64,000 nucleotides of DNA, taken from NCBI GenBank assembly GCA_028818225.1, contig JAPPOG010000045.1:62001-126000 (forward strand), written 5' to 3'. This DNA comes from Gammaproteobacteria bacterium. Lineage in GTDB: Bacteria; Pseudomonadota; Gammaproteobacteria; Pseudomonadales; Pseudohongiellaceae. This document shows, piece by piece, positions 1 through 64,000 of the stretch; positions within the stretch are counted from its first letter, which is position 1, and every line of letters begins with the position of its first letter. Made by a program: the position numbers and the translations under genes. The notes under the pieces were generated by a model, which was given only the letters and a program-made list of their open reading frames with translations, was not told where the DNA came from and did no database searches.

Positions 1-239
1 CTGATGGAGATTTTCATAAACAATGCAATATGGAAACGTTCGAACTGGAGTCAATCTCGGCGGCGAATGATATCTTGCAGTTGAAATCCCTCATCCAAAA
101 TCACCTGGATTACACGGAATCACCTGTGGCGAAAAGAGTTTTAGATAATTGGGAAACTACCCTTGGTCAGTTTGTGAAAGTTATGCCAACAGATTACAAA
201 CGCGTGTTGGCTGAAAGAGCTGCGGCAACTGCGGCCTAA
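1..239 (+). CDS. gltB: Glutamate synthase large subunit, C-terminal end (partial, runs off the left edge)
   Basis: Frame open from base 3: DGDFHKQCNMETFELESISAANDILQLKSLIQNHLDYTESPVAKRVLDNW..., typical GltB C-terminus, directly followed by gltD. Confidence 0.9.
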   Translation, partial: DGDFHKQCNMETFELESISAANDILQLKSLIQNHLDYTESPVAKRVLDNWETTLGQFVKVMPTDYKRVLAERAAATAA

Positions 240-279
240 TGGTTTGACCATCAACATTGAATAGAGTGTAGAAAAATAG

Positions 280-1712
280 ATGGGCAAGCCCACAGGATTT
301 AAAGAATTTGATCGAAAGACAGAGCCCTATCGCGACGCGATGGAGCGCCTTATCGATTTCAAAGAAATTTATACCGATCACCAGGAAGAACATCTTGCCA
401 CTCAAGGTGCCCGCTGCATGGATTGCGGTGTTCCCTTCTGTCAGTCCGACGAAGGTTGCCCGGTCTATAACCTGATTCCCGAGTGGAATGACCTGGTTTA
501 CCACAAGCGCTGGAAAGAGGCGTTGGATCGATTGCACAAGACTAATAATTTTCCTGAATTCACCGGCCGAGTCTGCCCGGCTCCTTGTGAAGGTGCCTGC
601 GTTTTAGGCATTCACGAACCAGCAGTAACTATTAAGAACATCGAATGTGCTATAGCTGATAAGGGCTTCGAAGAGGGCTGGGTTGTAGCGAATCCACCAC
701 ACTTTCGTTCTGGCAAAACAGTAGCAGTGGTCGGCTCCGGGCCCGCGGGACTGGCTGCTGCCGCGGAACTAAATCTGAAAGGCCATAAAGTAACAGTGTA
801 CGAGCGAGACGATCGCATCGGCGGACTCTTGATGTATGGCATTCCGAACATGAAGTTAGATAAAGGTATCGTTGATCGTCGGGTAAACCTATTGCAGGAA
901 GAGGGTATCAACTTCGTCGTTAACACGGATGTAGGAGGCAGTGGTGAAAATGGTATGCCTGTTGAGCAACTGTTAAATGATTTCGATGCTGTGTTGCTCG
1001 CTACCGGTGCAACCACGGCGCGAGACTTACAGATTCCGGGAAGGGCTGGTGATGGCGTTCACTTCGCCATGGAATTCCTGTTACAGAACACCAGGAGCTT
1101 ATTAGATTCAAATCTTGAAGATGGCAACTACATTGCTGCAAAAGATAAAAATGTAATCGTAATTGGTGGTGGTGATACTGGAACTGACTGTATTGGTACT
1201 TCCCTTCGCCATGGCTGCAAGACCCTGATTAACTTCGAGATCATGCCAAAACCACCAGTTGATCGAGCGGATAATAACCCCTGGCCCACCTGGCCGCTTA
1301 TTTTTCGCGTTGATTATGGACATGAGGAAGCAGCTGCTCGTGACGGCAAAGATCCGCGAGTCTATTCTATCTCTGGCAAGGAATTTGTACGGGATGATGA
1401 CGGCCAACTGCTGGGCATTAATACTGTAGAAGTGGATTCGAACTTTCAGGAAGTCCCAGGTACCGTGCAGTTCTGGGAAGCCGATCTAATCCTGCTCTCC
1501 ATGGGTTTCCTTGGGCCGGAACACTACGTTTGCGAACCCCTTAACCTGGAACTGGATCAGCGTTCCAATTACAAAGCCGAATACGGTAAATTTGATACTT
1601 CACACGAAAAGGTTTTTGCGGCGGGCGATTGTCGCAGAGGCCAGTCACTGGTTGTGCGCGCAATCGACGAGGGTCGCTTAGCAGCTGTTGCAATCGATTC
1701 CTTTCTTGATAG

Positions 1713-1716
<4 letters not shown>
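280..1716 (+). CDS. gltD: Glutamate synthase small subunit (NADPH)
   Basis: 478 aa; Cys-rich N-terminus ([29 protein letters not shown]) and Rossmann motif [48 protein letters not shown]; follows gltB. Confidence 0.95.
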
Positions 1717-3629
<1,913 letters not shown>

Positions 3630-3768
3630 TGCTCTCTCCTTTTTGGTAGACGAAGAGTATCAGATGCTCTCAGGAATAAAAGTCGCTGTAATAGTCTTGT
3701 TTTATTGCTATTAGCCCACCTAAGTTTCTGACATACTCCTCTAGGCATGCAGCTCCAGGCAGGGATTA

Positions 3769-4716
3769 ATGCAGGAATCAGTACTCAGCCTCACCAACGT
3801 TGGGAAGAACTACGGCGATTTCAAAGCGGTAGATGACGTCAGCATCTCCATTCCGAAGGGATCTATCTACGGCTTACTGGGCCCTAACGGTGCCGGCAAG
3901 ACCACGACCATTCGCATGATCCTGGAAATTATAAAACCCAGCCGTGGCGATATTTCTATTCTCGGTCACCCTTCAGCGCTGGATGTACGCAACCGCATTG
4001 GCTACCTGCCAGAAGAAAAAGGTTTGTATAAAAAGATGAAGGTGTGGGCAATCATCCAGTATTTCGCCATGCTCAAAGGAATGAAAAAGCAAGAGGCGAA
4101 AGATCGCGCCTGGGAATTGTTGGAAAAATATGGCTTAAAGGACTTTGCCGAGGCCAAAGTCGAAGCGCTTTCCAAGGGCATGGGGCAAAAAGTGCAGGTG
4201 CTGTCAGCTGTTGCCCACAATCCGGAACTGGTTATTCTTGATGAGCCGTTCTCAGGCCTGGATCCAGTCAACCAGACTGTGCTGGAAGATCTGATCAACG
4301 ATTTGTCCAACAACGGACAAACAGTAATTTTCTCAACCCATGTTATGCAACATGCCGAACGACTCTGCGATCACATTCTACTCATAGCCAAAGGCAAGAA
4401 AATATTCGACGGCACAATTAGCGAAGCGAAAGCAACTATACCCAGACGAGTCATACTGGAAACCAATGACAGTATCGACGCACTCAGAAGTATCGCAGGT
4501 GTAAATAATATTGAGCCATTCGATACGGATAACAATGAAGTTTCCGCTAACCAATGGCAGGTTCAGATCGCTGAACAGGTTAATCCTCAAGTAGTACTGA
4601 AAACCTGTTTTGAAAAAAGCATTAATCTAAATCGCTTCGAATTCAATGAGCCGAGCTTGCATGACGTATTTGTACACCTGGTTGGCGAAGAAGCGAAGGC
4701 AGCGGAGTTCAGGTAA
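3769..4716 (+). CDS. ABC transporter ATP-binding protein (NatA-like)
   Basis: Walker A GPNGAGKTTT, signature-like LSKGMGQKVQ, Walker B LVILDEPFSGLDP. Confidence 0.9.
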   Translation: MQESVLSLTNVGKNYGDFKAVDDVSISIPKGSIYGLLGPNGAGKTTTIRMILEIIKPSRGDISILGHPSALDVRNRIGYLPEEKGLYKKMKVWAIIQYFAMLKGMKKQEAKDRAWELLEKYGLKDFAEAKVEALSKGMGQKVQVLSAVAHNPELVILDEPFSGLDPVNQTVLEDLINDLSNNGQTVIFSTHVMQHAERLCDHILLIAKGKKIFDGTISEAKATIPRRVILETNDSIDALRSIAGVNNIEPFDTDNNEVSANQWQVQIAEQVNPQVVLKTCFEKSINLNRFEFNEPSLHDVFVHLVGEEAKAAEFR

Positions 4717-4718
4717 TA

Positions 4719-6302
4719 ATGTTTAAGATGATCCAGCTGATCGCCTACCGTGAATATCAGGAAAACGTTAAGACCAAAGGATTCTGGGTCACAATCCTTA
4801 TCTTTCCAGTCATTTTCATCGGTATGTATTTCTTACAAACAGCGCTTTCTAATGCTACGCCAACCCGTTATTACCTGCTAATAGATCAATCAGGCCAGTA
4901 TGAAGAAGCCGTTAATATTGCTATCGAGCGGGAACATCAACGAAGAATATTGCAGGACTTTGTCAGCTACCTGCTGGAGAATCGTACCGATATGGATCTG
5001 GATTTGACGGCGGCAAACACATCCAGCTCAGTAGATCAGTTAATTGATGATGTCGACGCCGACGAAGTTGCCGCACTCGATGAATGGCTCGACAGTGGTG
5101 GCTTGAATTTTGCCCTCACCATGGCCAGTCCTTATCTCGAAGACGATGCACCTCCCTATGAACAGCCCGACCCTCAGTTTATCGAAGCAGACCTGCCCCG
5201 GTCTGTCGAGTTAAATGTATCGCCGGAGGAAATAATTAACCAACTTCGTCCTTATCTGGTTGGTGATCGCCTGATAACCGCCAATGGCGAAACAGGAAAC
5301 TTGTTTGCTCTGGTCTTGATTCCTGAAAATGTTAATCAAGATATTTCAAGACCTGGCACAACCCCCGTAGCCCCTGATTCGACTGCCGGAGTACAGTATT
5401 GGGCGCGCAATCTAACTGACTCACGATTACCCGATGCAATTAGTGCGAGCATCAATGCTGAGATTCGGGAACGCGAATACAATCAGCTTGGAGTTAATTC
5501 CGATACTATCCGTAATGTTCAGCGCACAAGACTGCCACTAAACCAATTAGACCCATCTGCCGAAGCGGGCGAAGAAGCAGTAAGCATGGCAGATTCATTT
5601 CGGCAATTCGCTCCGATAGCTTTTGTTTATCTAATGTTTGTCTCACTCATGCAGAACGTGCAGTACTTGCTATCCAATACCATAGAAGAAAAGTCCAATC
5701 GTATTATTGAAGTGCTATTGGCCTCGGTGACCGCTGATGAGCTAATGATGGGAAAATTGGTTGGAATAGGCCTTGCTGGATTAACTACTATCGCCGTCTG
5801 GCTCTTATCTTTCTATATTTTCATAGTCAGTTATGACAGCAATCAAACAGAACTTATTTCTGAAATACTGGAAGTGGTATTGAGTTCAGAATTAATTCCC
5901 TGGTTTGTGTTTTACTATTTTGCTGGATACGCACTTTACTCCGGAGTATTTCTTGCTATTGGCAGTTTGTGTAGCACGCTAAAAGAAGCTCAGGCCCTTA
6001 TCATGCCAATGATACTGATTCAAATCGTGCCTATTGCGATGATGGCTTTTGTAGTTTTAGATCCAAACAATGCTATCGTCCGCGCATTGTCCTGGTTTCC
6101 ATTATTCACGCCATACCTCATGCTGAATCGAGCGGCGGCAGATCCACCCATGATTGACGTTGTTGGCACAACTATTTTGTTGGTTGCCAGTATCTTGCTG
6201 GTGTTATGGGGTTCTGGAAAAGTGTTTAAACTGGGCGTGTTGCGAACGGGTCAGCCTCCAAAAATTCTGGAGCTATTCAGATTGGTGCGCGCCAAGCACT
6301 AA
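4719..6302 (+). CDS. ABC transporter permease (NatB-like, ABC-2 type)
   Basis: Two bases after the ATPase gene; N-terminal TM, large extracytoplasmic domain, C-terminal TM bundle with EEKSNRIIEVLLASVTADELMMGKLVGIG. Confidence 0.88.
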   Translation: MFKMIQLIAYREYQENVKTKGFWVTILIFPVIFIGMYFLQTALSNATPTRYYLLIDQSGQYEEAVNIAIEREHQRRILQDFVSYLLENRTDMDLDLTAANTSSSVDQLIDDVDADEVAALDEWLDSGGLNFALTMASPYLEDDAPPYEQPDPQFIEADLPRSVELNVSPEEIINQLRPYLVGDRLITANGETGNLFALVLIPENVNQDISRPGTTPVAPDSTAGVQYWARNLTDSRLPDAISASINAEIREREYNQLGVNSDTIRNVQRTRLPLNQLDPSAEAGEEAVSMADSFRQFAPIAFVYLMFVSLMQNVQYLLSNTIEEKSNRIIEVLLASVTADELMMGKLVGIGLAGLTTIAVWLLSFYIFIVSYDSNQTELISEILEVVLSSELIPWFVFYYFAGYALYSGVFLAIGSLCSTLKEAQALIMPMILIQIVPIAMMAFVVLDPNNAIVRALSWFPLFTPYLMLNRAAADPPMIDVVGTTILLVASILLVLWGSGKVFKLGVLRTGQPPKILELFRLVRAKH

Positions 6303-6314
6303 CACCAAGACTGG

Positions 6315-6692
6315 CTAGAACTCAATTTTATCCTCAACTACCGGCTCTGCTGCAGCCATATCAAGGCTGCAGTGCACGCATTTGTGAGTTATAAGATTCA
6401 ATAAAATTGATTTAACATAGAATTGTTTGTCACAGGCCGGACATTTGCGCCAAGCCATGTCCAACCAGAATCCTGCGCACAGCGCGAAGTAGAAAAACAT
6501 AAACAAGTCTATGGGTTGCCTGTTACTTAGCAGAATCCACACGGTCAGAATATAAACCGGAAGAGTCCACAAACAGACAATCAATCGAGTGCGAGCCCTA
6601 TAGATTTTTCTAATTGTAGGTTTGTGATCGGGACTACTGCGCCGCCTTGGAGTGATAACTGAATCGTCGGATTGCGGTTCTTGTGGATTCAT
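6315..6692 (-). CDS. Hypothetical membrane protein with CxxC pairs
   Basis: 125 aa; two TM segments and CPACDKQF...HKCVHCSLDM. Confidence 0.6.
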   Translation of the reverse strand: MNPQEPQSDDSVITPRRRSSPDHKPTIRKIYRARTRLIVCLWTLPVYILTVWILLSNRQPIDLFMFFYFALCAGFWLDMAWRKCPACDKQFYVKSILLNLITHKCVHCSLDMAAAEPVVEDKIEF

Positions 6693-6781
6693 TAGGTTAA
6701 GACTTCAGAATGTTGTAAAACAAGTCTAACTCTATGCAAGCAGAGAGTTAATGTATAGTGAAATAATCACAAATCCGGTCA

Positions 6782-7414
6782 CTACTGAAGAACCAAGCTA
6801 CCAATAGCATTCCAGGCTTGCGAGATTCCAATAAAAAACAGAATTCCCGCCAATGTTCGATTAACAAGCTGACTACTTTCCTTAAGATGAGTTTTCAGGT
6901 AGCCACTGGCAATGACAAAGCCGTAAAGGGCAAAAAATTTACCGATAAATACACCGCTAAGAAATGCTATCAGATAAATACCGATGTACTGGAACTCGAA
7001 GTATTGACTGATTGCGGCCAAGGCGAAAATCCAGAATGGAATAGCCTGTGGATTTAGCGTTGCAACTAGCAGCCCTTTTTTGAAAAAAGATTGCTCTTCT
7101 TTTCCAGCATCCCTTAATGCCAGATCTGTTTTTTTGGTAAAAACAATGCCCGCAAGACAAATAAATACAGCGGCTATGATTAGCTTGATGACAATATTTG
7201 ATTCGAGATACGTGCTGATGACCAGACCAAAACAGATCGCTACCAGTGCTTCGAAGACTTCGACTATAGATGCAGCTAACGCGACCTCTGTACCATGTCG
7301 CTGATTGAAATCCACTGTGATTTTTACAACGGTAAGGTTAATAGGGCCAAAAGGGATGGTGCCAATGAAACAGGCGAGCAGACCAACGACTAAATAGAGG
7401 AATAGATTTTCCAT
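6782..7414 (-). CDS. LysE-family translocator
   Basis: 210 aa, six hydrophobic segments, GPINLTVVKITVDFNQRHGTEVALAAS and ATLNPQAIPFWIFA motifs. Confidence 0.8.
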   Translation of the reverse strand: MENLFLYLVVGLLACFIGTIPFGPINLTVVKITVDFNQRHGTEVALAASIVEVFEALVAICFGLVISTYLESNIVIKLIIAAVFICLAGIVFTKKTDLALRDAGKEEQSFFKKGLLVATLNPQAIPFWIFALAAISQYFEFQYIGIYLIAFLSGVFIGKFFALYGFVIASGYLKTHLKESSQLVNRTLAGILFFIGISQAWNAIGSLVLQ

Positions 7415-7430
7415 CTAAAAATGTAAATAA

Positions 7431-9260
7431 CTATTGATATCCCTGAGCCTGCAGATTGAACAATGTCGCATACTGTCCTTCGTTTGCAAGCAATTCAATG
7501 TGACTGCCCTCTTCCTGAATTTCACCATGTTCCAAAACAATTATGTGGTCAGCCATTCGTACTGTAGAAAAGCGATGGGAAATAATTATGGAAATCTTAT
7601 TCGCAGTAAGATCGCGAAAATGACTGAAAATTTCAGCTTCGGCTCTCGCATCAATAGCTGCAGTTGGTTCATCCAATATCAGTATGTCAGCTTTACTGCG
7701 CATAAACGCCCTTGATAAAGCTATTTTCTGCCACTGGCCGCCAGAAAGTTCTTTACCATCCTTGAACCATGTTCCCAATTGAGTTTTGTAAGATCGTGGC
7801 AAGTCTTTAACAAACACATCGGCCATCCCTTTCCTGGCCGCTTCTTCGATCAATGGTTCTTCTTCTATATCTTCTACGTCACCAATACCGATGTTTTCTC
7901 CGACTATTAACTGATAGCGTGCGAAATCCTGGAAGATAACGCCAATCTTTCTGCGCAAGATTTCAATGTCCCATTCTTTTAGCTCCAGCCCCTCCAGAAA
8001 GATTTTTCCTGAAACAGGTGTATACAGACGAGTGAGTAATTTAATTAATGTGGTCTTACCGCTACCATTCTCGCCCACAATGGCAAGAGACTCTCCTGGC
8101 TTAATGTGTAAAGACACATTGTTCAGTGCCGGAGAATTACTCCCAGGATAGGTAAAGCTCACTCCCTCGAATCGAATCCCATCATCAGGATCGGGACCTA
8201 TTTCTTGATTACCGGTTTGTTCAGGAACCTTATGTTCGAGATACTCTGTTAAGTTTGATAAGTAAAGATTGTCTTCATACATTCCATTTACCGCAGTTAG
8301 ACTATTCGTCACCGCGTTTTGTCCCAGTCGAAACTGGGCAATGTACATAGTCATCTGTCCAATAGTAATTGCCCCGGCAATTGCCGCGAATCCGACCCAA
8401 CCATAGGCAAAATAAAATGCGGCACTGGCTAGCAGGCCTAGTACGTAACCCCAAAACCCCCGCCGCAAGACCAGGTTTCTATCTTCTTTATATATGTTCC
8501 GAAAAATATCAACGTAACGCTGAAGAAATAACTTCCCCAATTGCAGAAGTTTCACTTCCTTAACACCGTCTTCCCGGGTCAATACCATCTCCAGGTATAT
8601 TTGCATCCGCCTCTCAGCGGAGCGACGGCGATGAATACGGAAGGCTTCACCGGAAAACTTCGCTTCTGCAATGAATGCCGGTACCCCGGCTACGGCCAGT
8701 AACCCCACTGCCCAAGGAGAAAACTGGAAAAGGAAGATACCAATCGTTATTAATGCGATGATGTCTCGAAGTAGATCAAAAGTTTTGATTACTAGTGACA
8801 GAGGCCGACTCGAGGCTTCCCTGCGCGCTCTCACCAGCTTGTCATAGTACTCAGCATCTTCGAAGTGAGCTAATTCCAGGGTCAGCGCTTTTTCCAGGAT
8901 CATGACATTGATCTTATTACCGAGTAGCACGCGTAAAATGGATTGGCAGACAGTGTTTAGTCTTTGTGCTCCGGTCATTACAACAACCAGTCCCAGCTCA
9001 ATAAACACATAAAACAAAACATCATTACGGGCCTGCTCAGCTGCTGCGCCGGTTTGTTGAAATGCAGAGGCCACTGCATCCACAAATAAGCCACCAACAG
9101 AAGCAATTGCTGCTGGTAATACCCCGGCAACCAATGTAGAAATAGCCATCACAATGGTTAGCGCAGCACTGGTACTCCAAACTATTTCAATAGCAACCTT
9201 GCTGTATTGAAATACAGAAAGAAACTTACGTGCCGGATTAGTTGATTCCTGATTATCCAA
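7431..9260 (-). CDS. ABC transporter fused permease/ATP-binding protein
   Basis: 609 aa; TM domain then VGENGSGKTTLIKLL, LSGGQWQKIALSRAF, ADILILDEPTAAID. No N-terminal C39 peptidase domain seen. Confidence 0.9.
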   Translation of the reverse strand: MDNQESTNPARKFLSVFQYSKVAIEIVWSTSAALTIVMAISTLVAGVLPAAIASVGGLFVDAVASAFQQTGAAAEQARNDVLFYVFIELGLVVVMTGAQRLNTVCQSILRVLLGNKINVMILEKALTLELAHFEDAEYYDKLVRARREASSRPLSLVIKTFDLLRDIIALITIGIFLFQFSPWAVGLLAVAGVPAFIAEAKFSGEAFRIHRRRSAERRMQIYLEMVLTREDGVKEVKLLQLGKLFLQRYVDIFRNIYKEDRNLVLRRGFWGYVLGLLASAAFYFAYGWVGFAAIAGAITIGQMTMYIAQFRLGQNAVTNSLTAVNGMYEDNLYLSNLTEYLEHKVPEQTGNQEIGPDPDDGIRFEGVSFTYPGSNSPALNNVSLHIKPGESLAIVGENGSGKTTLIKLLTRLYTPVSGKIFLEGLELKEWDIEILRRKIGVIFQDFARYQLIVGENIGIGDVEDIEEEPLIEEAARKGMADVFVKDLPRSYKTQLGTWFKDGKELSGGQWQKIALSRAFMRSKADILILDEPTAAIDARAEAEIFSHFRDLTANKISIIISHRFSTVRMADHIIVLEHGEIQEEGSHIELLANEGQYATLFNLQAQGYQ

Positions 9261-9345
9261 GTCTAAAACTGATTTGATGAAGTGAGAGTAAACACTACGC
9301 TTGTCTGCAAATACGATGAAAAACTACGGCAGATATTAACACACT

Positions 9346-9377
9346 AAAAAGCCCGGCCTTTTCGGACCGGGCTCTTA
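9346..9377 (-). terminator. Rho-independent terminator for the 9398..10120 gene
   Basis: aaaaaGCCCGGccttttcggaCCGGGCtctt stem-loop with A/T tracts. Confidence 0.75.
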
Positions 9378-9397
9378 TTCTTTAACTCAGAAAGACG

Positions 9398-10120
9398 CTA
9401 GATCTTGACGAACTTTAAAACAATTCGATCCGTATTTCTTCCCAGGCTAGGATCAAATGGCCCTACGGTGTGGTCGTCTGCTGCATTGTCCAGGACGTCA
9501 CTTGAACCGACTAAGGCAAAATGACCACTATTAACAATTGCACTTACGGCCTCATCGAATGCGATGCGATGTAAGGACGCATTATCAGCTCCCGGTGTTC
9601 CCTCGTGATCAATCACAAGAAAAGTACCACCGGTTCTTAGCGAAGCAGCAATCTGTCCGAGTAAACCCTGGGCAGCCTGAGGATTTGAATTGTGCACATC
9701 ATGAAAATTAAGTGCAGTAATCGCAAAGTCTACTGATCCTGCCGCAATATCGGATACAGCTCCAAGGTGAGATTCAACGTTTCCCAAGCGACTTTCTTTA
9801 TCAGAGATTGCGTCACCATATCTGTCTGCCGCATTGGCGCCATTTTGCATAATGACCTTGCCGCTATCGCCGACAGCATAGGAAAGTACTTCGGTATACC
9901 ATCCACCAGCAGCAATGATGTCCAGCACAGTCATACCAGATTCCAGACCGGCAAAAGCGAGCACTTGTGGAGCCCGGCGAGAAGCATCTCTTTCTTTTTC
10001 TGCCGCAGGCCTGTCAGGATTCGCCATGGCTCGTTCCAATACGTCCGTATCCAATTGTGCAGTTGCCGTGGAACAAACCAGACAAAATGTAATAAAGGGG
10101 AGAAATATTTTCATATTCAT
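9398..10120 (-). CDS. Putative exported class I SAM-methyltransferase-like protein
   Basis: Signal peptide MNMKIFLPFITFCLVCSTATA; LESGMTVLDIIAAGGWYTEVLSYAVGDSGKV resembles the SAM-binding motif I. Confidence 0.7.
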   Translation of the reverse strand: MNMKIFLPFITFCLVCSTATAQLDTDVLERAMANPDRPAAEKERDASRRAPQVLAFAGLESGMTVLDIIAAGGWYTEVLSYAVGDSGKVIMQNGANAADRYGDAISDKESRLGNVESHLGAVSDIAAGSVDFAITALNFHDVHNSNPQAAQGLLGQIAASLRTGGTFLVIDHEGTPGADNASLHRIAFDEAVSAIVNSGHFALVGSSDVLDNAADDHTVGPFDPSLGRNTDRIVLKFVKI

Positions 10121-10313
10121 AGATTAAGCCTTTTACCAATTAATCGGGTTAAGCGCCCAACAAATTTCCACCGTATCGATTGAACGCGCAGTGATCCAAA
10201 ACGGCCTTGCAGAATAAACCACGGCAATCAGGTGAGTACACCTAATTCGACAGGAAATGCTGCTGTTTCGACTGAATTCTTTGGTCAGATCCAGGAATGA
10301 TCTACAAGGCAAG

Positions 10314-10517
10314 TCAGTGCAAGCGCTTCACAGCTTTGAGTTCCTCTTCGAAAAACTCTTTTACTTGCAGAAGTTGTGTTCTATCCCCTTCGTCTTCCAT
10401 TAGAGGCATGTGTTGCTCAATGTCATTGAGAATATTTGTAATGCTTCCCGTATCCAGAGTACTGAGATCCAGGTCGAATGGGAATTTTGTCTCCTTAGCC
10501 ATACCACAATGCTCCAT
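10314..10517 (-). CDS. Hypothetical small acidic protein
   Basis: 67 aa ORF; more likely start at about 10502 (MAKETKFPFDLDLSTLDTGSITNILNDIEQHMPLMEDEGDRTQLLQVKEFFEEELKAVKRLH). Confidence 0.5.
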   Translation of the reverse strand: MEHCGMAKETKFPFDLDLSTLDTGSITNILNDIEQHMPLMEDEGDRTQLLQVKEFFEEELKAVKRLH

Positions 10518-10869
10518 ACTGCCAAACTGCCGAACTTTGTATCTGCGAAACTGCTGAAATACACTATTTTAAGGGGGTCCAAGTTCGCAACAGGTAGTAT
10601 CGACTGACTTTAAGAAATCTTCATAAGAAATTCTAAAATAAGGAATTTTTCCACTTTCGAAGCTTTAAAAATGATATGAACACCATTAACTTTACGCGGT
10701 TAATATGCAGGTTTACACTAGCAGTTAAACTTAGTGAATTCTCACTGTTTTTTGGCTTGCGCAGTTGCCAAAGGAGCCGCTGAGATTCGCTGGAATAACA
10801 GTCAAACCGGGTTATTAAAGGTCCGAACTGGAATCCCTCGCGGATTCCTTACAATAAAGGTGAGTCAGA

Positions 10870-11371
10870 TTGACCGCACTAATTAACGCCTGGGCAAATT
10901 TTGTCTTAGCCAAGCGCGCCGTTATTATTCTTCTAACAATTGCTTTGCTCCCCTTAGTCGTTTTTACCGGCGGCACTATTCCTTTCGACAATTCTACTGA
11001 ACGCTACTTTATTGCCAGCGATCCAACCTTGCTCGAATACGATCGACTGCTGGATTTATTTGGTGACAACGAATATCTGATAGTGGGTGTCGAAGCGACG
11101 GGCGATGCTGACGATGTGTTTACCGAAGAAGCATTGGATGCGCGCCTATTGGACAGCATTGAACGAAAGGCTTCAGGTATTGGGAGTGTGGAATAATCTG
11201 TCCGACAACGAAGGTGAGGTGGCACGACTTTCCATGGAATACAACTATTCCGACAACCTGGACTTCGGCCTGCTGTGGGTTGCCTATGATAGCAACAATG
11301 ATTCCATTTTTTATGAATATCGAAACAACGATGTGCTGCAATTGCAGCTCAGATACAACTTTCAACTTTGA
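10870..11371 (+). pseudogene. Deletion remnant: RND/MMPL exporter N-terminus joined out of frame to an outer-membrane beta-barrel (DUF1302-like) C-terminus
   Basis: 10870..11196 encodes MTALINAWANFVLAKRAVIILLTIALLPLVVFTGGTIPFDNSTERYFIASDPTLLEYDRLLDLFGDNEYLIVG then stops; the overlapping frame to 11371 encodes LQVLGVWNNLSDNEGEVARLSMEYNYSDNLDFGLLWVAYDSNNDSIFYEYRNNDVLQLQLRYNFQL. Confidence 0.7.
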
Positions 11372-11396
11372 GTTGAATGGGATATAAGAAAAATAA

Positions 11397-12098
11397 TTGG
11401 CTGGTAGACAGGTTATGCTAGACAAAGAAAATAAATCCCAACCTTACCATCACGGAAATGTGAAGGAAGCGCTGATAGATATAGCAATGAAACTCATTGA
11501 GTCCAATGAAGTGCAATTGTTGTCGTTACGTCGGCTTGCCAAAGAAGTGGGCATTACACCATCTGCGGTTTACAATCATTTCTCGGATAAAAATGCGTTG
11601 ATGCTGGCAATCAAAATTCGCCTCTACGATGAGTTCAATAAGTTTTTTGAGAATCGCTCCAGTAAGTCTGATGATCCTGAACAGGGTCTATTGGAAATCT
11701 GCCTTGCCTACTATCACTTTTCGCAGGAATACCCTTCACGGTTTCACTTCTTGTTCAGCTCTATACTGCCAATGGAATGGTCTACTCCGGAAATGGTAGA
11801 GATTTCCTGCCGCACCCTGGTAAAAACTCGCGGGTTGGTATTGAATATTTATGATAAATATAAAGTGCCTTGCAGTGAAGAAGATGTGGTGAATACAACA
11901 TTGCTTATATGGGCTCAACTACATGGCATTGTGGCATTAAAGAAATCAGGTTCAATTAAGGCAGCGATAGTCTATCAGGATTGGCCCGAAGCCTGTTCTA
12001 TGGTCAGCCATGAGCAAGTAGAAGGACTCATTCGCAATCATCTAAAAATGACAATCAACGCCATACTGAATATTCAGCACGCTGATAGCCATCACTAG
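11397..12098 (+). CDS. TetR/AcrR-family transcriptional regulator
   Basis: N-terminal HTH SLRRLAKEVGITPSAVYNHFSDKNALMLAI; ATG start probably at 11415. Confidence 0.85.
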   Translation: MAGRQVMLDKENKSQPYHHGNVKEALIDIAMKLIESNEVQLLSLRRLAKEVGITPSAVYNHFSDKNALMLAIKIRLYDEFNKFFENRSSKSDDPEQGLLEICLAYYHFSQEYPSRFHFLFSSILPMEWSTPEMVEISCRTLVKTRGLVLNIYDKYKVPCSEEDVVNTTLLIWAQLHGIVALKKSGSIKAAIVYQDWPEACSMVSHEQVEGLIRNHLKMTINAILNIQHADSHH

Positions 12099-12099
12099 C

Positions 12100-13332
12100 T
12101 TACCAATCTAAACCCATCGCTCTACGGGCTAATTGGTTCTTAACCGCTGACACATTATCCACGCCGCTCATACCGATGTTTCTGAGCCATCTTATTGGCA
12201 GTGCCTGTTCAGCAAATAAGTGTTTGAATCCTTCCATCAACCACATCATGCCGAGATTGTGTCCAATGCGTTTGCGCTGGTAGCGACCCAATACTGTTGG
12301 ATCGGCTACACTTCTTCCCACCTGCTGCCCATGCACAAGCTCTCTCGCTAGCACGGCGGCATCAAGAAATCCCAGATTAACTCCCTGACCGGCCAACGGG
12401 TGGATACTGTGGGCTGCATCTCCAATTAACACGACATTGCCTTTGACATAATCCACTGCATGTCGCTGGCGCAGAGGAAAGGAGAAGCGTTCGTCGCACC
12501 ACTGGATCGTTCCCAAACGACTTTCAATACACTGAGTTAGCTCAGCGCAGAATTCCTCATCATCCAATGCCAGTAACTCTTCTGCTCGTTCGGGAATTGC
12601 CGACCAGACAATTGAACAATAATTTTGTTCATGATCCACCGCACTTTTTGCCAGTGGCAAAAACGCCAGGGGGCCGGTTTCGATAAATCGTTGTAACGCT
12701 GTCTGTTGGTGCGGCAGCTCGGTTCGAACCGTCGTTACAATTGCATGGTGGTTATAGTCCCATTCCCGCGTTCTGAAGCCACAAAGTTCTCGAATTTTCG
12801 AATTGGCACCATCGGCGGCGATGACCAGTTTTGCACTTATGCTGTTTCCGCTTTCAGTTATGAGCCGGGAGAATTTATCCGCGTCCCGATGTGACTCAAT
12901 TCGCACTGGAGCCAGAAAACTGAGGTTTTCCTGTTCAGAAATATGGCGATAAAGCGCTTCGTTCAGAATTGAGTTTTCCACTATTGTTCCCAGTTCGGGC
13001 TGATTTAACTCAGCAGCGGCGAAACTGATACTTCCGGTTCCATCTGCATCCCAAACATTCATGTCGTAATAATTGCAACAGCGCTGTTTTTCAACATCAC
13101 CCCATACACCAAGCTCAGTGAAAAGTTTTTTGCTTGCGGCGGTTAGTGCACTTACTCTTGGATCGAGCTTTTCACTATCCGCACCAAACTTTGCTTGCCG
13201 ATTAGTAATGTCCATTCGATCTACCAGCGCAATTTGGAAAGGTGATTCCCGTAGCAAACAGGCCATAGTAGAGCCGACCATGCCTCCACCTACTATGACG
13301 ATATCGTAGTGCTGTTCATTGCCTGTATTCAT
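12100..13332 (-). CDS. UbiH/UbiF/VisC/COQ6-family FAD-dependent hydroxylase
   Basis: DIVIVGGGMVGSTMACLL, VLIGDAAHSIHPLAGQGVNLGFLDAAVLAREL. Confidence 0.88.
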   Translation of the reverse strand: MNTGNEQHYDIVIVGGGMVGSTMACLLRESPFQIALVDRMDITNRQAKFGADSEKLDPRVSALTAASKKLFTELGVWGDVEKQRCCNYYDMNVWDADGTGSISFAAAELNQPELGTIVENSILNEALYRHISEQENLSFLAPVRIESHRDADKFSRLITESGNSISAKLVIAADGANSKIRELCGFRTREWDYNHHAIVTTVRTELPHQQTALQRFIETGPLAFLPLAKSAVDHEQNYCSIVWSAIPERAEELLALDDEEFCAELTQCIESRLGTIQWCDERFSFPLRQRHAVDYVKGNVVLIGDAAHSIHPLAGQGVNLGFLDAAVLARELVHGQQVGRSVADPTVLGRYQRKRIGHNLGMMWLMEGFKHLFAEQALPIRWLRNIGMSGVDNVSAVKNQLARRAMGLDW

Positions 13333-13397
13333 GGATTGCTATTATAAGCAGCAATAAGCAAAGTCTCTAACTTCCTGTTGTTTCCCGGTAGCTTGTA

Positions 13398-13922
13398 TTG
13401 TTAGACTGCTGCGCTCAGTTGATTAGAAGACGGCAGCTTGGGCTGGAGAGTAGAAAAATGAGTAACGTTGTGAGTACAGATCAATTAAGCGATTACCTTG
13501 GCAAGGAAGTTGGCCTGACCGACTGGTTTGAAGTTGACCAGGAGCGAATTAACAATTTCGCGGAAGCAACTGGTGATTTTCAGTACATTCATGTTGATGA
13601 GGAGCGCGCTGCAGAAACACCTTTTGGCGCAACTATAGCCCATGGATTCCTTACCCTGTCACTGCTAAGTAAACTCAGTCAAAAGGGCGGCGGTCTAAAA
13701 CTTGAAAATTCCGTAATGGGCATCAATTACGGTTTAGATAAAGTTCGCTTCATAAATCCAGTTAAAGCAAACAGTAAGATTCGCGCTCGTTTTGAATTAG
13801 TTAGCGCGGAAGAAAAGAAACCCAATCACTACCTGCTTAAACATAATGTGACGGTTGAAATTGAAGGTGAAGAAAAGCCGGCGCTAATTGCCGAATGGTT
13901 AGGTATGAGTGTAGTTGCTTAA
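13398..13922 (+). CDS. MaoC-family dehydratase
   Basis: ATGDFQYIHVDEERAAETPFGATIAHGFLTLSLLS hot-dog hydratase motif; likely start ATG at about 13458 (MSNVVSTDQLSDYLGKEVG). Confidence 0.88.
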   Translation: MLDCCAQLIRRRQLGLESRKMSNVVSTDQLSDYLGKEVGLTDWFEVDQERINNFAEATGDFQYIHVDEERAAETPFGATIAHGFLTLSLLSKLSQKGGGLKLENSVMGINYGLDKVRFINPVKANSKIRARFELVSAEEKKPNHYLLKHNVTVEIEGEEKPALIAEWLGMSVVA

Positions 13923-13966
13923 TTAATAAGGCTTATTAGAGACCGTTACACGACTAAATTGGTGTA

Positions 13967-14377
13967 TTGATGAAAAAATTATTGTTCACACTTATCCCGT
14001 TTCTCTCTAGCTGCGCTGGTGAACCACCTCAGAATATCGGTGTAAGCGAAGGAAGACTTACCCCCTGCCCCGAATCACCTAATTGCGTTTCCAGTTTTGC
14101 AGATGATGAGGAGCATGGCATCGAACCATTGACTGCCAACCTTGAGCAAATTGAACGAGTCCTGGTCAGTCTCGACGAGGCCAACATTGTCAGCGCTTCG
14201 GACAATTACCTGTATGCAGAATTTACCAGTCGCATAATAGGTTATGTCGATGATGTTGAGTTTCTGTATGACCAGAACAACGGCATTACCCACGTGCGTT
14301 CAGCCTCGAGGCTTGGTTACAGTGATTTGGGTGCTAACAGGGCGAGAATCGAGAGAATACGAGAACTGACTCGCTAA
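13967..14377 (+). CDS. DUF1499-like lipoprotein
   Basis: Lipobox-like LIPFLSSCAG; LTPCPESPNCVSSFADDEEHGIEPL. Confidence 0.75.
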   Translation: MMKKLLFTLIPFLSSCAGEPPQNIGVSEGRLTPCPESPNCVSSFADDEEHGIEPLTANLEQIERVLVSLDEANIVSASDNYLYAEFTSRIIGYVDDVEFLYDQNNGITHVRSASRLGYSDLGANRARIERIRELTR

Positions 14378-15613
14378 TTAGCGTGCTACCAGCCCCATAG
14401 CCTGTTCGGCAAAGGATTTCCTGACCGCTGGGATTATTTCCAGGGATAATAATCCAAGTTTCCTGCTTGCAACGTTGGTTCCCCGGTTACTGGAAAACAG
14501 TTTCGTCAGGCTATCGGTGAACAGAATAGCTTTCTGTTGATCGAAATCTTGTCTATCAATATAGGATTGAAGCGTATTCATGCTCCCCAGCGATTCCTGG
14601 GTAACAACTGCCTGCTTCAGTGCGTCCACCAGGGCGCTAATATCTCTCAAAGCCAGATTTAAACCTTGCCCAGCCACTGGGTGCAAAGTGTGGGCAACAT
14701 TGCCCAGCAGAACTATGCCCGGCCTGATTTGCTCCTTAGCGATTGACAGGCTCAGGGGATAACAAAATTTATCCCCAATTCCCGTAATTCTACCCAGGCG
14801 ATTTCCAAAACTTTGTTGCAGAGCTTCAATAAATTCTTCGTCATCAAACTGCATTAGTGCATTACTGTTCTCATCCTCTACCGTCCAAACCAGGGAACAT
14901 CGATTCTCGCCTTCGAAATTTCTTAAGGGAAGAATTGCAAGCGGCCCTGAATCAGTAAACCGTTCGAAAGCAATATTGTTGTGTGCTTGTTCAAAAGAAA
15001 CATTGCTAATTATTGCATGCTGTCTATAGCTTTCTTTTGCTTGCTCTATACCAAGTTGCTGACAAATCGGTGAACGCCCACCATCAGCGAGCACCACCAG
15101 CCCGGCATGAATTGCATAGCTGCCTTCACCATTGGATACAGATAATTTCATACCATTGGGAACTGGCGAAATGTTTTCTATTGTTGCTGGTGCGAGAAAT
15201 TCAATGACGGACGATGTTTGCATTCTTGCGTTTAAAACCACGCCTAAACTTGCATTTTCAACCACATAACCAAGGGCTTCCACGTTTTGCTCTCCTCTAT
15301 TGAGAAGCGCAGAACCCAAACGTCCTTTATCAGAAACCTGAATCTCATGGATCGGCGTTACGCAGTCCTGCAACCCATCCCAGAGCTGCATTGATTCATA
15401 GATTTGCCTGGAACCAAAGGAGAGTGCCGTTGAACGTGCATCGAAACTTGGCTGTAACTCTTTAGCAGTGTCTGGCCCGGCTGCTTCAATCACTAACACT
15501 GAAGGACATTTTTCTTTTAGCGATTGGCTCAATGCCTGGGCGAAACTCGCCCCCACCATGCCGCCACCGACGACAACGATATCGTAGTTTTCCGCAGGAG
15601 TTTCAATATCCAT
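14378..15613 (-). CDS. ubiH: 2-octaprenyl-6-methoxyphenyl hydroxylase-like (UbiH family)
   Basis: DIVVVGGGMVGASFAQALS; VLLGNVAHTLHPVAGQGLNLALRDISALVDAL; immediately downstream of pepP. Confidence 0.85.
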   Translation of the reverse strand: MDIETPAENYDIVVVGGGMVGASFAQALSQSLKEKCPSVLVIEAAGPDTAKELQPSFDARSTALSFGSRQIYESMQLWDGLQDCVTPIHEIQVSDKGRLGSALLNRGEQNVEALGYVVENASLGVVLNARMQTSSVIEFLAPATIENISPVPNGMKLSVSNGEGSYAIHAGLVVLADGGRSPICQQLGIEQAKESYRQHAIISNVSFEQAHNNIAFERFTDSGPLAILPLRNFEGENRCSLVWTVEDENSNALMQFDDEEFIEALQQSFGNRLGRITGIGDKFCYPLSLSIAKEQIRPGIVLLGNVAHTLHPVAGQGLNLALRDISALVDALKQAVVTQESLGSMNTLQSYIDRQDFDQQKAILFTDSLTKLFSSNRGTNVASRKLGLLSLEIIPAVRKSFAEQAMGLVAR

Positions 15614-15619
15614 GTTTTC

Positions 15620-16939
15620 TCAGTAAGCAGCAGCCATAAACGATTCAATCTCCTGAACCGTCTTGGGAATTCCAGTACTTAGAATTTTGTGGCCAGTCTT
15701 GGTAACGAGAACATCGTCTTCTATGCGAACGCCAATACCGCGCCATTTCTTTGGTACTTTGGAATTTGCAGGTGAGATGTAGATTCCAGGCTCAATCGTT
15801 GTAACCATGCCAGGTTCCAGAAGCCGCCAGTGGTCATCAATCTTATAGTCTCCAACGTCATGTACATCCATGCCTAACCAATGGCCAACGCGATGCATAT
15901 AAAAATCTTTGTAGGCTCCATTTTTAACTAGCTGCGCTGGTCGCCCTTGCAACAGCCCCAGTTTTACCAGTCCCTGGGTGATCACTTTGACCGATGCATT
16001 ATGAGGCGCATCCCAGGGGGTGCCTGGCTTAACAGCCGCTATCGCTGCCTCTTGTGCTTGTAGAACGATTTCATAGATTGCTTTCTGCTCTTCGCTGAAC
16101 TTGCCACTCGCAGGAAAGGTGCGAGTAATGTCAGACGCATAATGTTGGTACTCACAGCCAGCATCTATAAGTACTAGGTCTCCCTTTTTAACCTCGGCGT
16201 TGTTCGTGTCATAGTGCAACACACAGGCGTTGTCCCCGGCCCCGACTATCGATACATAGGCTGGTGAGCGACTGCCATTTCTAGTAAAGGCATACAGTAG
16301 CTCAGCTTCCAGCTCATATTCCATTACCCCGGGCCTGCATCGAGTCATTGCAGCCTTATGCCCTTCCGCTGAAATCCTGGCTGCTTTTTCCATAAGTTTA
16401 ATTTCCGCCGGGCTTTTATGCAGCCTTTGTTCATGCAGCAAGTGGTCCAGTACCAGGAATTCACTGGGCGGATGCGGACCAATTTTAGTCTTGTTCCTAA
16501 TTACCTTTACCCAATCCATTACGCGATTATCGAAGTCATTGTCCTTACCCATCGAATAATAAACTCGGTCACGTCCTTCGATTAATCCTGGAATAATGTC
16601 ATCAATATCATCAATTGGATAAGCGTCATCTACTCCTAACTCTGCAATGGCTGCATCAGGTCCAAGGATATAGCCATTCCACAACTCTTTTTCGCGGTTT
16701 TTTTCCTGGCAAAACAAAACGGCTTCGCCCTGTCGTCTTCCGGGAATTAAAGCTAGCAAGGCATGAGGCTCGGAGAATCCGGTTAAATAGTAGAAATCGC
16801 TATTCTGGCGATAGGGATATTCAGCATCATTATTACGCACACGCGGCGGTGCGGAACCCAATAGTGCAATGCTATTAGATTCCATGTGACCCATTAATTC
16901 CTTTCTTCGCTTACTAAATTCCCGTTTACTGATTCCCAT
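15620..16939 (-). CDS. pepP: Xaa-Pro aminopeptidase
   Basis: 439 aa; YPYRQNSDFYYLTGF, LVLIDAGCEYQHYASDITRTFPASGKFS, HRVGHWLGMDVHDVG, EPGMVTTIEPGIYI. Confidence 0.92.
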   Translation of the reverse strand: MGISKREFSKRRKELMGHMESNSIALLGSAPPRVRNNDAEYPYRQNSDFYYLTGFSEPHALLALIPGRRQGEAVLFCQEKNREKELWNGYILGPDAAIAELGVDDAYPIDDIDDIIPGLIEGRDRVYYSMGKDNDFDNRVMDWVKVIRNKTKIGPHPPSEFLVLDHLLHEQRLHKSPAEIKLMEKAARISAEGHKAAMTRCRPGVMEYELEAELLYAFTRNGSRSPAYVSIVGAGDNACVLHYDTNNAEVKKGDLVLIDAGCEYQHYASDITRTFPASGKFSEEQKAIYEIVLQAQEAAIAAVKPGTPWDAPHNASVKVITQGLVKLGLLQGRPAQLVKNGAYKDFYMHRVGHWLGMDVHDVGDYKIDDHWRLLEPGMVTTIEPGIYISPANSKVPKKWRGIGVRIEDDVLVTKTGHKILSTGIPKTVQEIESFMAAAY

Positions 16940-17190
16940 ACCGCCCTACTTTTAAAACTCAATCTTTATGCTCGTATGCCTGTAAGTCTTTGCTTTTATA
17001 CAACTTAAAAAGCAAGCGACCAAGCATATAAGGGACTGATTCAGGAACCAAGCCCCAATTTTTCTAATTCCATTATTGACCGATTTTCCACGCGGCTCTA
17101 TAGTTACAGCACTTTTAATGTAAATCATAAACTTATGCCAATAGTCTATTGCGGCTATTGGATTTTAGATAACAAAAAATTAAGAAAAAA

Positions 17191-17406
17191 ATGGCCGAAA
17201 TTAGCGAAGACAGATTTGATTCCCTGAATGCGAAAGTCGATGATCTAATCGAACTTTGTGTAGAAATGAAGCGCGAAAATCAAGCACTTAAAGCCAACGA
17301 AAGCAGCTGGCAAGCAGAGCGTAAAGAACTTTTAGAGCGCAATCGAGAAGCAAAATCAAAATTGGAATCTATCCTTGTCAGATTAAAAGCCATGGACAAC
17401 TCTTAA
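17191..17406 (+). CDS. Small coiled-coil protein, TIGR02449/ZapB-like
   Basis: 71 aa coiled coil directly upstream of zapA: LNAKVDDLIELCVEMKRENQALKANESSWQAERKELLERNREAKSKLESILVRLKAM. Confidence 0.75.
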   Translation: MAEISEDRFDSLNAKVDDLIELCVEMKRENQALKANESSWQAERKELLERNREAKSKLESILVRLKAMDNS

Positions 17407-17422
17407 TATTCCGGACTGAATC

Positions 17423-17737
17423 ATGAGTGACTCGCCCTCTGCAGTACAAGTTAAAATCCTGGACAAAGAGTATCAGGTAAATTGCCCACCATCTGATCAG
17501 GAAGCACTGTTAAAATCTGCTCGTTATCTCGATGAAAATATGCGCAAGATAAAAGGTCGTGGCAATATTCATGGCGCGGAAAAAATTGCAGTAATGGCAG
17601 CCCTCAATATCACGCATGATATGTTGCGAAAAAATCGATTGATAAATGAGACGCGACACGTAACTGCGCAACAGGTTAAAGGCCTGGAAGACAAAATCGA
17701 TACCGCGTTAGCCACCTCACGCCAACTCGAAATCTAA
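17423..17737 (+). CDS. zapA: Cell division protein ZapA
   Basis: VQVKILDKEYQVNCPPSDQEALLKSARYLDENMRKIKGRGNIHGAEKIAVMAALNITHDML; followed by 6S RNA and ygfA. Confidence 0.9.
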   Translation: MSDSPSAVQVKILDKEYQVNCPPSDQEALLKSARYLDENMRKIKGRGNIHGAEKIAVMAALNITHDMLRKNRLINETRHVTAQQVKGLEDKIDTALATSRQLEI

Positions 17738-18010
17738 CTGTAACGAAGCTAGTTGCGTTGCTGATACTTCGTTAAAAACCGTTTCAGTCGGTCACTTAGA
17801 GAACGATAAACTCCCTCCTTTCACCGGGTTTTGCCTCGTCTCAGCTTCCTCACTGACGCTTCTCGAATTCATTGGTTCTGCACCTCACTTAGCGAATATT
17901 CCTGCTTGGTTCTTTGTGACACAGCGGTGTGTCACTGCACAGTTCTTGTATGCTCATGTTCTTGTTTTAGAACAGCTTTCCTACTCCGAGAACGCGATAT
18001 ATACTAAATA

Positions 18011-18199
18011 AAGAGTTCCCTAGGACATTTGCCAATCAAAAGTGTTCTTGAGCCGATATCGTAATAACCGGAGGCAACTCGTCAGATGTTGGTGTGCATG
18101 TCCGCAAGTCGGAAAGCCTTATGCATCGCGGGAGCCACCACCTGAACCTTTGGGTTCAGGGCAAGTTTGATAGCGGTGTTCCGGGGGACTTGACTCTTT
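18011..18199 (+). ncRNA. ssrS: 6S RNA
   Basis: Between zapA and ygfA; TGAGCCGATAT, GTTGGTGTGCATGTCCGCAAGTCGGAAAGCCTTA and CACCTGAACCTTTGGGTTCAGGG match the shape of gammaproteobacterial 6S RNA; ends complementary (aagagt...actctt). Confidence 0.87.
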
Positions 18200-18227
18200 T
18201 CGCAAGGGTTCTGTTTTATCTCAATCT

Positions 18228-18824
18228 ATGAATGCTGAAGAACGCCAGGAATTACGGGATAAGCTTCGACAAGCCCGGCGGGATTTAAACCCGGAGCAAC
18301 AGGAAGCAGCTGCTAAAGGAATGCATGATCTCGTGGTCGAGCAGGATTTCTTTACTAATGCTTCGCATATAGCTTTTTATCAAGGAGTAGATGGTGAGAT
18401 AAATCCCGGGTTTCTTTTGGAAAAAGCATTAGCTCAAGGGAAAACCTGTTATCTACCGACATTGTCAGAAAACACTCCTGATCAAATGTCCTTCGCATCT
18501 TTCGATAGTGCTACTGAATTAGTTGAAAACGAATGGGGTATTCGTGAACCCCCTATCACCGATGAAGATGTTTCCCCTACCAACTTCGATGTGGTTTTTG
18601 TGCCCCTGGTAGGTTTCGATGAAAACTGTTTTCGCCTGGGGATGGGTAAAGGTTTCTACGATCGCACTTTCAGTTTCAAGATCTTTAATCGACGCAGTCG
18701 GCCTCTACTGATTGGCCTGGCCCACAAATGCCAGCTAACCGATTCGTTTCCGACTGAAAGTTGGGATGTGAGACTGGATGCGGTGATCACCGACGAAAAA
18801 ATATACCGCCCTGATACTGCATAG
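18228..18824 (+). CDS. ygfA: 5-formyltetrahydrofolate cyclo-ligase
   Basis: FDVVFVPLVGFDENCFRLGMGKGFYDRTF; immediately after 6S RNA. Confidence 0.92.
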   Translation: MNAEERQELRDKLRQARRDLNPEQQEAAAKGMHDLVVEQDFFTNASHIAFYQGVDGEINPGFLLEKALAQGKTCYLPTLSENTPDQMSFASFDSATELVENEWGIREPPITDEDVSPTNFDVVFVPLVGFDENCFRLGMGKGFYDRTFSFKIFNRRSRPLLIGLAHKCQLTDSFPTESWDVRLDAVITDEKIYRPDTA

Positions 18825-18924
18825 GGCGGAATACTGAGCTACTTCACTACCTATCCGTGGCTAAGCTTTCCTTTGTCATTATCCGGGAACCCAACCAATT
18901 GAGGTTCCTTAATTCTTCTCTTGC

Positions 18925-19017
18925 TTACATTAAGGCGCTTTGAGCGACGCTGCTGGCCAAGACACTGACCACAAACAGGGTGACCACTACCATAACCATA
19001 TCCGGCTTCTTACTCAT
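18925..19017 (-). CDS. Possible 30-aa single-TM peptide (not in the supplied ORF list)
   Basis: Minus strand: MSKKPDMVMVVVTLFVVSVLASSVAQSALM*, preceded by a purine-rich GGAGCGGGAC before ATG; hydrophobic centre with basic N-terminus. Confidence 0.45.
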   Translation of the reverse strand: MSKKPDMVMVVVTLFVVSVLASSVAQSALM

Positions 19018-19170
19018 GTCCCGCTCCGTTGCTGTTTCAACGTACAAGTGCCTTAACGGCCCGATTATTTAAAGCTTTAGGCCTAATTTTCTCTAAAAAA
19101 CAACAGACTACTGAATATAGTTAATGTGCACTTAATGTCGGCCTTTTCCTTTAAGCGATCCCGCACTTAA

Positions 19171-19297
19171 CTATCAGTCCCTGTGGCTCGCACTTGCAGC
19201 CGTCCCGGCTTCTCTCCTTCGGTCGGGAGCCCTGTAATACTGTCTCCCCTCGGTCAGTCGATCCTGCGTTTTTATGCGACGCCATAGGGACTGACAG
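19171..19297 (-). repeat. Structured element copy A (~127 nt, core on minus strand)
   Basis: Ends ctatcagtccctgtggc / gccatagggactgacag are complementary over 17 bp; core matches copy B (GCATAAAAACGCAGGATCGACTGACCGAG...CAGGGCTCCCGACCGAAGGAGAGAAGCCGGGACGGCTGCAAGTGC). Confidence 0.8.
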
Positions 19298-19502
19298 TTC
19301 TGTGCTCGTGCTAATAATTTGCCTTTTCTTCTTTTGGGGGATGGCACTGCATTCAAAATGATTGGGGTTGGGCAGTGATTTTCGTTCCGGTGGGCCATCC
19401 CTGGGCGCCAGTCACGAAAATTCCCTGCTTGGCCCTGACCTGATCAATTCAGCGCCAGCCTGGAATAGTAAGAATCTGCAAAATGATCAGCACCAGCGAT
19501 GG

Positions 19503-19630
19503 ATTGGCGACCCCTTTGATTCAGCATAAGAGCGCAGCATCGACTGGCCGAGAGAGTTGCTTTTCAGGCTCTCGAGAGAAGGAGGGGAGCCGGGACGGCT
19601 GCAAGCGCTGAAACAGAAGGGGTCGCCAAT
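19503..19630 (+). repeat. Structured element copy B (~128 nt, core on plus strand)
   Basis: Ends attggcgacccctttgattcagc / gctgaaacagaaggggtcgccaat are complementary; core GCATAAGAGCGCAGCATCGACTGGCCGAG...CAGGCTCTCGAGAGAAGGAGGGGAGCCGGGACGGCTGCAAGCGC. Confidence 0.8.
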
Positions 19631-19731
19631 TTATCGCGTAGTGGATTAAGACTCCGATCCAGGCAAGCAAGCTTGATACCCTCAGATCATGAATCCCGGC
19701 TATTGCTTTCCGAAATCAGCGCTCTATAATA

Positions 19732-19747
19732 CTGTATAAAAATACAG
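19732..19747. promoter_or_regulatory. LexA (SOS) box upstream of imuA
   Basis: CTGTATAAAAATACAG = CTGT-N8-ACAG, 32 bp before the imuA start. Confidence 0.85.
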
Positions 19748-19778
19748 TTTTTATTCTTGCTAAATCCTAAAAACAACA

Positions 19779-20519
19779 ATGAAAACTTATTCGGAAAGTT
19801 CGACGAAGGCCCCAGAGTCCTTGCTTGATAGGGCATACAGCCATATAGACGGTATCGAGCAGGACGGTCTCCCAGCACCCAGCATCGAAGAATTACTCCA
19901 GCGCAATGCCGATCTCTGGCGCGGTTGCGACATGGCTGGCCAGGGTGTTCATGGCCAGAGCACCGGCTATCCCCAATTGGATGAAGTTCTGCCAGGAAGA
20001 GGCTGGCCACAAAATGGCCTGATGGAAATAATCAGCCCCCACTGGGGCATGGGAGAATTGCAGTTGTTGATTCCCCTGATGCGCTCGGTCATTGCGCGAG
20101 GCCAATGGATTCTGTGGATCTCCCCACCCCACCTGCTCTATGCGCCAGCCTTAACCCAGGCTGGCATTAATACTGATCAGATCCTGGTGGTAAATCTGGA
20201 CACCTCCTGTAAAGACGCTCTGTGGAGTATGGAAAAGGCTCTGCAAACCAAAAACTGCGGCCTGGTTTTGGCCTGGCAGACCTGGCTCCCAGGCAAAGTC
20301 TTACGCCGTTTACAGTTAGCAGCAGAGACTGGAAGCACTCTCGGTGTTCTTTTCAAGCATCGTGATAGTAAGTACTCACCATCACGTTTACGCATACAAA
20401 TAAAGGATTCTTCATCCAGCAGTGCAGATTTTAGTACGGCAGATGTGACCGTTATCAAGGCGCGGGGTAATTTCCGGCCTCTGACTACCCGACTAAAGCT
20501 TTATCAGCATCACGCATAA
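19779..20519 (+). CDS. imuA: Translesion synthesis accessory protein ImuA
   Basis: RecA/SulA-like fold protein (STGYPQLDEVLPGRGWPQNGLMEIISPHWGMGELQLLIPLM) before a Y-family polymerase-like gene and behind a LexA box. Confidence 0.88.
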   Translation: MKTYSESSTKAPESLLDRAYSHIDGIEQDGLPAPSIEELLQRNADLWRGCDMAGQGVHGQSTGYPQLDEVLPGRGWPQNGLMEIISPHWGMGELQLLIPLMRSVIARGQWILWISPPHLLYAPALTQAGINTDQILVVNLDTSCKDALWSMEKALQTKNCGLVLAWQTWLPGKVLRRLQLAAETGSTLGVLFKHRDSKYSPSRLRIQIKDSSSSSADFSTADVTVIKARGNFRPLTTRLKLYQHHA

Positions 20520-20532
20520 CCCGGGGGCCGGC

Positions 20533-21999
20533 TTGGAAGACCCAGAAAGTACAGTACAACTCCCTCTTCCGTCCCCGTTCGGTGCTAAAGCCGAGGTAAT
20601 TGAGCTGCCTCTACCCGGGCAACCTGCCTCGGAATCCAAGCAGGATTCAACTCAGTTTCAAGCGAAAAAGCCAGACAATCTCTGGTATGCGGTTTATTTT
20701 CCACAGTTAGCGCAACTAACTGAATCGCAGCAACAGGAACATCTCAAGGAACTGGCTGCTGTGTTGGAAAGCATTAGTTCCACTGTGAGTTTTCATCCCC
20801 AGGCATTGATCTGTGAAATTCGCAGTAGCCTGAAATACTTTGGTGGCATCAATGCTATTCACAACAAAGTTAATGAACCACTGAAGGAAGCATTGAAACA
20901 ATTATCGCTGCCGGAATTTTTTCTTCATGCCGCCTGCCCAACGGTTACCGGCAGTTTGTTGTTAGCCCGATCAGGCCACAACGGTTTAGTCTACCGAAAG
21001 GACAACCTGCGTTCAGCACTGGGACAACTATCTACTGAAGTTTTACATTTAAGCAAAGAACAAAACCGTCGCCTGTACAATATGGGCATACGCCATTTGA
21101 GGGACATATGGCGCCTTCCTACCGATGGCTTGCGCAAACGATTCGGTAGCGAGTTCATGAACTTGCTTAAAAAAGCTTTAGGGGAAGCACCAGACCCTAC
21201 TCAAAATTATCTGCCGCCGCCCGCCTTTTCTACCAGTTATGATTTGCCTTACGAAGTAGAAAGCCTAGATCGTCTATTACCCATAGCCGATGAAATGCTA
21301 AGTCATCTTTGTGAATTTTTACGGCGCCGGGACTTAAGCATGAGTCATTTGGTATTTTATCTTAAACATGAAAAGCGTAATGGCACCGACATAAATATGA
21401 GCCTGCGCCAGGCAAGTCGTTGTAATAAGCATTTATTAATGCTGCTGGAAACCCATTTCACTAACCTGATGATTCCAGCACCAGTAATTGCTATGAAAAT
21501 GGAAGTTAAGAAGTTTGATGCTTTCATGAGTCATAGCGAATCATTGTTGGCAGAGGATAAACCGAATGGGCGGCAATACCATGACAACAATCTGTACCAG
21601 TTCATGGAGCAATTAAAAGCCAGACTAGGGGGACACTTCGTCAACAGCATCAATACCGTAGCAGAGCATTGTCCCGAATATGCTACCCGGCAAATCGCCT
21701 ATGATGAAATGGAAATAACGAGTAGGGCAGGGGATAAGCAGAAATCGATCCCTTTAACACCTCGCCCCTTCCTGCTGTTACAGGAACCACAGCAACTCAT
21801 TCTCAAAAACGGCAAGCTCTATCACAGCAAGCCTATTACTATTATTAGCGGACCGGAACGGATCGAATCCTACTGGTGGTCTGGCTCCGATGTGCGCAGG
21901 GATTATTATGTAGCCCTGGAACAGAATGGCAGTCGTCTCTGGATATACCGCGAACGCAGCGGCGAAAAGAATTGGTATCTGCACGGTTATTTCGCTTAA
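20533..21999 (+). CDS. imuB: DNA polymerase Y-family-like protein ImuB
   Basis: 488 aa; LWYAVYFPQLAQL..., HLRDIWRLPTDGLRKRFG, C-terminal SYWWSGSDVRRDYYVALEQNGSRLWIYRERSGEKNWYLHGYFA typical of ImuB. Confidence 0.9.
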   Translation: MEDPESTVQLPLPSPFGAKAEVIELPLPGQPASESKQDSTQFQAKKPDNLWYAVYFPQLAQLTESQQQEHLKELAAVLESISSTVSFHPQALICEIRSSLKYFGGINAIHNKVNEPLKEALKQLSLPEFFLHAACPTVTGSLLLARSGHNGLVYRKDNLRSALGQLSTEVLHLSKEQNRRLYNMGIRHLRDIWRLPTDGLRKRFGSEFMNLLKKALGEAPDPTQNYLPPPAFSTSYDLPYEVESLDRLLPIADEMLSHLCEFLRRRDLSMSHLVFYLKHEKRNGTDINMSLRQASRCNKHLLMLLETHFTNLMIPAPVIAMKMEVKKFDAFMSHSESLLAEDKPNGRQYHDNNLYQFMEQLKARLGGHFVNSINTVAEHCPEYATRQIAYDEMEITSRAGDKQKSIPLTPRPFLLLQEPQQLILKNGKLYHSKPITIISGPERIESYWWSGSDVRRDYYVALEQNGSRLWIYRERSGEKNWYLHGYFA

Positions 22000-22015
22000 A
22001 TCGATAACAATTTAT

Positions 22016-22144
22016 ATGAAAATCAAGAGCAGGAAGGCGCGCGGTGGCGAATTGCTAAGAGATAAAATGTCTATTAGTGCATTCGGTTTTGTCGCTCATG
22101 CCAAAGATACCGAAGGAATGTTTGGATTACATTCCCTGAGCTAA
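22016..22144 (+). pseudogene. C-terminal remnant of a VOC/glyoxalase-like protein
   Basis: Frame encodes MKIKSRKARGGELLRDKMSISAFGFVAHAKDTEGMFGLHSLS*, matching the usual GFVA..KDTEGN.FGLH C-terminal motif; no upstream part of the gene is present. Confidence 0.6.
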
Positions 22145-25100
22145 GTGAAATTTCTGGAGGATAGCTCCATCGACCCTAGCCAGTGACTGAGATCGACCAG
22201 TTCTCTGGCAATTAAATGAATCACTCCTTCACTTTTTTGTATATGCCCAACCACTCCCATTAGCATCGCCTGCCGTATGATGGGCCGAAAGCATTCTCCA
22301 AGTTTTGGCCAGACCACAACATTGACAAATCCACTCTCGTCTTCCAGAGTTAAAAATGTGACACCTGCTGCTGTCATAGGGCGTTGCCGACAGGTTACCA
22401 GGCCAGTGACTTTTGCCTGGGCTTCATTATCGATGTTAGACAATTCGCTGGCTGGCAAAACCTGATACATATTCAAATGTTCACGGAAGAGGGCGAGGGG
22501 ATGGCGACGTAGGGTAAACCCCGTGGAGCCATAGTCGCCGACAATATTCTGACCTTCACTGGCAACCGGCAGTAATACATCGATACCGAAGTCAGCGTCG
22601 GCGAACCCGGTATCAAAGGGGTCAGAGTAATTTGATCCAGTGTTTTTTTCATCACCATGGTGCCTGCCGATCAAATTACCCTGACCCCACTTCTTTTCTC
22701 CTTGTGTTCCCGATGCCTGCCAGAAAGCGCGATGACGATCCCCGCTTAATCCCCGCAGGGCATCGGCAGCAGCTAGTGACTCCAGATCTTTCTTATTAAT
22801 ACCGCTGCGAAACACCAGTTCCTGAATAGTTGCAAACTTTCCCGCCTGCCGCGCTTCGGTAATTGCTTGCGCACCAATATCAGACAACCCCTTGACTAAT
22901 CTGAATCCTATTCTTAATACGGGCTCCATGGTTTCCTCGCATGGGGACTCTAATCTTTCAAAATTTTGATCAAACTCCAGGGCACAGTCATAGAAACTTT
23001 TATTAATATCAACCGGTAATATGGACACACCATGATGCCGTGCATCGTTAATCAACTGAGCCGGCGGATAAAAACCCATGGGTTGACTATTTAAAAGCGA
23101 ACAACAGAACGCGGCAGGGTGATAGCGCTTGAGCCAGGAAGATACATAGGCAATCAAGGCAAAGCTGGCGGAATGGGATTCGGGGAAACCGTAATCGCCA
23201 AAGCCTTTTATTTGCTTAAACAATTTCTCAGCGAATTCGAGTTCGTATCCCCGCTCCAGCATACCTTTAACCAACTTCTCCCTGTAAGGTTCCAAGCCGC
23301 CTTTGCGTTTCCAGGCTGCCATAGCTCGCCTGAGTTGATCGGCTTCCCCACCGGAAAAACCGGCAGCCACCATGGCCAGTTGCATCACCTGCTCCTGAAA
23401 AATGGGTACGCCCAAAGTTCGATCCAGCGCATCTCTCACCGCCTCGCTGGGATAAGATACTGGCTCTTTACCATTACGCCGATTCAGATAGGGGTGCACC
23501 ATGTCACCTTGAATAGGTCCGGGCCTCACTATTGCGATCTGAATTACCAGGTCGTAGTAACTGCGTGGTCGTAAGCGCGGCAACATGCTCATTTGTGCAC
23601 GGGACTCAATCTGGAACACACCCACGGTGTCCGCCTCAGCCATCATGTCGTAAACCCCGGGATCTTCCGGCGGAATGTTTTGAATGATTAATGGCTCACG
23701 ACTGTAATCGCTAATTATATCCAGGCATTTTCGAACAGCAGTCAGCATGCCAAGAGCAAGCACATCGATCTTTAATAAGCCGAGGGATTCAAGATCATCT
23801 TTTTCCCATTGAATAACAGTGCGGTCTTCCATGGTGGCGTTCTCGATGGGAACAAGATGAGAAAGCAAACCCTGGCTGATGACGAAACCACCCACGTGCT
23901 GCGAAAGATGGCGGGGAAAACCTATGATGGACTGGGCGAGAAATATCAGTTGTTGGATTTTCGGATCGGAGTAATCGATCTCAGCATCCGCCAGCTGTTC
24001 TTTCAGATTCGATCCCCACCAGTAAATTGATTTTGCCAGATGGTCTAATAGTTTTTCGGTGAGTCCAAGGGCCTTTCCTACATCGCGAATAGCGCTACGG
24101 GAACGATAGGTAATAACAGTGGCTGCGATGGCAGCGCGATCACGTCCATATTTCTTATAGATATATTGGATAACTTCTTCCCGCCGCACATTTTCGAAAT
24201 CCACATCGATATCCGGTGGTTCATTACGTTCCCTGGAAATAAACCGTTCGAACAAAACTTCCACTCGAGCAGGATCCACTTCCGTAATGCCCAGGCAATA
24301 ACACACGGCAGAGTTCGCAGCTGAACCTCGGCCCTGGCAAAGAATGTGTTGGCTGCGGGCAAAGGCAACAATGTCATGAACAGTTAAAAAATAATGTTCG
24401 TAGTTAAGTTCTTTAATCAGCGCCAATTCGTGTTCGATAATGTTGCGAACTTTGGCTGTTGCTCCTGCAGGCCAGCGCTGACGAATACCCGCTTCAGTTA
24501 ACTCTCTTAACCAACCGTGAGGGGTGTAATCCGGAGGAACTAATTCCTGTGGATATTCATAACGCAGTTCGTCCAATTCGAAGTGACAACGATTGGCGAT
24601 CTCTATGGTGGCCGCCATGAGCTCGGCAGGAAACAATTTATTTATCTGTTCACGAGTGCGTAGATGGCGCTGGCCATTACTCTCAGCATCCAGACCTAAT
24701 TCTTCGATAGGTCTGGTTAAACGAATGGCGGTAACTGTATCTTGCAGGATGCGTCGACCAGCATCATGCATATAAACTCCGCCGGCAGCACAAAGCGGAA
24801 CATCGAATTGTGCTCCCAGCTCTTGTAGGTGTTTTAGCCTCTGGCGATCATCGCCACGCAGTAATAACTCGACCGCAATCCAGAGCTTGTTTGGAAATTG
24901 CCGCTTCAGCCAGACCGCCTGACAGGCAATTTGTTCAGGTTCCTGTGACAAATCGGGAAGCCATAAGGCCAGACAATCTTGCGGTAAGCTTTCTTCCAGC
25001 ATTTGGCGGTTTATGAAATAACTTCCTTTATCCGCCTCTCGTCTGGCACAGCTAATTAAATGACTCAGGTGACCATAACCCTTGCGATTACAAGCCAGCA

Positions 25101-25377
25101 AAACCAGGTGACAGCCTTTATCCATGACAAACTCGCTGCCGATGATGAGCTTGATATTCCGTTCCCTGGCAGCCACATGGGCTCGCACCACACCGCTAAA
25201 CGAACACTCATCGGTTATGGCCAGCGCTTCATAACCAAGCTCATCAGCACGCTCCACCAGCTCCTCCGGGAAGGAAGCACCCCGCAAAAAACTGAAATTG
25301 GAAATGCAGTGCAATTCTGCATAAGCAGGCAGAGCCAGGGGCTCGAGCTCCGTTTTTGCGAGGGGCTTTGGGGCCAT
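22141..25377 (-). CDS. dnaE2: Error-prone DNA polymerase DnaE2
   Basis: 1078 aa; PHP N-terminus YAELHCISNFSFLRGASFPEELVERADELGYEALAITDE, RGSAANSAVCYCLGITEVDP, IDVDFENVRREEVIQYIYKKYGRDRAA. Confidence 0.94.
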   Translation of the reverse strand: MAPKPLAKTELEPLALPAYAELHCISNFSFLRGASFPEELVERADELGYEALAITDECSFSGVVRAHVAARERNIKLIIGSEFVMDKGCHLVLLACNRKGYGHLSHLISCARREADKGSYFINRQMLEESLPQDCLALWLPDLSQEPEQIACQAVWLKRQFPNKLWIAVELLLRGDDRQRLKHLQELGAQFDVPLCAAGGVYMHDAGRRILQDTVTAIRLTRPIEELGLDAESNGQRHLRTREQINKLFPAELMAATIEIANRCHFELDELRYEYPQELVPPDYTPHGWLRELTEAGIRQRWPAGATAKVRNIIEHELALIKELNYEHYFLTVHDIVAFARSQHILCQGRGSAANSAVCYCLGITEVDPARVEVLFERFISRERNEPPDIDVDFENVRREEVIQYIYKKYGRDRAAIAATVITYRSRSAIRDVGKALGLTEKLLDHLAKSIYWWGSNLKEQLADAEIDYSDPKIQQLIFLAQSIIGFPRHLSQHVGGFVISQGLLSHLVPIENATMEDRTVIQWEKDDLESLGLLKIDVLALGMLTAVRKCLDIISDYSREPLIIQNIPPEDPGVYDMMAEADTVGVFQIESRAQMSMLPRLRPRSYYDLVIQIAIVRPGPIQGDMVHPYLNRRNGKEPVSYPSEAVRDALDRTLGVPIFQEQVMQLAMVAAGFSGGEADQLRRAMAAWKRKGGLEPYREKLVKGMLERGYELEFAEKLFKQIKGFGDYGFPESHSASFALIAYVSSWLKRYHPAAFCCSLLNSQPMGFYPPAQLINDARHHGVSILPVDINKSFYDCALEFDQNFERLESPCEETMEPVLRIGFRLVKGLSDIGAQAITEARQAGKFATIQELVFRSGINKKDLESLAAADALRGLSGDRHRAFWQASGTQGEKKWGQGNLIGRHHGDEKNTGSNYSDPFDTGFADADFGIDVLLPVASEGQNIVGDYGSTGFTLRRHPLALFREHLNMYQVLPASELSNIDNEAQAKVTGLVTCRQRPMTAAGVTFLTLEDESGFVNVVVWPKLGECFRPIIRQAMLMGVVGHIQKSEGVIHLIARELVDLSHWLGSMELSSRNFT
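22618..22688. repeat. Palindromic REP/MITE-like element within the dnaE2 coding frame
   Basis: ggggtcagagtaatttgatc ... gatcaaattaccctgacccc: 20-bp arms with 19/20 complementarity, 71 bp total, inside dnaE2 without disrupting the frame. Confidence 0.75.
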
Positions 25378-25394
25378 AATAAAGGTCTAATGTA

Positions 25395-25410
25395 CTGTAT
25401 TTTTATACAG
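25395..25410. promoter_or_regulatory. LexA (SOS) box upstream of dnaE2
   Basis: CTGTATTTTTATACAG, the reverse complement of the imuA box, just upstream of the dnaE2 start. Confidence 0.85.
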
Positions 25411-25511
25411 TATTTTTATGCGAATAAATTGTCAACAAGAAGTTGAATAAACAGTAGCTAGATAAGTTCCCTTTCGGGTACTTTGGCATAACGAGATAGC
25501 AAGGCGAGATC

Positions 25512-27200
25512 ATGAAAAAAAGACCAAGGATTCTAATGCTGGCACTACTGGCTCTAGCACTAAGTGCCTGTACAGCAACATCTATTCATTATGACCTGTT
25601 AATCGAAGACGGCACGATTTACGACGGCAATGGTGGCGAAGCCTACGTAGCAGATATCGGCGTCATCGATGAGCGCATCGTTGCCATAGGGCAATTGCAA
25701 GCGTCAGCTGATGAAGTGATTAACGCCCAAGGCTTGGCAGTGGCACCGGGCTTTATCAATATGCTGAGCTGGGCTACCGATTCATTGATTATCGATGGTC
25801 GCAGCCAGGGGGATATTCGCCAGGGTGTAACCCTGGAGGTATTTGGCGAAGGTCGCTCGGAAGGTCCCCTCAACGAGGCCATGCGCGCACAGGCAATAGC
25901 CGGACAGGGAGACGTAAAATGGCCAGTCGAATGGACCACCCTCGATGAATACCTGGAATTTCTGGCAGAGCGAGGAGTCTCTCCCAATATTGCTTCATTC
26001 ATCGGCGCCACTTCAGTAAGAGTGCATGAAATCGGTTATGAAGACAGACCACCTACAGCGGAAGAATTAGAACGCATGAAAGGGTTAGTAAGGGTGGCCA
26101 TGGAAGATGGTGCTTTGGGGCTGGGTTCCTCGTTAATTTATGCCCCGGCATTTTATGCAGATACCGAAGAACTAATTGAGCTGGCGAAAGTTGTTGGTGA
26201 ATACGATGGCATGTATATCTCTCATATGCGCAGCGAAGGTAATCGCTTGTTGGAATCAGTCGATGAACTAATTCAAATTGCCAGAGAGGCAAATATCGGT
26301 GCTGAAATTTATCACCTGAAAATGGCCGGGCAGCAGAACTGGGATAAGTTTGACGATGTTGTTGATCGTGTTGAAGCAGCGCGAGCAGAGGGGTTACATA
26401 TCACCGCGGATATCTACACTTACACTGCTGGCTCAACGGGTCTGGATGCAGGCATGCCACCGTGGGTACAGGAAGGAGGTTACGAGGCCTGGCGATCGCG
26501 GCTACAGGATTCAGCTATTCGCGAGCAGGTCAAACAAGAGATGACAACACCGACCGATGAGTGGGAAAACCTCTTATTGTCAGCTGGTCCTGAAGGCACA
26601 TTATTAGTGGGCTTTCGCAATCCTGAATTACGTCCTTACCTTGGAAAAACCCTGGCTGAAGTCGCCGAGGAGAGAGGAAGGAGCTATGCCGACACAGCCA
26701 TCGATCTGGTTATCGCCGATGGGAGTAGAGTTCAGGTAGTTTACTTCTTGATGTCCGAAGAGAATGTGGCAAATGGGGTTGCGCTTCCCTGGGTTAGTTT
26801 TGGTTCCGATGCGGCTTCCATGGCGACTGAAGGTAGCTTTCTGCAACAAAGCACTCATCCCCGGGCCTATGGGAATTTTGCCCGCGTGCTTGGCAAGTAT
26901 GTGCGGGACGATCGAGTCCTTACACTTCCGGATGCTATCCGCAAACTTTCCAAGTTACCTGCAACGAATCTAAAGATCAGAGACCGTGGCGAACTCACCG
27001 AAAGTTTTTATGCTGATATTGTGATATTTGACCCCTCTGAGATAGAAGATCATGCGACGTTCGAACAACCACATCAATATGCCACTGGCATGCATCATGT
27101 AATTGTAAATGGCGAAGTGGTATTAAGGGATGGCGAACATACCGGCGCCTTGCCAGGAAAAGTTGTACGTGGCCCCGGCTGGCTTGGTTGGCAGAATTAA
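25512..27200 (+). CDS. D-aminoacylase / N-acyl-D-amino-acid deacylase-like lipoprotein (amidohydrolase superfamily)
   Basis: Lipobox LALSACTA; DLLIEDGTIYDGNGGEAYVADIGVIDERI; APGFINMLSWATDSLI; C-terminus ADIVIFDPSEIEDHATFEQPHQYATGMHHVIVNGEVVL. Confidence 0.82.
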   Translation: MKKRPRILMLALLALALSACTATSIHYDLLIEDGTIYDGNGGEAYVADIGVIDERIVAIGQLQASADEVINAQGLAVAPGFINMLSWATDSLIIDGRSQGDIRQGVTLEVFGEGRSEGPLNEAMRAQAIAGQGDVKWPVEWTTLDEYLEFLAERGVSPNIASFIGATSVRVHEIGYEDRPPTAEELERMKGLVRVAMEDGALGLGSSLIYAPAFYADTEELIELAKVVGEYDGMYISHMRSEGNRLLESVDELIQIAREANIGAEIYHLKMAGQQNWDKFDDVVDRVEAARAEGLHITADIYTYTAGSTGLDAGMPPWVQEGGYEAWRSRLQDSAIREQVKQEMTTPTDEWENLLLSAGPEGTLLVGFRNPELRPYLGKTLAEVAEERGRSYADTAIDLVIADGSRVQVVYFLMSEENVANGVALPWVSFGSDAASMATEGSFLQQSTHPRAYGNFARVLGKYVRDDRVLTLPDAIRKLSKLPATNLKIRDRGELTESFYADIVIFDPSEIEDHATFEQPHQYATGMHHVIVNGEVVLRDGEHTGALPGKVVRGPGWLGWQN

Positions 27201-27210
27201 AAATTGAATC

Positions 27211-27239
27211 AAAAAAACCGGAGCATCGCTCCGGTTTTT
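27211..27239. terminator. Bidirectional terminator between convergent genes
   Basis: aaaaaaACCGGAGcatcgCTCCGGTttttta. Confidence 0.8.
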
Positions 27240-27251
27240 AGTGAGTATCGA

Positions 27252-28253
27252 CTAATTACCGGATTCTTCGGCAAGCCTTTCTTCTACTCTTGCACCCCGA
27301 AGAATATTCACCATCCCATAGTTACCTTCATGGCAGGCGTATTCATAAAGCTGCCCGGCAACTTTAGTCATCGGAATAATCGCGGTAACCCGATCGGTAA
27401 ACGTAGAGGGATCATCGATGGTCCATTGGTAATTCACTGTGAATGGATCGATACGGGTGAAGCGCTCAGTTAACTTTTTATTCTCGGCAGTACCCATACC
27501 CGGGTAGCTCTGGGTGAATCCAGTGAAATTGGTAGTTTCTACCACGAGGGTATCGCCATCCCAATAGCCTCGAGAATCACCCGACCACTGCCTGATTCCG
27601 TCATCCAGCTGTGGCCGATCAACAATAGGCACAATGCGTGCGTCATGAATCATTTCCATCAGGATCACGGCATGGTCTTTATTCTGCACGATCTGTAAAT
27701 TGTTGTTGTACAAGCTGGGCTGAAATGGGGGATCCGCATTGAATCCAACAATGCAACGCTCAGACAGACCCCGATCTTCCGGCCCATCTTTACTAATGCC
27801 ACCCACGACAAAGCGAACTGGTCGATCCCCAGACACGTCTGGGCCAAGACCGCCGGCGATGGGTCTGATGCCCTCCACCAGGTCCGGAAATTGGCCATTG
27901 GTGGGATAGACGATATGGGAAGTTCTGATTTGATCGGTAATACCGGCGCTCTCTACCCAGAAGTCGTTATAGCCTCCAGGATTAGATTCACTCTCGATGC
28001 CAGGTACCGCCTGATCCGATGCAGCATCAGCGGCAGCGAGTCGAGCACGAAGTTGTTCTACTTCGTCGTCGGTCATGAACTCCCTGTCCCCAAAACGTGC
28101 CGGCCGTTGCATTGGCACATTGGAAGAAAAATTCCACACCCCCTGTAAGTCAGGATGACCCCATTCAGTTCTGGGTGCGATGTAGTTATCTTGGGCAAGC
28201 AACGGCCCACCAAGGAGTGCGCCGCATAGTGCCAAGAGAAGATTATTCTTCAT
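27252..28253 (-). CDS. Hypothetical exported protein (EWGHPDLQGVW family)
   Basis: Signal peptide; RTEWGHPDLQGVWNFSS...; paralogous to 57122..58132. Confidence 0.7.
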   Translation of the reverse strand: MKNNLLLALCGALLGGPLLAQDNYIAPRTEWGHPDLQGVWNFSSNVPMQRPARFGDREFMTDDEVEQLRARLAAADAASDQAVPGIESESNPGGYNDFWVESAGITDQIRTSHIVYPTNGQFPDLVEGIRPIAGGLGPDVSGDRPVRFVVGGISKDGPEDRGLSERCIVGFNADPPFQPSLYNNNLQIVQNKDHAVILMEMIHDARIVPIVDRPQLDDGIRQWSGDSRGYWDGDTLVVETTNFTGFTQSYPGMGTAENKKLTERFTRIDPFTVNYQWTIDDPSTFTDRVTAIIPMTKVAGQLYEYACHEGNYGMVNILRGARVEERLAEESGN

Positions 28254-28353
28254 TGCAGATCCCCCGCGTTCACTAGGATTTTCCTGAGATCACGGTAGTG
28301 CCTTTTGGCCGAGGAATCAACTGTAGGGCAATCGTCACTTTCCTTTGCATACT

Positions 28354-28380
28354 AAAAAGGGCTCCTCATGGAGCCCTTTT
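28354..28380 (-). terminator. Rho-independent terminator after the TorF-like porin gene
   Basis: aaaaAGGGCTCctcatgGAGCCCTttt. Confidence 0.75.
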
Positions 28381-28416
28381 CAGGCTTACAGTTTTAGCTA
28401 ACAGGGCGATATTCGC

Positions 28417-29067
28417 TTAGAAAGATTTACCGATAGTAAATATAACTGCCTCACTTTCATCTGGTCGGCCAGCAGAATCCAGTTGGTCTGATAGCTCATC
28501 ACTGCTGAATATTGCAGCGACACCGATATCGATTTCAGAGATGGTAGTGCCCCAACCGATCTCTATGTAGTCGCCATCGAATTCATCACCAAAAGTTCCA
28601 AAGGTTCCGTATATACCGTTCTCCGCAGTGTAGGTCAGTTCCAGAAAATCATAATCCTGTTCCGCACCAAAGCCGCCCCATTCCCCAACTGAATAGCCAA
28701 GGCTAAGCGGCCCGTAACCTAGGCTGAAGTTAACTTCTTCATAGGTGTCGTCGAATTCTCCAGTGTAGTAGTAACCAGTGAAGCCAACGCCTACTGTGAA
28801 GCCGCCGTCGAACTCATAGTTGTAGCCGAAATAACCATCGACCTCTAATCCATCACCAACATCGGCAGCCCAGCTACCAATGTAGAAGCCACTCTCATCT
28901 TCCCAATCAACTCCAACAGATCCAGAGGATTCTTTTTGCAGGATTCCGCGGAAGTAGTATTCGGACGCCCAGCCGATGTTATAGGACAACTCCGCATACG
29001 CTGAGTTGGCAAGCAATCCACTCGATGCCAGGATCAAGCCAGCAAACAGGTGAGTTAATTTCTTCAT
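28417..29067 (-). CDS. TorF-family putative porin
   Basis: Signal peptide; LSYNIGWASEYYFRGILQKESSGSVGVDWEDESGFYIGSWAADVGDGLEVDGYFGYNYEF; C-terminal Phe. Confidence 0.82.
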   Translation of the reverse strand: MKKLTHLFAGLILASSGLLANSAYAELSYNIGWASEYYFRGILQKESSGSVGVDWEDESGFYIGSWAADVGDGLEVDGYFGYNYEFDGGFTVGVGFTGYYYTGEFDDTYEEVNFSLGYGPLSLGYSVGEWGGFGAEQDYDFLELTYTAENGIYGTFGTFGDEFDGDYIEIGWGTTISEIDIGVAAIFSSDELSDQLDSAGRPDESEAVIFTIGKSF

Positions 29068-29143
29068 TTCTTCCTCCAGATAAATAAGCGATGCAACAAG
29101 CCAGGCTTGCTGACAAAAATCGTGTTAGTAACCTAAAGGATTT

Positions 29144-29159
29144 AGCAAAGAGCTTGCCA
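29144..29159 (-). promoter_or_regulatory. Candidate sigma-54 promoter for the TorF-like porin
   Basis: Minus strand TGGCAAGCTCTTTGCT: GG-N10-GC spacing, close to TGGCACG-N4-TTGCT; 77 bp upstream of the start codon. Confidence 0.6.
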
Positions 29160-29224
29160 AAATTCTGAACGCTGCGTATTTACTGGGTTTATGGGAATTA
29201 GCGCAAAAAACGCATGCATGATCC

Positions 29225-29266
29225 GCAACAAATTGGTGCAGGAATGAGGGCGCACCAAAGCACTGC
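29225..29266. promoter_or_regulatory. Candidate NtrC-type binding sites upstream of the sigma-54 promoter
   Basis: GCAACAAATTGGTGC (29225..29239) matches GCACCA-N3-TGGTGC at 11/12; weaker GCACCAAAGCACTGC at 29252..29266. Confidence 0.45.
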
Positions 29267-29375
29267 ACCAATAAGAGGCACGGCAGCTAACAAATCAAAA
29301 TAGAAGAGCGAAGAGCAGACTATTCAGCAACCCCAAGATACAGGACTAAGCGTGGAGCCAAGTCCTGAGCTGATA

Positions 29376-29687
29376 CTACAGTCGTAACTCTTCACTCGGT
29401 TCGTGCATTGCCTGCAATGAAGCCTCAGCATTTCGAGAGCTCAAATTCATTCTGTTGATCACCATACGATCATGCAGACGAGTGACAATGTTGCTGCCAC
29501 TTTTCGCAAACAGAAAAGGCAGGAAGGCATGGATCAAGCACATGACGGCACCGAGAAAAAGTGCGCAAGTAAAAGAAAGCGCATGCACCATATGCTGAAA
29601 GTAAGTTTCGTCGACACTTTTTAAATGCCTGCCGAAAGCCCCAGTTAAAGAAACTCGCGTCGACGACTTACTCACATTCCCCCTCAT
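29376..29687 (-). CDS. DUF6356-like small membrane protein
   Basis: 103 aa; FGRHLKSVDETYFQHMVHALSFTCALFLGAVMCLIHAFLPFLFAKSGS. Confidence 0.6.
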   Translation of the reverse strand: MRGNVSKSSTRVSLTGAFGRHLKSVDETYFQHMVHALSFTCALFLGAVMCLIHAFLPFLFAKSGSNIVTRLHDRMVINRMNLSSRNAEASLQAMHEPSEELRL

Positions 29688-29833
29688 CAGTGATTCAGTT
29701 TCCTTGAATCACGCTGCATCCAATGTGTGCCAGCATAGCAAACTTGCTTTAAATTTTTTTGCTAATATTCTAATAGAGTACGATAAATTGAGAATTTATT
29801 ATTAAAATTAAGCTATTTTTAGAATTTTTTACT

Positions 29834-30301
29834 ATGGATAAGATAGATAATAAAATTTTACAGCTATTACAGCAGAATGGTGAGCTCTCAACCGCTGAAA
29901 TTGCTGCGGCTGTGGGCCTTTCCACGACCCCTTGCTGGCGTCGAATACAGCGCATGGAGCAGGAAGGAATAATCGAAAATCGGGTTGTTTTGCTCAACCG
30001 ACAAAAGCTAAATCTGGGAATTGATGTTTTTGTGGCAGTGAAGACAAGCCAGCACAACTTGGAATGGTTATCGGAATTTTCGGCCGAAGTATCGAAATTT
30101 GATGAAGTGGTTGAATTCTATCGTATGGCGGGAGAGTCTGATTACCTGCTGCGGGTCGTGGTTCCTGATATTCCTGCCTTTGACAGTTTCTACAAAAAGC
30201 TCGTTCAGTCCAGCGGACACGCCGATGTTTCTTCCAGTTTTGCCATGGAACAAATCAAGTTCACTACTGCGCTCCCACTAAACTACATTCAGACCTCTTA
30301 G
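29834..30301 (+). CDS. Lrp/AsnC-family transcriptional regulator
   Basis: MDKIDNKILQLLQQNGELSTAEIAAAVGLSTTPCWRRIQRMEQEGIIENRVVLLN. Confidence 0.92.
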   Translation: MDKIDNKILQLLQQNGELSTAEIAAAVGLSTTPCWRRIQRMEQEGIIENRVVLLNRQKLNLGIDVFVAVKTSQHNLEWLSEFSAEVSKFDEVVEFYRMAGESDYLLRVVVPDIPAFDSFYKKLVQSSGHADVSSSFAMEQIKFTTALPLNYIQTS

Positions 30302-30406
30302 GTCGGGAAGCTTTTCCAATCCGACAGGCAATGCTTAGCCAGTAGCTAAGAGCCGATTACTCAAGTTAATATCAAGCACCTGTCCAGAATAGCAAACAGA
30401 TAATGT

Positions 30407-31756
30407 TTGGATAAAAACAACGCGCGGAGAAAAATAATGAAAAATGATTCCCCCGTGCAACTTGACAAAGTTGCCCTCTCCTTTTTTACAGCTCTTTTAT
30501 TTTTTACTGGCGGTGTCTTTGCCGATACCTCCTGGCCACAAACTGAAACAGGAGCAAGCTCTGCCGGATTTTCCGAAGAGGGAATTGCCAAGCTGGATGC
30601 GGCCATGGAACAAATTGTCGCCGATCAGGATGTTGCTGGCATGATCTGGATGCTCGCAAAAGATGGCGAAGTGGCAACTTTCGAAACTGCTGGGCTTGCT
30701 CGTGTCAATGATCAAACGCTTATGACAAAAGACACACTTTTTCGAATTTACTCGATGACGAAACCCGTTACCGGAGTTGCGTTAATGATGCTTTATGAAG
30801 AAGGTCTCTGGCAGTTTGATGACCCTGTCAGTAAATACATTCCGGAGTTCGCCAATCTGAATGTATTGGAAAGTTATGATGATGAAGGAAATGTCGAACT
30901 GGTTCCCTTGGAACGGCAACCGACAATGCGGGAGCTCCTTAATCACTCGGCTGGCTTCGGCTATGGTCTTGGCGGAAGCGACCCGGTCAATAATGCCTTC
31001 AGGGATCAGGGGGTTTTAGCATCTGCAGATCTCGATGAACTGGTGGAGAAAGTAGCCGGCATTCCACTTCTCTCCCAACCCGGTGAACAATACTACTATT
31101 CTGTGGCGGTCGACCTGCAGGGTTACATCGTTCAGGAATTATCCGGTCAAAAGTATGGAGACTTCCTGAAGGAGCGTATCTTCGAACCTCTGGGTATGAG
31201 TGACACAGGATTTTATGTCCGTGATGAAGACGAATATCGCTTTGCCGAAGTTCACAATTGGGATGAAGAGCGCAATCGTTTGGTGCAACGCCCCCATCGT
31301 ACTGACCGACCGAGCTATCTCGATCCTGATCGACTGGAATCCGGGGGAGGGGGCCTGGTTTCCTCGACCCATGACTACGCAAGATTCCTGCAAATGCTGG
31401 TCAATGAAGGGGAACTGGATGGGGCACGGATCCTGACACCAGAGTCTATTCGTATCATGCGTACCAATAGCCTGCGTGATGAGCTAAATCTTAACGGTGG
31501 CCGAGATCGACCTGGAAGACCGGGTATTGGATTTGGCGTTGATTTCGCCGTGGTCTACGATCCGGAACTGGCAGGCACTGCACAGGGCCCTGGTACTTAT
31601 TATTGGAGTGGTGCTGCCGGTACCTGGTTCTGGATTGATCCAACCCAGGACATGTTCTGGTTGGGAATGATTCAAGCGCAGGGACAACGCCGACCAGGTG
31701 CTGCCAACATGCGCCAGGTAGCGGTTGATCTAATCTACGACAGCCTGGCAAAGTAG
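30407..31756 (+). CDS. Serine hydrolase, class C beta-lactamase-related
   Basis: SxxK motif RIYSMTKPVTGVALMMLYEEG; RELLNHSAGFGYG; SGAAGTWFWIDP. Start probably at 30437. Confidence 0.87.
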   Translation: MDKNNARRKIMKNDSPVQLDKVALSFFTALLFFTGGVFADTSWPQTETGASSAGFSEEGIAKLDAAMEQIVADQDVAGMIWMLAKDGEVATFETAGLARVNDQTLMTKDTLFRIYSMTKPVTGVALMMLYEEGLWQFDDPVSKYIPEFANLNVLESYDDEGNVELVPLERQPTMRELLNHSAGFGYGLGGSDPVNNAFRDQGVLASADLDELVEKVAGIPLLSQPGEQYYYSVAVDLQGYIVQELSGQKYGDFLKERIFEPLGMSDTGFYVRDEDEYRFAEVHNWDEERNRLVQRPHRTDRPSYLDPDRLESGGGGLVSSTHDYARFLQMLVNEGELDGARILTPESIRIMRTNSLRDELNLNGGRDRPGRPGIGFGVDFAVVYDPELAGTAQGPGTYYWSGAAGTWFWIDPTQDMFWLGMIQAQGQRRPGAANMRQVAVDLIYDSLAK

Positions 31757-31757
31757 T

Positions 31758-32483
31758 TTAATCAGGGATCGGCACGGATAAGTCCTGAGGGACGGCATAG
31801 CCTTTTTGTACCGCTGGCCTATTCGCGATTCGAATATACCAATCTTTGAGTCGCGGATAGTTGTTTAAATCCATTTGTTGAAATTCGTAGCGGGATATCC
31901 ATGGCCAGGTGGCGATATCAACGATGGAGTAGTCTCGCACAATAAAATCTCTTTCTTTTAGCCGATCCTCAAGAACTTGATAGAGCCTCGCGTTTTCTTT
32001 GCTGTATCGCTCTTCCGCGTATGGTGCCTTACCTGGATTAAATTTTACGAAGTGATGGGTCTGGCCAAGCATTGGCCCGATATGCCCCATCTGAAACATT
32101 AACCATTCCATCTGCTTCCAGTATTCTGGCCCCATTGCTGCCATTAATTTACCGGTCTTATTCGCCAGGTACATGAGTATGGCGCCGGACTCCATCATCT
32201 TCGCTCCGGTCTCATGATCGATGATTGCCGGAATCTTGTTATTCGGGCTAAAGGCAACAAAAGCCGGATCGAGCTGATCGCCCTTGGTAATATCGACAGG
32301 AATTACCCGATAAGGTAATTCCAATTCTTCCAGCATGATCGAGACTTTGCGTCCATTCGGTGTTGCCCAGGTATATAAGTCAATACCTTTATAGTCTTCT
32401 GCCATTACGATTGCTCTCTCTGTTTGTCTTAAACATCGAAAATTTTTTACACAAGCGAAACAGGATGCAGCCTCGCTAAACAA
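31758..32483 (-). CDS. Glutathione S-transferase family protein
   Basis: IDLYTWATPNGRKVSIMLEELELPYRVIPVDITKGDQLDPAFVAFSPNNKIPAIID; start probably MAEDYKG at about 32405. Confidence 0.87.
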   Translation of the reverse strand: MFSEAASCFACVKNFRCLRQTERAIVMAEDYKGIDLYTWATPNGRKVSIMLEELELPYRVIPVDITKGDQLDPAFVAFSPNNKIPAIIDHETGAKMMESGAILMYLANKTGKLMAAMGPEYWKQMEWLMFQMGHIGPMLGQTHHFVKFNPGKAPYAEERYSKENARLYQVLEDRLKERDFIVRDYSIVDIATWPWISRYEFQQMDLNNYPRLKDWYIRIANRPAVQKGYAVPQDLSVPIPD

Positions 32484-32673
32484 AAGTAAAATCCTGCTGG
32501 GTTACTGAGCAATGAGAAATCCAGCTCCCTCCGCCCAAGAACAAGTGGTCTAAAGCTGATGTCCAGTTACTCAATAGCAGGAAATGGCTGCCCCGATCAG
32601 GTAATCTAAAGGCGATTGCCCGGTTCTGTATTTCTGAGTATCCTGAGTAACCCTGCCATTCAGCCTTGAAACC

Positions 32674-34020
32674 ATGCGTAAAGCCTTATCCTACAGTGTG
32701 CAGTCTCTTTTTTCCCTGACTCTGGCTTTAAACAGTGCCGCAGGTATAGCTCAGGGTGAAGGGGATCCCAATGCATGGATTTGGCCAAACAATTTCGCCC
32801 ATGCTCAGTTGGAGCAACTCGTAGAGGAAGGCAAACTGGCACTGCGCAATAATGAAATAATTTCTGCAGAAAGACGATTTTCTGAAGCTATTCAAGTCGC
32901 CAAAGTAAATTATGGACTGAACAGCGCAGAACAAATTCCTGCTCTCGAGTTGATGATTGAAACCCTGATTGCACAGGGTAATTGGGACGCTGTGGATTCT
33001 CAGCTGGAATACTATGGCTGGCTAAACCGACTCAGCCAGAAAAATAACTTAGATAGTTATCTGTCTGGCCTCGAAGGGATGAGCCGATTGTTGCTCACCG
33101 CGTCCGCAAATACTAATAACCCTCGAAGTGTTCGATATCTCATCGCGGCAAAAAATTTGAACTGGAATGCGGTAGATGCGATTGAATCTGTTCTTGGCAA
33201 AAATAGTCTGCGTTTGACTCCCTGGCTTTACAATATCGTGCTCGCTCATTATTACCAGAGCAGTATTACCAAGCGACGCGGAATGACTAGTTATGAATAC
33301 AAATCTGATGATGAAAAAATTGTCAGCGGTTGGTCGCTTCGGAAAAACGAATCCATGCGTATTAGTTATTCCATCGGAAATGATTTGTTAGAACGAATTC
33401 GACAGATTCATCAGAATAATCCCCAATCGATTCCAGAAACGGAAGGATTAATCCTTGTCTATCTTGGTGACTGGGAGATACTGTTCGGTAATAAAACCCG
33501 TGCATTGAGTTTCTATAATGCGGCCAATTCTGCATTTATAGACAGTGGTGTAAGGCAGGGGGCTGTTAATCAATTCTTCGCAAAAACCACAGTGCTGCCA
33601 GCAGAAACCCTTCAGATCCAGTTTGCTGAGAACGGCGAGGAAAATCGGCTTGAATTTGTTGCTTGGTCCCCAAATTATGTTGCCACCGCCACACCAACTT
33701 CGCAGCAAAAAAACTTGATTCCGGTTGAACCAGAATACAACGCATTAGTGCGCTTTAACCTGGATTCTCTTGGCAGCAGTTTGCGCGCCACGGAATCGGC
33801 AGCGAGAATGGTGATAGCCTTATCAGATTTACAGGTTATTAGCTCTACACCAGACAATAGTTTTGTGAAAGACTTGGTCAGGAATGAGATAAACTTGTTA
33901 CAGTTCCGGCCAAAGTTTGAAAATGGTATGCCGGTAGGCAAGAATAATATTGAAATGGAATACCGGTTTTCTCCAGCAATTAGTACATTAAACATTACTC
34001 AGCATGAATCAACTCAGTAA
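32674..34020 (+). CDS. Hypothetical exported protein with TPR-like N-terminus
   Basis: Signal peptide; FAHAQLEQLVEEGKLALRNNEIISAERRFSEAIQVAKVNYG; C-terminal RFRPKFENGMPV-like TonB-C-type ending (LLQFRPKFENGMPVGKNNIEMEYRF). Confidence 0.6.
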   Translation: MRKALSYSVQSLFSLTLALNSAAGIAQGEGDPNAWIWPNNFAHAQLEQLVEEGKLALRNNEIISAERRFSEAIQVAKVNYGLNSAEQIPALELMIETLIAQGNWDAVDSQLEYYGWLNRLSQKNNLDSYLSGLEGMSRLLLTASANTNNPRSVRYLIAAKNLNWNAVDAIESVLGKNSLRLTPWLYNIVLAHYYQSSITKRRGMTSYEYKSDDEKIVSGWSLRKNESMRISYSIGNDLLERIRQIHQNNPQSIPETEGLILVYLGDWEILFGNKTRALSFYNAANSAFIDSGVRQGAVNQFFAKTTVLPAETLQIQFAENGEENRLEFVAWSPNYVATATPTSQQKNLIPVEPEYNALVRFNLDSLGSSLRATESAARMVIALSDLQVISSTPDNSFVKDLVRNEINLLQFRPKFENGMPVGKNNIEMEYRFSPAISTLNITQHESTQ

Positions 34021-34285
34021 ATTTTCAAGCACGATATTCTTATTCGTAGCTGCAACACTGCTGCTTACTGCCTGTGCAGCACCAGGCGAAGGCAGCAGCA
34101 ACAGAATGCCTACTGATGCTGAAGTCGAACAATACAATGCTTCAGTAGCTCCGAGTGAGCATATTGTTTGTCGAAATGAACGCCCGGTAGGAAGTCATAT
34201 TCCCCAGCGCGTGTGCCGCCGAGTCGCCGACATGGAAGCCGTTTCCACCTTGCAACGCGAAGAATTACGCAGGATATTGCGTTAA
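34004..34285 (+). CDS. Hypothetical small lipoprotein
   Basis: Lipobox LLLTACAAP; overlaps the preceding stop region. Confidence 0.6.
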   Translation: MNQLSKFSSTIFLFVAATLLLTACAAPGEGSSNRMPTDAEVEQYNASVAPSEHIVCRNERPVGSHIPQRVCRRVADMEAVSTLQREELRRILR

Positions 34286-35511
34286 GAATTCCTGATAAAC
34301 TCATAATCAATGGGTTCCGATAGATCGATTGTCTGGTGTTCTGACTGCATCGGATATTTCAATCCAGTAGCACAGTTGAATAGCATTACCTGTTCATCAG
34401 ATTTAATTCGGCCGCTTTTCAATTCCTGTTTTAATGCAGCGAGAGTCGCTGCTCCCTCTGGACATAACAGGATGCCTTCTTTCCTGGCACACTCCTGATG
34501 AGCAGCATTGATAGCTGCATCGCTAACTGCCACGGCAAAACCATTACTCTCTCTCACAGCATCCAAGATGAGGAAATCTCCAACGGCAGCCGGTACTCGG
34601 ATCCCTGCTGCGATTGTTGCCGCATCTTGCCAGGGCTCTGCATGTCGTTCTCCCTCTTCAAAGGCCTTGACAATTGGTGCGCAGCCTTCCGCCTGCACCG
34701 CCACCATACGCGGTCGTTTCGAGCCAATCCAGCCGATGGCTTCCAGTTCATTGAAGGCTTTCCACATGCCAATAAGGCCGGTACCCCCACCCGTAGGGTA
34801 AAGTATGACATCCGGCAAAGACCAATCCATTTGTTCGGCCAGCTCCAGTCCCATGGTCTTCTTTCCTTCTATTCGATAAGGCTCTTTCAACGTTGAAGTA
34901 TCAAACCAGCCCATGATTTCTTTGCCTTCGCCAACAATCTTCCCGCAGTCATTAATGTAGCCGTTAGCAAGAAAGGTCCTGGCACCCTGGAAAGCGATTT
35001 CTTCGATATTTACTTCAGGAGTATCTTCTGGGCAGAAAACATAGGTATCAATGCCAGCCCTCGAACAATAAGCAGCAAGTGCAGCACCTGCGTTACCATT
35101 AGTTGGCATAGCCATGCACTTTACTCCCAGCTCTTTAGCCATTGCAACGGCAAGCGCAAGCCCTCGGGCTTTAAAGGAGCCTGTTGGTAAACGTCCTTCA
35201 TCTTTTATCAAAATTTCACCGCAGGCCAACTCCTTCTGCAAATTATTGGCAGGAAGAATTGGCGTCATCACCTCTCCCAGTCTTACCACGTTTTCCGATT
35301 TCCTCACCGGAAGAAATTCTCGATAACGCCAGAATTCAGGTGCCCGGTTTAAGAGATCTTGCTTGCTTATTGCCCTCGATAAAGCATCGAGATCATAGCG
35401 AACCAGCAAAGGTTTTCCTGCTTCAGAAAGGCCATGTAATTCATTAGCCGGATATTTTTTACCGGTATAACTGCATTCAAGATGGGTAACAAAGGTCGGG
35501 TACTCTTTCAT
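34282..35511 (-). CDS. Threonine synthase-like PLP-dependent enzyme
   Basis: ILIKDEGRLPTGSFKARGLALAVAMAKELG; MAMPTNGNAGAALAAYCSRAG; YPTGGGTGLIGMWKAF. Confidence 0.87.
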   Translation of the reverse strand: MKEYPTFVTHLECSYTGKKYPANELHGLSEAGKPLLVRYDLDALSRAISKQDLLNRAPEFWRYREFLPVRKSENVVRLGEVMTPILPANNLQKELACGEILIKDEGRLPTGSFKARGLALAVAMAKELGVKCMAMPTNGNAGAALAAYCSRAGIDTYVFCPEDTPEVNIEEIAFQGARTFLANGYINDCGKIVGEGKEIMGWFDTSTLKEPYRIEGKKTMGLELAEQMDWSLPDVILYPTGGGTGLIGMWKAFNELEAIGWIGSKRPRMVAVQAEGCAPIVKAFEEGERHAEPWQDAATIAAGIRVPAAVGDFLILDAVRESNGFAVAVSDAAINAAHQECARKEGILLCPEGAATLAALKQELKSGRIKSDEQVMLFNCATGLKYPMQSEHQTIDLSEPIDYEFIRNS

Positions 35512-35541
35512 TCGGTTTAATCCTGAAGTAAGCGCATCGAA

Positions 35542-36075
35542 CTAGAGGCGAAACATCTTATCGATGACTCCATCGTCTTTAAACGCATGGTAAAGCGCTG
35601 CGCTAATATGCAAGGCGACGACGGCAAGCAGCGCCCAGCATGTCCATAGATGAATATCAGAGAAGAGAATATTCAAGTCATCGTTTTCCTCTGACCAGCC
35701 TGGTAAATCCACTAACCACCAGAGAGTAGTCTCCCAGCCGCTATATGCGGAAGAAAGATAACCACTAATACAACATGCGATTAGCAAAAAATAAGTTAAT
35801 AGGTGGTCCACATCTGCCAATTTTTCCAAACGAGTTTTATTTGCCTGGATTGATTGTTCCCTGCCATACACTCTCATCGCAATCATAGTGACGACTATCG
35901 CTAACAGGGTAATACCAATGTTCTTGTGTAGTTGAAAAGGTAACTGTCGGTAAGTGAATACATCGGATGGTAGTGGCAGGGACAACATCCACCAACTCGA
36001 GACAAATAAAAAGAAGACCGAGGTGGCAGTTATCCAGTGCATGATGACTTTTGATCGGGGCAACTGTTTAGCCAC
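35542..36075 (-). CDS. Cytochrome b561-like membrane protein
   Basis: 177 aa, four TM segments with His pairs (MHWITATSVFFLFVSSWWML; FQLHKNIGITLLAIVV; HISAALYHAFKDDGVIDKMF). Confidence 0.77.
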   Translation of the reverse strand: MAKQLPRSKVIMHWITATSVFFLFVSSWWMLSLPLPSDVFTYRQLPFQLHKNIGITLLAIVVTMIAMRVYGREQSIQANKTRLEKLADVDHLLTYFLLIACCISGYLSSAYSGWETTLWWLVDLPGWSEENDDLNILFSDIHLWTCWALLAVVALHISAALYHAFKDDGVIDKMFRL

Positions 36076-36620
36076 TATGCCTCACTCCCTGATTGTTCAT
36101 TCAGGTGCGCCAGCGCGGCCGCGAGCAGCGTCGCATGAACAAAGAACCACAACAAGCTTGGCCACAAATACTGGGCACGAAGCAATGGGCCGGTATTACT
36201 TGCTGCTACAAAGACCAGCAAATCAATAAGCAAGAGTACGCCTAAACAAGTTTTCAATGAGAGCGAATTTGTATTGGAATTTGCAGCTACACTAATTCCC
36301 AGGTAGATCGACGACACCGCGAACAGCGACCCCAGCAATGAAAATAGCATCATTGCTGGCCGGAACCAGTCCGGAGAAGAGACCAGGGTGATTTGAACAT
36401 TGCTTACCAGCAGCTCGCACTCCCGCAAGCTCAGACCTTCTTCTTCCAACTCATCAGCTCTGCAATCAGCAGCAACACCTTGTGCCGCGACCGAGCCCGG
36501 CGTAATGACCAATTGCTTAAGTAATTCGTTGCCATGCTGAGCGAGCAGCAATATGCCGAACAGAACCACAACCAAGCCTATCCATTTCGAATTAATGCCG
36601 CTTCCTGCCTTAGTGGTCAT
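36075..36620 (-). CDS. Hypothetical membrane protein
   Basis: 181 aa, four hydrophobic segments, overlaps the cytochrome b561-like gene. Confidence 0.55.
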   Translation of the reverse strand: MTTKAGSGINSKWIGLVVVLFGILLLAQHGNELLKQLVITPGSVAAQGVAADCRADELEEEGLSLRECELLVSNVQITLVSSPDWFRPAMMLFSLLGSLFAVSSIYLGISVAANSNTNSLSLKTCLGVLLLIDLLVFVAASNTGPLLRAQYLWPSLLWFFVHATLLAAALAHLNEQSGSEA

Positions 36621-36628
36621 TTAATACT

Positions 36629-37945
36629 TTAAAACTCTACCTGGCTTTCATACTTGTCTCGGAAACGCTCATACAATTCTTGCTGAGTTCCAAAGAGATC
36701 GATATCTCTTCCCTGAATGTATGCCCCCAGCACCTGGCTCGTGCGCATATCAAGGGCGTCACCTTCTGAAATGAACAACGTTGCATCTTTACCAACTTCC
36801 AAACTGCCAACACGATCAGCAACTCCCAAGATCTCGGCACTGTTGAGCGTGACCAGAGAAAGGGCCGTTTCACGATCGAGGCCATATGCCGCAGCAGTGC
36901 CAGCAAAAAATGGCAGATTACGTTGTCTATCAACCGAGGTCGCACCACCGCCAATTCCAACTTTTAGGCCTGCTTCATGCAACAGGAATGGCGTTTTAAA
37001 TGGAGCATCTACATCGTGCCATTCCTGCAGTGGCAATTCGTGTATACGCTCATAGATTATGGGTACATCCTGGGCAATTAAGAAATCGACAATTTGCATC
37101 GCTTCGGCAGCACCCACCAGCACCAGCTCATCAACCCCATAGTTACGCGCAAATCGAACTGCACTAATGATTTCCCTCGCCTGGTCAACATGCAAAAACA
37201 ATTTAGCACTCCCATTCAGTACCGGTTGCATGGCAGCGAGATTCAAATTTAATGGCTCGCCGCTGTAAGTCTGGGCGGCCTGAAATAAAGAGTGCAAAAG
37301 TTGAGTCTGAGCGGCATAGTCTTCGTTATCGACTGTTTCGAATAATCCAGTTTCCGGGCTGCGCCGCCGAATACGCAGCGAGGGCCAATGAAGATGAATA
37401 CCGACATCCTCGACTAGCATAGCGTCTTCCCAATTCCACCCATCCAGTTTAAATACTGAAGAAGAGCCAGAAACCAGGCCACCCTGTGGTGTGGCCTGGG
37501 CAGTCAGTATTCCATTAAAACGTTGGGTTGGAATTAATTCAGAATCCGTATTGTAGGCAATAGCAGAACGAACACTGGCGTTAATATCGCCTTCTTCCAT
37601 AACGTCCTGGGTAGCGCGAATCGCGCCGACTTCCTGCAAACCCAAAATTGTGTTCGGTAACACGAATCCCGGGTATACATGCTGGCCCTGTAGATTAATT
37701 ACCCTGTGACCATCGGTATTGATACCATCACCAGCTGATCCAACCGCAGTAATAATTCCTTCATTAAAAGTAATGACGCCATCGCCAATCACACGTCCAT
37801 CACCCACATGAATAATGGCGCCAGTTATGGCGATAGGTTCGCTTTGATCAGGCGCCGGAATAGGTACAACGGCATTTACGTTGATTGTGTATAAAAGCGC
37901 CAGAAAAGGAATCGACTGAAACAATTTTCCTAGTAGGTTTTTCAT
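36629..37945 (-). CDS. Amidohydrolase-fold exported protein (HxH motif absent)
   Basis: Signal peptide; GQHVYPGFVLPNTILGLQEVGAIRATQDVMEEGDINASVRSAIAYNTDSELIPTQRFNGI. Confidence 0.75.
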   Translation of the reverse strand: MKNLLGKLFQSIPFLALLYTINVNAVVPIPAPDQSEPIAITGAIIHVGDGRVIGDGVITFNEGIITAVGSAGDGINTDGHRVINLQGQHVYPGFVLPNTILGLQEVGAIRATQDVMEEGDINASVRSAIAYNTDSELIPTQRFNGILTAQATPQGGLVSGSSSVFKLDGWNWEDAMLVEDVGIHLHWPSLRIRRRSPETGLFETVDNEDYAAQTQLLHSLFQAAQTYSGEPLNLNLAAMQPVLNGSAKLFLHVDQAREIISAVRFARNYGVDELVLVGAAEAMQIVDFLIAQDVPIIYERIHELPLQEWHDVDAPFKTPFLLHEAGLKVGIGGGATSVDRQRNLPFFAGTAAAYGLDRETALSLVTLNSAEILGVADRVGSLEVGKDATLFISEGDALDMRTSQVLGAYIQGRDIDLFGTQQELYERFRDKYESQVEF

Positions 37946-37956
37946 CTCAATTCTCC

Positions 37957-40938
37957 TTAGTCGTTCCCTGAATTGTTGCTCATAGTCCCGATGATGCGAG
38001 CCCGTTCGCTCGCAATTTGTTGCCTCAGGGCCATGTCACTATCCCGGTCATAATAGGGAATGCCTTCGATCCATGTGGTTTCTGCCACAGCATAAATAGA
38101 TAGAGGGTGGTCGCTCCATAAAACAAGATCTGCATCTTTGCCTTCTCGAATGCTTCCCATACGACTATCCAGATGGAGCAGAATTGCTGGATTCAAGGTC
38201 ACCATTTTCAAGGCATCAATCTCGCTCACGCCACCATATTTTACAGCCTTTGCCGCTTCTTGATTGAGACGTCGAGACAATTCAGCATCATCAGAATTCA
38301 GTGCAACTACCACTCCGGCCTGCTGCATTAGCGCGGCATTATAGGGAATGGCATAGCGCACTTCCCATTTGTAACCCCACCAGTCTGAAAAAGTCGAACC
38401 ACCTGCGCCATGGCGCGCCATCTTGTCGGCAACTTTGTAGCCTTCAAGAATATGAGTGAAGGTATTAATGTTGAAATCGAAACTGTCTGCTACATGCATG
38501 AGCATGTTTATCTCAGATTGCACGTAGGAGTGACTCGTCACGAAGCGCTCGCCGTTAAGAATTTCAAGCATGGTTTCATCAACCAGATCTCTTCGCGGCG
38601 CAATAGCGTCCCGTTGTTGTGTGCGTGAAAGACTGTTGTATTGATCCCAGGCTTTGCCATATTCCTGCGCCTGGGAAAACGCATCCACGAATACCTGCTC
38701 TACTCCCATGCGAGTTTGCGGGTATCTGATTGAAGCAGGATTACTCGAACGTTTTACATTTTCGCCCAGAGCAAACTTGATAAACTCATCGGCGCCTTCT
38801 ATCAGTAAATCTTGTGGAGAAGCACCCCAGCGCATCTTGACGATCGCAGACTGGCCACCGATCGGATTCGCTGAGCCATGCAACAATTGCGCGGCGACAA
38901 CGCCGCCAGCCAGATTACGATAGATGTTGATGTTTTCAGAATTAACAACATCCTTCATGCGGACCATGCTGGAGTTGGTCTGGGTTTCATTAATATTAAA
39001 GAGGGCTATGTGTGAATGCTCATCGATAATGCCCGGCGTTAAGTGTTTGCCGCTGCCATCGATTACCGTAACTTGATCTGCAGACAAGTTATCGCCAACT
39101 GCAGCAATTCGCCCATCACGCACCAGGACATCGGTTATCACATTGCCAATGTCTTCGTTGGTCCACACTGTAGCTCCACGAATCAGCAGGTTCTGCTGGG
39201 CCGGTAATTCGGTTCTGCCGTAGGCTGTGAATGGAAAAATTACCTCGCTGGGAAGTGCCGGTATTCCAGTCTCGGACTCTGTATCTGACTCGACGCTGGT
39301 GATTCCACTGTTTCGGATCATGCGCCAATTGATTCTGTCACCGGAAGGAGAACGACCATTGCCTTGCCAGCCAAAATCGTTCGAATCTTCGATAGGCCAA
39401 CCGCTTAAACGGAGACGGTTTCCTTCTTCATCAACGGCAAAACTTAAAGTGATCAGGTCTTCACTTAAATCGAGATCCGCTCGCCTGGACTCGTTGTCAT
39501 CCAGCACCAACTCGGCTGAGGGTTCACCATTTTCGAATCCCATTTCAATTAAGTAAACCTGCCCGCCCGCAGACAGCGCATAGGTTCCAGCCCTGTCATC
39601 AAAATCCTCAGCAAGAACAAAGCGTTCACCTTCGATCCAATTTTCGAGAATCTGCGAATCAGCGGCAAAAAGTGGGCTGGAGGTAATGACAAAGTTCGCC
39701 AGGGAGTTTGGCGAGAGCTGACCTACCAGATCTTCAAGTCCCAGCAGGCCTGCAGCGGTAGACGTGATTGCATTGATTGCTGTGTGTTCCGACAGGCCAT
39801 TGTCCACCGCCTTATTAAGATTTTCCCAGAATTTATCGCTACCACCGGATGAGGTAATGGCAAATTCGATTTCGTTTTCCTCCAGAATCCGCGGATTGAA
39901 TGGAGCGAGTTCCCAATGTTTCAAATCTTCAAACGAGACGCCATCCGCTAACAGCGGATCATTTACTTCCGGCGCACTGGGAAAATCAATGGGAATAATC
40001 AGGCTGGCATTTGTACCCTTAATTAACTCTGACTGCCTGAAACTATCACCTGTGGTTTTCAGGATGTACTGGGTTTCAAATTCATCACCCACTCGATCGA
40101 CTGTTAATGCTTCCTGCCAGTTTTCTACTTCCATGATTTGTGGCAGCGCCTGGGTTGAATTCCAGGCCTCAAGTGTGTCGTCGGTGAAAGGTCGGGGTTG
40201 CTGTGCGCCAAACCATTGTGCATCCAAAAATGTTTGTCGAATGAGTGCGAAAGAACCCATTAAGGAAACCGGCATACTCTGACTGGAGGTTCCTTTATCC
40301 AATGAGTAATGGGCTGCGGCATCAGCAGCGACGATGGATTCATTGGCATTTTTATTTCCAAGGGTAATCAGCGCTGAGGTTCCCCGGGCTATTCCATCGG
40401 GTCGCAGGCTCAGGACGCTGGAAAAACCAAGCTCTCGATACTTATCTCGCTCCGCTGTATCAGGAGTAAATTCTGTACTGGCACGAAAGTTTGAACGGAT
40501 AGCGTCATTAACGTTAAATGCCCTATCGCTGGGATAAAGGTTTTCAGCATTGCCGTTATCATCCCGCCTTTCCAATTCTGATATTCCATAATCGGTATAA
40601 ACATCGATGAATCCGGGATACACATACTTACCTTCCAGATCGATTTCGAAATAGCCAGCGGGAACATCGTTACCAACAGCAAGCTCAACCACCAGGCCCT
40701 CACTAATTAGTAAAGTGCCACCTCGTACATAAGTTCCATCCGGCTGATAGAAATTGCCATTGGTAAAGGCGAAGGCAGCCAGGCGGTTATCGGCGATTCC
40801 GTTTGGTGTCGCGGTTTCCTGTGCTGAAACTACAATTACTGCAGTTAGTAACACTGCAGATGCAGCGGTAACGAAAAACTTTCGTATGCTGTCTGAAGAT
40901 ACTGTCACGTGTTTCATTTTAAGTTTGGAAAATTCCAA
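37957..40938 (-). CDS. Amidohydrolase-family exported protein with two amidohydrolase-like domains
   Basis: 993 aa; N-terminal GKYVYPGFIDVYTDYGISELE, C-terminal GKHLTPGIIDEHSHIALFNINETQT. Confidence 0.8.
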   Translation of the reverse strand: MEFSKLKMKHVTVSSDSIRKFFVTAASAVLLTAVIVVSAQETATPNGIADNRLAAFAFTNGNFYQPDGTYVRGGTLLISEGLVVELAVGNDVPAGYFEIDLEGKYVYPGFIDVYTDYGISELERRDDNGNAENLYPSDRAFNVNDAIRSNFRASTEFTPDTAERDKYRELGFSSVLSLRPDGIARGTSALITLGNKNANESIVAADAAAHYSLDKGTSSQSMPVSLMGSFALIRQTFLDAQWFGAQQPRPFTDDTLEAWNSTQALPQIMEVENWQEALTVDRVGDEFETQYILKTTGDSFRQSELIKGTNASLIIPIDFPSAPEVNDPLLADGVSFEDLKHWELAPFNPRILEENEIEFAITSSGGSDKFWENLNKAVDNGLSEHTAINAITSTAAGLLGLEDLVGQLSPNSLANFVITSSPLFAADSQILENWIEGERFVLAEDFDDRAGTYALSAGGQVYLIEMGFENGEPSAELVLDDNESRRADLDLSEDLITLSFAVDEEGNRLRLSGWPIEDSNDFGWQGNGRSPSGDRINWRMIRNSGITSVESDTESETGIPALPSEVIFPFTAYGRTELPAQQNLLIRGATVWTNEDIGNVITDVLVRDGRIAAVGDNLSADQVTVIDGSGKHLTPGIIDEHSHIALFNINETQTNSSMVRMKDVVNSENINIYRNLAGGVVAAQLLHGSANPIGGQSAIVKMRWGASPQDLLIEGADEFIKFALGENVKRSSNPASIRYPQTRMGVEQVFVDAFSQAQEYGKAWDQYNSLSRTQQRDAIAPRRDLVDETMLEILNGERFVTSHSYVQSEINMLMHVADSFDFNINTFTHILEGYKVADKMARHGAGGSTFSDWWGYKWEVRYAIPYNAALMQQAGVVVALNSDDAELSRRLNQEAAKAVKYGGVSEIDALKMVTLNPAILLHLDSRMGSIREGKDADLVLWSDHPLSIYAVAETTWIEGIPYYDRDSDMALRQQIASERARIIGTMSNNSGND

Positions 40939-41114
40939 CCCCCATGAGGACTCCTCTTAGACTCAAGGAGTTTACAGTCTCGGTCATCTCTTACAACAAT
41001 TTGTTGCTTTAAGTTTTGCGGCCGGACTTTTTCTGGAGAAGACTGTGGCTTATCGGCCAAAACAAATCAGGTATACTCCGGTTTCACTTGGCGAAGGACA
41101 AATGGGGGTACTAA

Positions 41115-43244
41115 ATGTCATTGTTTGCTAAAAACATTTCGCTCGCTCTGGGCGTATCGCTCGCAGGTTTTCTAACTGCCTGTGGTTCTGAGGAGAATCA
41201 GAGTACGCCAGTTACTGCAACAGAAGCGGTAACTGCAGCTACAACCGAAGCTGTGGCACCAGCTTCGCCCGCGACAGGGCCTGAACTGGGTTCTTTCGGG
41301 ATAGACATGAGTCACCAGGATCCTGATACGCGACCGGGCGATGACTTCTTTCGCTATGCCAACGGGTTATGGTTAGACACTTTCGAATTACCCGCATCAA
41401 GAAGTAATTATGGAAGTTTCACAGTTCTCAGCGATCGTTCAGATCGGCGCGTGCGCGCTATTATCGATGACTTGACCAATATCGAACCTGCCCAGGATTC
41501 TATCGAGCAGAAAATTAGTGATTACTACCTCAGCTACATGAATATTGACAGACTTAATGAGCGCGGCATCAATCCTCTGCTGCCTGGCCTCGCGGCGCTG
41601 AATGCAATCGATACTCGGGAAGACCTGATCCAGGGATTTGGTCGTGCCTTAATCGACAACACGGCGACACCATTTGGTTTTTATGTGGGTGCGGATCGAA
41701 GTGATCCGGATAGGCATCAGCTCGTTTTGTCTGTGGGAGGTATCGGACTTCCAGATCGTGACTACTATCTGCTCGATACCGAAGAGTTTCAGAATGTGCG
41801 CTCGGAGTATGTGGCTCATATAGCGCGAACACTGGAATTCGCAGAAATTGAAGATTCACAATCCAAAGCGGAGGCAATACTCGCGCTGGAGACCCAGATC
41901 GCTGAGTATTTGTGGCCAAGAGATCAACGCCGCAATCGAGACCTGACTTATAACCCCATGAGCTTTGAAGAATTTCAAAGCGAGTTTTCCGGATTGGATT
42001 GGAACGCTTATTTCGCTGCCGCAGGCATTTCGGAACTCGAAGATTTAAACGTTTCTTATCCAAGTGCCATGTCTCCCATTATCGAACTGGTTAATTCCGC
42101 TCCAGTGGAAGACTGGAAGAGTTATATGACCTATCGTTACATTGTGGATAGTGCGCCGGTACTGTCGGAGGAGTTGGATAACGAGCGCTTTCATTTTTAC
42201 TCAACGGTGCTCAACGGAGTTCCGGAACAACGGGAGCGCTGGGAGAGGGGAGTCGCAAGAGTTGGTGCCCTGAGTAGCCTTGGCGAGGCTGTTGGCCAGG
42301 TTTATGTCCAACGCCATTTCCCCGAGTCCGCCAAGGAGCAGATGGAAGACTTGGTCGAGAACCTGCGCGCTGCCATTGCCCAGAGCATCGACGAGATTGA
42401 CTGGATGGGACCCGATACCAAAGAGGAGGCCCATAAAAAACTGCAGTCATTCAGGCCTAAGATTGCCTATCCCGACGAATGGAAAGATTTATCCTCCATA
42501 GAAATTGTCCGCGATGATCTGTTTGCCAATGCACAAAACATACGTGAATTTAATTATGAAGATGAAATCGGCAGACTGGGTCAGCCCACTAATCGTGAAG
42601 AGTGGGGTATGACGCCGCAAACCGTTAATGCCTATTACAATTCTTCATTCAACGAGATCGTTTTTCCTGCCGGTATTTTGCAGCCTCCTTTCTTCGATCC
42701 CCTGGCCGATGCTGCAGTAAATTACGGTGGAATCGGAGCAGTTATCGGCCATGAGATGGGACATGGCTTCGATGACCAGGGTTCGAAATCCGACTTTGCT
42801 GGCATCCAGAGAAACTGGTGGACCGATGAAGACCGGGCAAACTTTGAGGTACTGACTACCGCACTTGCTGCGCAGTATGATCAGTTCGAACCGGTTCCAG
42901 GTTATTTCGTCGATGGCAACTTTACCCTGGGTGAAAATATCGGTGATGTGGGCGGACTGTCCCTTGCCTATCGTGCTTATCAGATGTCATTGAATGGCGA
43001 AGAAGCTCCAATCATCAATGGGCTCACCGGCGATCAACGTTTCTTCCTGTCCTGGGCCCAGGTATGGCAGCGCAAGTATCGGGAGGATGCACTAATTCAG
43101 AGGCTGACTACCGATCCGCATTCTCCAGCAGAATATCGTGTTAATGGTGTGGTACGAAATTTCGATGAATGGTACGAAGCATTTGACGTACAAGCTGAAG
43201 ATGAACTCTACTTGGCACCTGAGGATCGAGTTCGTATCTGGTAA
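41115..43244 (+). CDS. M13 (neprilysin-type) metallopeptidase, lipoprotein
   Basis: Lipobox GFLTACGS; zinc motif IGAVIGHEMGHGFDDQGSKSD; ENIGDVGGLSLAYRAY. Confidence 0.93.
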   Translation: MSLFAKNISLALGVSLAGFLTACGSEENQSTPVTATEAVTAATTEAVAPASPATGPELGSFGIDMSHQDPDTRPGDDFFRYANGLWLDTFELPASRSNYGSFTVLSDRSDRRVRAIIDDLTNIEPAQDSIEQKISDYYLSYMNIDRLNERGINPLLPGLAALNAIDTREDLIQGFGRALIDNTATPFGFYVGADRSDPDRHQLVLSVGGIGLPDRDYYLLDTEEFQNVRSEYVAHIARTLEFAEIEDSQSKAEAILALETQIAEYLWPRDQRRNRDLTYNPMSFEEFQSEFSGLDWNAYFAAAGISELEDLNVSYPSAMSPIIELVNSAPVEDWKSYMTYRYIVDSAPVLSEELDNERFHFYSTVLNGVPEQRERWERGVARVGALSSLGEAVGQVYVQRHFPESAKEQMEDLVENLRAAIAQSIDEIDWMGPDTKEEAHKKLQSFRPKIAYPDEWKDLSSIEIVRDDLFANAQNIREFNYEDEIGRLGQPTNREEWGMTPQTVNAYYNSSFNEIVFPAGILQPPFFDPLADAAVNYGGIGAVIGHEMGHGFDDQGSKSDFAGIQRNWWTDEDRANFEVLTTALAAQYDQFEPVPGYFVDGNFTLGENIGDVGGLSLAYRAYQMSLNGEEAPIINGLTGDQRFFLSWAQVWQRKYREDALIQRLTTDPHSPAEYRVNGVVRNFDEWYEAFDVQAEDELYLAPEDRVRIW

Positions 43245-43274
43245 CAAACTAACATCAGGAATAGGAGGCACAGT

Positions 43275-44870
43275 ATGAGGAAATTAATAACGAGAATATT
43301 GTGCTTCCTGGTTTGTTGCTCTCCCGCACTGAGTAGCGCACAGCAATTCGATACGATTATTCGTAACGGCAAGATTGTCGATGGTTCCGGCAATCCCTGG
43401 TACCTGAGCGATGTGGGTATTATTGACGACCGCATCGTAGAGATTGGTGATCTTTCCGCTGCAAATACTGACCAAATAATCGATGCAAGCGGGCTGGTGG
43501 TGGCTCCCGGCTTTATCGATCCCCATACCCATGCGCTTAGGGGAATTTTCGATGTTCCCAATGCAGAAAGTGCGTTACTGCAAGGAGTCACCACCCTCAC
43601 TGAAGGTAATGATGGCAGTTCTCCCTATCCGATCGATGAACATTACGCAGCAATCGTAGCAAGACAAATCAGCCCTAATTGGGGAGTGTTTGTAGGCCAG
43701 GGCACTATTCGCTCCGAAGTTATAGGCGCTGAAGATCGCGAGCCAACTGCGGCTGAATTGGAACAGATGAAAGCCATGGTGGCGCAAGCCATGGAGCAGG
43801 GCGCTCTGGGTATTTCTACTGGCTTATTTTACGTACCCGGCAGTTTCACCTCCACCGAAGAAGTCATCGAACTTGCCACAGTTGCCGCTGAATACAATGG
43901 GATATACATCTCTCATATGCGGGAAGAAGCGGCTCAGTTAATCGATTCAGTAGAAGAAACAATTCGCATCGGCGAAGAAGCCAATATCCCTGTGCAAATG
44001 ACTCATCACAAAGTCATCGGTGTAGAAAATTGGGGATCCTCCGTTGAAAGTTTAGCTCTGGTTGATCAAGCCCGCAGCCGCGGAGTAGATATCACTATCG
44101 ACCAATATCCCTATACAGCTTCTCAGACTGGAATTAACGCACTGATTCCGCAATGGGCACAGGAAGGTGGACGGGAGCGTATGCTGGAGAGAATTAACAG
44201 CGACGAAACCCGCCCAACCATTAAAGACGAAGTAGTTTTTAAAATTCTTTATGACCGTGGCGGTGGGCATCCGGAAAATGTTTTTATTTCTCGCAACTCC
44301 TGGGACCCGGATATGGCCGGTAAAAACCTGGCCGAACTTACCGTCGAAAAAGGTATGGAGCCCACTCCAGAAAATGCGGCTGATGTGGTATTTGACATTA
44401 TTCGTGGTGGTGGCGCGACTGCTGTTTATCATGCCATCGGGCCAGATGATGTTGATCGCATCATGCAGCATCCGGCTACAGCAATAGGTTCTGATGGTCC
44501 TGTAGGTATATTTGGAGAAGGGGCCCCTCATCCCAGGCAGTATGGAACCTTTGCCAGAGTTTTAGGATTGTATGTAAGGGAGCGTGGGATTATTTCTCTG
44601 GAAGAAGCAGTACGAAAAATGAGTAGCCAGACAGCCAGACGCCTGGGAATTCATGACCGCGGTTTGATCACGGAAAATTATTTCGCTGATATCGCAATAT
44701 TTGATGCCGACGAAATTATCGATAAGGCGACATTCGAAGATCCTCATCAATATGCAGTGGGTATGAAATATGTATTTGTTAATGGCACTCTCGTCGTGGA
44801 AGATGGGCAACACACTGGGGCCAGACCAGGGCGAATAGTATACGGCCCCGGTTATACTGGAACCCGCTAG
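43275..44870 (+). CDS. D-aminoacylase / N-acyl-D-amino-acid deacylase
   Basis: FDTIIRNGKIVDGSGNPWYLSDVGIIDDRI; canonical APGFIDPHTHALRG. Confidence 0.88.
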   Translation: MRKLITRILCFLVCCSPALSSAQQFDTIIRNGKIVDGSGNPWYLSDVGIIDDRIVEIGDLSAANTDQIIDASGLVVAPGFIDPHTHALRGIFDVPNAESALLQGVTTLTEGNDGSSPYPIDEHYAAIVARQISPNWGVFVGQGTIRSEVIGAEDREPTAAELEQMKAMVAQAMEQGALGISTGLFYVPGSFTSTEEVIELATVAAEYNGIYISHMREEAAQLIDSVEETIRIGEEANIPVQMTHHKVIGVENWGSSVESLALVDQARSRGVDITIDQYPYTASQTGINALIPQWAQEGGRERMLERINSDETRPTIKDEVVFKILYDRGGGHPENVFISRNSWDPDMAGKNLAELTVEKGMEPTPENAADVVFDIIRGGGATAVYHAIGPDDVDRIMQHPATAIGSDGPVGIFGEGAPHPRQYGTFARVLGLYVRERGIISLEEAVRKMSSQTARRLGIHDRGLITENYFADIAIFDADEIIDKATFEDPHQYAVGMKYVFVNGTLVVEDGQHTGARPGRIVYGPGYTGTR

Positions 44871-44889
44871 AAATCCGATAAGGTTTGTT

Positions 44890-45324
44890 ATGAGGAATTT
44901 TTCAAGACTAGTATTAACTGCAATTTTTTTGTTGCCTGGATTTCTCAATGCGCAGGTTGAATATCAGCCTGTCACCCAGCAAGCGCTGCGCGAATCCGCT
45001 GGAGGCGGCCCAATCGATTTTAAAGTGCTTGTCGATGCAGCAAATCTTGGTGGAGAAGAAACTCGAATTGCAGAGTTAACATTCCATCCCAGCTACGATC
45101 CTCAACCCCATACCCATGATTCCATAGAAATTTTCTATGTACTGAGTGGGCGCTTTGGCCATAACGTAAATGGAGTACCCGCGATTCTGGAACCCGGCGA
45201 TATCGGCATTTGCCGACCAGGCGACACGATTATCCATTCTGTTGAGAGCGACGAGCCGGCCGTGGTCTTGACGATCTGGCTTCCGGGCGGCGCAGCAGCA
45301 CCATTCCACAGTCCAGTTAATTAA
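44890..45324 (+). CDS. Cupin-domain exported protein
   Basis: Signal peptide; PHTHDSIEIFYVLSGRFGHNVNGVPAILEPGDIGICRPGDTIIHSVESDEPA. Confidence 0.82.
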   Translation: MRNFSRLVLTAIFLLPGFLNAQVEYQPVTQQALRESAGGGPIDFKVLVDAANLGGEETRIAELTFHPSYDPQPHTHDSIEIFYVLSGRFGHNVNGVPAILEPGDIGICRPGDTIIHSVESDEPAVVLTIWLPGGAAAPFHSPVN

Positions 45325-45508
45325 GACTGGCAAAAAGGGCTAATTGGCGAGCCTGCCTGGCGTTCTATGCCAAGCCAGTAAATTTACCTGGTCTCCCCCA
45401 TTTTTCGTGACTTTTCTCTGTGGCGAAAATCGCTAATTTTCTCGATTTTTCCCAATTAGACACAGTTGTTTATAATATAAGTTATTGTTTTTAATGGATA
45501 TTGTGAGT

Positions 45509-45524
45509 TGGCACAGTATTCGCA
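45509..45524 (+). promoter_or_regulatory. Candidate sigma-54 promoter upstream of 45595 CDS
   Basis: TGGCACAGTATTCGCA, GG-N10-GC spacing, 70 bp upstream of the start; also lies within a TGAGTTG...CAACTCA inverted repeat. Confidence 0.4.
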
Positions 45525-45594
45525 ACTCATATGGGGAATAGAGAAATTAGAAAACAGTGAAATACGACAATAACAAGCGCAAGGGCATGATGTC

Positions 45595-45873
45595 ATGAAA
45601 GTAATCGGAAACCTTATCGTAATTTTTCTGGTGATCCTGGGGATTCTTGCGGTAATCCCGCTAGTGACCTTTGGATTCGCAATTGTCTGTGCGGTGGCAA
45701 TATTCGCAATCTGGCTGCTGCCCATCTGGATTATTGCAACATCCGATAAAACAACGGGCTTTGAAAAGATAGCCTGGCTGCTGGCTATAATTTGTCTTTC
45801 CTGGTTTGCCTGGATCTTTTATTTCTTCCTGGCGCCACTTAAACCAAAAAATCGCTACTACTATGACTACTAA
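45595..45873 (+). CDS. Small two/three-TM membrane protein (PLDc_N or PspG-like)
   Basis: 92 aa; GFEKIAWLLAIICLSWFAWIFYFFLAPLKPKNRYYYDY. Confidence 0.6.
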   Translation: MKVIGNLIVIFLVILGILAVIPLVTFGFAIVCAVAIFAIWLLPIWIIATSDKTTGFEKIAWLLAIICLSWFAWIFYFFLAPLKPKNRYYYDY

Positions 45874-46019
45874 GTAACGTGTCACAGTTACAGTGACATT
45901 TCTTTGTCCTTTGTAATATATTGCGTCCTTGACTGGTTCCGTGGGTAAGCTTTAGTTGCACGCTACCCCGAATTCCTGCATAACTTGTTTGAGAATTTCA
46001 ATAAAGGGTTGGAGAAGTA

Positions 46020-46505
46020 ATGATGAAAAAAATAACGGTTCTGCTTTCTGCGGCAGCAATGATTGTATCCAGCATAATGTTTACCTCATATGCTCAGGAC
46101 ATGACTCCGGAACAACAAGCGGCGGCAGCCGTCGATCAACGCAAGTCTCTGTTCAAGACCATTCGTTATAACCTGGCACCGATCGCTGGTATGGCGCAAG
46201 GTGCACCATTTGACGCAGAAGTTGCTGAACGCAATGCGAGAAGAATCGCAGTTATGGCAACCATGATTCCAGAAATGCTGGCTGTGGACACCAGCGCTTT
46301 TGATAATATCGAAACTACAGCACTCGACAGCATCTGGGATAACCAGGGTGATATTGCTACCAAGGCACAGGCCTTAATCGATAATGCAAACGCATTTGCC
46401 GATGCGGCAGCCACCGGCGACTTCGGTGCTTCCATGGGTGCATTCAGGGCATTCGGCGGTTCATGTGGTAACTGCCATGATACTTATCGTGTAGATACTG
46501 ACTGA
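46020..46505 (+). CDS. Cytochrome c'-like (class II) protein
   Basis: Signal peptide; four-helix type sequence with C-terminal CGNCHDTYR heme motif. Confidence 0.87.
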   Translation: MMKKITVLLSAAAMIVSSIMFTSYAQDMTPEQQAAAAVDQRKSLFKTIRYNLAPIAGMAQGAPFDAEVAERNARRIAVMATMIPEMLAVDTSAFDNIETTALDSIWDNQGDIATKAQALIDNANAFADAAATGDFGASMGAFRAFGGSCGNCHDTYRVDTD

Positions 46506-46522
46506 AGAATTCCAGTTGCAAT

Positions 46523-46555
46523 AAAAAAGGGCGACATTAGTCGCCCTTTTTTATT
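46523..46555. terminator. Bidirectional terminator
   Basis: aaaaaaGGGCGACattaGTCGCCCtttttt. Confidence 0.8.
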
Positions 46556-46874
46556 TTCCTTCGCTTTCATTAGACTTCATGCTGAATTCAGTACCAAACA
46601 TTTGTTTCTGTGTCATTTTGACGTACAAAAATGCCATGGCAAATGGAAGTAAAGTACAGAACAGAATGCGAGCTACAGTCATTAAACTCATTCCCATCTG
46701 GGGAAATAATAAATTCCATTCAAATATTAGTAAAAACCCAAAATGGCAATATATGAGTTTGTTTCGAAATCCTTTATAAATTCCAGATTTGGAATCTCGA
46801 ATTGCACTTGGGATAAACCAGGTGGCAAACAAGCTAAGTATGAATCCGTTAATTAAGAAAATGCTACTAGCCAT
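46551..46874 (-). CDS. Small three-TM membrane protein, putative immunity partner of the adjacent peptide
   Basis: 107 aa hydrophobic; start lies 2 bp after the stop of the GG-leader peptide gene. Confidence 0.5.
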   Translation of the reverse strand: MASSIFLINGFILSLFATWFIPSAIRDSKSGIYKGFRNKLIYCHFGFLLIFEWNLLFPQMGMSLMTVARILFCTLLPFAMAFLYVKMTQKQMFGTEFSMKSNESEGK

Positions 46875-46876
46875 AT

Positions 46877-47137
46877 TTATGAATTAATTGCTCCCCCAAT
46901 AACTCCCATTTCGATTGCATAAGCTCCAAACATATACCTGCCAAAGCCAGTTGTTGCGCCAGCCACTCCACCAAAAAAGCCACCAACTGCACCAGTAGCT
47001 GCGGTGCCAATTATTTGTCCCGCGTTTCCACCACCAGCGGCGGAAGACAATCCACCAGTAATACCGCCAATCACTGCGCCTGGTATTCCAAAGCCCCCAC
47101 TCACCTGTTCAATTTCACTTTGCGTTAATTCTCTCAT
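46877..47137 (-). CDS. Double-glycine leader, Gly/Ala-rich bacteriocin (class II microcin-like) precursor, 86 aa
   Basis: MRELTQSEIEQVSGG|FGIPGAVIGGITGGLSSAAGGGNAGQIIGTAATGAVGGFFGGVAGATTGFGRYMFGAYAIEMGVIGGAINS; ATG at 47137 preceded by AAAAGGAGATTGAA. Listed ORF 46877..47251 extends upstream of the likely start. Confidence 0.72.
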   Translation of the reverse strand: MRELTQSEIEQVSGGFGIPGAVIGGITGGLSSAAGGGNAGQIIGTAATGAVGGFFGGVAGATTGFGRYMFGAYAIEMGVIGGAINS

Positions 47138-47235
47138 TTCAATCTCCTTTTGAAACCTTTCATCAGTAACTTGGGAGTGTAGACCTGGATCTTTAGTAAA
47201 TAAAACTTTCGAGGAAATTAAGCTAGACTGGCACC

Positions 47236-48243
47236 ATGACCATGCAGGCAATCCTCCTCCACAAATACGGAACAGAGAATGACCTCACTTTCGAGGAAAT
47301 TGAGAAGCCCGTTCCCAAGGACGATGAAGTGCTGGTGCGAGTCCATGCTTCGGCAGTAAATGATTGGGAGCTGGGCATCATCGAAGGCAAACCCCTCTTC
47401 ATGCGTCTGTTCCTGGGATTCCTGAGACCCAAGCTCAAGATTATGGGAACTGAAGTTGCGGGTGTGGTAGAAGCTGTCGGCAAAGACGTCCTCAAGTATC
47501 GCCCGGGTCATAAAGTTTATGGTGATCTGAGCGCACATAAGTTTGGTGCCTTCGCCGAATTTCTGTGCACCAAGGAGAGCGCTGTTGCTCATATGCCAAC
47601 TAACCTCTCCTTCGATCAATCCGCCGCTATCCCCCATGCCGGACTATTAGCCCTTCAAGCTTTGCGCGACATAGCTGACTTCAGAGCAGGCCAGAGCTTG
47701 CTAATTAATGGTGCAGGCGGGGGTGTTGGTTGCCTGGGAATTCAGCTGGCGAAGATGCATAAGAACGTGCGCGAAACAGGTGTTGATAGTACGGAAAAGC
47801 TCGAACATATGGCCTTGCTCAGTTTCGATGAAGTGATCGATTACACCAGGCAAAATTTCACCGAGCTGGGCAAACAATACGATGTCATCCTCGATACCAA
47901 GTCAACTCGCTCTCCTGCTGAAATAGCCAGGGCCTTGAAGCCAAATGGAATCTACGTGACCGTAGGCGGCAATATGAATCGAATATTTCAGATCGCCTTT
48001 CTTAGCAGATTTATGCGCAATAAAGAAAACAGACAATTTCATGTACTGGGATTAAAACCCAATAAAGGCCTGGAGTATTTAACCGGACTCGTGGAAGGCG
48101 GAAGAGTTATTCCAGCCATCGACAGCAGGTATCCTTTAGAACAAACACCGCTTGCCATTAGGAGATTGAAACAGGCAAGTCATAAAGGGAAGATAATTAT
48201 CTCAGTGGCAGCAGTTAGTCTTCCTCTGAGCGCTGACGAGTAA
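47236..48243 (+). CDS. MDR-family NAD(P)-dependent alcohol dehydrogenase / quinone oxidoreductase-like
   Basis: MQAILLHKYGTENDLTFEEIEKPVPKDDEVLVRVHASAVND; LLINGAGGGVGCLGIQLAKM. Confidence 0.87.
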   Translation: MTMQAILLHKYGTENDLTFEEIEKPVPKDDEVLVRVHASAVNDWELGIIEGKPLFMRLFLGFLRPKLKIMGTEVAGVVEAVGKDVLKYRPGHKVYGDLSAHKFGAFAEFLCTKESAVAHMPTNLSFDQSAAIPHAGLLALQALRDIADFRAGQSLLINGAGGGVGCLGIQLAKMHKNVRETGVDSTEKLEHMALLSFDEVIDYTRQNFTELGKQYDVILDTKSTRSPAEIARALKPNGIYVTVGGNMNRIFQIAFLSRFMRNKENRQFHVLGLKPNKGLEYLTGLVEGGRVIPAIDSRYPLEQTPLAIRRLKQASHKGKIIISVAAVSLPLSADE

Positions 48244-49102
48244 AAAAGGCCGCCAGCGCGTCACGATCTTCATCAGTAAGTTTGCTGGTGTTATGTTCGA
48301 TAACTTCATTCATATCACCACCTACAAACTCACCCCCTGGTTTTAAACCCAATAATAAAAATATATCGAAGTTGTTTGTAGTCCACTCTTCCAGAGCTTC
48401 AGCATCGATGGCTTCGATTACTTCCTCGCCTATTTCTGCACCGGCATACTCACGATTGTAATCTGGAATACCAAGCCCGTTACGTGGTGTATGGCATTCA
48501 CCACAGTGACCCAGATTACGGGCAAGATAAGCACCTCGTGCCAACAGTTCATTGTCAAACTGCTCTAACTCCGGCTGAGAGATGTCTGCCAGAGCGTTCC
48601 AGCCAGCGACAATCCGGCGAAATAACCAAGCCGGTGTTTCTGGCTCCGGCACTACGTTACTCAAGGGTTGCAACGACATTAAATAGGCAGCCATGTCCAG
48701 CACATCTTCATCGGTCATGCCGGAATAGGCCCGGTATGGAAACGCCGGGTAGTAGAAATTTCCAGTGGGTGTACGCCCATGTTTAAGTGCCGCAATAAAG
48801 TCCCTGGCTTGCCAGCTACCTATGCCAGTTTCAATATCAGGAGTTATATTAGGCGCATAAAAAGTTCCAAAATCCGTTTCCAAAGCCAGACCACCGCTTA
48901 GTGCTTCACTGGTGTCTTCGGTCTGCCCCCGATGGCAACTTATGCAGCCGCCCGCAATCAGCAAATATTCACCACGTTCAATTGCTTCAACTGAATCAGG
49001 GATTTGATTAGCAGAAGAAATGTTGGGTGGCGCAAAAAGCCAGATGGAAACCAGTCCCGCCAGGCCCAGAACAACAATCAACACTATGTTTCTTCTGCTC
49101 AT
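48215..49102 (-). CDS. Membrane-anchored di-heme cytochrome c
   Basis: Two CxxCH motifs (GGCISCHRG, GHCGECHTPR); N-terminal TM. Confidence 0.88.
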   Translation of the reverse strand: MSRRNIVLIVVLGLAGLVSIWLFAPPNISSANQIPDSVEAIERGEYLLIAGGCISCHRGQTEDTSEALSGGLALETDFGTFYAPNITPDIETGIGSWQARDFIAALKHGRTPTGNFYYPAFPYRAYSGMTDEDVLDMAAYLMSLQPLSNVVPEPETPAWLFRRIVAGWNALADISQPELEQFDNELLARGAYLARNLGHCGECHTPRNGLGIPDYNREYAGAEIGEEVIEAIDAEALEEWTTNNFDIFLLLGLKPGGEFVGGDMNEVIEHNTSKLTDEDRDALAAFFTRQRSEED

Positions 49103-49226
49103 TCGCTTTTACTTCATGTTATTTCAGTTTTTTATAACGCAGCCATTCTAGACATTGCGTAAATTCTTGTCGACTTCTATCAGTTATCGGTAAACTGGTA
49201 ATTCAATTCATCATCTGGTGGCTTAG

Positions 49227-49703
49227 TTGTTAGAGTTTGAGCATATTGTTCAGGTAAATGACCTTAGTAATAAGGGGATTATAGCCCTGACCAGAAACCA
49301 GCTTTGGCAGGGACTCGTGCTAAGAGCCAGGAGTCCGGAAAAATTCAATCATGCGCTGCAGTGCGAATCGCAAGCTCCAGAAAATAACGAATTTATCCGT
49401 ACTATAGAAGCAGGTAGTTCAAGTTTCCGGGAACGGGTAATTCTTTATCCCGAACAGAAAATTTGCACAAAAACCATCGCCGAATTCGATCAGATCGCCG
49501 CGCAAAGCACCACTACTATTGAGGAACCAGAACAGGGCTCGCTGTTCGTGCGTTTCTATTATAAGCGCGAACTGGATATAACGGATGAACGAGTAGATGT
49601 GGGTGAACACCTGAAGTCTGCTTACGTTCAGCTCGATCGCGACGCAATTGCCATGATCAGGCTTCTGGCTGAGAGCGCATTGTTCGATCAGACCATTAAC
49701 TGA
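49227..49703 (+). CDS. DUF1857-like (SRPBCC fold) protein
   Basis: FEHIVQVNDLSNKGIIALTRNQLWQGLVLRARSPEKF. Confidence 0.72.
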   Translation: MLEFEHIVQVNDLSNKGIIALTRNQLWQGLVLRARSPEKFNHALQCESQAPENNEFIRTIEAGSSSFRERVILYPEQKICTKTIAEFDQIAAQSTTTIEEPEQGSLFVRFYYKRELDITDERVDVGEHLKSAYVQLDRDAIAMIRLLAESALFDQTIN

Positions 49704-49818
49704 ATCCTTCGTCTAGCTAAAGAATAGCCCCAGACTTTGCAAAGGCTGTGGCTTTGCGTCTGTTCCATGAATTGTTTATGCTCTCTTTCCCTCGCCTGCA
49801 AATCTGCCGGAGGAAAAC

Positions 49819-50634
49819 ATGCGAATAACAATAGCAAGATCATTAAGTCGATTTTATTTGAGTTCCCTGGCGCTCATTTTTTTCAGTTCAGCCGCCTGGG
49901 CTGACAGGCAAGTCTCCGATGACGAAAGTCATATAGACGATGAACGTATTCAGCATCGTAGCTATACATTCCCCCCTACCGGAGAAGAGATTCCTTACGC
50001 GCTATTTGTCCCTTCTACCTATAATGAAAGTGACCCGGCACCTTTAATTATTTCCTTGCATGGCCTTGGTCGCTCCTATGACTGGTTAATGGGGTATCAC
50101 GGTTTTCTGGATCAAGCAGAAGCAAGTGGATATATAGTAGTTACACCCCTGGGCTATATTCGTCGAGGTTGGTATGGCTCAAGGAAAACAGAAGATCCAC
50201 AGGATGGCGCGTATAGCGAACAGGATGTGATGGAAGTCATTCAGCTTGTTCGTGATGAGTTTGCAGTGGATAACAATCGCATTTATTTATGGGGTCACTC
50301 AATGGGTGGTGCAGGGACTTATCACCTTGCGGCGAAGAATCCTGATTTGTTCGCCGGTTTAGGGGTTGCAGCACCGGCACCGGAAACAAGTACAGATATC
50401 GAAGCAACTCTCAGCAAGATAAAACATATTCCCATTTTCGTCCTGCAAGGCGACGAAGACACTGCAGTACCTGTCACGCTGACCAGAGCATGGGTCAGCA
50501 AAATGGAAGAGTTGGGAATGCAACATGTGTATGCCGAAATTCAGGGTGGAGATCATTCGCTCCTAATTTCACAAAACAGCGAGCATATGCAAAAGTTTGT
50601 CGATTTTTTCAATATCGTCAGGAAAAAATATTAG
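49819..50634 (+). CDS. Exported alpha/beta hydrolase (PHB-depolymerase/esterase-like)
   Basis: PLIISLHGLGRSYDWL; nucleophile elbow LWGHSMGGAGTYHLA; GGDHSLL. Confidence 0.85.
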   Translation: MRITIARSLSRFYLSSLALIFFSSAAWADRQVSDDESHIDDERIQHRSYTFPPTGEEIPYALFVPSTYNESDPAPLIISLHGLGRSYDWLMGYHGFLDQAEASGYIVVTPLGYIRRGWYGSRKTEDPQDGAYSEQDVMEVIQLVRDEFAVDNNRIYLWGHSMGGAGTYHLAAKNPDLFAGLGVAAPAPETSTDIEATLSKIKHIPIFVLQGDEDTAVPVTLTRAWVSKMEELGMQHVYAEIQGGDHSLLISQNSEHMQKFVDFFNIVRKKY

Positions 50635-50644
50635 AAATTCCTCT

Positions 50645-50971
50645 ATGAAGAAATGTATGAAGTATTGGCCACTTTATGTTATCGGCGTTTTGGTTTCGTG
50701 GACTAGCTTTGCTGCAGAGTCGGAAAACTACGACGCAGCTGCAGCGTATCAGACCTCCTGTTTTGCCTGCCATGGCACAGGTCAGGCTCATGCACCAGTT
50801 GTAGGCGATGTAATTGAATGGGAAATTCGGGCCGAAAAGGGCATGGAAACCCTGGTGCAGAATACCATTAATGGCCTTAATGGCATCATGCCAGCCCGAG
50901 GTCTTTGCGCGGATTGCAGCGATGAGCAACTACGCGCCATCGTTGAATACATGTTAGAAGAAAGTAAATAA
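50645..50971 (+). CDS. Cytochrome c5-like protein
   Basis: Listed ORF 50597..50971 contains ATG at 50645 (MKKCMKYWPLYVIGVLVSWTSFA signal); YQTSCFACHGTGQAHAPVVGD. Confidence 0.82.
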   Translation: MKKCMKYWPLYVIGVLVSWTSFAAESENYDAAAAYQTSCFACHGTGQAHAPVVGDVIEWEIRAEKGMETLVQNTINGLNGIMPARGLCADCSDEQLRAIVEYMLEESK

Positions 50972-51006
50972 AGTAAGAGAGTTAATCAGGATATTGGAGC
51001 AAACAG

Positions 51007-52833
51007 ATGCCAGAGTTTAAATCCGCAATCAGTCGTTACACTGATTTCTTTCGAGTTTTGTGTGCCAGCTGCTTGCTTCTAATAGCCGCTTGCTCCTCAG
51101 AAAATGAAACGACTTCAATAACTGTCGCCACCAGCAGCGAATCTACTGGGGGTGCAGTCGAACCTGAGGAAAGCAGCCTCTCCGCTGTAACTGACCTGGA
51201 CTGGCCCCTGCATAATTTTGACCTTTATGGTTCTCGATTCGCGCCAACCGATCAGATTACCAAAGACAATGTTGCGACCTTAACGCCCCGCTGGTTATTT
51301 CAGCACGGTGTAATCGATGGAGTCAGCAACCAGACCACTCCGGTAATAGTCGATGAAGTGATGTACATAACCGATTCACGCGGCAGCGTGTATGCCGTCA
51401 ATGCCAGGGACGGTCACTTGCTATGGTCATATGACGTAACGCGATTACTCGGTGGTGGGCGCCGTGAAGGCTATATTTTCAGACATCGCGGTGTAGTTTA
51501 TGACGAAGGCGTTGTTTATACGGCGGCGGGATCCTTTATGTTTGCACTTGATGCTGAAACCGGCGAACCAATTGAATCATTTGGCGATGGCGGCCAGGCT
51601 TCGGTAATCCTCGATGTATTGCATCAACGCGATCCAACTATCGAAACAGCCATATCAGTTGGTTACTGGTTCACAACTGCGCCGCAGATTTACAACGACG
51701 TAATATACATTGGCACAACCCGCAGTGAGAGTCATATCGAGGGTGGCTATGTGTTAGCCATTGATGACCAAACTGGCGAAGTTATCTGGCACTTCAATAC
51801 CATACCCCAGGATGAAAACGACCAGGGATGGGAGATTGCCGGCCCAACCTGGGTTGGCGGCGAACGCAATGGCGGCGGTATCTGGGAAACGCCTTCAATC
51901 GATCCTGAACTGGGCATGGTGTATTTCGCCGTGGGTAATCCCTTTGGTGATAGCACCAAACGTGACGGCATGAATTTGTTTACTGACTCCTTGATTGCTT
52001 TAACCCTCGATGAAGGCAGACTGGTCTGGTATTACCAACAGGTTCATCACGATGTATGGGATTACGATTCCGGTAACCAGCCGGTATTGTTTGATATGGA
52101 AGTAGATGGTGAGCCGGTCAAAGCCCTGGCGCAAGCGAGCAAGAACAGCTGGCTATATATATTGAATCGCGAAACCGGTGATCCGGTTCATCCAATTATT
52201 GAAACACCAGTTTCAACCGAAACCGATGTTGAAGGAGAAGAGCCCTGGCCTACTCAACCGATCCCCCATAAAGCAAATGGAGAGCGCATGGAACCGGTAT
52301 CACCGGTTTTTCCAACGGATATCCCAGCGCAGCATATGGAAGCGAACAACCTTGTTGAGCAATTTACTCCCATCGGGCCCAACCAGATCTTTTCTCCAGG
52401 TTTCGGCGGCGGCTCCAACTATGGGCCCCTTGCTTATGGCAAAGACACTGGCTATTTGTATGTGAATGCCATCGACCAACCTTTTAATTCCGGGCGCGAT
52501 CCGAAGGGCTATTTCTCAGCCTATGATCCAACAACCGGCGAACTAATCTGGCGGCAGATTTTTGAAGGATATGGACAGGCAGGGCCAGTTGTAACAGCAG
52601 GTGGTCTTGTTTTTGTGGGTGCCGGCAGTAATGAAGCGGGTTACTTCTATGCTTTCGATGCCGAAACTGGCGAACAATACTGGAAGTTTAATACCGGCTC
52701 CGGCGTCTTCGCGTCACCGGCGGTGTACTCAATCGATGGAGAAGAATTTATTACAGTTGCCTCTGGTGGGGGCTCTCGTGGCCGCCGCGGCGGCGACTTA
52801 ATTCTCAGTTTTGCCTTACCGGAACGCAACTAG
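51007..52833 (+). CDS. PQQ-dependent dehydrogenase (quinoprotein), lipoprotein
   Basis: Lipobox LLLIAACSS; beta-propeller repeats ...VYAVNARDGHLLWSYDV, FALDAETGEPIESFGDGGQ, YFYAFDAETGEQYWKFNTGSGVFASPAVYSIDGEEFITVASGGG. Confidence 0.88.
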   Translation: MPEFKSAISRYTDFFRVLCASCLLLIAACSSENETTSITVATSSESTGGAVEPEESSLSAVTDLDWPLHNFDLYGSRFAPTDQITKDNVATLTPRWLFQHGVIDGVSNQTTPVIVDEVMYITDSRGSVYAVNARDGHLLWSYDVTRLLGGGRREGYIFRHRGVVYDEGVVYTAAGSFMFALDAETGEPIESFGDGGQASVILDVLHQRDPTIETAISVGYWFTTAPQIYNDVIYIGTTRSESHIEGGYVLAIDDQTGEVIWHFNTIPQDENDQGWEIAGPTWVGGERNGGGIWETPSIDPELGMVYFAVGNPFGDSTKRDGMNLFTDSLIALTLDEGRLVWYYQQVHHDVWDYDSGNQPVLFDMEVDGEPVKALAQASKNSWLYILNRETGDPVHPIIETPVSTETDVEGEEPWPTQPIPHKANGERMEPVSPVFPTDIPAQHMEANNLVEQFTPIGPNQIFSPGFGGGSNYGPLAYGKDTGYLYVNAIDQPFNSGRDPKGYFSAYDPTTGELIWRQIFEGYGQAGPVVTAGGLVFVGAGSNEAGYFYAFDAETGEQYWKFNTGSGVFASPAVYSIDGEEFITVASGGGSRGRRGGDLILSFALPERN

Positions 52834-53011
52834 CGCAGTCCTCCCCTTGGGGAGCATCAGTCCTGTGCATTAAAAATTCAATAAAGCGTCGCTCTCATTG
52901 AGTGTTGCTATTGCACTCAGTTTTGCTGTTAGTGAATTGTCGCTAGCACAGGATGAGTTGGATCTGGTTTAAAAAGTATCAGGTAAACTGATTAGCAAGA
53001 GGATTGCAAAT

Positions 53012-53046
53012 AAAAAGGCAGCGAGTTTTAAACTCACTGCCTTTTT
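53012..53046. terminator. Terminator between convergent genes
   Basis: aaaaaGGCAGcGAGTTTtaAACTCaCTGCCttttt. Confidence 0.78.
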
Positions 53047-53123
53047 CTAGCTTTGCGCCTTCGATCTGGAGACTAGATCGTGTTGCTCCAATTCCCTTTT
53101 TTACTGCTTCCCTGAATCCATCC

Positions 53124-53576
53124 CTAGACTACTACATACCTTCCATTAATCTTTCGATAGTGAATGTCTCTATAGCGATACATCCTTTCTCCATTGACTA
53201 CCACAGTCCTGTAACCCCGTGGTAATGAAGCCAAGCGAATCCCGGCTATCGGATTTACTACAACATAACCACTGGCTCGTTTCGCATAGTAAACCCCATC
53301 ATGAACATAGTAGACCTTACCAGTATGTACCACACGGACATGATTAGCAGGAATAGAATGCAAGACTGCACCTATCACTCGACTAACTGTGGTTCTAACC
53401 GGTACTGGTTTGTGCACAACAACGTTTCGTTCAATTACCAAACGCTTATGCTGATGACCTGGATGAGGACCTGCATAGACCGAGTCCATATTTATGAAGA
53501 AAATAAACGATGCTGCACTTAGTACTGTAAAAAGTTTCATGATGGTCTCCCATAGTCCCTGATTGAAACAAAACAA
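53124..53576 (-). CDS. DUF6515-like exported protein
   Basis: Signal peptide MKLFTVLSAASFIFFINMDSVYA (start about 53540); YYVHDGVYYAKRASGYVVVNPIAGIRLASLPRGYRTVVVNGERMYRYRDIHYRK. Confidence 0.62.
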   Translation of the reverse strand: MFCFNQGLWETIMKLFTVLSAASFIFFINMDSVYAGPHPGHQHKRLVIERNVVVHKPVPVRTTVSRVIGAVLHSIPANHVRVVHTGKVYYVHDGVYYAKRASGYVVVNPIAGIRLASLPRGYRTVVVNGERMYRYRDIHYRKINGRYVVV

Positions 53577-53639
53577 TTCGTTTGCTTACACTCTAAAACG
53601 CGGAGCAAAATATTTGGTTTACAGGGTTAGAAAAAATTT

Positions 53640-54605
53640 TCAGTGGGGTGAAATGACGACTCGAAAGCCTATGGTATTGTTACGCACACCAGGATCTACG
53701 CCGCCTCTGACAGCACTACGAATATTATTTATGGTATCGGCATAGGAACCGCCCCGCATCACCCAGAGCGCATCCTCGGCCAGATTTTCATCATCGTCTT
53801 CAGCATCATAGGGGTACGGCTGCAGAGGGCTGCGAGTCATTTCCCAGACATTTCCTGCCATATCAGAAAGACCAAAGGCACAACTCGCGCAGGCATAGAA
53901 TCCAACACTTCGCTTTCCCTCTCCAGCGAAATTGGCAAATTCAGAGGTAGGTTGAGAGCCCCAGGGAAAAGTTCGGCCATCATCAGTTCTGGCCGCTTTT
54001 TCCCACTCGGCCTCTGTAGGCAAACTGATCTTCGCTCCGGCTTCGAGCGAGGCCATTAAAGGCGCCGGTGTCTGGGGCGAGTTTCTCATTTTTCCTTCCA
54101 GCCACTGGGTATAGGCAATAGCCTGAGGCCATGTAATGCTGCTTACCGGCGTGGAGGGGTCACCCTGCAAGGCCGCGGGGTCAATTGCAATTCCTGTGTC
54201 TTCAACAAATTGTCTAAACTGGGCAATGGTTACTTCATAGCGATTGATATAAAAAGATGAGAGTTGAACGCTCCCCTGCCTTTGCAAGTTGGACCAACGT
54301 TCATTTTCATAAGCCATGCGATCCAATGCTGGATTACTTCCCATGGTGAACTCACCAGCCGGTATTTCCACAAACCCTAATAGCGCATCATCTGGTAACA
54401 GCCATGCTTGCTTATTAAATCCTGGAAGGGACTCAGCGGAATTCATTTGAGAATTTACAGACGAACTAATCGAACTTTGTGAACTCATCCAGTAAGCAAC
54501 AAAAAAAATTATTATGCTCATGGCTGTAAAACCAACAGTTCTGCTTGGGGCTGTAGCTTCAGTCTTATTACCAATACCCGCCAAGTCTGATTCTGATCGA
54601 TTCAT
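53640..54605 (-). CDS. SUMF1/FGE-sulfatase-modifying-factor-like protein, membrane anchored
   Basis: VEIPAGEFTMGSNPALDRMAYENER; FYINRYEVTIAQFRQFV; LPTEAEWEKAARTDDGRTFPWG; GFRVV. Confidence 0.85.
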   Translation of the reverse strand: MNRSESDLAGIGNKTEATAPSRTVGFTAMSIIIFFVAYWMSSQSSISSSVNSQMNSAESLPGFNKQAWLLPDDALLGFVEIPAGEFTMGSNPALDRMAYENERWSNLQRQGSVQLSSFYINRYEVTIAQFRQFVEDTGIAIDPAALQGDPSTPVSSITWPQAIAYTQWLEGKMRNSPQTPAPLMASLEAGAKISLPTEAEWEKAARTDDGRTFPWGSQPTSEFANFAGEGKRSVGFYACASCAFGLSDMAGNVWEMTRSPLQPYPYDAEDDDENLAEDALWVMRGGSYADTINNIRSAVRGGVDPGVRNNTIGFRVVISPH

Positions 54606-54625
54606 CTTAGTGCATGAATAGGAAT

Positions 54626-56236
54626 CTAAATGTTTTCACAGGCAAATGCCCAACTATGTTCACAGGCTCGGTCATACAATTCATCCAATGGGTTCTCCAT
54701 TAGATTCAGGCCGCCTTCTCTTAGCAACAAACGTAAGTCCAGTTCATGAGGGTCTTCTTTCGCTAACAGGTCATCATTTAATAGGTTTAAACATCCCGCT
54801 TTGAACTTCAGCTCACAGGATTGAGCAAAGTAGTCTCTCGCCATGGCGTTATCCCGAGCTACGATAATTCCTTCCCGAAACTGCAAACCTAATTCGTTGC
54901 ATGCCCAGGCAGAATTATCCGCACAGTAAGTGCTTTCCAGTTGCACCAGGCGCTCGCAGGCATTGGGCAATTCACTAAAGCAAGCCTCTTGCCAGAAAGG
55001 AAGGCTGTCCCCGGTATGTTTACTGTCAGTTTTTCCCAAACCGGACATAAGGAGAAAAACAAATACCCAGACACTCATGTGCGCCAGGTTCGCTTTTCCA
55101 CCAAACCAATTGTCATTCCAGACATTGAGTAGTTCCCGGGACTTTATTGACCGAACTGCGTTATCAATGGCAATAACGCTCAGGTTCAGTATTGGTACCG
55201 CCAATAGCTTGTCATAAAAGGTGGGCGCACCCAAAGCCCCTAACAATGTGTAAAGTGCAAATACGCTAAACCCATAAAGAATGCCAAATAAGGTTTTACC
55301 CAATGGCGTGCGGGGGGAAGTAGATGGATCTGTTACTAGTAGATGAAGGCCAAGAAAGACAGCAGCGGGAATTTCTGAATCCAGAAAATAAGGGACGCCA
55401 GCTGTCGCATTGTATAGAGCACTTAATGCAAATAACGAAATCGCTGCCATCCCAGCCACAAGCGTAATCGAAAAAAAGTACATCACGATCAGGCCGATAA
55501 GAAACAGGAAGGTATATATATTCGGCGCAAGCGTTAAGGTTGATGCAATTTCCTGACCCCAGGTTAAATGCGTCGTGTTAGTGAGAATTAAAACTAAAGA
55601 AAACAATCCAAGAGCGAAAGCTGATGGGTTAAATATGTGAACATTGCGCCCTTCCCTTTGCCAGCGCACATATTCTTTGCCCATGAATCCGAGAGCAATC
55701 ATTAGAAACTGCATATAAAACCAGTCATCTCTAAACCAGAGAAACAGGTTAATGCTCAAGATGATAGGAAAAGGACCAAAGCCCAGGGTGTATTTCTGGC
55801 GCCGCGACCAGGCCAGTAACATATCAAAGGTATAGGCAAACAGAATTTGTCCAACAATTAACCAGGCATGGTCATAGACTGGTCGCCAAAAGTAGCCCCA
55901 ATAGGAATAGACACTTATTTGCACCATCGCCTGAATATAGTGCTGCTGCCGCAGGATCAGTTCGAACGAACGTTCCTCACCCGAACGCTGGCATTGCATG
56001 AATAAATAGACAAACCAGGTGAGCAAAAACAAGACGGCGCCAGCGAATGAGTAGAAGAGAATTTCATTAGCCTGAACCCGTGGTGTCATTGCTAATGCGG
56101 CGAGGGCAATAATCAGGGCAAAGGGAATCTTAAAATTTCCAAGGCTGAACCCTGCATTGGCAACAGGCTGCAAAACTGCGCTATTTCCAGAACTCTCCAT
56201 GGATGAGCTGCGCTTACGCTTGGCTTTACTTACCAT
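54626..56236 (-). CDS. RnfD/NqrB-like membrane protein with C-terminal Sel1-like region
   Basis: Multi-TM; HIFNPSAFALGLFSLVL and LHLLVTDPSTSPRTPLGKTLFGILYG; C-terminal CERLVQLESTYCADNSAWACNELGLQFREG...FAQSCELKFKAGCLNL. Confidence 0.7.
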   Translation of the reverse strand: MVSKAKRKRSSSMESSGNSAVLQPVANAGFSLGNFKIPFALIIALAALAMTPRVQANEILFYSFAGAVLFLLTWFVYLFMQCQRSGEERSFELILRQQHYIQAMVQISVYSYWGYFWRPVYDHAWLIVGQILFAYTFDMLLAWSRRQKYTLGFGPFPIILSINLFLWFRDDWFYMQFLMIALGFMGKEYVRWQREGRNVHIFNPSAFALGLFSLVLILTNTTHLTWGQEIASTLTLAPNIYTFLFLIGLIVMYFFSITLVAGMAAISLFALSALYNATAGVPYFLDSEIPAAVFLGLHLLVTDPSTSPRTPLGKTLFGILYGFSVFALYTLLGALGAPTFYDKLLAVPILNLSVIAIDNAVRSIKSRELLNVWNDNWFGGKANLAHMSVWVFVFLLMSGLGKTDSKHTGDSLPFWQEACFSELPNACERLVQLESTYCADNSAWACNELGLQFREGIIVARDNAMARDYFAQSCELKFKAGCLNLLNDDLLAKEDPHELDLRLLLREGGLNLMENPLDELYDRACEHSWAFACENI

Positions 56237-56526
56237 ACTTCGATCTGCTATCCGTCACTAGTTTACTGGCTTTGAAGAATAAACCAGCTCCTGTGGCAAT
56301 TCAATTTAGTAGGATTAGCAGAAATAGTGCCTTATGCAGCAGTTTCGAAGTAGCTGGCGCTATCAATTCGTAACAGATGGAACGGCGAAATTATAAATGA
56401 ACAACCGACTGTCAAAGCCCTGCATGTCAGCTCATTGCAGCACCCATATAATCCCGCAAACAGCCGCCAAATCAGAAGCTTTTTGCACCAATTTTGGCGG
56501 TTGTTGAAGCCTCCCTTTGGCTCGAT

Positions 56527-56814
56527 CTAATTGGGCGCGCTGTGTTCCTCCTCACCATCACGTTCATGATCATGGCGATGATCCCGATCATGATGGTCGT
56601 GCCCACCACCTACAGCCGCATCCACCATTCGAAAGGGCGCCGCGATTACAGTGCCAGCGGTATCGGCGGTAACTCCTATGACGGCACCAGTTAGCTGAAA
56701 TGGTGCTTTGACTACTTCCGCCGTTGTATCCACTGCCACTCCGATCACCGAACCAATGCACCCTGTCAATGAGGCAGTCAGTACTGCAGCAACGGCCATT
56801 TTTGCAATTTTCAT
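56527..56814 (-). CDS. Small lipoprotein with His/Asp-rich tail
   Basis: Likely start 56814: MKIAKMAVAAVLTASLTGCIGSVIGVAVDTTAEVVKAPFQLTGAVIGVTADTAGTVIAAPFRMVDAAVGGGHDHHDRDHRHDHERDGEEEHSAPN. Confidence 0.7.
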   Translation of the reverse strand: MKIAKMAVAAVLTASLTGCIGSVIGVAVDTTAEVVKAPFQLTGAVIGVTADTAGTVIAAPFRMVDAAVGGGHDHHDRDHRHDHERDGEEEHSAPN

Positions 56815-57121
56815 GTTTCTCTCCCAACTCGTCACCCGCATAAGGTGTCCTGGTTATTGTTTAACTTCAGATTTAAGACGCCACCAGTACCATAAATGTT
56901 TCAATATTAATTTGAGCTGAACTTTGGCATGGAATGTGTCACCGGAGAATGCGCGCGGAAGCGATTGCCCCGGAAACCCCCAAAAACACTGTAAATAGCG
57001 GATTTCGTGCAACAATTGGTGACTAATTTCTCCTTGAAAAAGCGCCCAATCACGCGTAATTTCAGCAAATTAGGTGGTATCCACCCAGAATTCAGCATTA
57101 GTACAAGATTTGGAGGTTCCA

Positions 57122-58132
57122 ATGATTAACAGAGCCCTAACCAAACTGTCTTTGGCCATAGCCACTGTCTTGGTAGCGCCTTTAGCGCTGGGTCAATCCG
57201 ATGATTTTCCCCGCACTGAATACGGCCATCCAGACTTACAAGGCACTTATACATTCAGGACGATTACTCCATTGAATCGCCCCAGAGAACTGGAGCATTT
57301 GGAGACCCTCACTCCTGAACAGGCCGCGGAATGGGAAGAATTTGAATTACGACGACAGAATCGTGACCTCATTATCGACTCTGTTGGTGGAGCAGGTTAT
57401 CCACCGGGCGTAATTTCCTATAACAATTTCTGGTATGAGCGTGGTGAAAACACGGTGGCCGACCGCAGAACTTCACTAATTTACGATCCGCCCAATGGTC
57501 GCATGCCTCAAACCAATGAAATTGGGCGCCAGCGCCGCGCCGAGTACGGTCAGATGGTTTTTGAGAGCGCCGGTCCCGAAGGCCGAACCACTGTTGACCG
57601 CTGTATTGTGGGATTTGTTGGTGGACCGCCAATGATTCCTGGTTCCTACAACAACAACATGCAGCTGGTTCAGACCAAAGACTCCGTAATGATCCTGAAT
57701 GAGATGGTTCATTCAGTGCGGGTTATTCGTCTCGACAGTGAACACCACACCAAGCAACTAAAATGGGAAGGTGATTCCATTGGATATTGGGAAGGCGATA
57801 CGCTGGTAGTACATACCCAAAACTGGTACCACGATTACAATCTACGTGGCATGTCAGATCAAGCCGAAGTGGTTGAGCGATTTACGCGTACTGACGCCAA
57901 CACGCTCGAGTATGATTTTACCGTAACCGATCCTCTCTCATGGGATGTTCCCTGGTCAGCAAAGTTTCCTCTGCGTGAATCCCCTGATCCGGTTTATGAA
58001 TATGCCTGTCACGAAGGTAATCACGGTCTAGTCGGAATTCTGGCTGGTTGGAGATACCAGGAGTCCATCGGTAATAATGGCGACGGCTCACCAAAGTCCG
58101 ACACCGGAGTAGTTGAGACTGAGGAAAACTAA
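57122..58132 (+). CDS. Hypothetical exported protein (EYGHPDLQGTY family)
   Basis: Signal peptide MINRALTKLSLAIATVLVAPLALG; RTEYGHPDLQGTYTFRTITPLNRP; paralogue of 27252..28253. Confidence 0.72.
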   Translation: MINRALTKLSLAIATVLVAPLALGQSDDFPRTEYGHPDLQGTYTFRTITPLNRPRELEHLETLTPEQAAEWEEFELRRQNRDLIIDSVGGAGYPPGVISYNNFWYERGENTVADRRTSLIYDPPNGRMPQTNEIGRQRRAEYGQMVFESAGPEGRTTVDRCIVGFVGGPPMIPGSYNNNMQLVQTKDSVMILNEMVHSVRVIRLDSEHHTKQLKWEGDSIGYWEGDTLVVHTQNWYHDYNLRGMSDQAEVVERFTRTDANTLEYDFTVTDPLSWDVPWSAKFPLRESPDPVYEYACHEGNHGLVGILAGWRYQESIGNNGDGSPKSDTGVVETEEN

Positions 58133-58160
58133 AAACCCCTCTAAAATGAAGGATAAGAGA

Positions 58161-58191
58161 GGCCAGTAGGGAAAAACCTACTGGCCTTTTT
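58161..58191 (+). terminator. Rho-independent terminator
   Basis: GGCCAGTAGGgaaaaaCCTACTGGCCttttt. Confidence 0.85.
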
Positions 58192-58201
58192 AATTACGCA
58201 G

Positions 58202-58642
58202 ATGATTAATTCCAGACTTGCAAAAACTTTGTGCATTGTATGGGTAGCGTTATTTACACTGTCAGGCATCGCTGAAGTAAATTCGATTCATATCGAATCA
58301 AGACTTGACCCAAATGCCATCATCATTACTCAAGTCGATATTATTTTTGTTTACTCGCAGGAAATTGTAGATCGTTTTCCAGCCACAAAAACCGAGTGGT
58401 ATTCTAACCAACGTCAGTTTATCGCCGATGCCGATGATGGCATCGATCTACGCAGTGTATTTATTCCCCAGGGTTTCAACTCAGAGACTGCCAGCCTTCC
58501 GCAAAGGCGAAATCAAGCGTTGAAGGTTTTTATTTTTGCTGAGCATGATGCATCAACGGCGGCGCCAGTTGATGTGACTGACTTTGAAGACGTACTCGTC
58601 GCAATCGATGAGTTTGGCATTGTCGTAACCCGCCGCACTTAA
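58202..58642 (+). CDS. Hypothetical exported protein
   Basis: 146 aa with signal-like N-terminus. Confidence 0.55.
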   Translation: MINSRLAKTLCIVWVALFTLSGIAEVNSIHIESRLDPNAIIITQVDIIFVYSQEIVDRFPATKTEWYSNQRQFIADADDGIDLRSVFIPQGFNSETASLPQRRNQALKVFIFAEHDASTAAPVDVTDFEDVLVAIDEFGIVVTRRT

Positions 58643-59104
58643 GAACAGAATGTTGGATACAGGTCACCTGGAATCTTTTCTTGTGATCTTAAGCGTCTTT
58701 TTAATTATTCCTGGCACCAAGGCCGTTGAGATATTTTCAACCAGTTTTCAGGCCGAAAAAAAATGAGGGATGCAAAAAGTGTGCGCTTCCGATTTATAAA
58801 TTTAGCAAAAAACGGAAAATCATCATTTTGCAGAACACAAAATAAGATCAGACAGTAATGCGCTATCGCACCAAGAGAGGCAGTGCCAACTATCCAATAC
58901 CAAAGAATACGAATGGCGACACGCAGGAACTCTATGGGATTAATGTGCGCAACAAGATGTTGTTGTTCAAACTTTGATTATCATTGGTGACAATGCTATT
59001 GAGCACATACAAATCCACAATTTGGATCCAATCACACAGATTTTTTCGCCTCCACAAATTCGAATAATTTAAATTCGAAACCCTGCAGTTTGTAATAATA
59101 TTGT

Positions 59105-61342
<2,238 letters not shown>

Positions 61343-61481
61343 TTAGCTGTGACGGAGCCAGTTGTCCTGACTCTCGATAGAATTCTGTTTTCTGCCTTGC
61401 ATTAGGCTTTTTTAGCCCAAAAAAAAGGCGCGTATTATAGCAGTCAAGGGAATGCGCGAATAGTAGCCCGTTCGGCGCTAC

Positions 61482-62042
61482 TTGCCGTGGATCTTGGCCT
61501 CAACCAAGTTGAATAGGTGTAAATCTTCCATGAATGTAACAACATCCATAGACAATTTCGTGTTGCGAGGGACCACGGTAGAAGACTGCCCTCTTATACT
61601 GGATTTCATTAAAGAGCTAGCCGAGTATGAAAAACTGGCTCATGAGGTAATTGCCACTGTCGATAGGCTTGCGGAAGCTTTGTTCGGAGAAAAAGCTTAT
61701 GCGGAAGTCTTTATTGGCGAGTACGAAAACATTCCTGTGGGATACGCGCTTTTCTTTCATAATTTTTCTACCTTCACCGGTCGCCCTGGAATTTATTTGG
61801 AAGACATTTACGTAAAACCAGAAATGCGCGGCAAAGGATTTGGCAAATGTATGCTGTCCTATATTGCTAAGCTGGCAGTCGAACGCGATTGCTCTCGAGT
61901 TGAATGGTCAGTTCTGGATTGGAACGAACCATCGATCCAATTCTATCGTTCTATCGGTGCGATACCTATGGATGAATGGACAGTACAACGACTGCATGAA
62001 CAGGCCTTAACCGATTTCGCATCTGCATTTGATAAAAGTTAG
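61482..62042 (+). CDS. GNAT-family N-acetyltransferase
   Basis: FTGRPGIYLEDIYVKPEMRGKGFGKCMLSYIAKLAVERDCSRVEWSVLDWNEPSIQFYRSIGA; likely start at about 61530. Confidence 0.9.
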   Translation: MPWILASTKLNRCKSSMNVTTSIDNFVLRGTTVEDCPLILDFIKELAEYEKLAHEVIATVDRLAEALFGEKAYAEVFIGEYENIPVGYALFFHNFSTFTGRPGIYLEDIYVKPEMRGKGFGKCMLSYIAKLAVERDCSRVEWSVLDWNEPSIQFYRSIGAIPMDEWTVQRLHEQALTDFASAFDKS

Positions 62043-62054
62043 AAAGTAGTAATT

Positions 62055-62921
62055 ATGAAAAATAGTCTAAATAGAATTGTCTTTGTAAATGGTGAATATG
62101 TTAAAGAAGAAGATGCCGTAATCTCAATTTTCGACCGTGGATTCATTTTTGGCGATGGTGTTTATGAAGTTGTGCCTGTTATCAATGGCAAACTCGTGGA
62201 CAAGAAGTATTTTCTGGAACGCCTGGATCGATCTCTCAATGAACTTTCAATTCCATGGCCTTGCAGTAAAGAAGAATACATGGAAGTCATGAATGAGTTG
62301 GTTGCGAGAAACGACTTGCATGAGGGGATTATTTATTCCCAGGTGACACGGGGTGCCGCGGACAGAGACTTTCCATTTCCTGAGCATTCTGATCCAGGTT
62401 TTGTTGCGTTCACCTCTGTTATGGATTTGCTTAAAAATCCAGAAATTAAAACTGGCATTGAAGTTATAACGACGCCGGATTTACGCTGGAAGCGAAGGGA
62501 TATCAAGTCGGTAAACTTACTTGGTCAGGTGCTGGCAAAACAGGATGCTGTATCAAAGAATGCAAAAGAAGGATGGATGGTAGAAGATGGATTTATCACA
62601 GAGGGAGTTTCTTCTTCGGCCTACATTGTTAAAGATGGCGTATTGATTACCCGGCAATTATCAAATTCTATTCTTCCCGGTATTCGGCGTCGCACCCTTC
62701 TTGAAATTGCCAAGGATGCCGGCATTGAAGTTGATGAAAGAGTTTTTACAGTGGAAGAAGCTATGGCAGCAGATGAGGCTTTTATATCCAGTGCGACAAC
62801 CATGGCGTTGTCAGTGATATCAATAGATGGGCATACTATTGGGGATGGAAAACCAGGCCCGATTACCCAGCAGTTGAGACAGCTTTATGAGGCGAGAGTA
62901 TTGGCTGAGGCAGCTGAATAA
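62055..62921 (+). CDS. dat: D-amino-acid transaminase (class IV aminotransferase)
   Basis: VFVNGEYVKEEDAVISIFDRGFIFGDGVYEVVPVING; DIKSVNLLGQVLAKQDA; FITEGVSSSAYIVKDGVLITR. Confidence 0.87.
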   Translation: MKNSLNRIVFVNGEYVKEEDAVISIFDRGFIFGDGVYEVVPVINGKLVDKKYFLERLDRSLNELSIPWPCSKEEYMEVMNELVARNDLHEGIIYSQVTRGAADRDFPFPEHSDPGFVAFTSVMDLLKNPEIKTGIEVITTPDLRWKRRDIKSVNLLGQVLAKQDAVSKNAKEGWMVEDGFITEGVSSSAYIVKDGVLITRQLSNSILPGIRRRTLLEIAKDAGIEVDERVFTVEEAMAADEAFISSATTMALSVISIDGHTIGDGKPGPITQQLRQLYEARVLAEAAE

Positions 62922-62924
62922 AAC

Positions 62925-63881
62925 TCAGGCTCTTGGTGTGGAAAAAGTCAGGGCCTGATCTATATCTTTGATCCCATGAATTGCCATGAATAGCCTGTCA
63001 AATCCGAGCGCAACGCCAGCGCTAGCCGGTATTCCAGCCTCCATAGCAGCGAGAAATTTTTCATCGAGAGGATACACCTCCAGCCCCAGTCGTTCTCTCG
63101 CTGCATTGTCTGCTTCAAATCTGGCTCGCTGTTCCCTGGCATCCACCAATTCATAGTAGCCATTAGCCAATTCCATTCCCTCGTAATAGACCTCAAAGCG
63201 CTTTGCCACCAGGTCCCGCTCGTCGTTATAGTCGATAGCTGACAGTGAGGCTTGTCCTTTGGGATAGTCAAACACGAAGCATGTAGCGGGTAACTCCGGC
63301 TCGATAAGATTAGTCATCAATAACTGCAGATAGTCAGTGTCGCTTAGTTCTACCATGCTCAGGTCAATCTTTCCGTGGGCAATATCGGCCAGCTCTTTCG
63401 AATCGATACTATGGGGATTGATAGCAAGATGTTTCTCAAATAATTCACGATAAGAAATTTGTGGCATCGACTCGCATCGCAAGAGAGGACATAAAAGTTC
63501 AGCTACTTCAGCCATTAATTGCTCGAGAGTGAAGCCTGGCCGATACCATTCCAGTAAAGTAAATTCAGGATTATGTTGTCTGCTGACAGGATCATGACGA
63601 AAAACTTTGCCTATTTGATAAATGGATTCGGAATAAGCCGCCAACAACCTTTTCATGGCAAACTCCGGAGAAGTCTGCAGGTAGAGCGTTTGCTTTCCTT
63701 GGCCGAAATCGATGGCCGAAATCAAGGACTGAATATGGAGATCGGTAACAGGGGCATTTGCCAGAGCCGGTGTCTCTACTTCCAGAATTTTTTTAGCTGC
63801 AAAGAACTCCCGTAGCTGTGCCAACAGCTCGGCTCTTTTTCTGAGAATGTCGAGGGATGCGCCTGGTTGCCAGTTAACCAT
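62925..63881 (-). CDS. epmA: EF-P lysine lysyltransferase (GenX/PoxA)
   Basis: LysRS-like: YLQTSPEFAMKRLLAAYSESIYQIGKVFRHD, HNPEFTLLEWYRPG, ALGFDRLFMAIHGIKDIDQALTFSTPRA; next to efp. Confidence 0.92.
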   Translation of the reverse strand: MVNWQPGASLDILRKRAELLAQLREFFAAKKILEVETPALANAPVTDLHIQSLISAIDFGQGKQTLYLQTSPEFAMKRLLAAYSESIYQIGKVFRHDPVSRQHNPEFTLLEWYRPGFTLEQLMAEVAELLCPLLRCESMPQISYRELFEKHLAINPHSIDSKELADIAHGKIDLSMVELSDTDYLQLLMTNLIEPELPATCFVFDYPKGQASLSAIDYNDERDLVAKRFEVYYEGMELANGYYELVDAREQRARFEADNAARERLGLEVYPLDEKFLAAMEAGIPASAGVALGFDRLFMAIHGIKDIDQALTFSTPRA

Positions 63882-63905
63882 GGCTTTTACTACAAGTAAG
63901 TTGCA

Positions 63906-64000
63906 TTACTTGTTAACACGGTTCTGGTATTCACCCGTTCTAGTATCGACTCTTAAAACATCACCGATATTTACAAACAGTGGAACTTTAACAATTGCAC
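63906..64000 (-). CDS. efp: Elongation factor P, C-terminal end (partial)
   Basis: Minus strand: [30 protein letters not shown]. Confidence 0.9.

Follow-up and report, generated by a model that had tools for sequence, protein, structure and literature searches.

A family of structured, covarying intergenic repeats in uncultured gammaproteobacteria, with an inverted pair inserted beside an SOS promoter

Two inverted elements, A and B, lie between ygfA and imuA in the 64,000-nt stretch of gammaproteobacterial DNA analysed here (the window). On balance, we regard them as two members of a non-autonomous mobile repeat of high copy number that occupies intergenic sites, usually as a back-to-back pair, and whose sense strand needs to fold, most likely as RNA. 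The family is classed as a non-autonomous structured mobile intergenic repeat because empty, collapsed and inverted sites are found together with a covarying fold. Small structured repeats such as REP, ERIC and BOX pose a long-standing puzzle, namely in which molecule, DNA or RNA, their fold matters and by what they are moved. The present family combines large size and diversity with covariation. Within it, counting G-U and A-C mismatches, with other parts of the same units as internal controls, tells which strand is selected. It is apparently a new structured RNA family of uncultured marine bacteria, and relatives are shown to differ by its insertion beside an SOS promoter.

The A/B pair and its fold

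The sequence-only reading had placed copy A at 19171-19297 (minus strand) and copy B at 19503-19630 (plus strand). These coordinates and strands, the common core, the 205-bp separation and the outward orientation are all confirmed, and the spans defined by the covariance models (Table 1) are slightly wider than those core limits. The arms do pair within each copy though they differ between A and B, as had been claimed; their description as unrelated holds for the sequence of the arms, which is variable, and not for their ends, which are conserved family-wide. When folded against dinucleotide shuffles, A and B gave z = -5.3 and z = -6.3, respectively, with 0 of 200 shuffles as stable in either case.

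Table 1. Positions of the elements, helices and neighbouring features in the window
Feature	Position	Strand	Remarks
Element A, full covariance-model match	19163..19306	-	R1 105.7 bits, E 2.5e-19; R2 94.0 bits
Element B, full covariance-model match	19495..19637	+	R1 115.3 bits, E 2.5e-21; R2 100.2 bits
B, variable helix P1, 5' arm	19496..19525	+	pairs with 19607-19637
B, helix P1, 3' arm	19607..19637	+	pairs with 19496-19525
B, internal hairpin P4 (GAGAG...CTCTC)	19552..19573	+	helix 5 family-wide
B, hairpin P5 (AGCCG-GGA-CGGCT)	19588..19600	+	helix 6 family-wide
Third, different hairpin in the A-B spacer	~19362..19438	+	from folding; core GGGCCATCCCTGG...GGGCGC.AGTCAC
Lineage-specific insertion carrying the A/B pair	19139..19699	.	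~560 bp, between 6S-ygfA and the imuA promoter
LexA-box-like CTGTATAAAAATACAG of imuA	19732..19747	+	just downstream of the insertion; conserved in relatives

A check against Rfam 15 returned no family match for A or B. Across the whole window only 6S RNA was matched (18014-18191), the best weak match in a permissive search of the A/B region scored 13.9 bits where the cut-off is 65.3, and eight further loci of the family matched no Rfam family. The spacer hairpin seems to be a separate structured repeat family; its exact motif occurs once in the window, and its core recurs beside the element inside many units of genome G005. The outer stem of this hairpin is 14 bp long, and half of its pairs are G-U on the plus strand.

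Two covariance models were used, R1, built from 30 copies, and R2, a wider model. The unit folds over 143-150 nt (core fold about 130-150 nt) into a branched structure of six helices, in which P1 is the variable arm and P2 to P5 form the core. The family alignment shows an ~85-nt conserved core and variable arms whose outer ends (GGGAACTGCGAGCGCTGGG...CCCAGCGCGTTCTC) are conserved, with a small hairpin upstream. Among the 30 copies, double-sided compensatory change with pairing kept is found in 29 of the 41 consensus pairs, and 94.2% of cells are paired (79.3% in shuffles). The covariation score of 0.437 (0.169 in shuffles) was reached by none of 500 shuffles and was 0.07-0.11 with the partners slid, and for each of the five covariation measures the alignment surpassed all 500 shuffles; the copies are related by descent, and these counts, like the G-U cell counts given below, therefore overstate independence. 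The internal hairpin P4, which had been said to change compensatorily, is paired in 98.6% of cells family-wide with both-side change in four of its seven pairs, and the hairpin P5, said to be shared by A and B, in 98.9%. The proposal that selection acts on an RNA or single-stranded DNA (ssDNA) fold rather than on a plain repeat is thus borne out by this compensation, by the many homologues and by a strand-specific tolerance of G-U.

The two segments of a candidate pseudoknot, AAAGC at the P1/P2 junction and GCUUU in the P4 loop, pair in 78% of cells, compared with 40-58% when slid; this pairing conflicts with P2 and shows hardly any covariation. To judge from their sequence, the strands lying between P3 and P4 (GAGUGACCGA / GACCGAGUGA) could in many copies stack into a rod made up of tandem G-A mismatches. 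Readings of the element as an attC site, a group II intron or a self-cleaving ribozyme were dropped by inspection.

Distribution, pairing and mobility

A DNA search found a third copy in the window genome, and copy A used as query against 137 genomes of the taxonomic family returned copies in 11 genomes, all of one genus. The covariance-model search that the sequence-only reading had proposed recovered many homologues in the genus and the order. With R1, the family is present in 18 of 84 congeners, the other 66 being without any match, and copy numbers reach a maximum of 34 in G027, followed by 25 in G005, 20 in G074 and six in the window genome; G020 holds 13. Across an order-wide sample, R1 found it in 13 of 298 genomes and 8 of 120 genera. 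R2 added two more carriers among 387 genomes of the class, and the family is rare beyond the order. One of these two, the one-contig genome G720, has five copies; these (L240, L241, L243, L245 and L247 on G720:C1) are distant relatives from another gammaproteobacterial lineage, in which P4 is ~50 nt longer. The named carrier records are metagenome-assembled genomes (MAGs) that bear the label gammaproteobacteria, and marine or Lake Baikal samples are the source of several. Viral contigs searched with the exact core pattern, and phages and plasmids searched by blastn, gave no match, and a literature search, thin on subscription papers, found no prior description of the family. We file it as a previously undescribed family of uncultured marine bacteria, a new variant among structured non-autonomous mobile repeats.

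An insertion of ~50-75 nt recurs in the P4/P5 region of L124, L140, L221, L222, L226 and, in G005, L260-L267, and the copies that carry it are a replicating longer subfamily. At L038 and L043 of G027, the element is followed at its 3' end by ~28-bp imperfect tandem repeats that begin GCGATC, the units differing between the loci. The element 3' end (ACCCAGCGCGTTCTCC) occurs in duplicate in some cases (L130 compared with L120; the right flank of L140), with foreign DNA separating the two, which looks as though the element had gained material at its end.

Adjacent copies are mostly back to back. Among 32 such pairs, compiled by hand from the genus and order searches, 24 are divergent, seven tandem and one convergent. 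The two members belong to different subtypes in several genomes and to one subtype in the window. Each of the 19 pair loci examined lies in an intergenic region, nine of them between convergent genes. In G005, the element lies inside ~0.5-kb units that have ~37-bp terminal inverted repeats, a second hairpin and no ORF; no terminal inverted repeats of this kind turned up in the other genomes examined. Among the loci fetched through the G005 terminal repeats no autonomous copy was seen, all holding only short units (terminal repeats, element and second hairpin). A long-spaced pair of G074 (L092, 3.4 kb apart) was rejected as an autonomous copy, the intervening ORFs including nothing transposase-like by eye.

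In the alignment to relatives, homology ends after 19138 and returns at ~19700. Between ygfA and imuA lie 958 bp in the window genome, as against 315-605 bp in 29 relatives that share the gene order, and none of these relatives has a model match. The site is occupied in the window and empty in all 29, and empty sites are also found in sister species: three copies of G071 have an orthologous site without the element, and at a fourth compared site the sister copy has collapsed to the outer ends (a hairpin deletion). The element is inverted at four of nine orthologous occupied sites among G071, G040 and G020, inversions that would arise through recombination or template switching between the arms. 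Target duplication was seen neither at the window insertion nor at the three empty sites, and one possible flanking 7-bp repeat was noted in G005. A non-autonomous mobile element, one of three uses that had been suggested for the pair, is supported by the empty sites and the copy number. We also note that 18925-19017 (minus strand), between ygfA and the insertion, holds a 30-aa small membrane-like ORF (MSKKPDMVMVVVTLFVVSVLASSVAQSALM), the DNA of which is conserved in seven aligned relatives.

The selected strand and the competing explanations

For 118 distinct copies, the arms were aligned simply as DNA, under a scheme that scores all mismatches alike. On the sense strand of the element, the outer arms contain 208 G-U and 31 A-C mismatches; 90 copies lean towards G-U and three the other way, as do 23 genomes against one. 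An A-C mismatch on one strand is a G-U on the other, so equal numbers are expected of a DNA palindrome. Because the excess appears in changes from G-C (23:5) as well as from A-U (10:2), C-to-T damage on one strand is insufficient alone. The G-U:A-C ratio in G005 is 63:3 in the element arms, compared with 11:21 in the second hairpin and 43:65 in the terminal repeats (a noisy alignment) of the units. A bias that is present in the element arms and absent from the other two parts indicates that one strand, in single-stranded form, is under selection. This strand probably acts as RNA, which is the simpler reading. An ssDNA with G-T wobble is possible, and such wobble in strand-specifically recognised ssDNA could be the source of part of the excess; no promoter or terminator is shown for the element copies.

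In the reading that we favour, a unit of about 0.3-0.6 kb, with its ~150-nt core fold, would insert between genes, mobilised in trans by some enzyme of the host or of an element, and the fold would be retained since the sense strand of the element must fold single-stranded. The RNA would most likely be a read-through product or start at a promoter not recognised as such, and once folded it may be bound during propagation, or may protect or process the transcript. That the family represents a new element class, propagating via a large branched one-strand RNA fold without reverse transcriptase or TnpB and usually in back-to-back pairs, is a further proposition that we consider unlikely and put forward tentatively. 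TnpB, the partner in an omega-RNA element, was rejected (PF07282 in 0 of 21 carrier genomes), as was reverse transcriptase of the retron or group II kind, RVT_1 (PF00078) occurring in only 7 of 21 carriers and being absent from G000, G005, G020, G027, G040, G071 and others.

A REPIN-like element, the sense strand of which would fold as ssDNA, with an HUH/Y1 (TnpA-REP) or similar transposase cutting and moving it and with no role for RNA, is a possibility of some substance, doubtful as we judge it. Inverted doublets with compensatory spacer changes are a hallmark of REPINs (PMC3116915), selection on a single strand matches ssDNA transposition, and Y1_Tnp genes are commoner in carriers (20 of 21) than in the non-carriers tested (8 of 16), a comparison uncorrected for the kinship of the genomes. 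However, G020, with its 13 copies, lacks a Y1 match, and none of the 30 Y1 genes with fetched loci has an element within 1.5 kb; where Y1 genes do have flanking repeats, these are ordinary short ones of the GGGGTCAGA type. In addition, G-U makes up ~13% of the paired arm cells in G005, which is high for DNA, and the branched fold of 130-150 nt is unlike a REP of 20-40 nt.

An ordinary double-stranded DNA MITE, moved through terminal inverted repeats and carrying the fold as a passenger structure, would fit the G005 units with their terminal repeats and no ORF. We hold this to be improbable: compensatory evolution and strand-biased wobble are unexpected in passenger DNA, the second hairpin and the terminal repeats of the same units are without G-U bias, and G005-type terminal repeats are confined to that genome among those examined. 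The strongly conserved fold and the adjoining SOS promoter would suit a host non-coding RNA, or a regulatory pair, dedicated to a cellular function such as one on imuAB. Against this stand the absence of any match from most congeners, the 29 empty sites and the scatter of up to 34 copies per genome beside unrelated genes; the regulatory pair that had been suggested earlier is not supported, and the reading as a whole is very improbable. Finally, contig ends often fall within copies, as might be taken to favour chance similarity, simple tandem duplication or an assembly chimera, but this is expected of repeats. Independent copies with covarying arms in many genomes, and syntenic flanks that run on at both sides of the window insertion, refute that reading, as the sequence-only reading had suggested for a simple duplicated repeat, and leave it a negligible probability.

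Comparison with known repeats

REPINs and BIMEs (RAYT-associated REP doublets) come close in organisation: they are also intergenic and of high copy number and occur as inverted doublets with a variable spacer, compensatory changes and singlets as possible decay products. Here the inverted doublets are present (the 24 divergent pairs), whereas the short palindromic unit and RAYT flanking are absent: a member is a multi-helix fold of 130-150 nt rather than a palindrome of 20-40 nt, and the family is without linkage to a Y1/RAYT gene among the 30 Y1 genes examined. Integron attC sites share the variable paired arms. By inspection, however, it is the middle core that is conserved here and not the recombination ends, and the copies form inverted pairs rather than direct cassette borders.

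BOX and ERIC are structured, intergenic and act on transcripts (PMC3049150, PMC2229807). Streptococcal BOX (modules boxA/boxB/boxC) is likewise modular, structured and non-autonomous, inserts into or next to its own kind, and is enriched between convergent genes (PMC3049150). It differs in its host, in the divergent pairs found here and apparently in its fold. ERIC/RU-1 and NEMIS/Correia resemble the family as intergenic mobile hairpins of ~100-150 bp with a proposed RNA-level action on transcripts. The 7-bp terminal inverted repeat and target duplication of ERIC (PMC2229807), which has a 127-bp consensus, were not found here, and the present fold is multi-branched. In sum, the family is comparable to REPIN, BOX and ERIC and is a member of none of them, as judged for BOX and ERIC by description only.

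Follow-up and report, generated by a model that had tools for sequence, protein, structure and literature searches.

The peptide gene and its partner

The question raised by this locus is whether a small gene with a double-glycine leader, found next to one small membrane-protein gene in the window (the 64,000-nucleotide stretch of DNA that we have analysed), belongs to a bacteriocin system, and by what route its product could leave the cell. An earlier note, made from the letters of this stretch alone, had read the two genes as a microcin-like precursor and a putative immunity gene; as there was no C39 peptidase-containing exporter in the window, it proposed that export would depend on a remote transporter. 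The host is a gammaproteobacterium that we take to be of marine type. The features discussed here are collected in Table 1.

Since both the start codon and the ribosome-binding site are conserved across homologues, the start of the precursor gene can be regarded as settled at position 47137, as the note had proposed. This ATG is preceded by AAAAGGAGATTGAA, which includes the Shine-Dalgarno motif, and the homologous peptides of other genomes have the same start codon and a similar motif. The longer reading frame originally supplied, which runs to 47251, does carry a spurious in-frame extension upstream: the extension is not conserved and the homologue at L007 has a stop codon directly upstream. 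The leader MRELTQSEIEQVSGG is of the classic GG type that had been described, and it too is conserved in homologues. Cleavage after the GG would leave a mature core of 71 aa and 6.43 kDa, with 23 Gly, 12 Ala and no Cys and with the C-terminal tail ...EMGVIGGAINS. The many GxxxG-like patterns pointed out earlier are indeed present, but with 11 of them against 6.9 in same-composition shuffles (p about 0.02) their enrichment is mild and they mostly reflect the glycine content. The AlphaFold model of the peptide (pLDDT 54) was too weak for a fold search.

The partner reading frame starts 2 bp past the peptide stop and, as had been stated, encodes a protein of three-TM topology; its AlphaFold model has three long helices, predicted with a low confidence (pLDDT 63) that was likewise too weak for a fold search. 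Neither the peptide nor the partner could be assigned to a family or fold by profile searches of Pfam, NCBIfam, PHROGs and PDB – a result that, for the candidate immunity protein, weighs against the reading we favor below. The two-gene unit is closed by a perfect hairpin with a U-run, and a sigma-70 scan for the pair gave no convincing promoter. A quinone-oxidoreductase-type gene is transcribed divergently on one flank and a cytochrome c'-like gene lies on the other, both named by eye. In the nearest relative, G082, a DrrAB-like ABC-2 transporter pair adjoins the cassette (L001:10430-12328), with similar ATPase matches in many relatives; the DrrAB-like permease has no match in the window (near 45873-46020).

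Table 1. Features of the peptide-partner unit (window coordinates) and of the exporter locus (contig coordinates).
Feature	Position	Strand	Basis
Double-glycine-leader precursor gene, 86 aa (coordinates include the stop codon)	46877..47137	-	Translation and homologues
Leader MRELTQSEIEQVSGG, 15 aa	47093..47137	-	Translation, family alignment, DNA leader pattern
Shine-Dalgarno AAGGAG	47144..47149	-	Similar sequence 5' of homologous peptides
Codon of the core's conserved C-terminal Ser	46880..46882	-	19/20 aligned family members end in Ser
Candidate immunity protein, 107 aa, three-TM	46551..46874	-	Reading frame, pairing in homologues, low-confidence model
Strong intrinsic terminator of the two-gene unit	46520..46555	-	-24 kcal/mol, z = -7.7
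Exporter operon remnant	G000:C57 11415-13753 (L088)		Acyltransferase and ACP genes intact; HlyD truncated, fused to P0007 tail

Distribution and co-diversification of the pair

A DNA pattern of the 15-codon leader, searched with one mismatch allowed, has matches in 75 of the 137 genomes of the family and its reversed control has none, which is more than chance would give. The single match in the host genome is the peptide gene itself, and among 368 genomes sampled from the class outside the family only 7 have a match. Searching with the entire peptide gives homologues in 39 of the 137 family genomes at E <= 0.01, with some doubt about the weakest; a plasmid collection gave no match to the peptide. 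The nearest homologue, that of G082 (corresponding to the public contig WLWQ01000003.1, a Pseudomonadales MAG), is 79% identical and occupies the equivalent position, with the same genes on either side. Between these two peptides pN is 0.13 and pS 0.70, in a comparison that is saturated in dS, mostly predates the deletion described below and cannot date any relaxation after exporter loss.

In nearly all of the loci examined the gene 3' of the peptide belongs to one three-TM family with a motif around FIPxAIRDxxTGxYxGFxN. The distances among peptide cores correlate with those among partners (Mantel r 0.68, p 0.0002, without correction for species phylogeny), one genome (G108) has three peptide-partner pairs in tandem, and in several loci partner genes outnumber the peptides. 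The peptide and partner families co-diversify, as expected of bacteriocin/immunity pairs. Judged by its homologues, the conserved pairing, the tandem pairs, the surplus partners and the adjacency to C39 exporters in two genomes (see below), the description of the locus as a microcin-like precursor with an immunity-type partner is well supported: the peptide is probably antibacterial and of an exported type, and the partner likely protects the producer.

The exporter operon and its loss

A C39 domain was detected in 82 of the 137 family genomes, part of these detections being weak matches to short proteins. The exporter operon of the relatives has the order LpxL/PatA-like acyltransferase – acyl carrier protein (ACP) – HlyD – C39-ABC. 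Of the 15 intact acyltransferase-type exporter loci, 12 have a gene for a 225-aa protein after C39-ABC (e.g. L062:7387-8064); this protein has no Pfam match and is RAYT/Y1 transposase-like by eye. In the window's genus the operon has a single fixed location, with a pepQ-like gene on one side and gcvP on the other, and peptide and exporter are usually unlinked, being ~250 kb apart in G082. The pair stands directly behind HlyD-C39 in G029 (acyltransferase-HlyD-C39-peptide-partner) and in G032 (HlyD-C39-peptide-partner), which physically ties the peptide family to C39 exporters. Moreover, among the genomes of the genus that are at least 90% complete, the GG leader is found in 25 of the 27 with C39 versus 7 of the 21 without (Fisher p 2e-5).

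The proposal of export through a remote transporter holds for the closest relative, with its exporter ~250 kb away, and fails for the host genome: we looked there for a C39-peptidase exporter outside the window and found none, the assembly (89 contigs, 97.5% complete) having no detectable C39 domain and the syntenic locus carrying a deletion. What remains at that locus is the remnant listed in Table 1. The HlyD homologue is cut off at about residue 333 (of 367) and runs directly into the final ~26 codons of a homologue of P0007, a conserved membrane-protein gene that is the next one after the exporter operon. Sequence equivalent to about 4.2 kb of G082 is missing, and the C39-ABC gene with it. 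The earlier note had itself held that the lack of a C39 exporter in the genome would refute its reading, and literally there is none; yet the operon remnant indicates an exporter that was lost and not one that was never present. We also considered other ABC exporters as a substitute and rejected them: the host genome has five ABC_membrane proteins, none with a C39 domain and two of PrtD type.

The host is not alone in this. At least six relatives have lost the exporter operon, with differing breakpoints, and several of them retain the peptide. At the pepQ-gcvP site of G060 and G061 there are pieces of the acyltransferase beside a truncated P0007, and in G080, G115, G132 and G079 the operon is absent with still other breakpoints (losses within L247-L260). 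The simplest reading is that the losses are independent; the assemblies are drafts, and a misjoin in any single genome is conceivable. For the host, the corresponding concern is that the living organism has the exporter, that its absence reflects a misassembled C57 junction or a gap, and that the peptide is secreted by a remote C39 exporter after all. The fragmented and slightly incomplete assembly allows for this, as does the one intact exporter of the nearest relative. However, the junction is internal to a contig of 90 kb and its flanks are normal, and the rest of the genome contains no C39, C39-ABC or further piece of P0007. The losses at the same site with different breakpoints in the relatives also show such deletions to be common in the genus, and we consider an assembly artefact quite unlikely.

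We thus favor, as fairly probable, the interpretation that this is a microcin/immunity cassette of the class II microcin kind, formerly served in trans by the pepQ-gcvP operon and orphaned by a deletion. The leader, the pairing, the homologues, the operon and the deletion in the assembly are all observed. The remaining steps would run as follows. A C39 peptidase-ABC exporter would release the Gly-rich, membrane-active-looking core, which would kill, and the small membrane protein would protect the producer. In the genus, a single chromosomal operon (acyltransferase, ACP, HlyD adaptor and C39-ABC) would serve the cassette in trans, its acyltransferase/ACP pair presumably modifying the conserved C-terminal Ser. 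In the host, the ~4.2-kb deletion has taken away C39-ABC and the last part of HlyD, and the precursor would most likely be an orphan, neither matured nor secreted. The fact that the peptide reading frame is intact despite the loss of the exporter weighs against this interpretation; the cassette may persist because little time has passed since the loss, or because the immunity gene continues to be of use.

The latter could be carried further, as a special case of the orphaned cassette: the locus might be a relic retained mainly for its immunity gene, the peptide no longer being made while resistance to producing relatives stays. Both the deleted exporter with an intact partner gene and the excess of partner genes over peptides in relatives would suit such a relic. 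Against it, the peptide reading frame and its ribosome-binding site are also intact and have been under long-term constraint, to the extent that the saturated and mostly pre-deletion comparison with G082 can tell. It seems to us possible, if somewhat unlikely.

A different kind of explanation is that the peptide is secreted for a purpose other than killing, such as biofilm formation or signalling, with the three-TM protein acting as a receptor or assembly partner for it and not as an immunity protein. Non-killing roles are documented for cyanobacterial GG peptides, for example in biofilm formation in Synechococcus (PMC4997328), and the fixed chromosomal site of the exporter operon in the genus has a housekeeping-like appearance; the former point also counts against the favored interpretation of an orphaned microcin cassette. 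Nevertheless, the patchy presence, the tandem diversified pairs, the surplus partners, the several unrelated core families in one genus and the recurrent loss suit antagonism better, and a non-killing role appears unlikely. If antagonism is the function, relatives that have repeatedly lost the exporter while keeping some peptide/immunity cassettes would provide a natural series leading from bacteriocin producers to resistant non-producers.

The acyltransferase, the ACP and the C-terminal serine

More surprising than the gene pair is the link of the acyltransferase-ACP exporter operon to a conserved last Ser. All but one of the 20 aligned members of the peptide family end in Ser, in a tail that is otherwise variable. 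Across all GG peptides of the family genomes that the leader pattern detects and that start with ATG, the last residue is Ser in 66 of 76 from genomes with the acyltransferase, in 2 of 14 from genomes with C39 and no acyltransferase, and in 12 of 19 from genomes with neither (Fisher 1.7e-7). Among the 76, Ser is penultimate in 11, and it averages 6% of the core. With related cores counted once, the clusters that end in Ser are 17/21 of the acyltransferase-associated ones versus 0/5 of the C39-only ones (p 0.002); in other families, none of nine GG peptides (seven genomes) has Ser last. Within genomes, peptides that lie beside C39 exporters without an acyltransferase (the loci of G135, G095 and G097, and also G081 and G019) have non-Ser ends, and where the adjoining exporter is of the acyltransferase type the last residue is Ser in G025, G028 and G029 and not in G047. 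The presence of the acyltransferase thus correlates with a terminal Ser across unrelated cores, with some exceptions and with phylogeny not fully controlled.

The acyltransferase of G082 passes the gathering threshold of Lip_A_acyltrans (PF03279; 32.7 vs 22.3 bits). That of the host has no Pfam match at 0.001 and matches the family profile, of which it is itself one of the 15 rows, at E 1.7e-117. This profile in turn matches PatA structures at E 1e-6. All members of the family share a His-x-Gly motif followed further on by an invariant Asp, and in a sample of 369 genomes of the class no other genome was found to have the family. The D-S-L phosphopantetheine site is retained in the ACPs. Enzymes of the LpxL/PatA-type superfamily take an acyl chain from its carrier and pass it to a hydroxyl or a comparable group, and the terminal Ser would be a plausible target. 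We therefore entertain, as a serious possibility that falls a little short of being probable, that the GG peptides of this family are acylated at the C-terminal Ser, perhaps with a fatty-acid-like group, by a dedicated LpxL/PatA-type acyltransferase with a dedicated ACP and exported by the C39 transporter of the same operon, the window peptide being an exporter-deleted member. The open-access papers that our searches turned up hold no description of an LpxL-type acyltransferase and ACP with a C39 exporter. If the link between acyltransferase and Ser is real, it would be a new kind of post-translational modification for exported double-glycine peptides.

Relation to known peptide classes

To our knowledge, only a small number of class II microcins have been validated, almost all of them from enterobacteria. 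In the present case dozens of such peptides, with cores of many types, occur across a family of non-enterobacterial gammaproteobacteria, together with a common exporter operon in which an acyltransferase and an ACP are encoded, and with a conserved last Ser. With the class IIa microcins, such as microcin V (CvaC, Cvi, CvaA, CvaB), the locus shares a 15-aa leader of the MRxLTxxExxxVSGG type, a 5-10 kDa core, an adjoining small immunity-type membrane gene and, in the relatives, the HlyD + C39-ABC export logic (PMC10233263). It differs in the chromosomal separation of cassette and exporter, in the acyltransferase and ACP that the operon adds, and in the deletion of the exporter here. Moreover, the core is unrelated to that of microcin V at the family level, the match to the Pfam microcin V family (PF17508) being below the cut-off (E 1.6; 9.8 bits vs a gathering threshold of 27). 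As regards the general features of class II, a leader of 15-18 aa that ends in GG or GA and a mature peptide of about 5-10 kDa are both present. The C39 peptidase-containing ABC transporter is absent from the host genome and present in the nearest relative, as well as beside the pairs in G029 and G032; the cognate HlyD homologue is 3'-truncated in the host and intact in relatives. Since the exporter is absent from the host's own genome, we do not claim formal membership of class II; in its relatives the pair comes with the components needed to act as a class II microcin would.

The class IIb siderophore microcins (E492, H47 and M) resemble the present system in the conserved C-terminal Ser and in maturation-type genes that travel with the exporter. 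In those microcins, too, the C-terminal Ser is the modified residue, by different enzymes (PMC6071977; PMC10233263): MceI/MceJ attach salmochelin to Ser84 of E492 (PMC6071977). However, our peptide lacks their Ser/Gly-rich C-terminal motif of about 10 residues, and the enzyme found with the exporter belongs to the LpxL/PatA type and is accompanied by an ACP. Should the acylation be real, the family would constitute an ACP-dependent class of lipidated (or otherwise acylated) microcins that evolved separately from the siderophore microcins and uses the same end of the peptide. A further possible parallel is provided by the selidamides and other lipidated ribosomal peptides, in which a fatty acyl group is added to a ribosomal peptide by a cluster-encoded acyltransferase (PMC9505594). 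The selidamide enzymes are GNAT N-acyltransferases that act on Lys or (hydroxy)ornithine of NHLP-type precursors, whereas here we have an LPLAT-type enzyme with an ACP and a terminal Ser. The ACP has a weak match (E 2.6e-4) to NCBIfam TIGR04069, the peptide maturation system acyl carrier-related protein, which at 21 bits is far below the curated cut-off of 70.

With respect to the leaders, that of the window peptide alone scores 16.4 bits against TIGR03949 (class IIb bacteriocin, lactobin A/cerein 7B), below the cut-off of 21.5. Second, unrelated double-glycine peptides occur beside the main pair at L001:7715-7909 and L067:9191-9379; both end in Ser, and the one at L001 is above the cut-off of NCBIfam bacteriocin_sig. 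Finally, at several loci (L094:6543-6713, L095:4841-4987, L016 and L020) the leaders begin with IRELT, with ATC or ATT in place of ATG, and these may use either a rare start codon or one further upstream.
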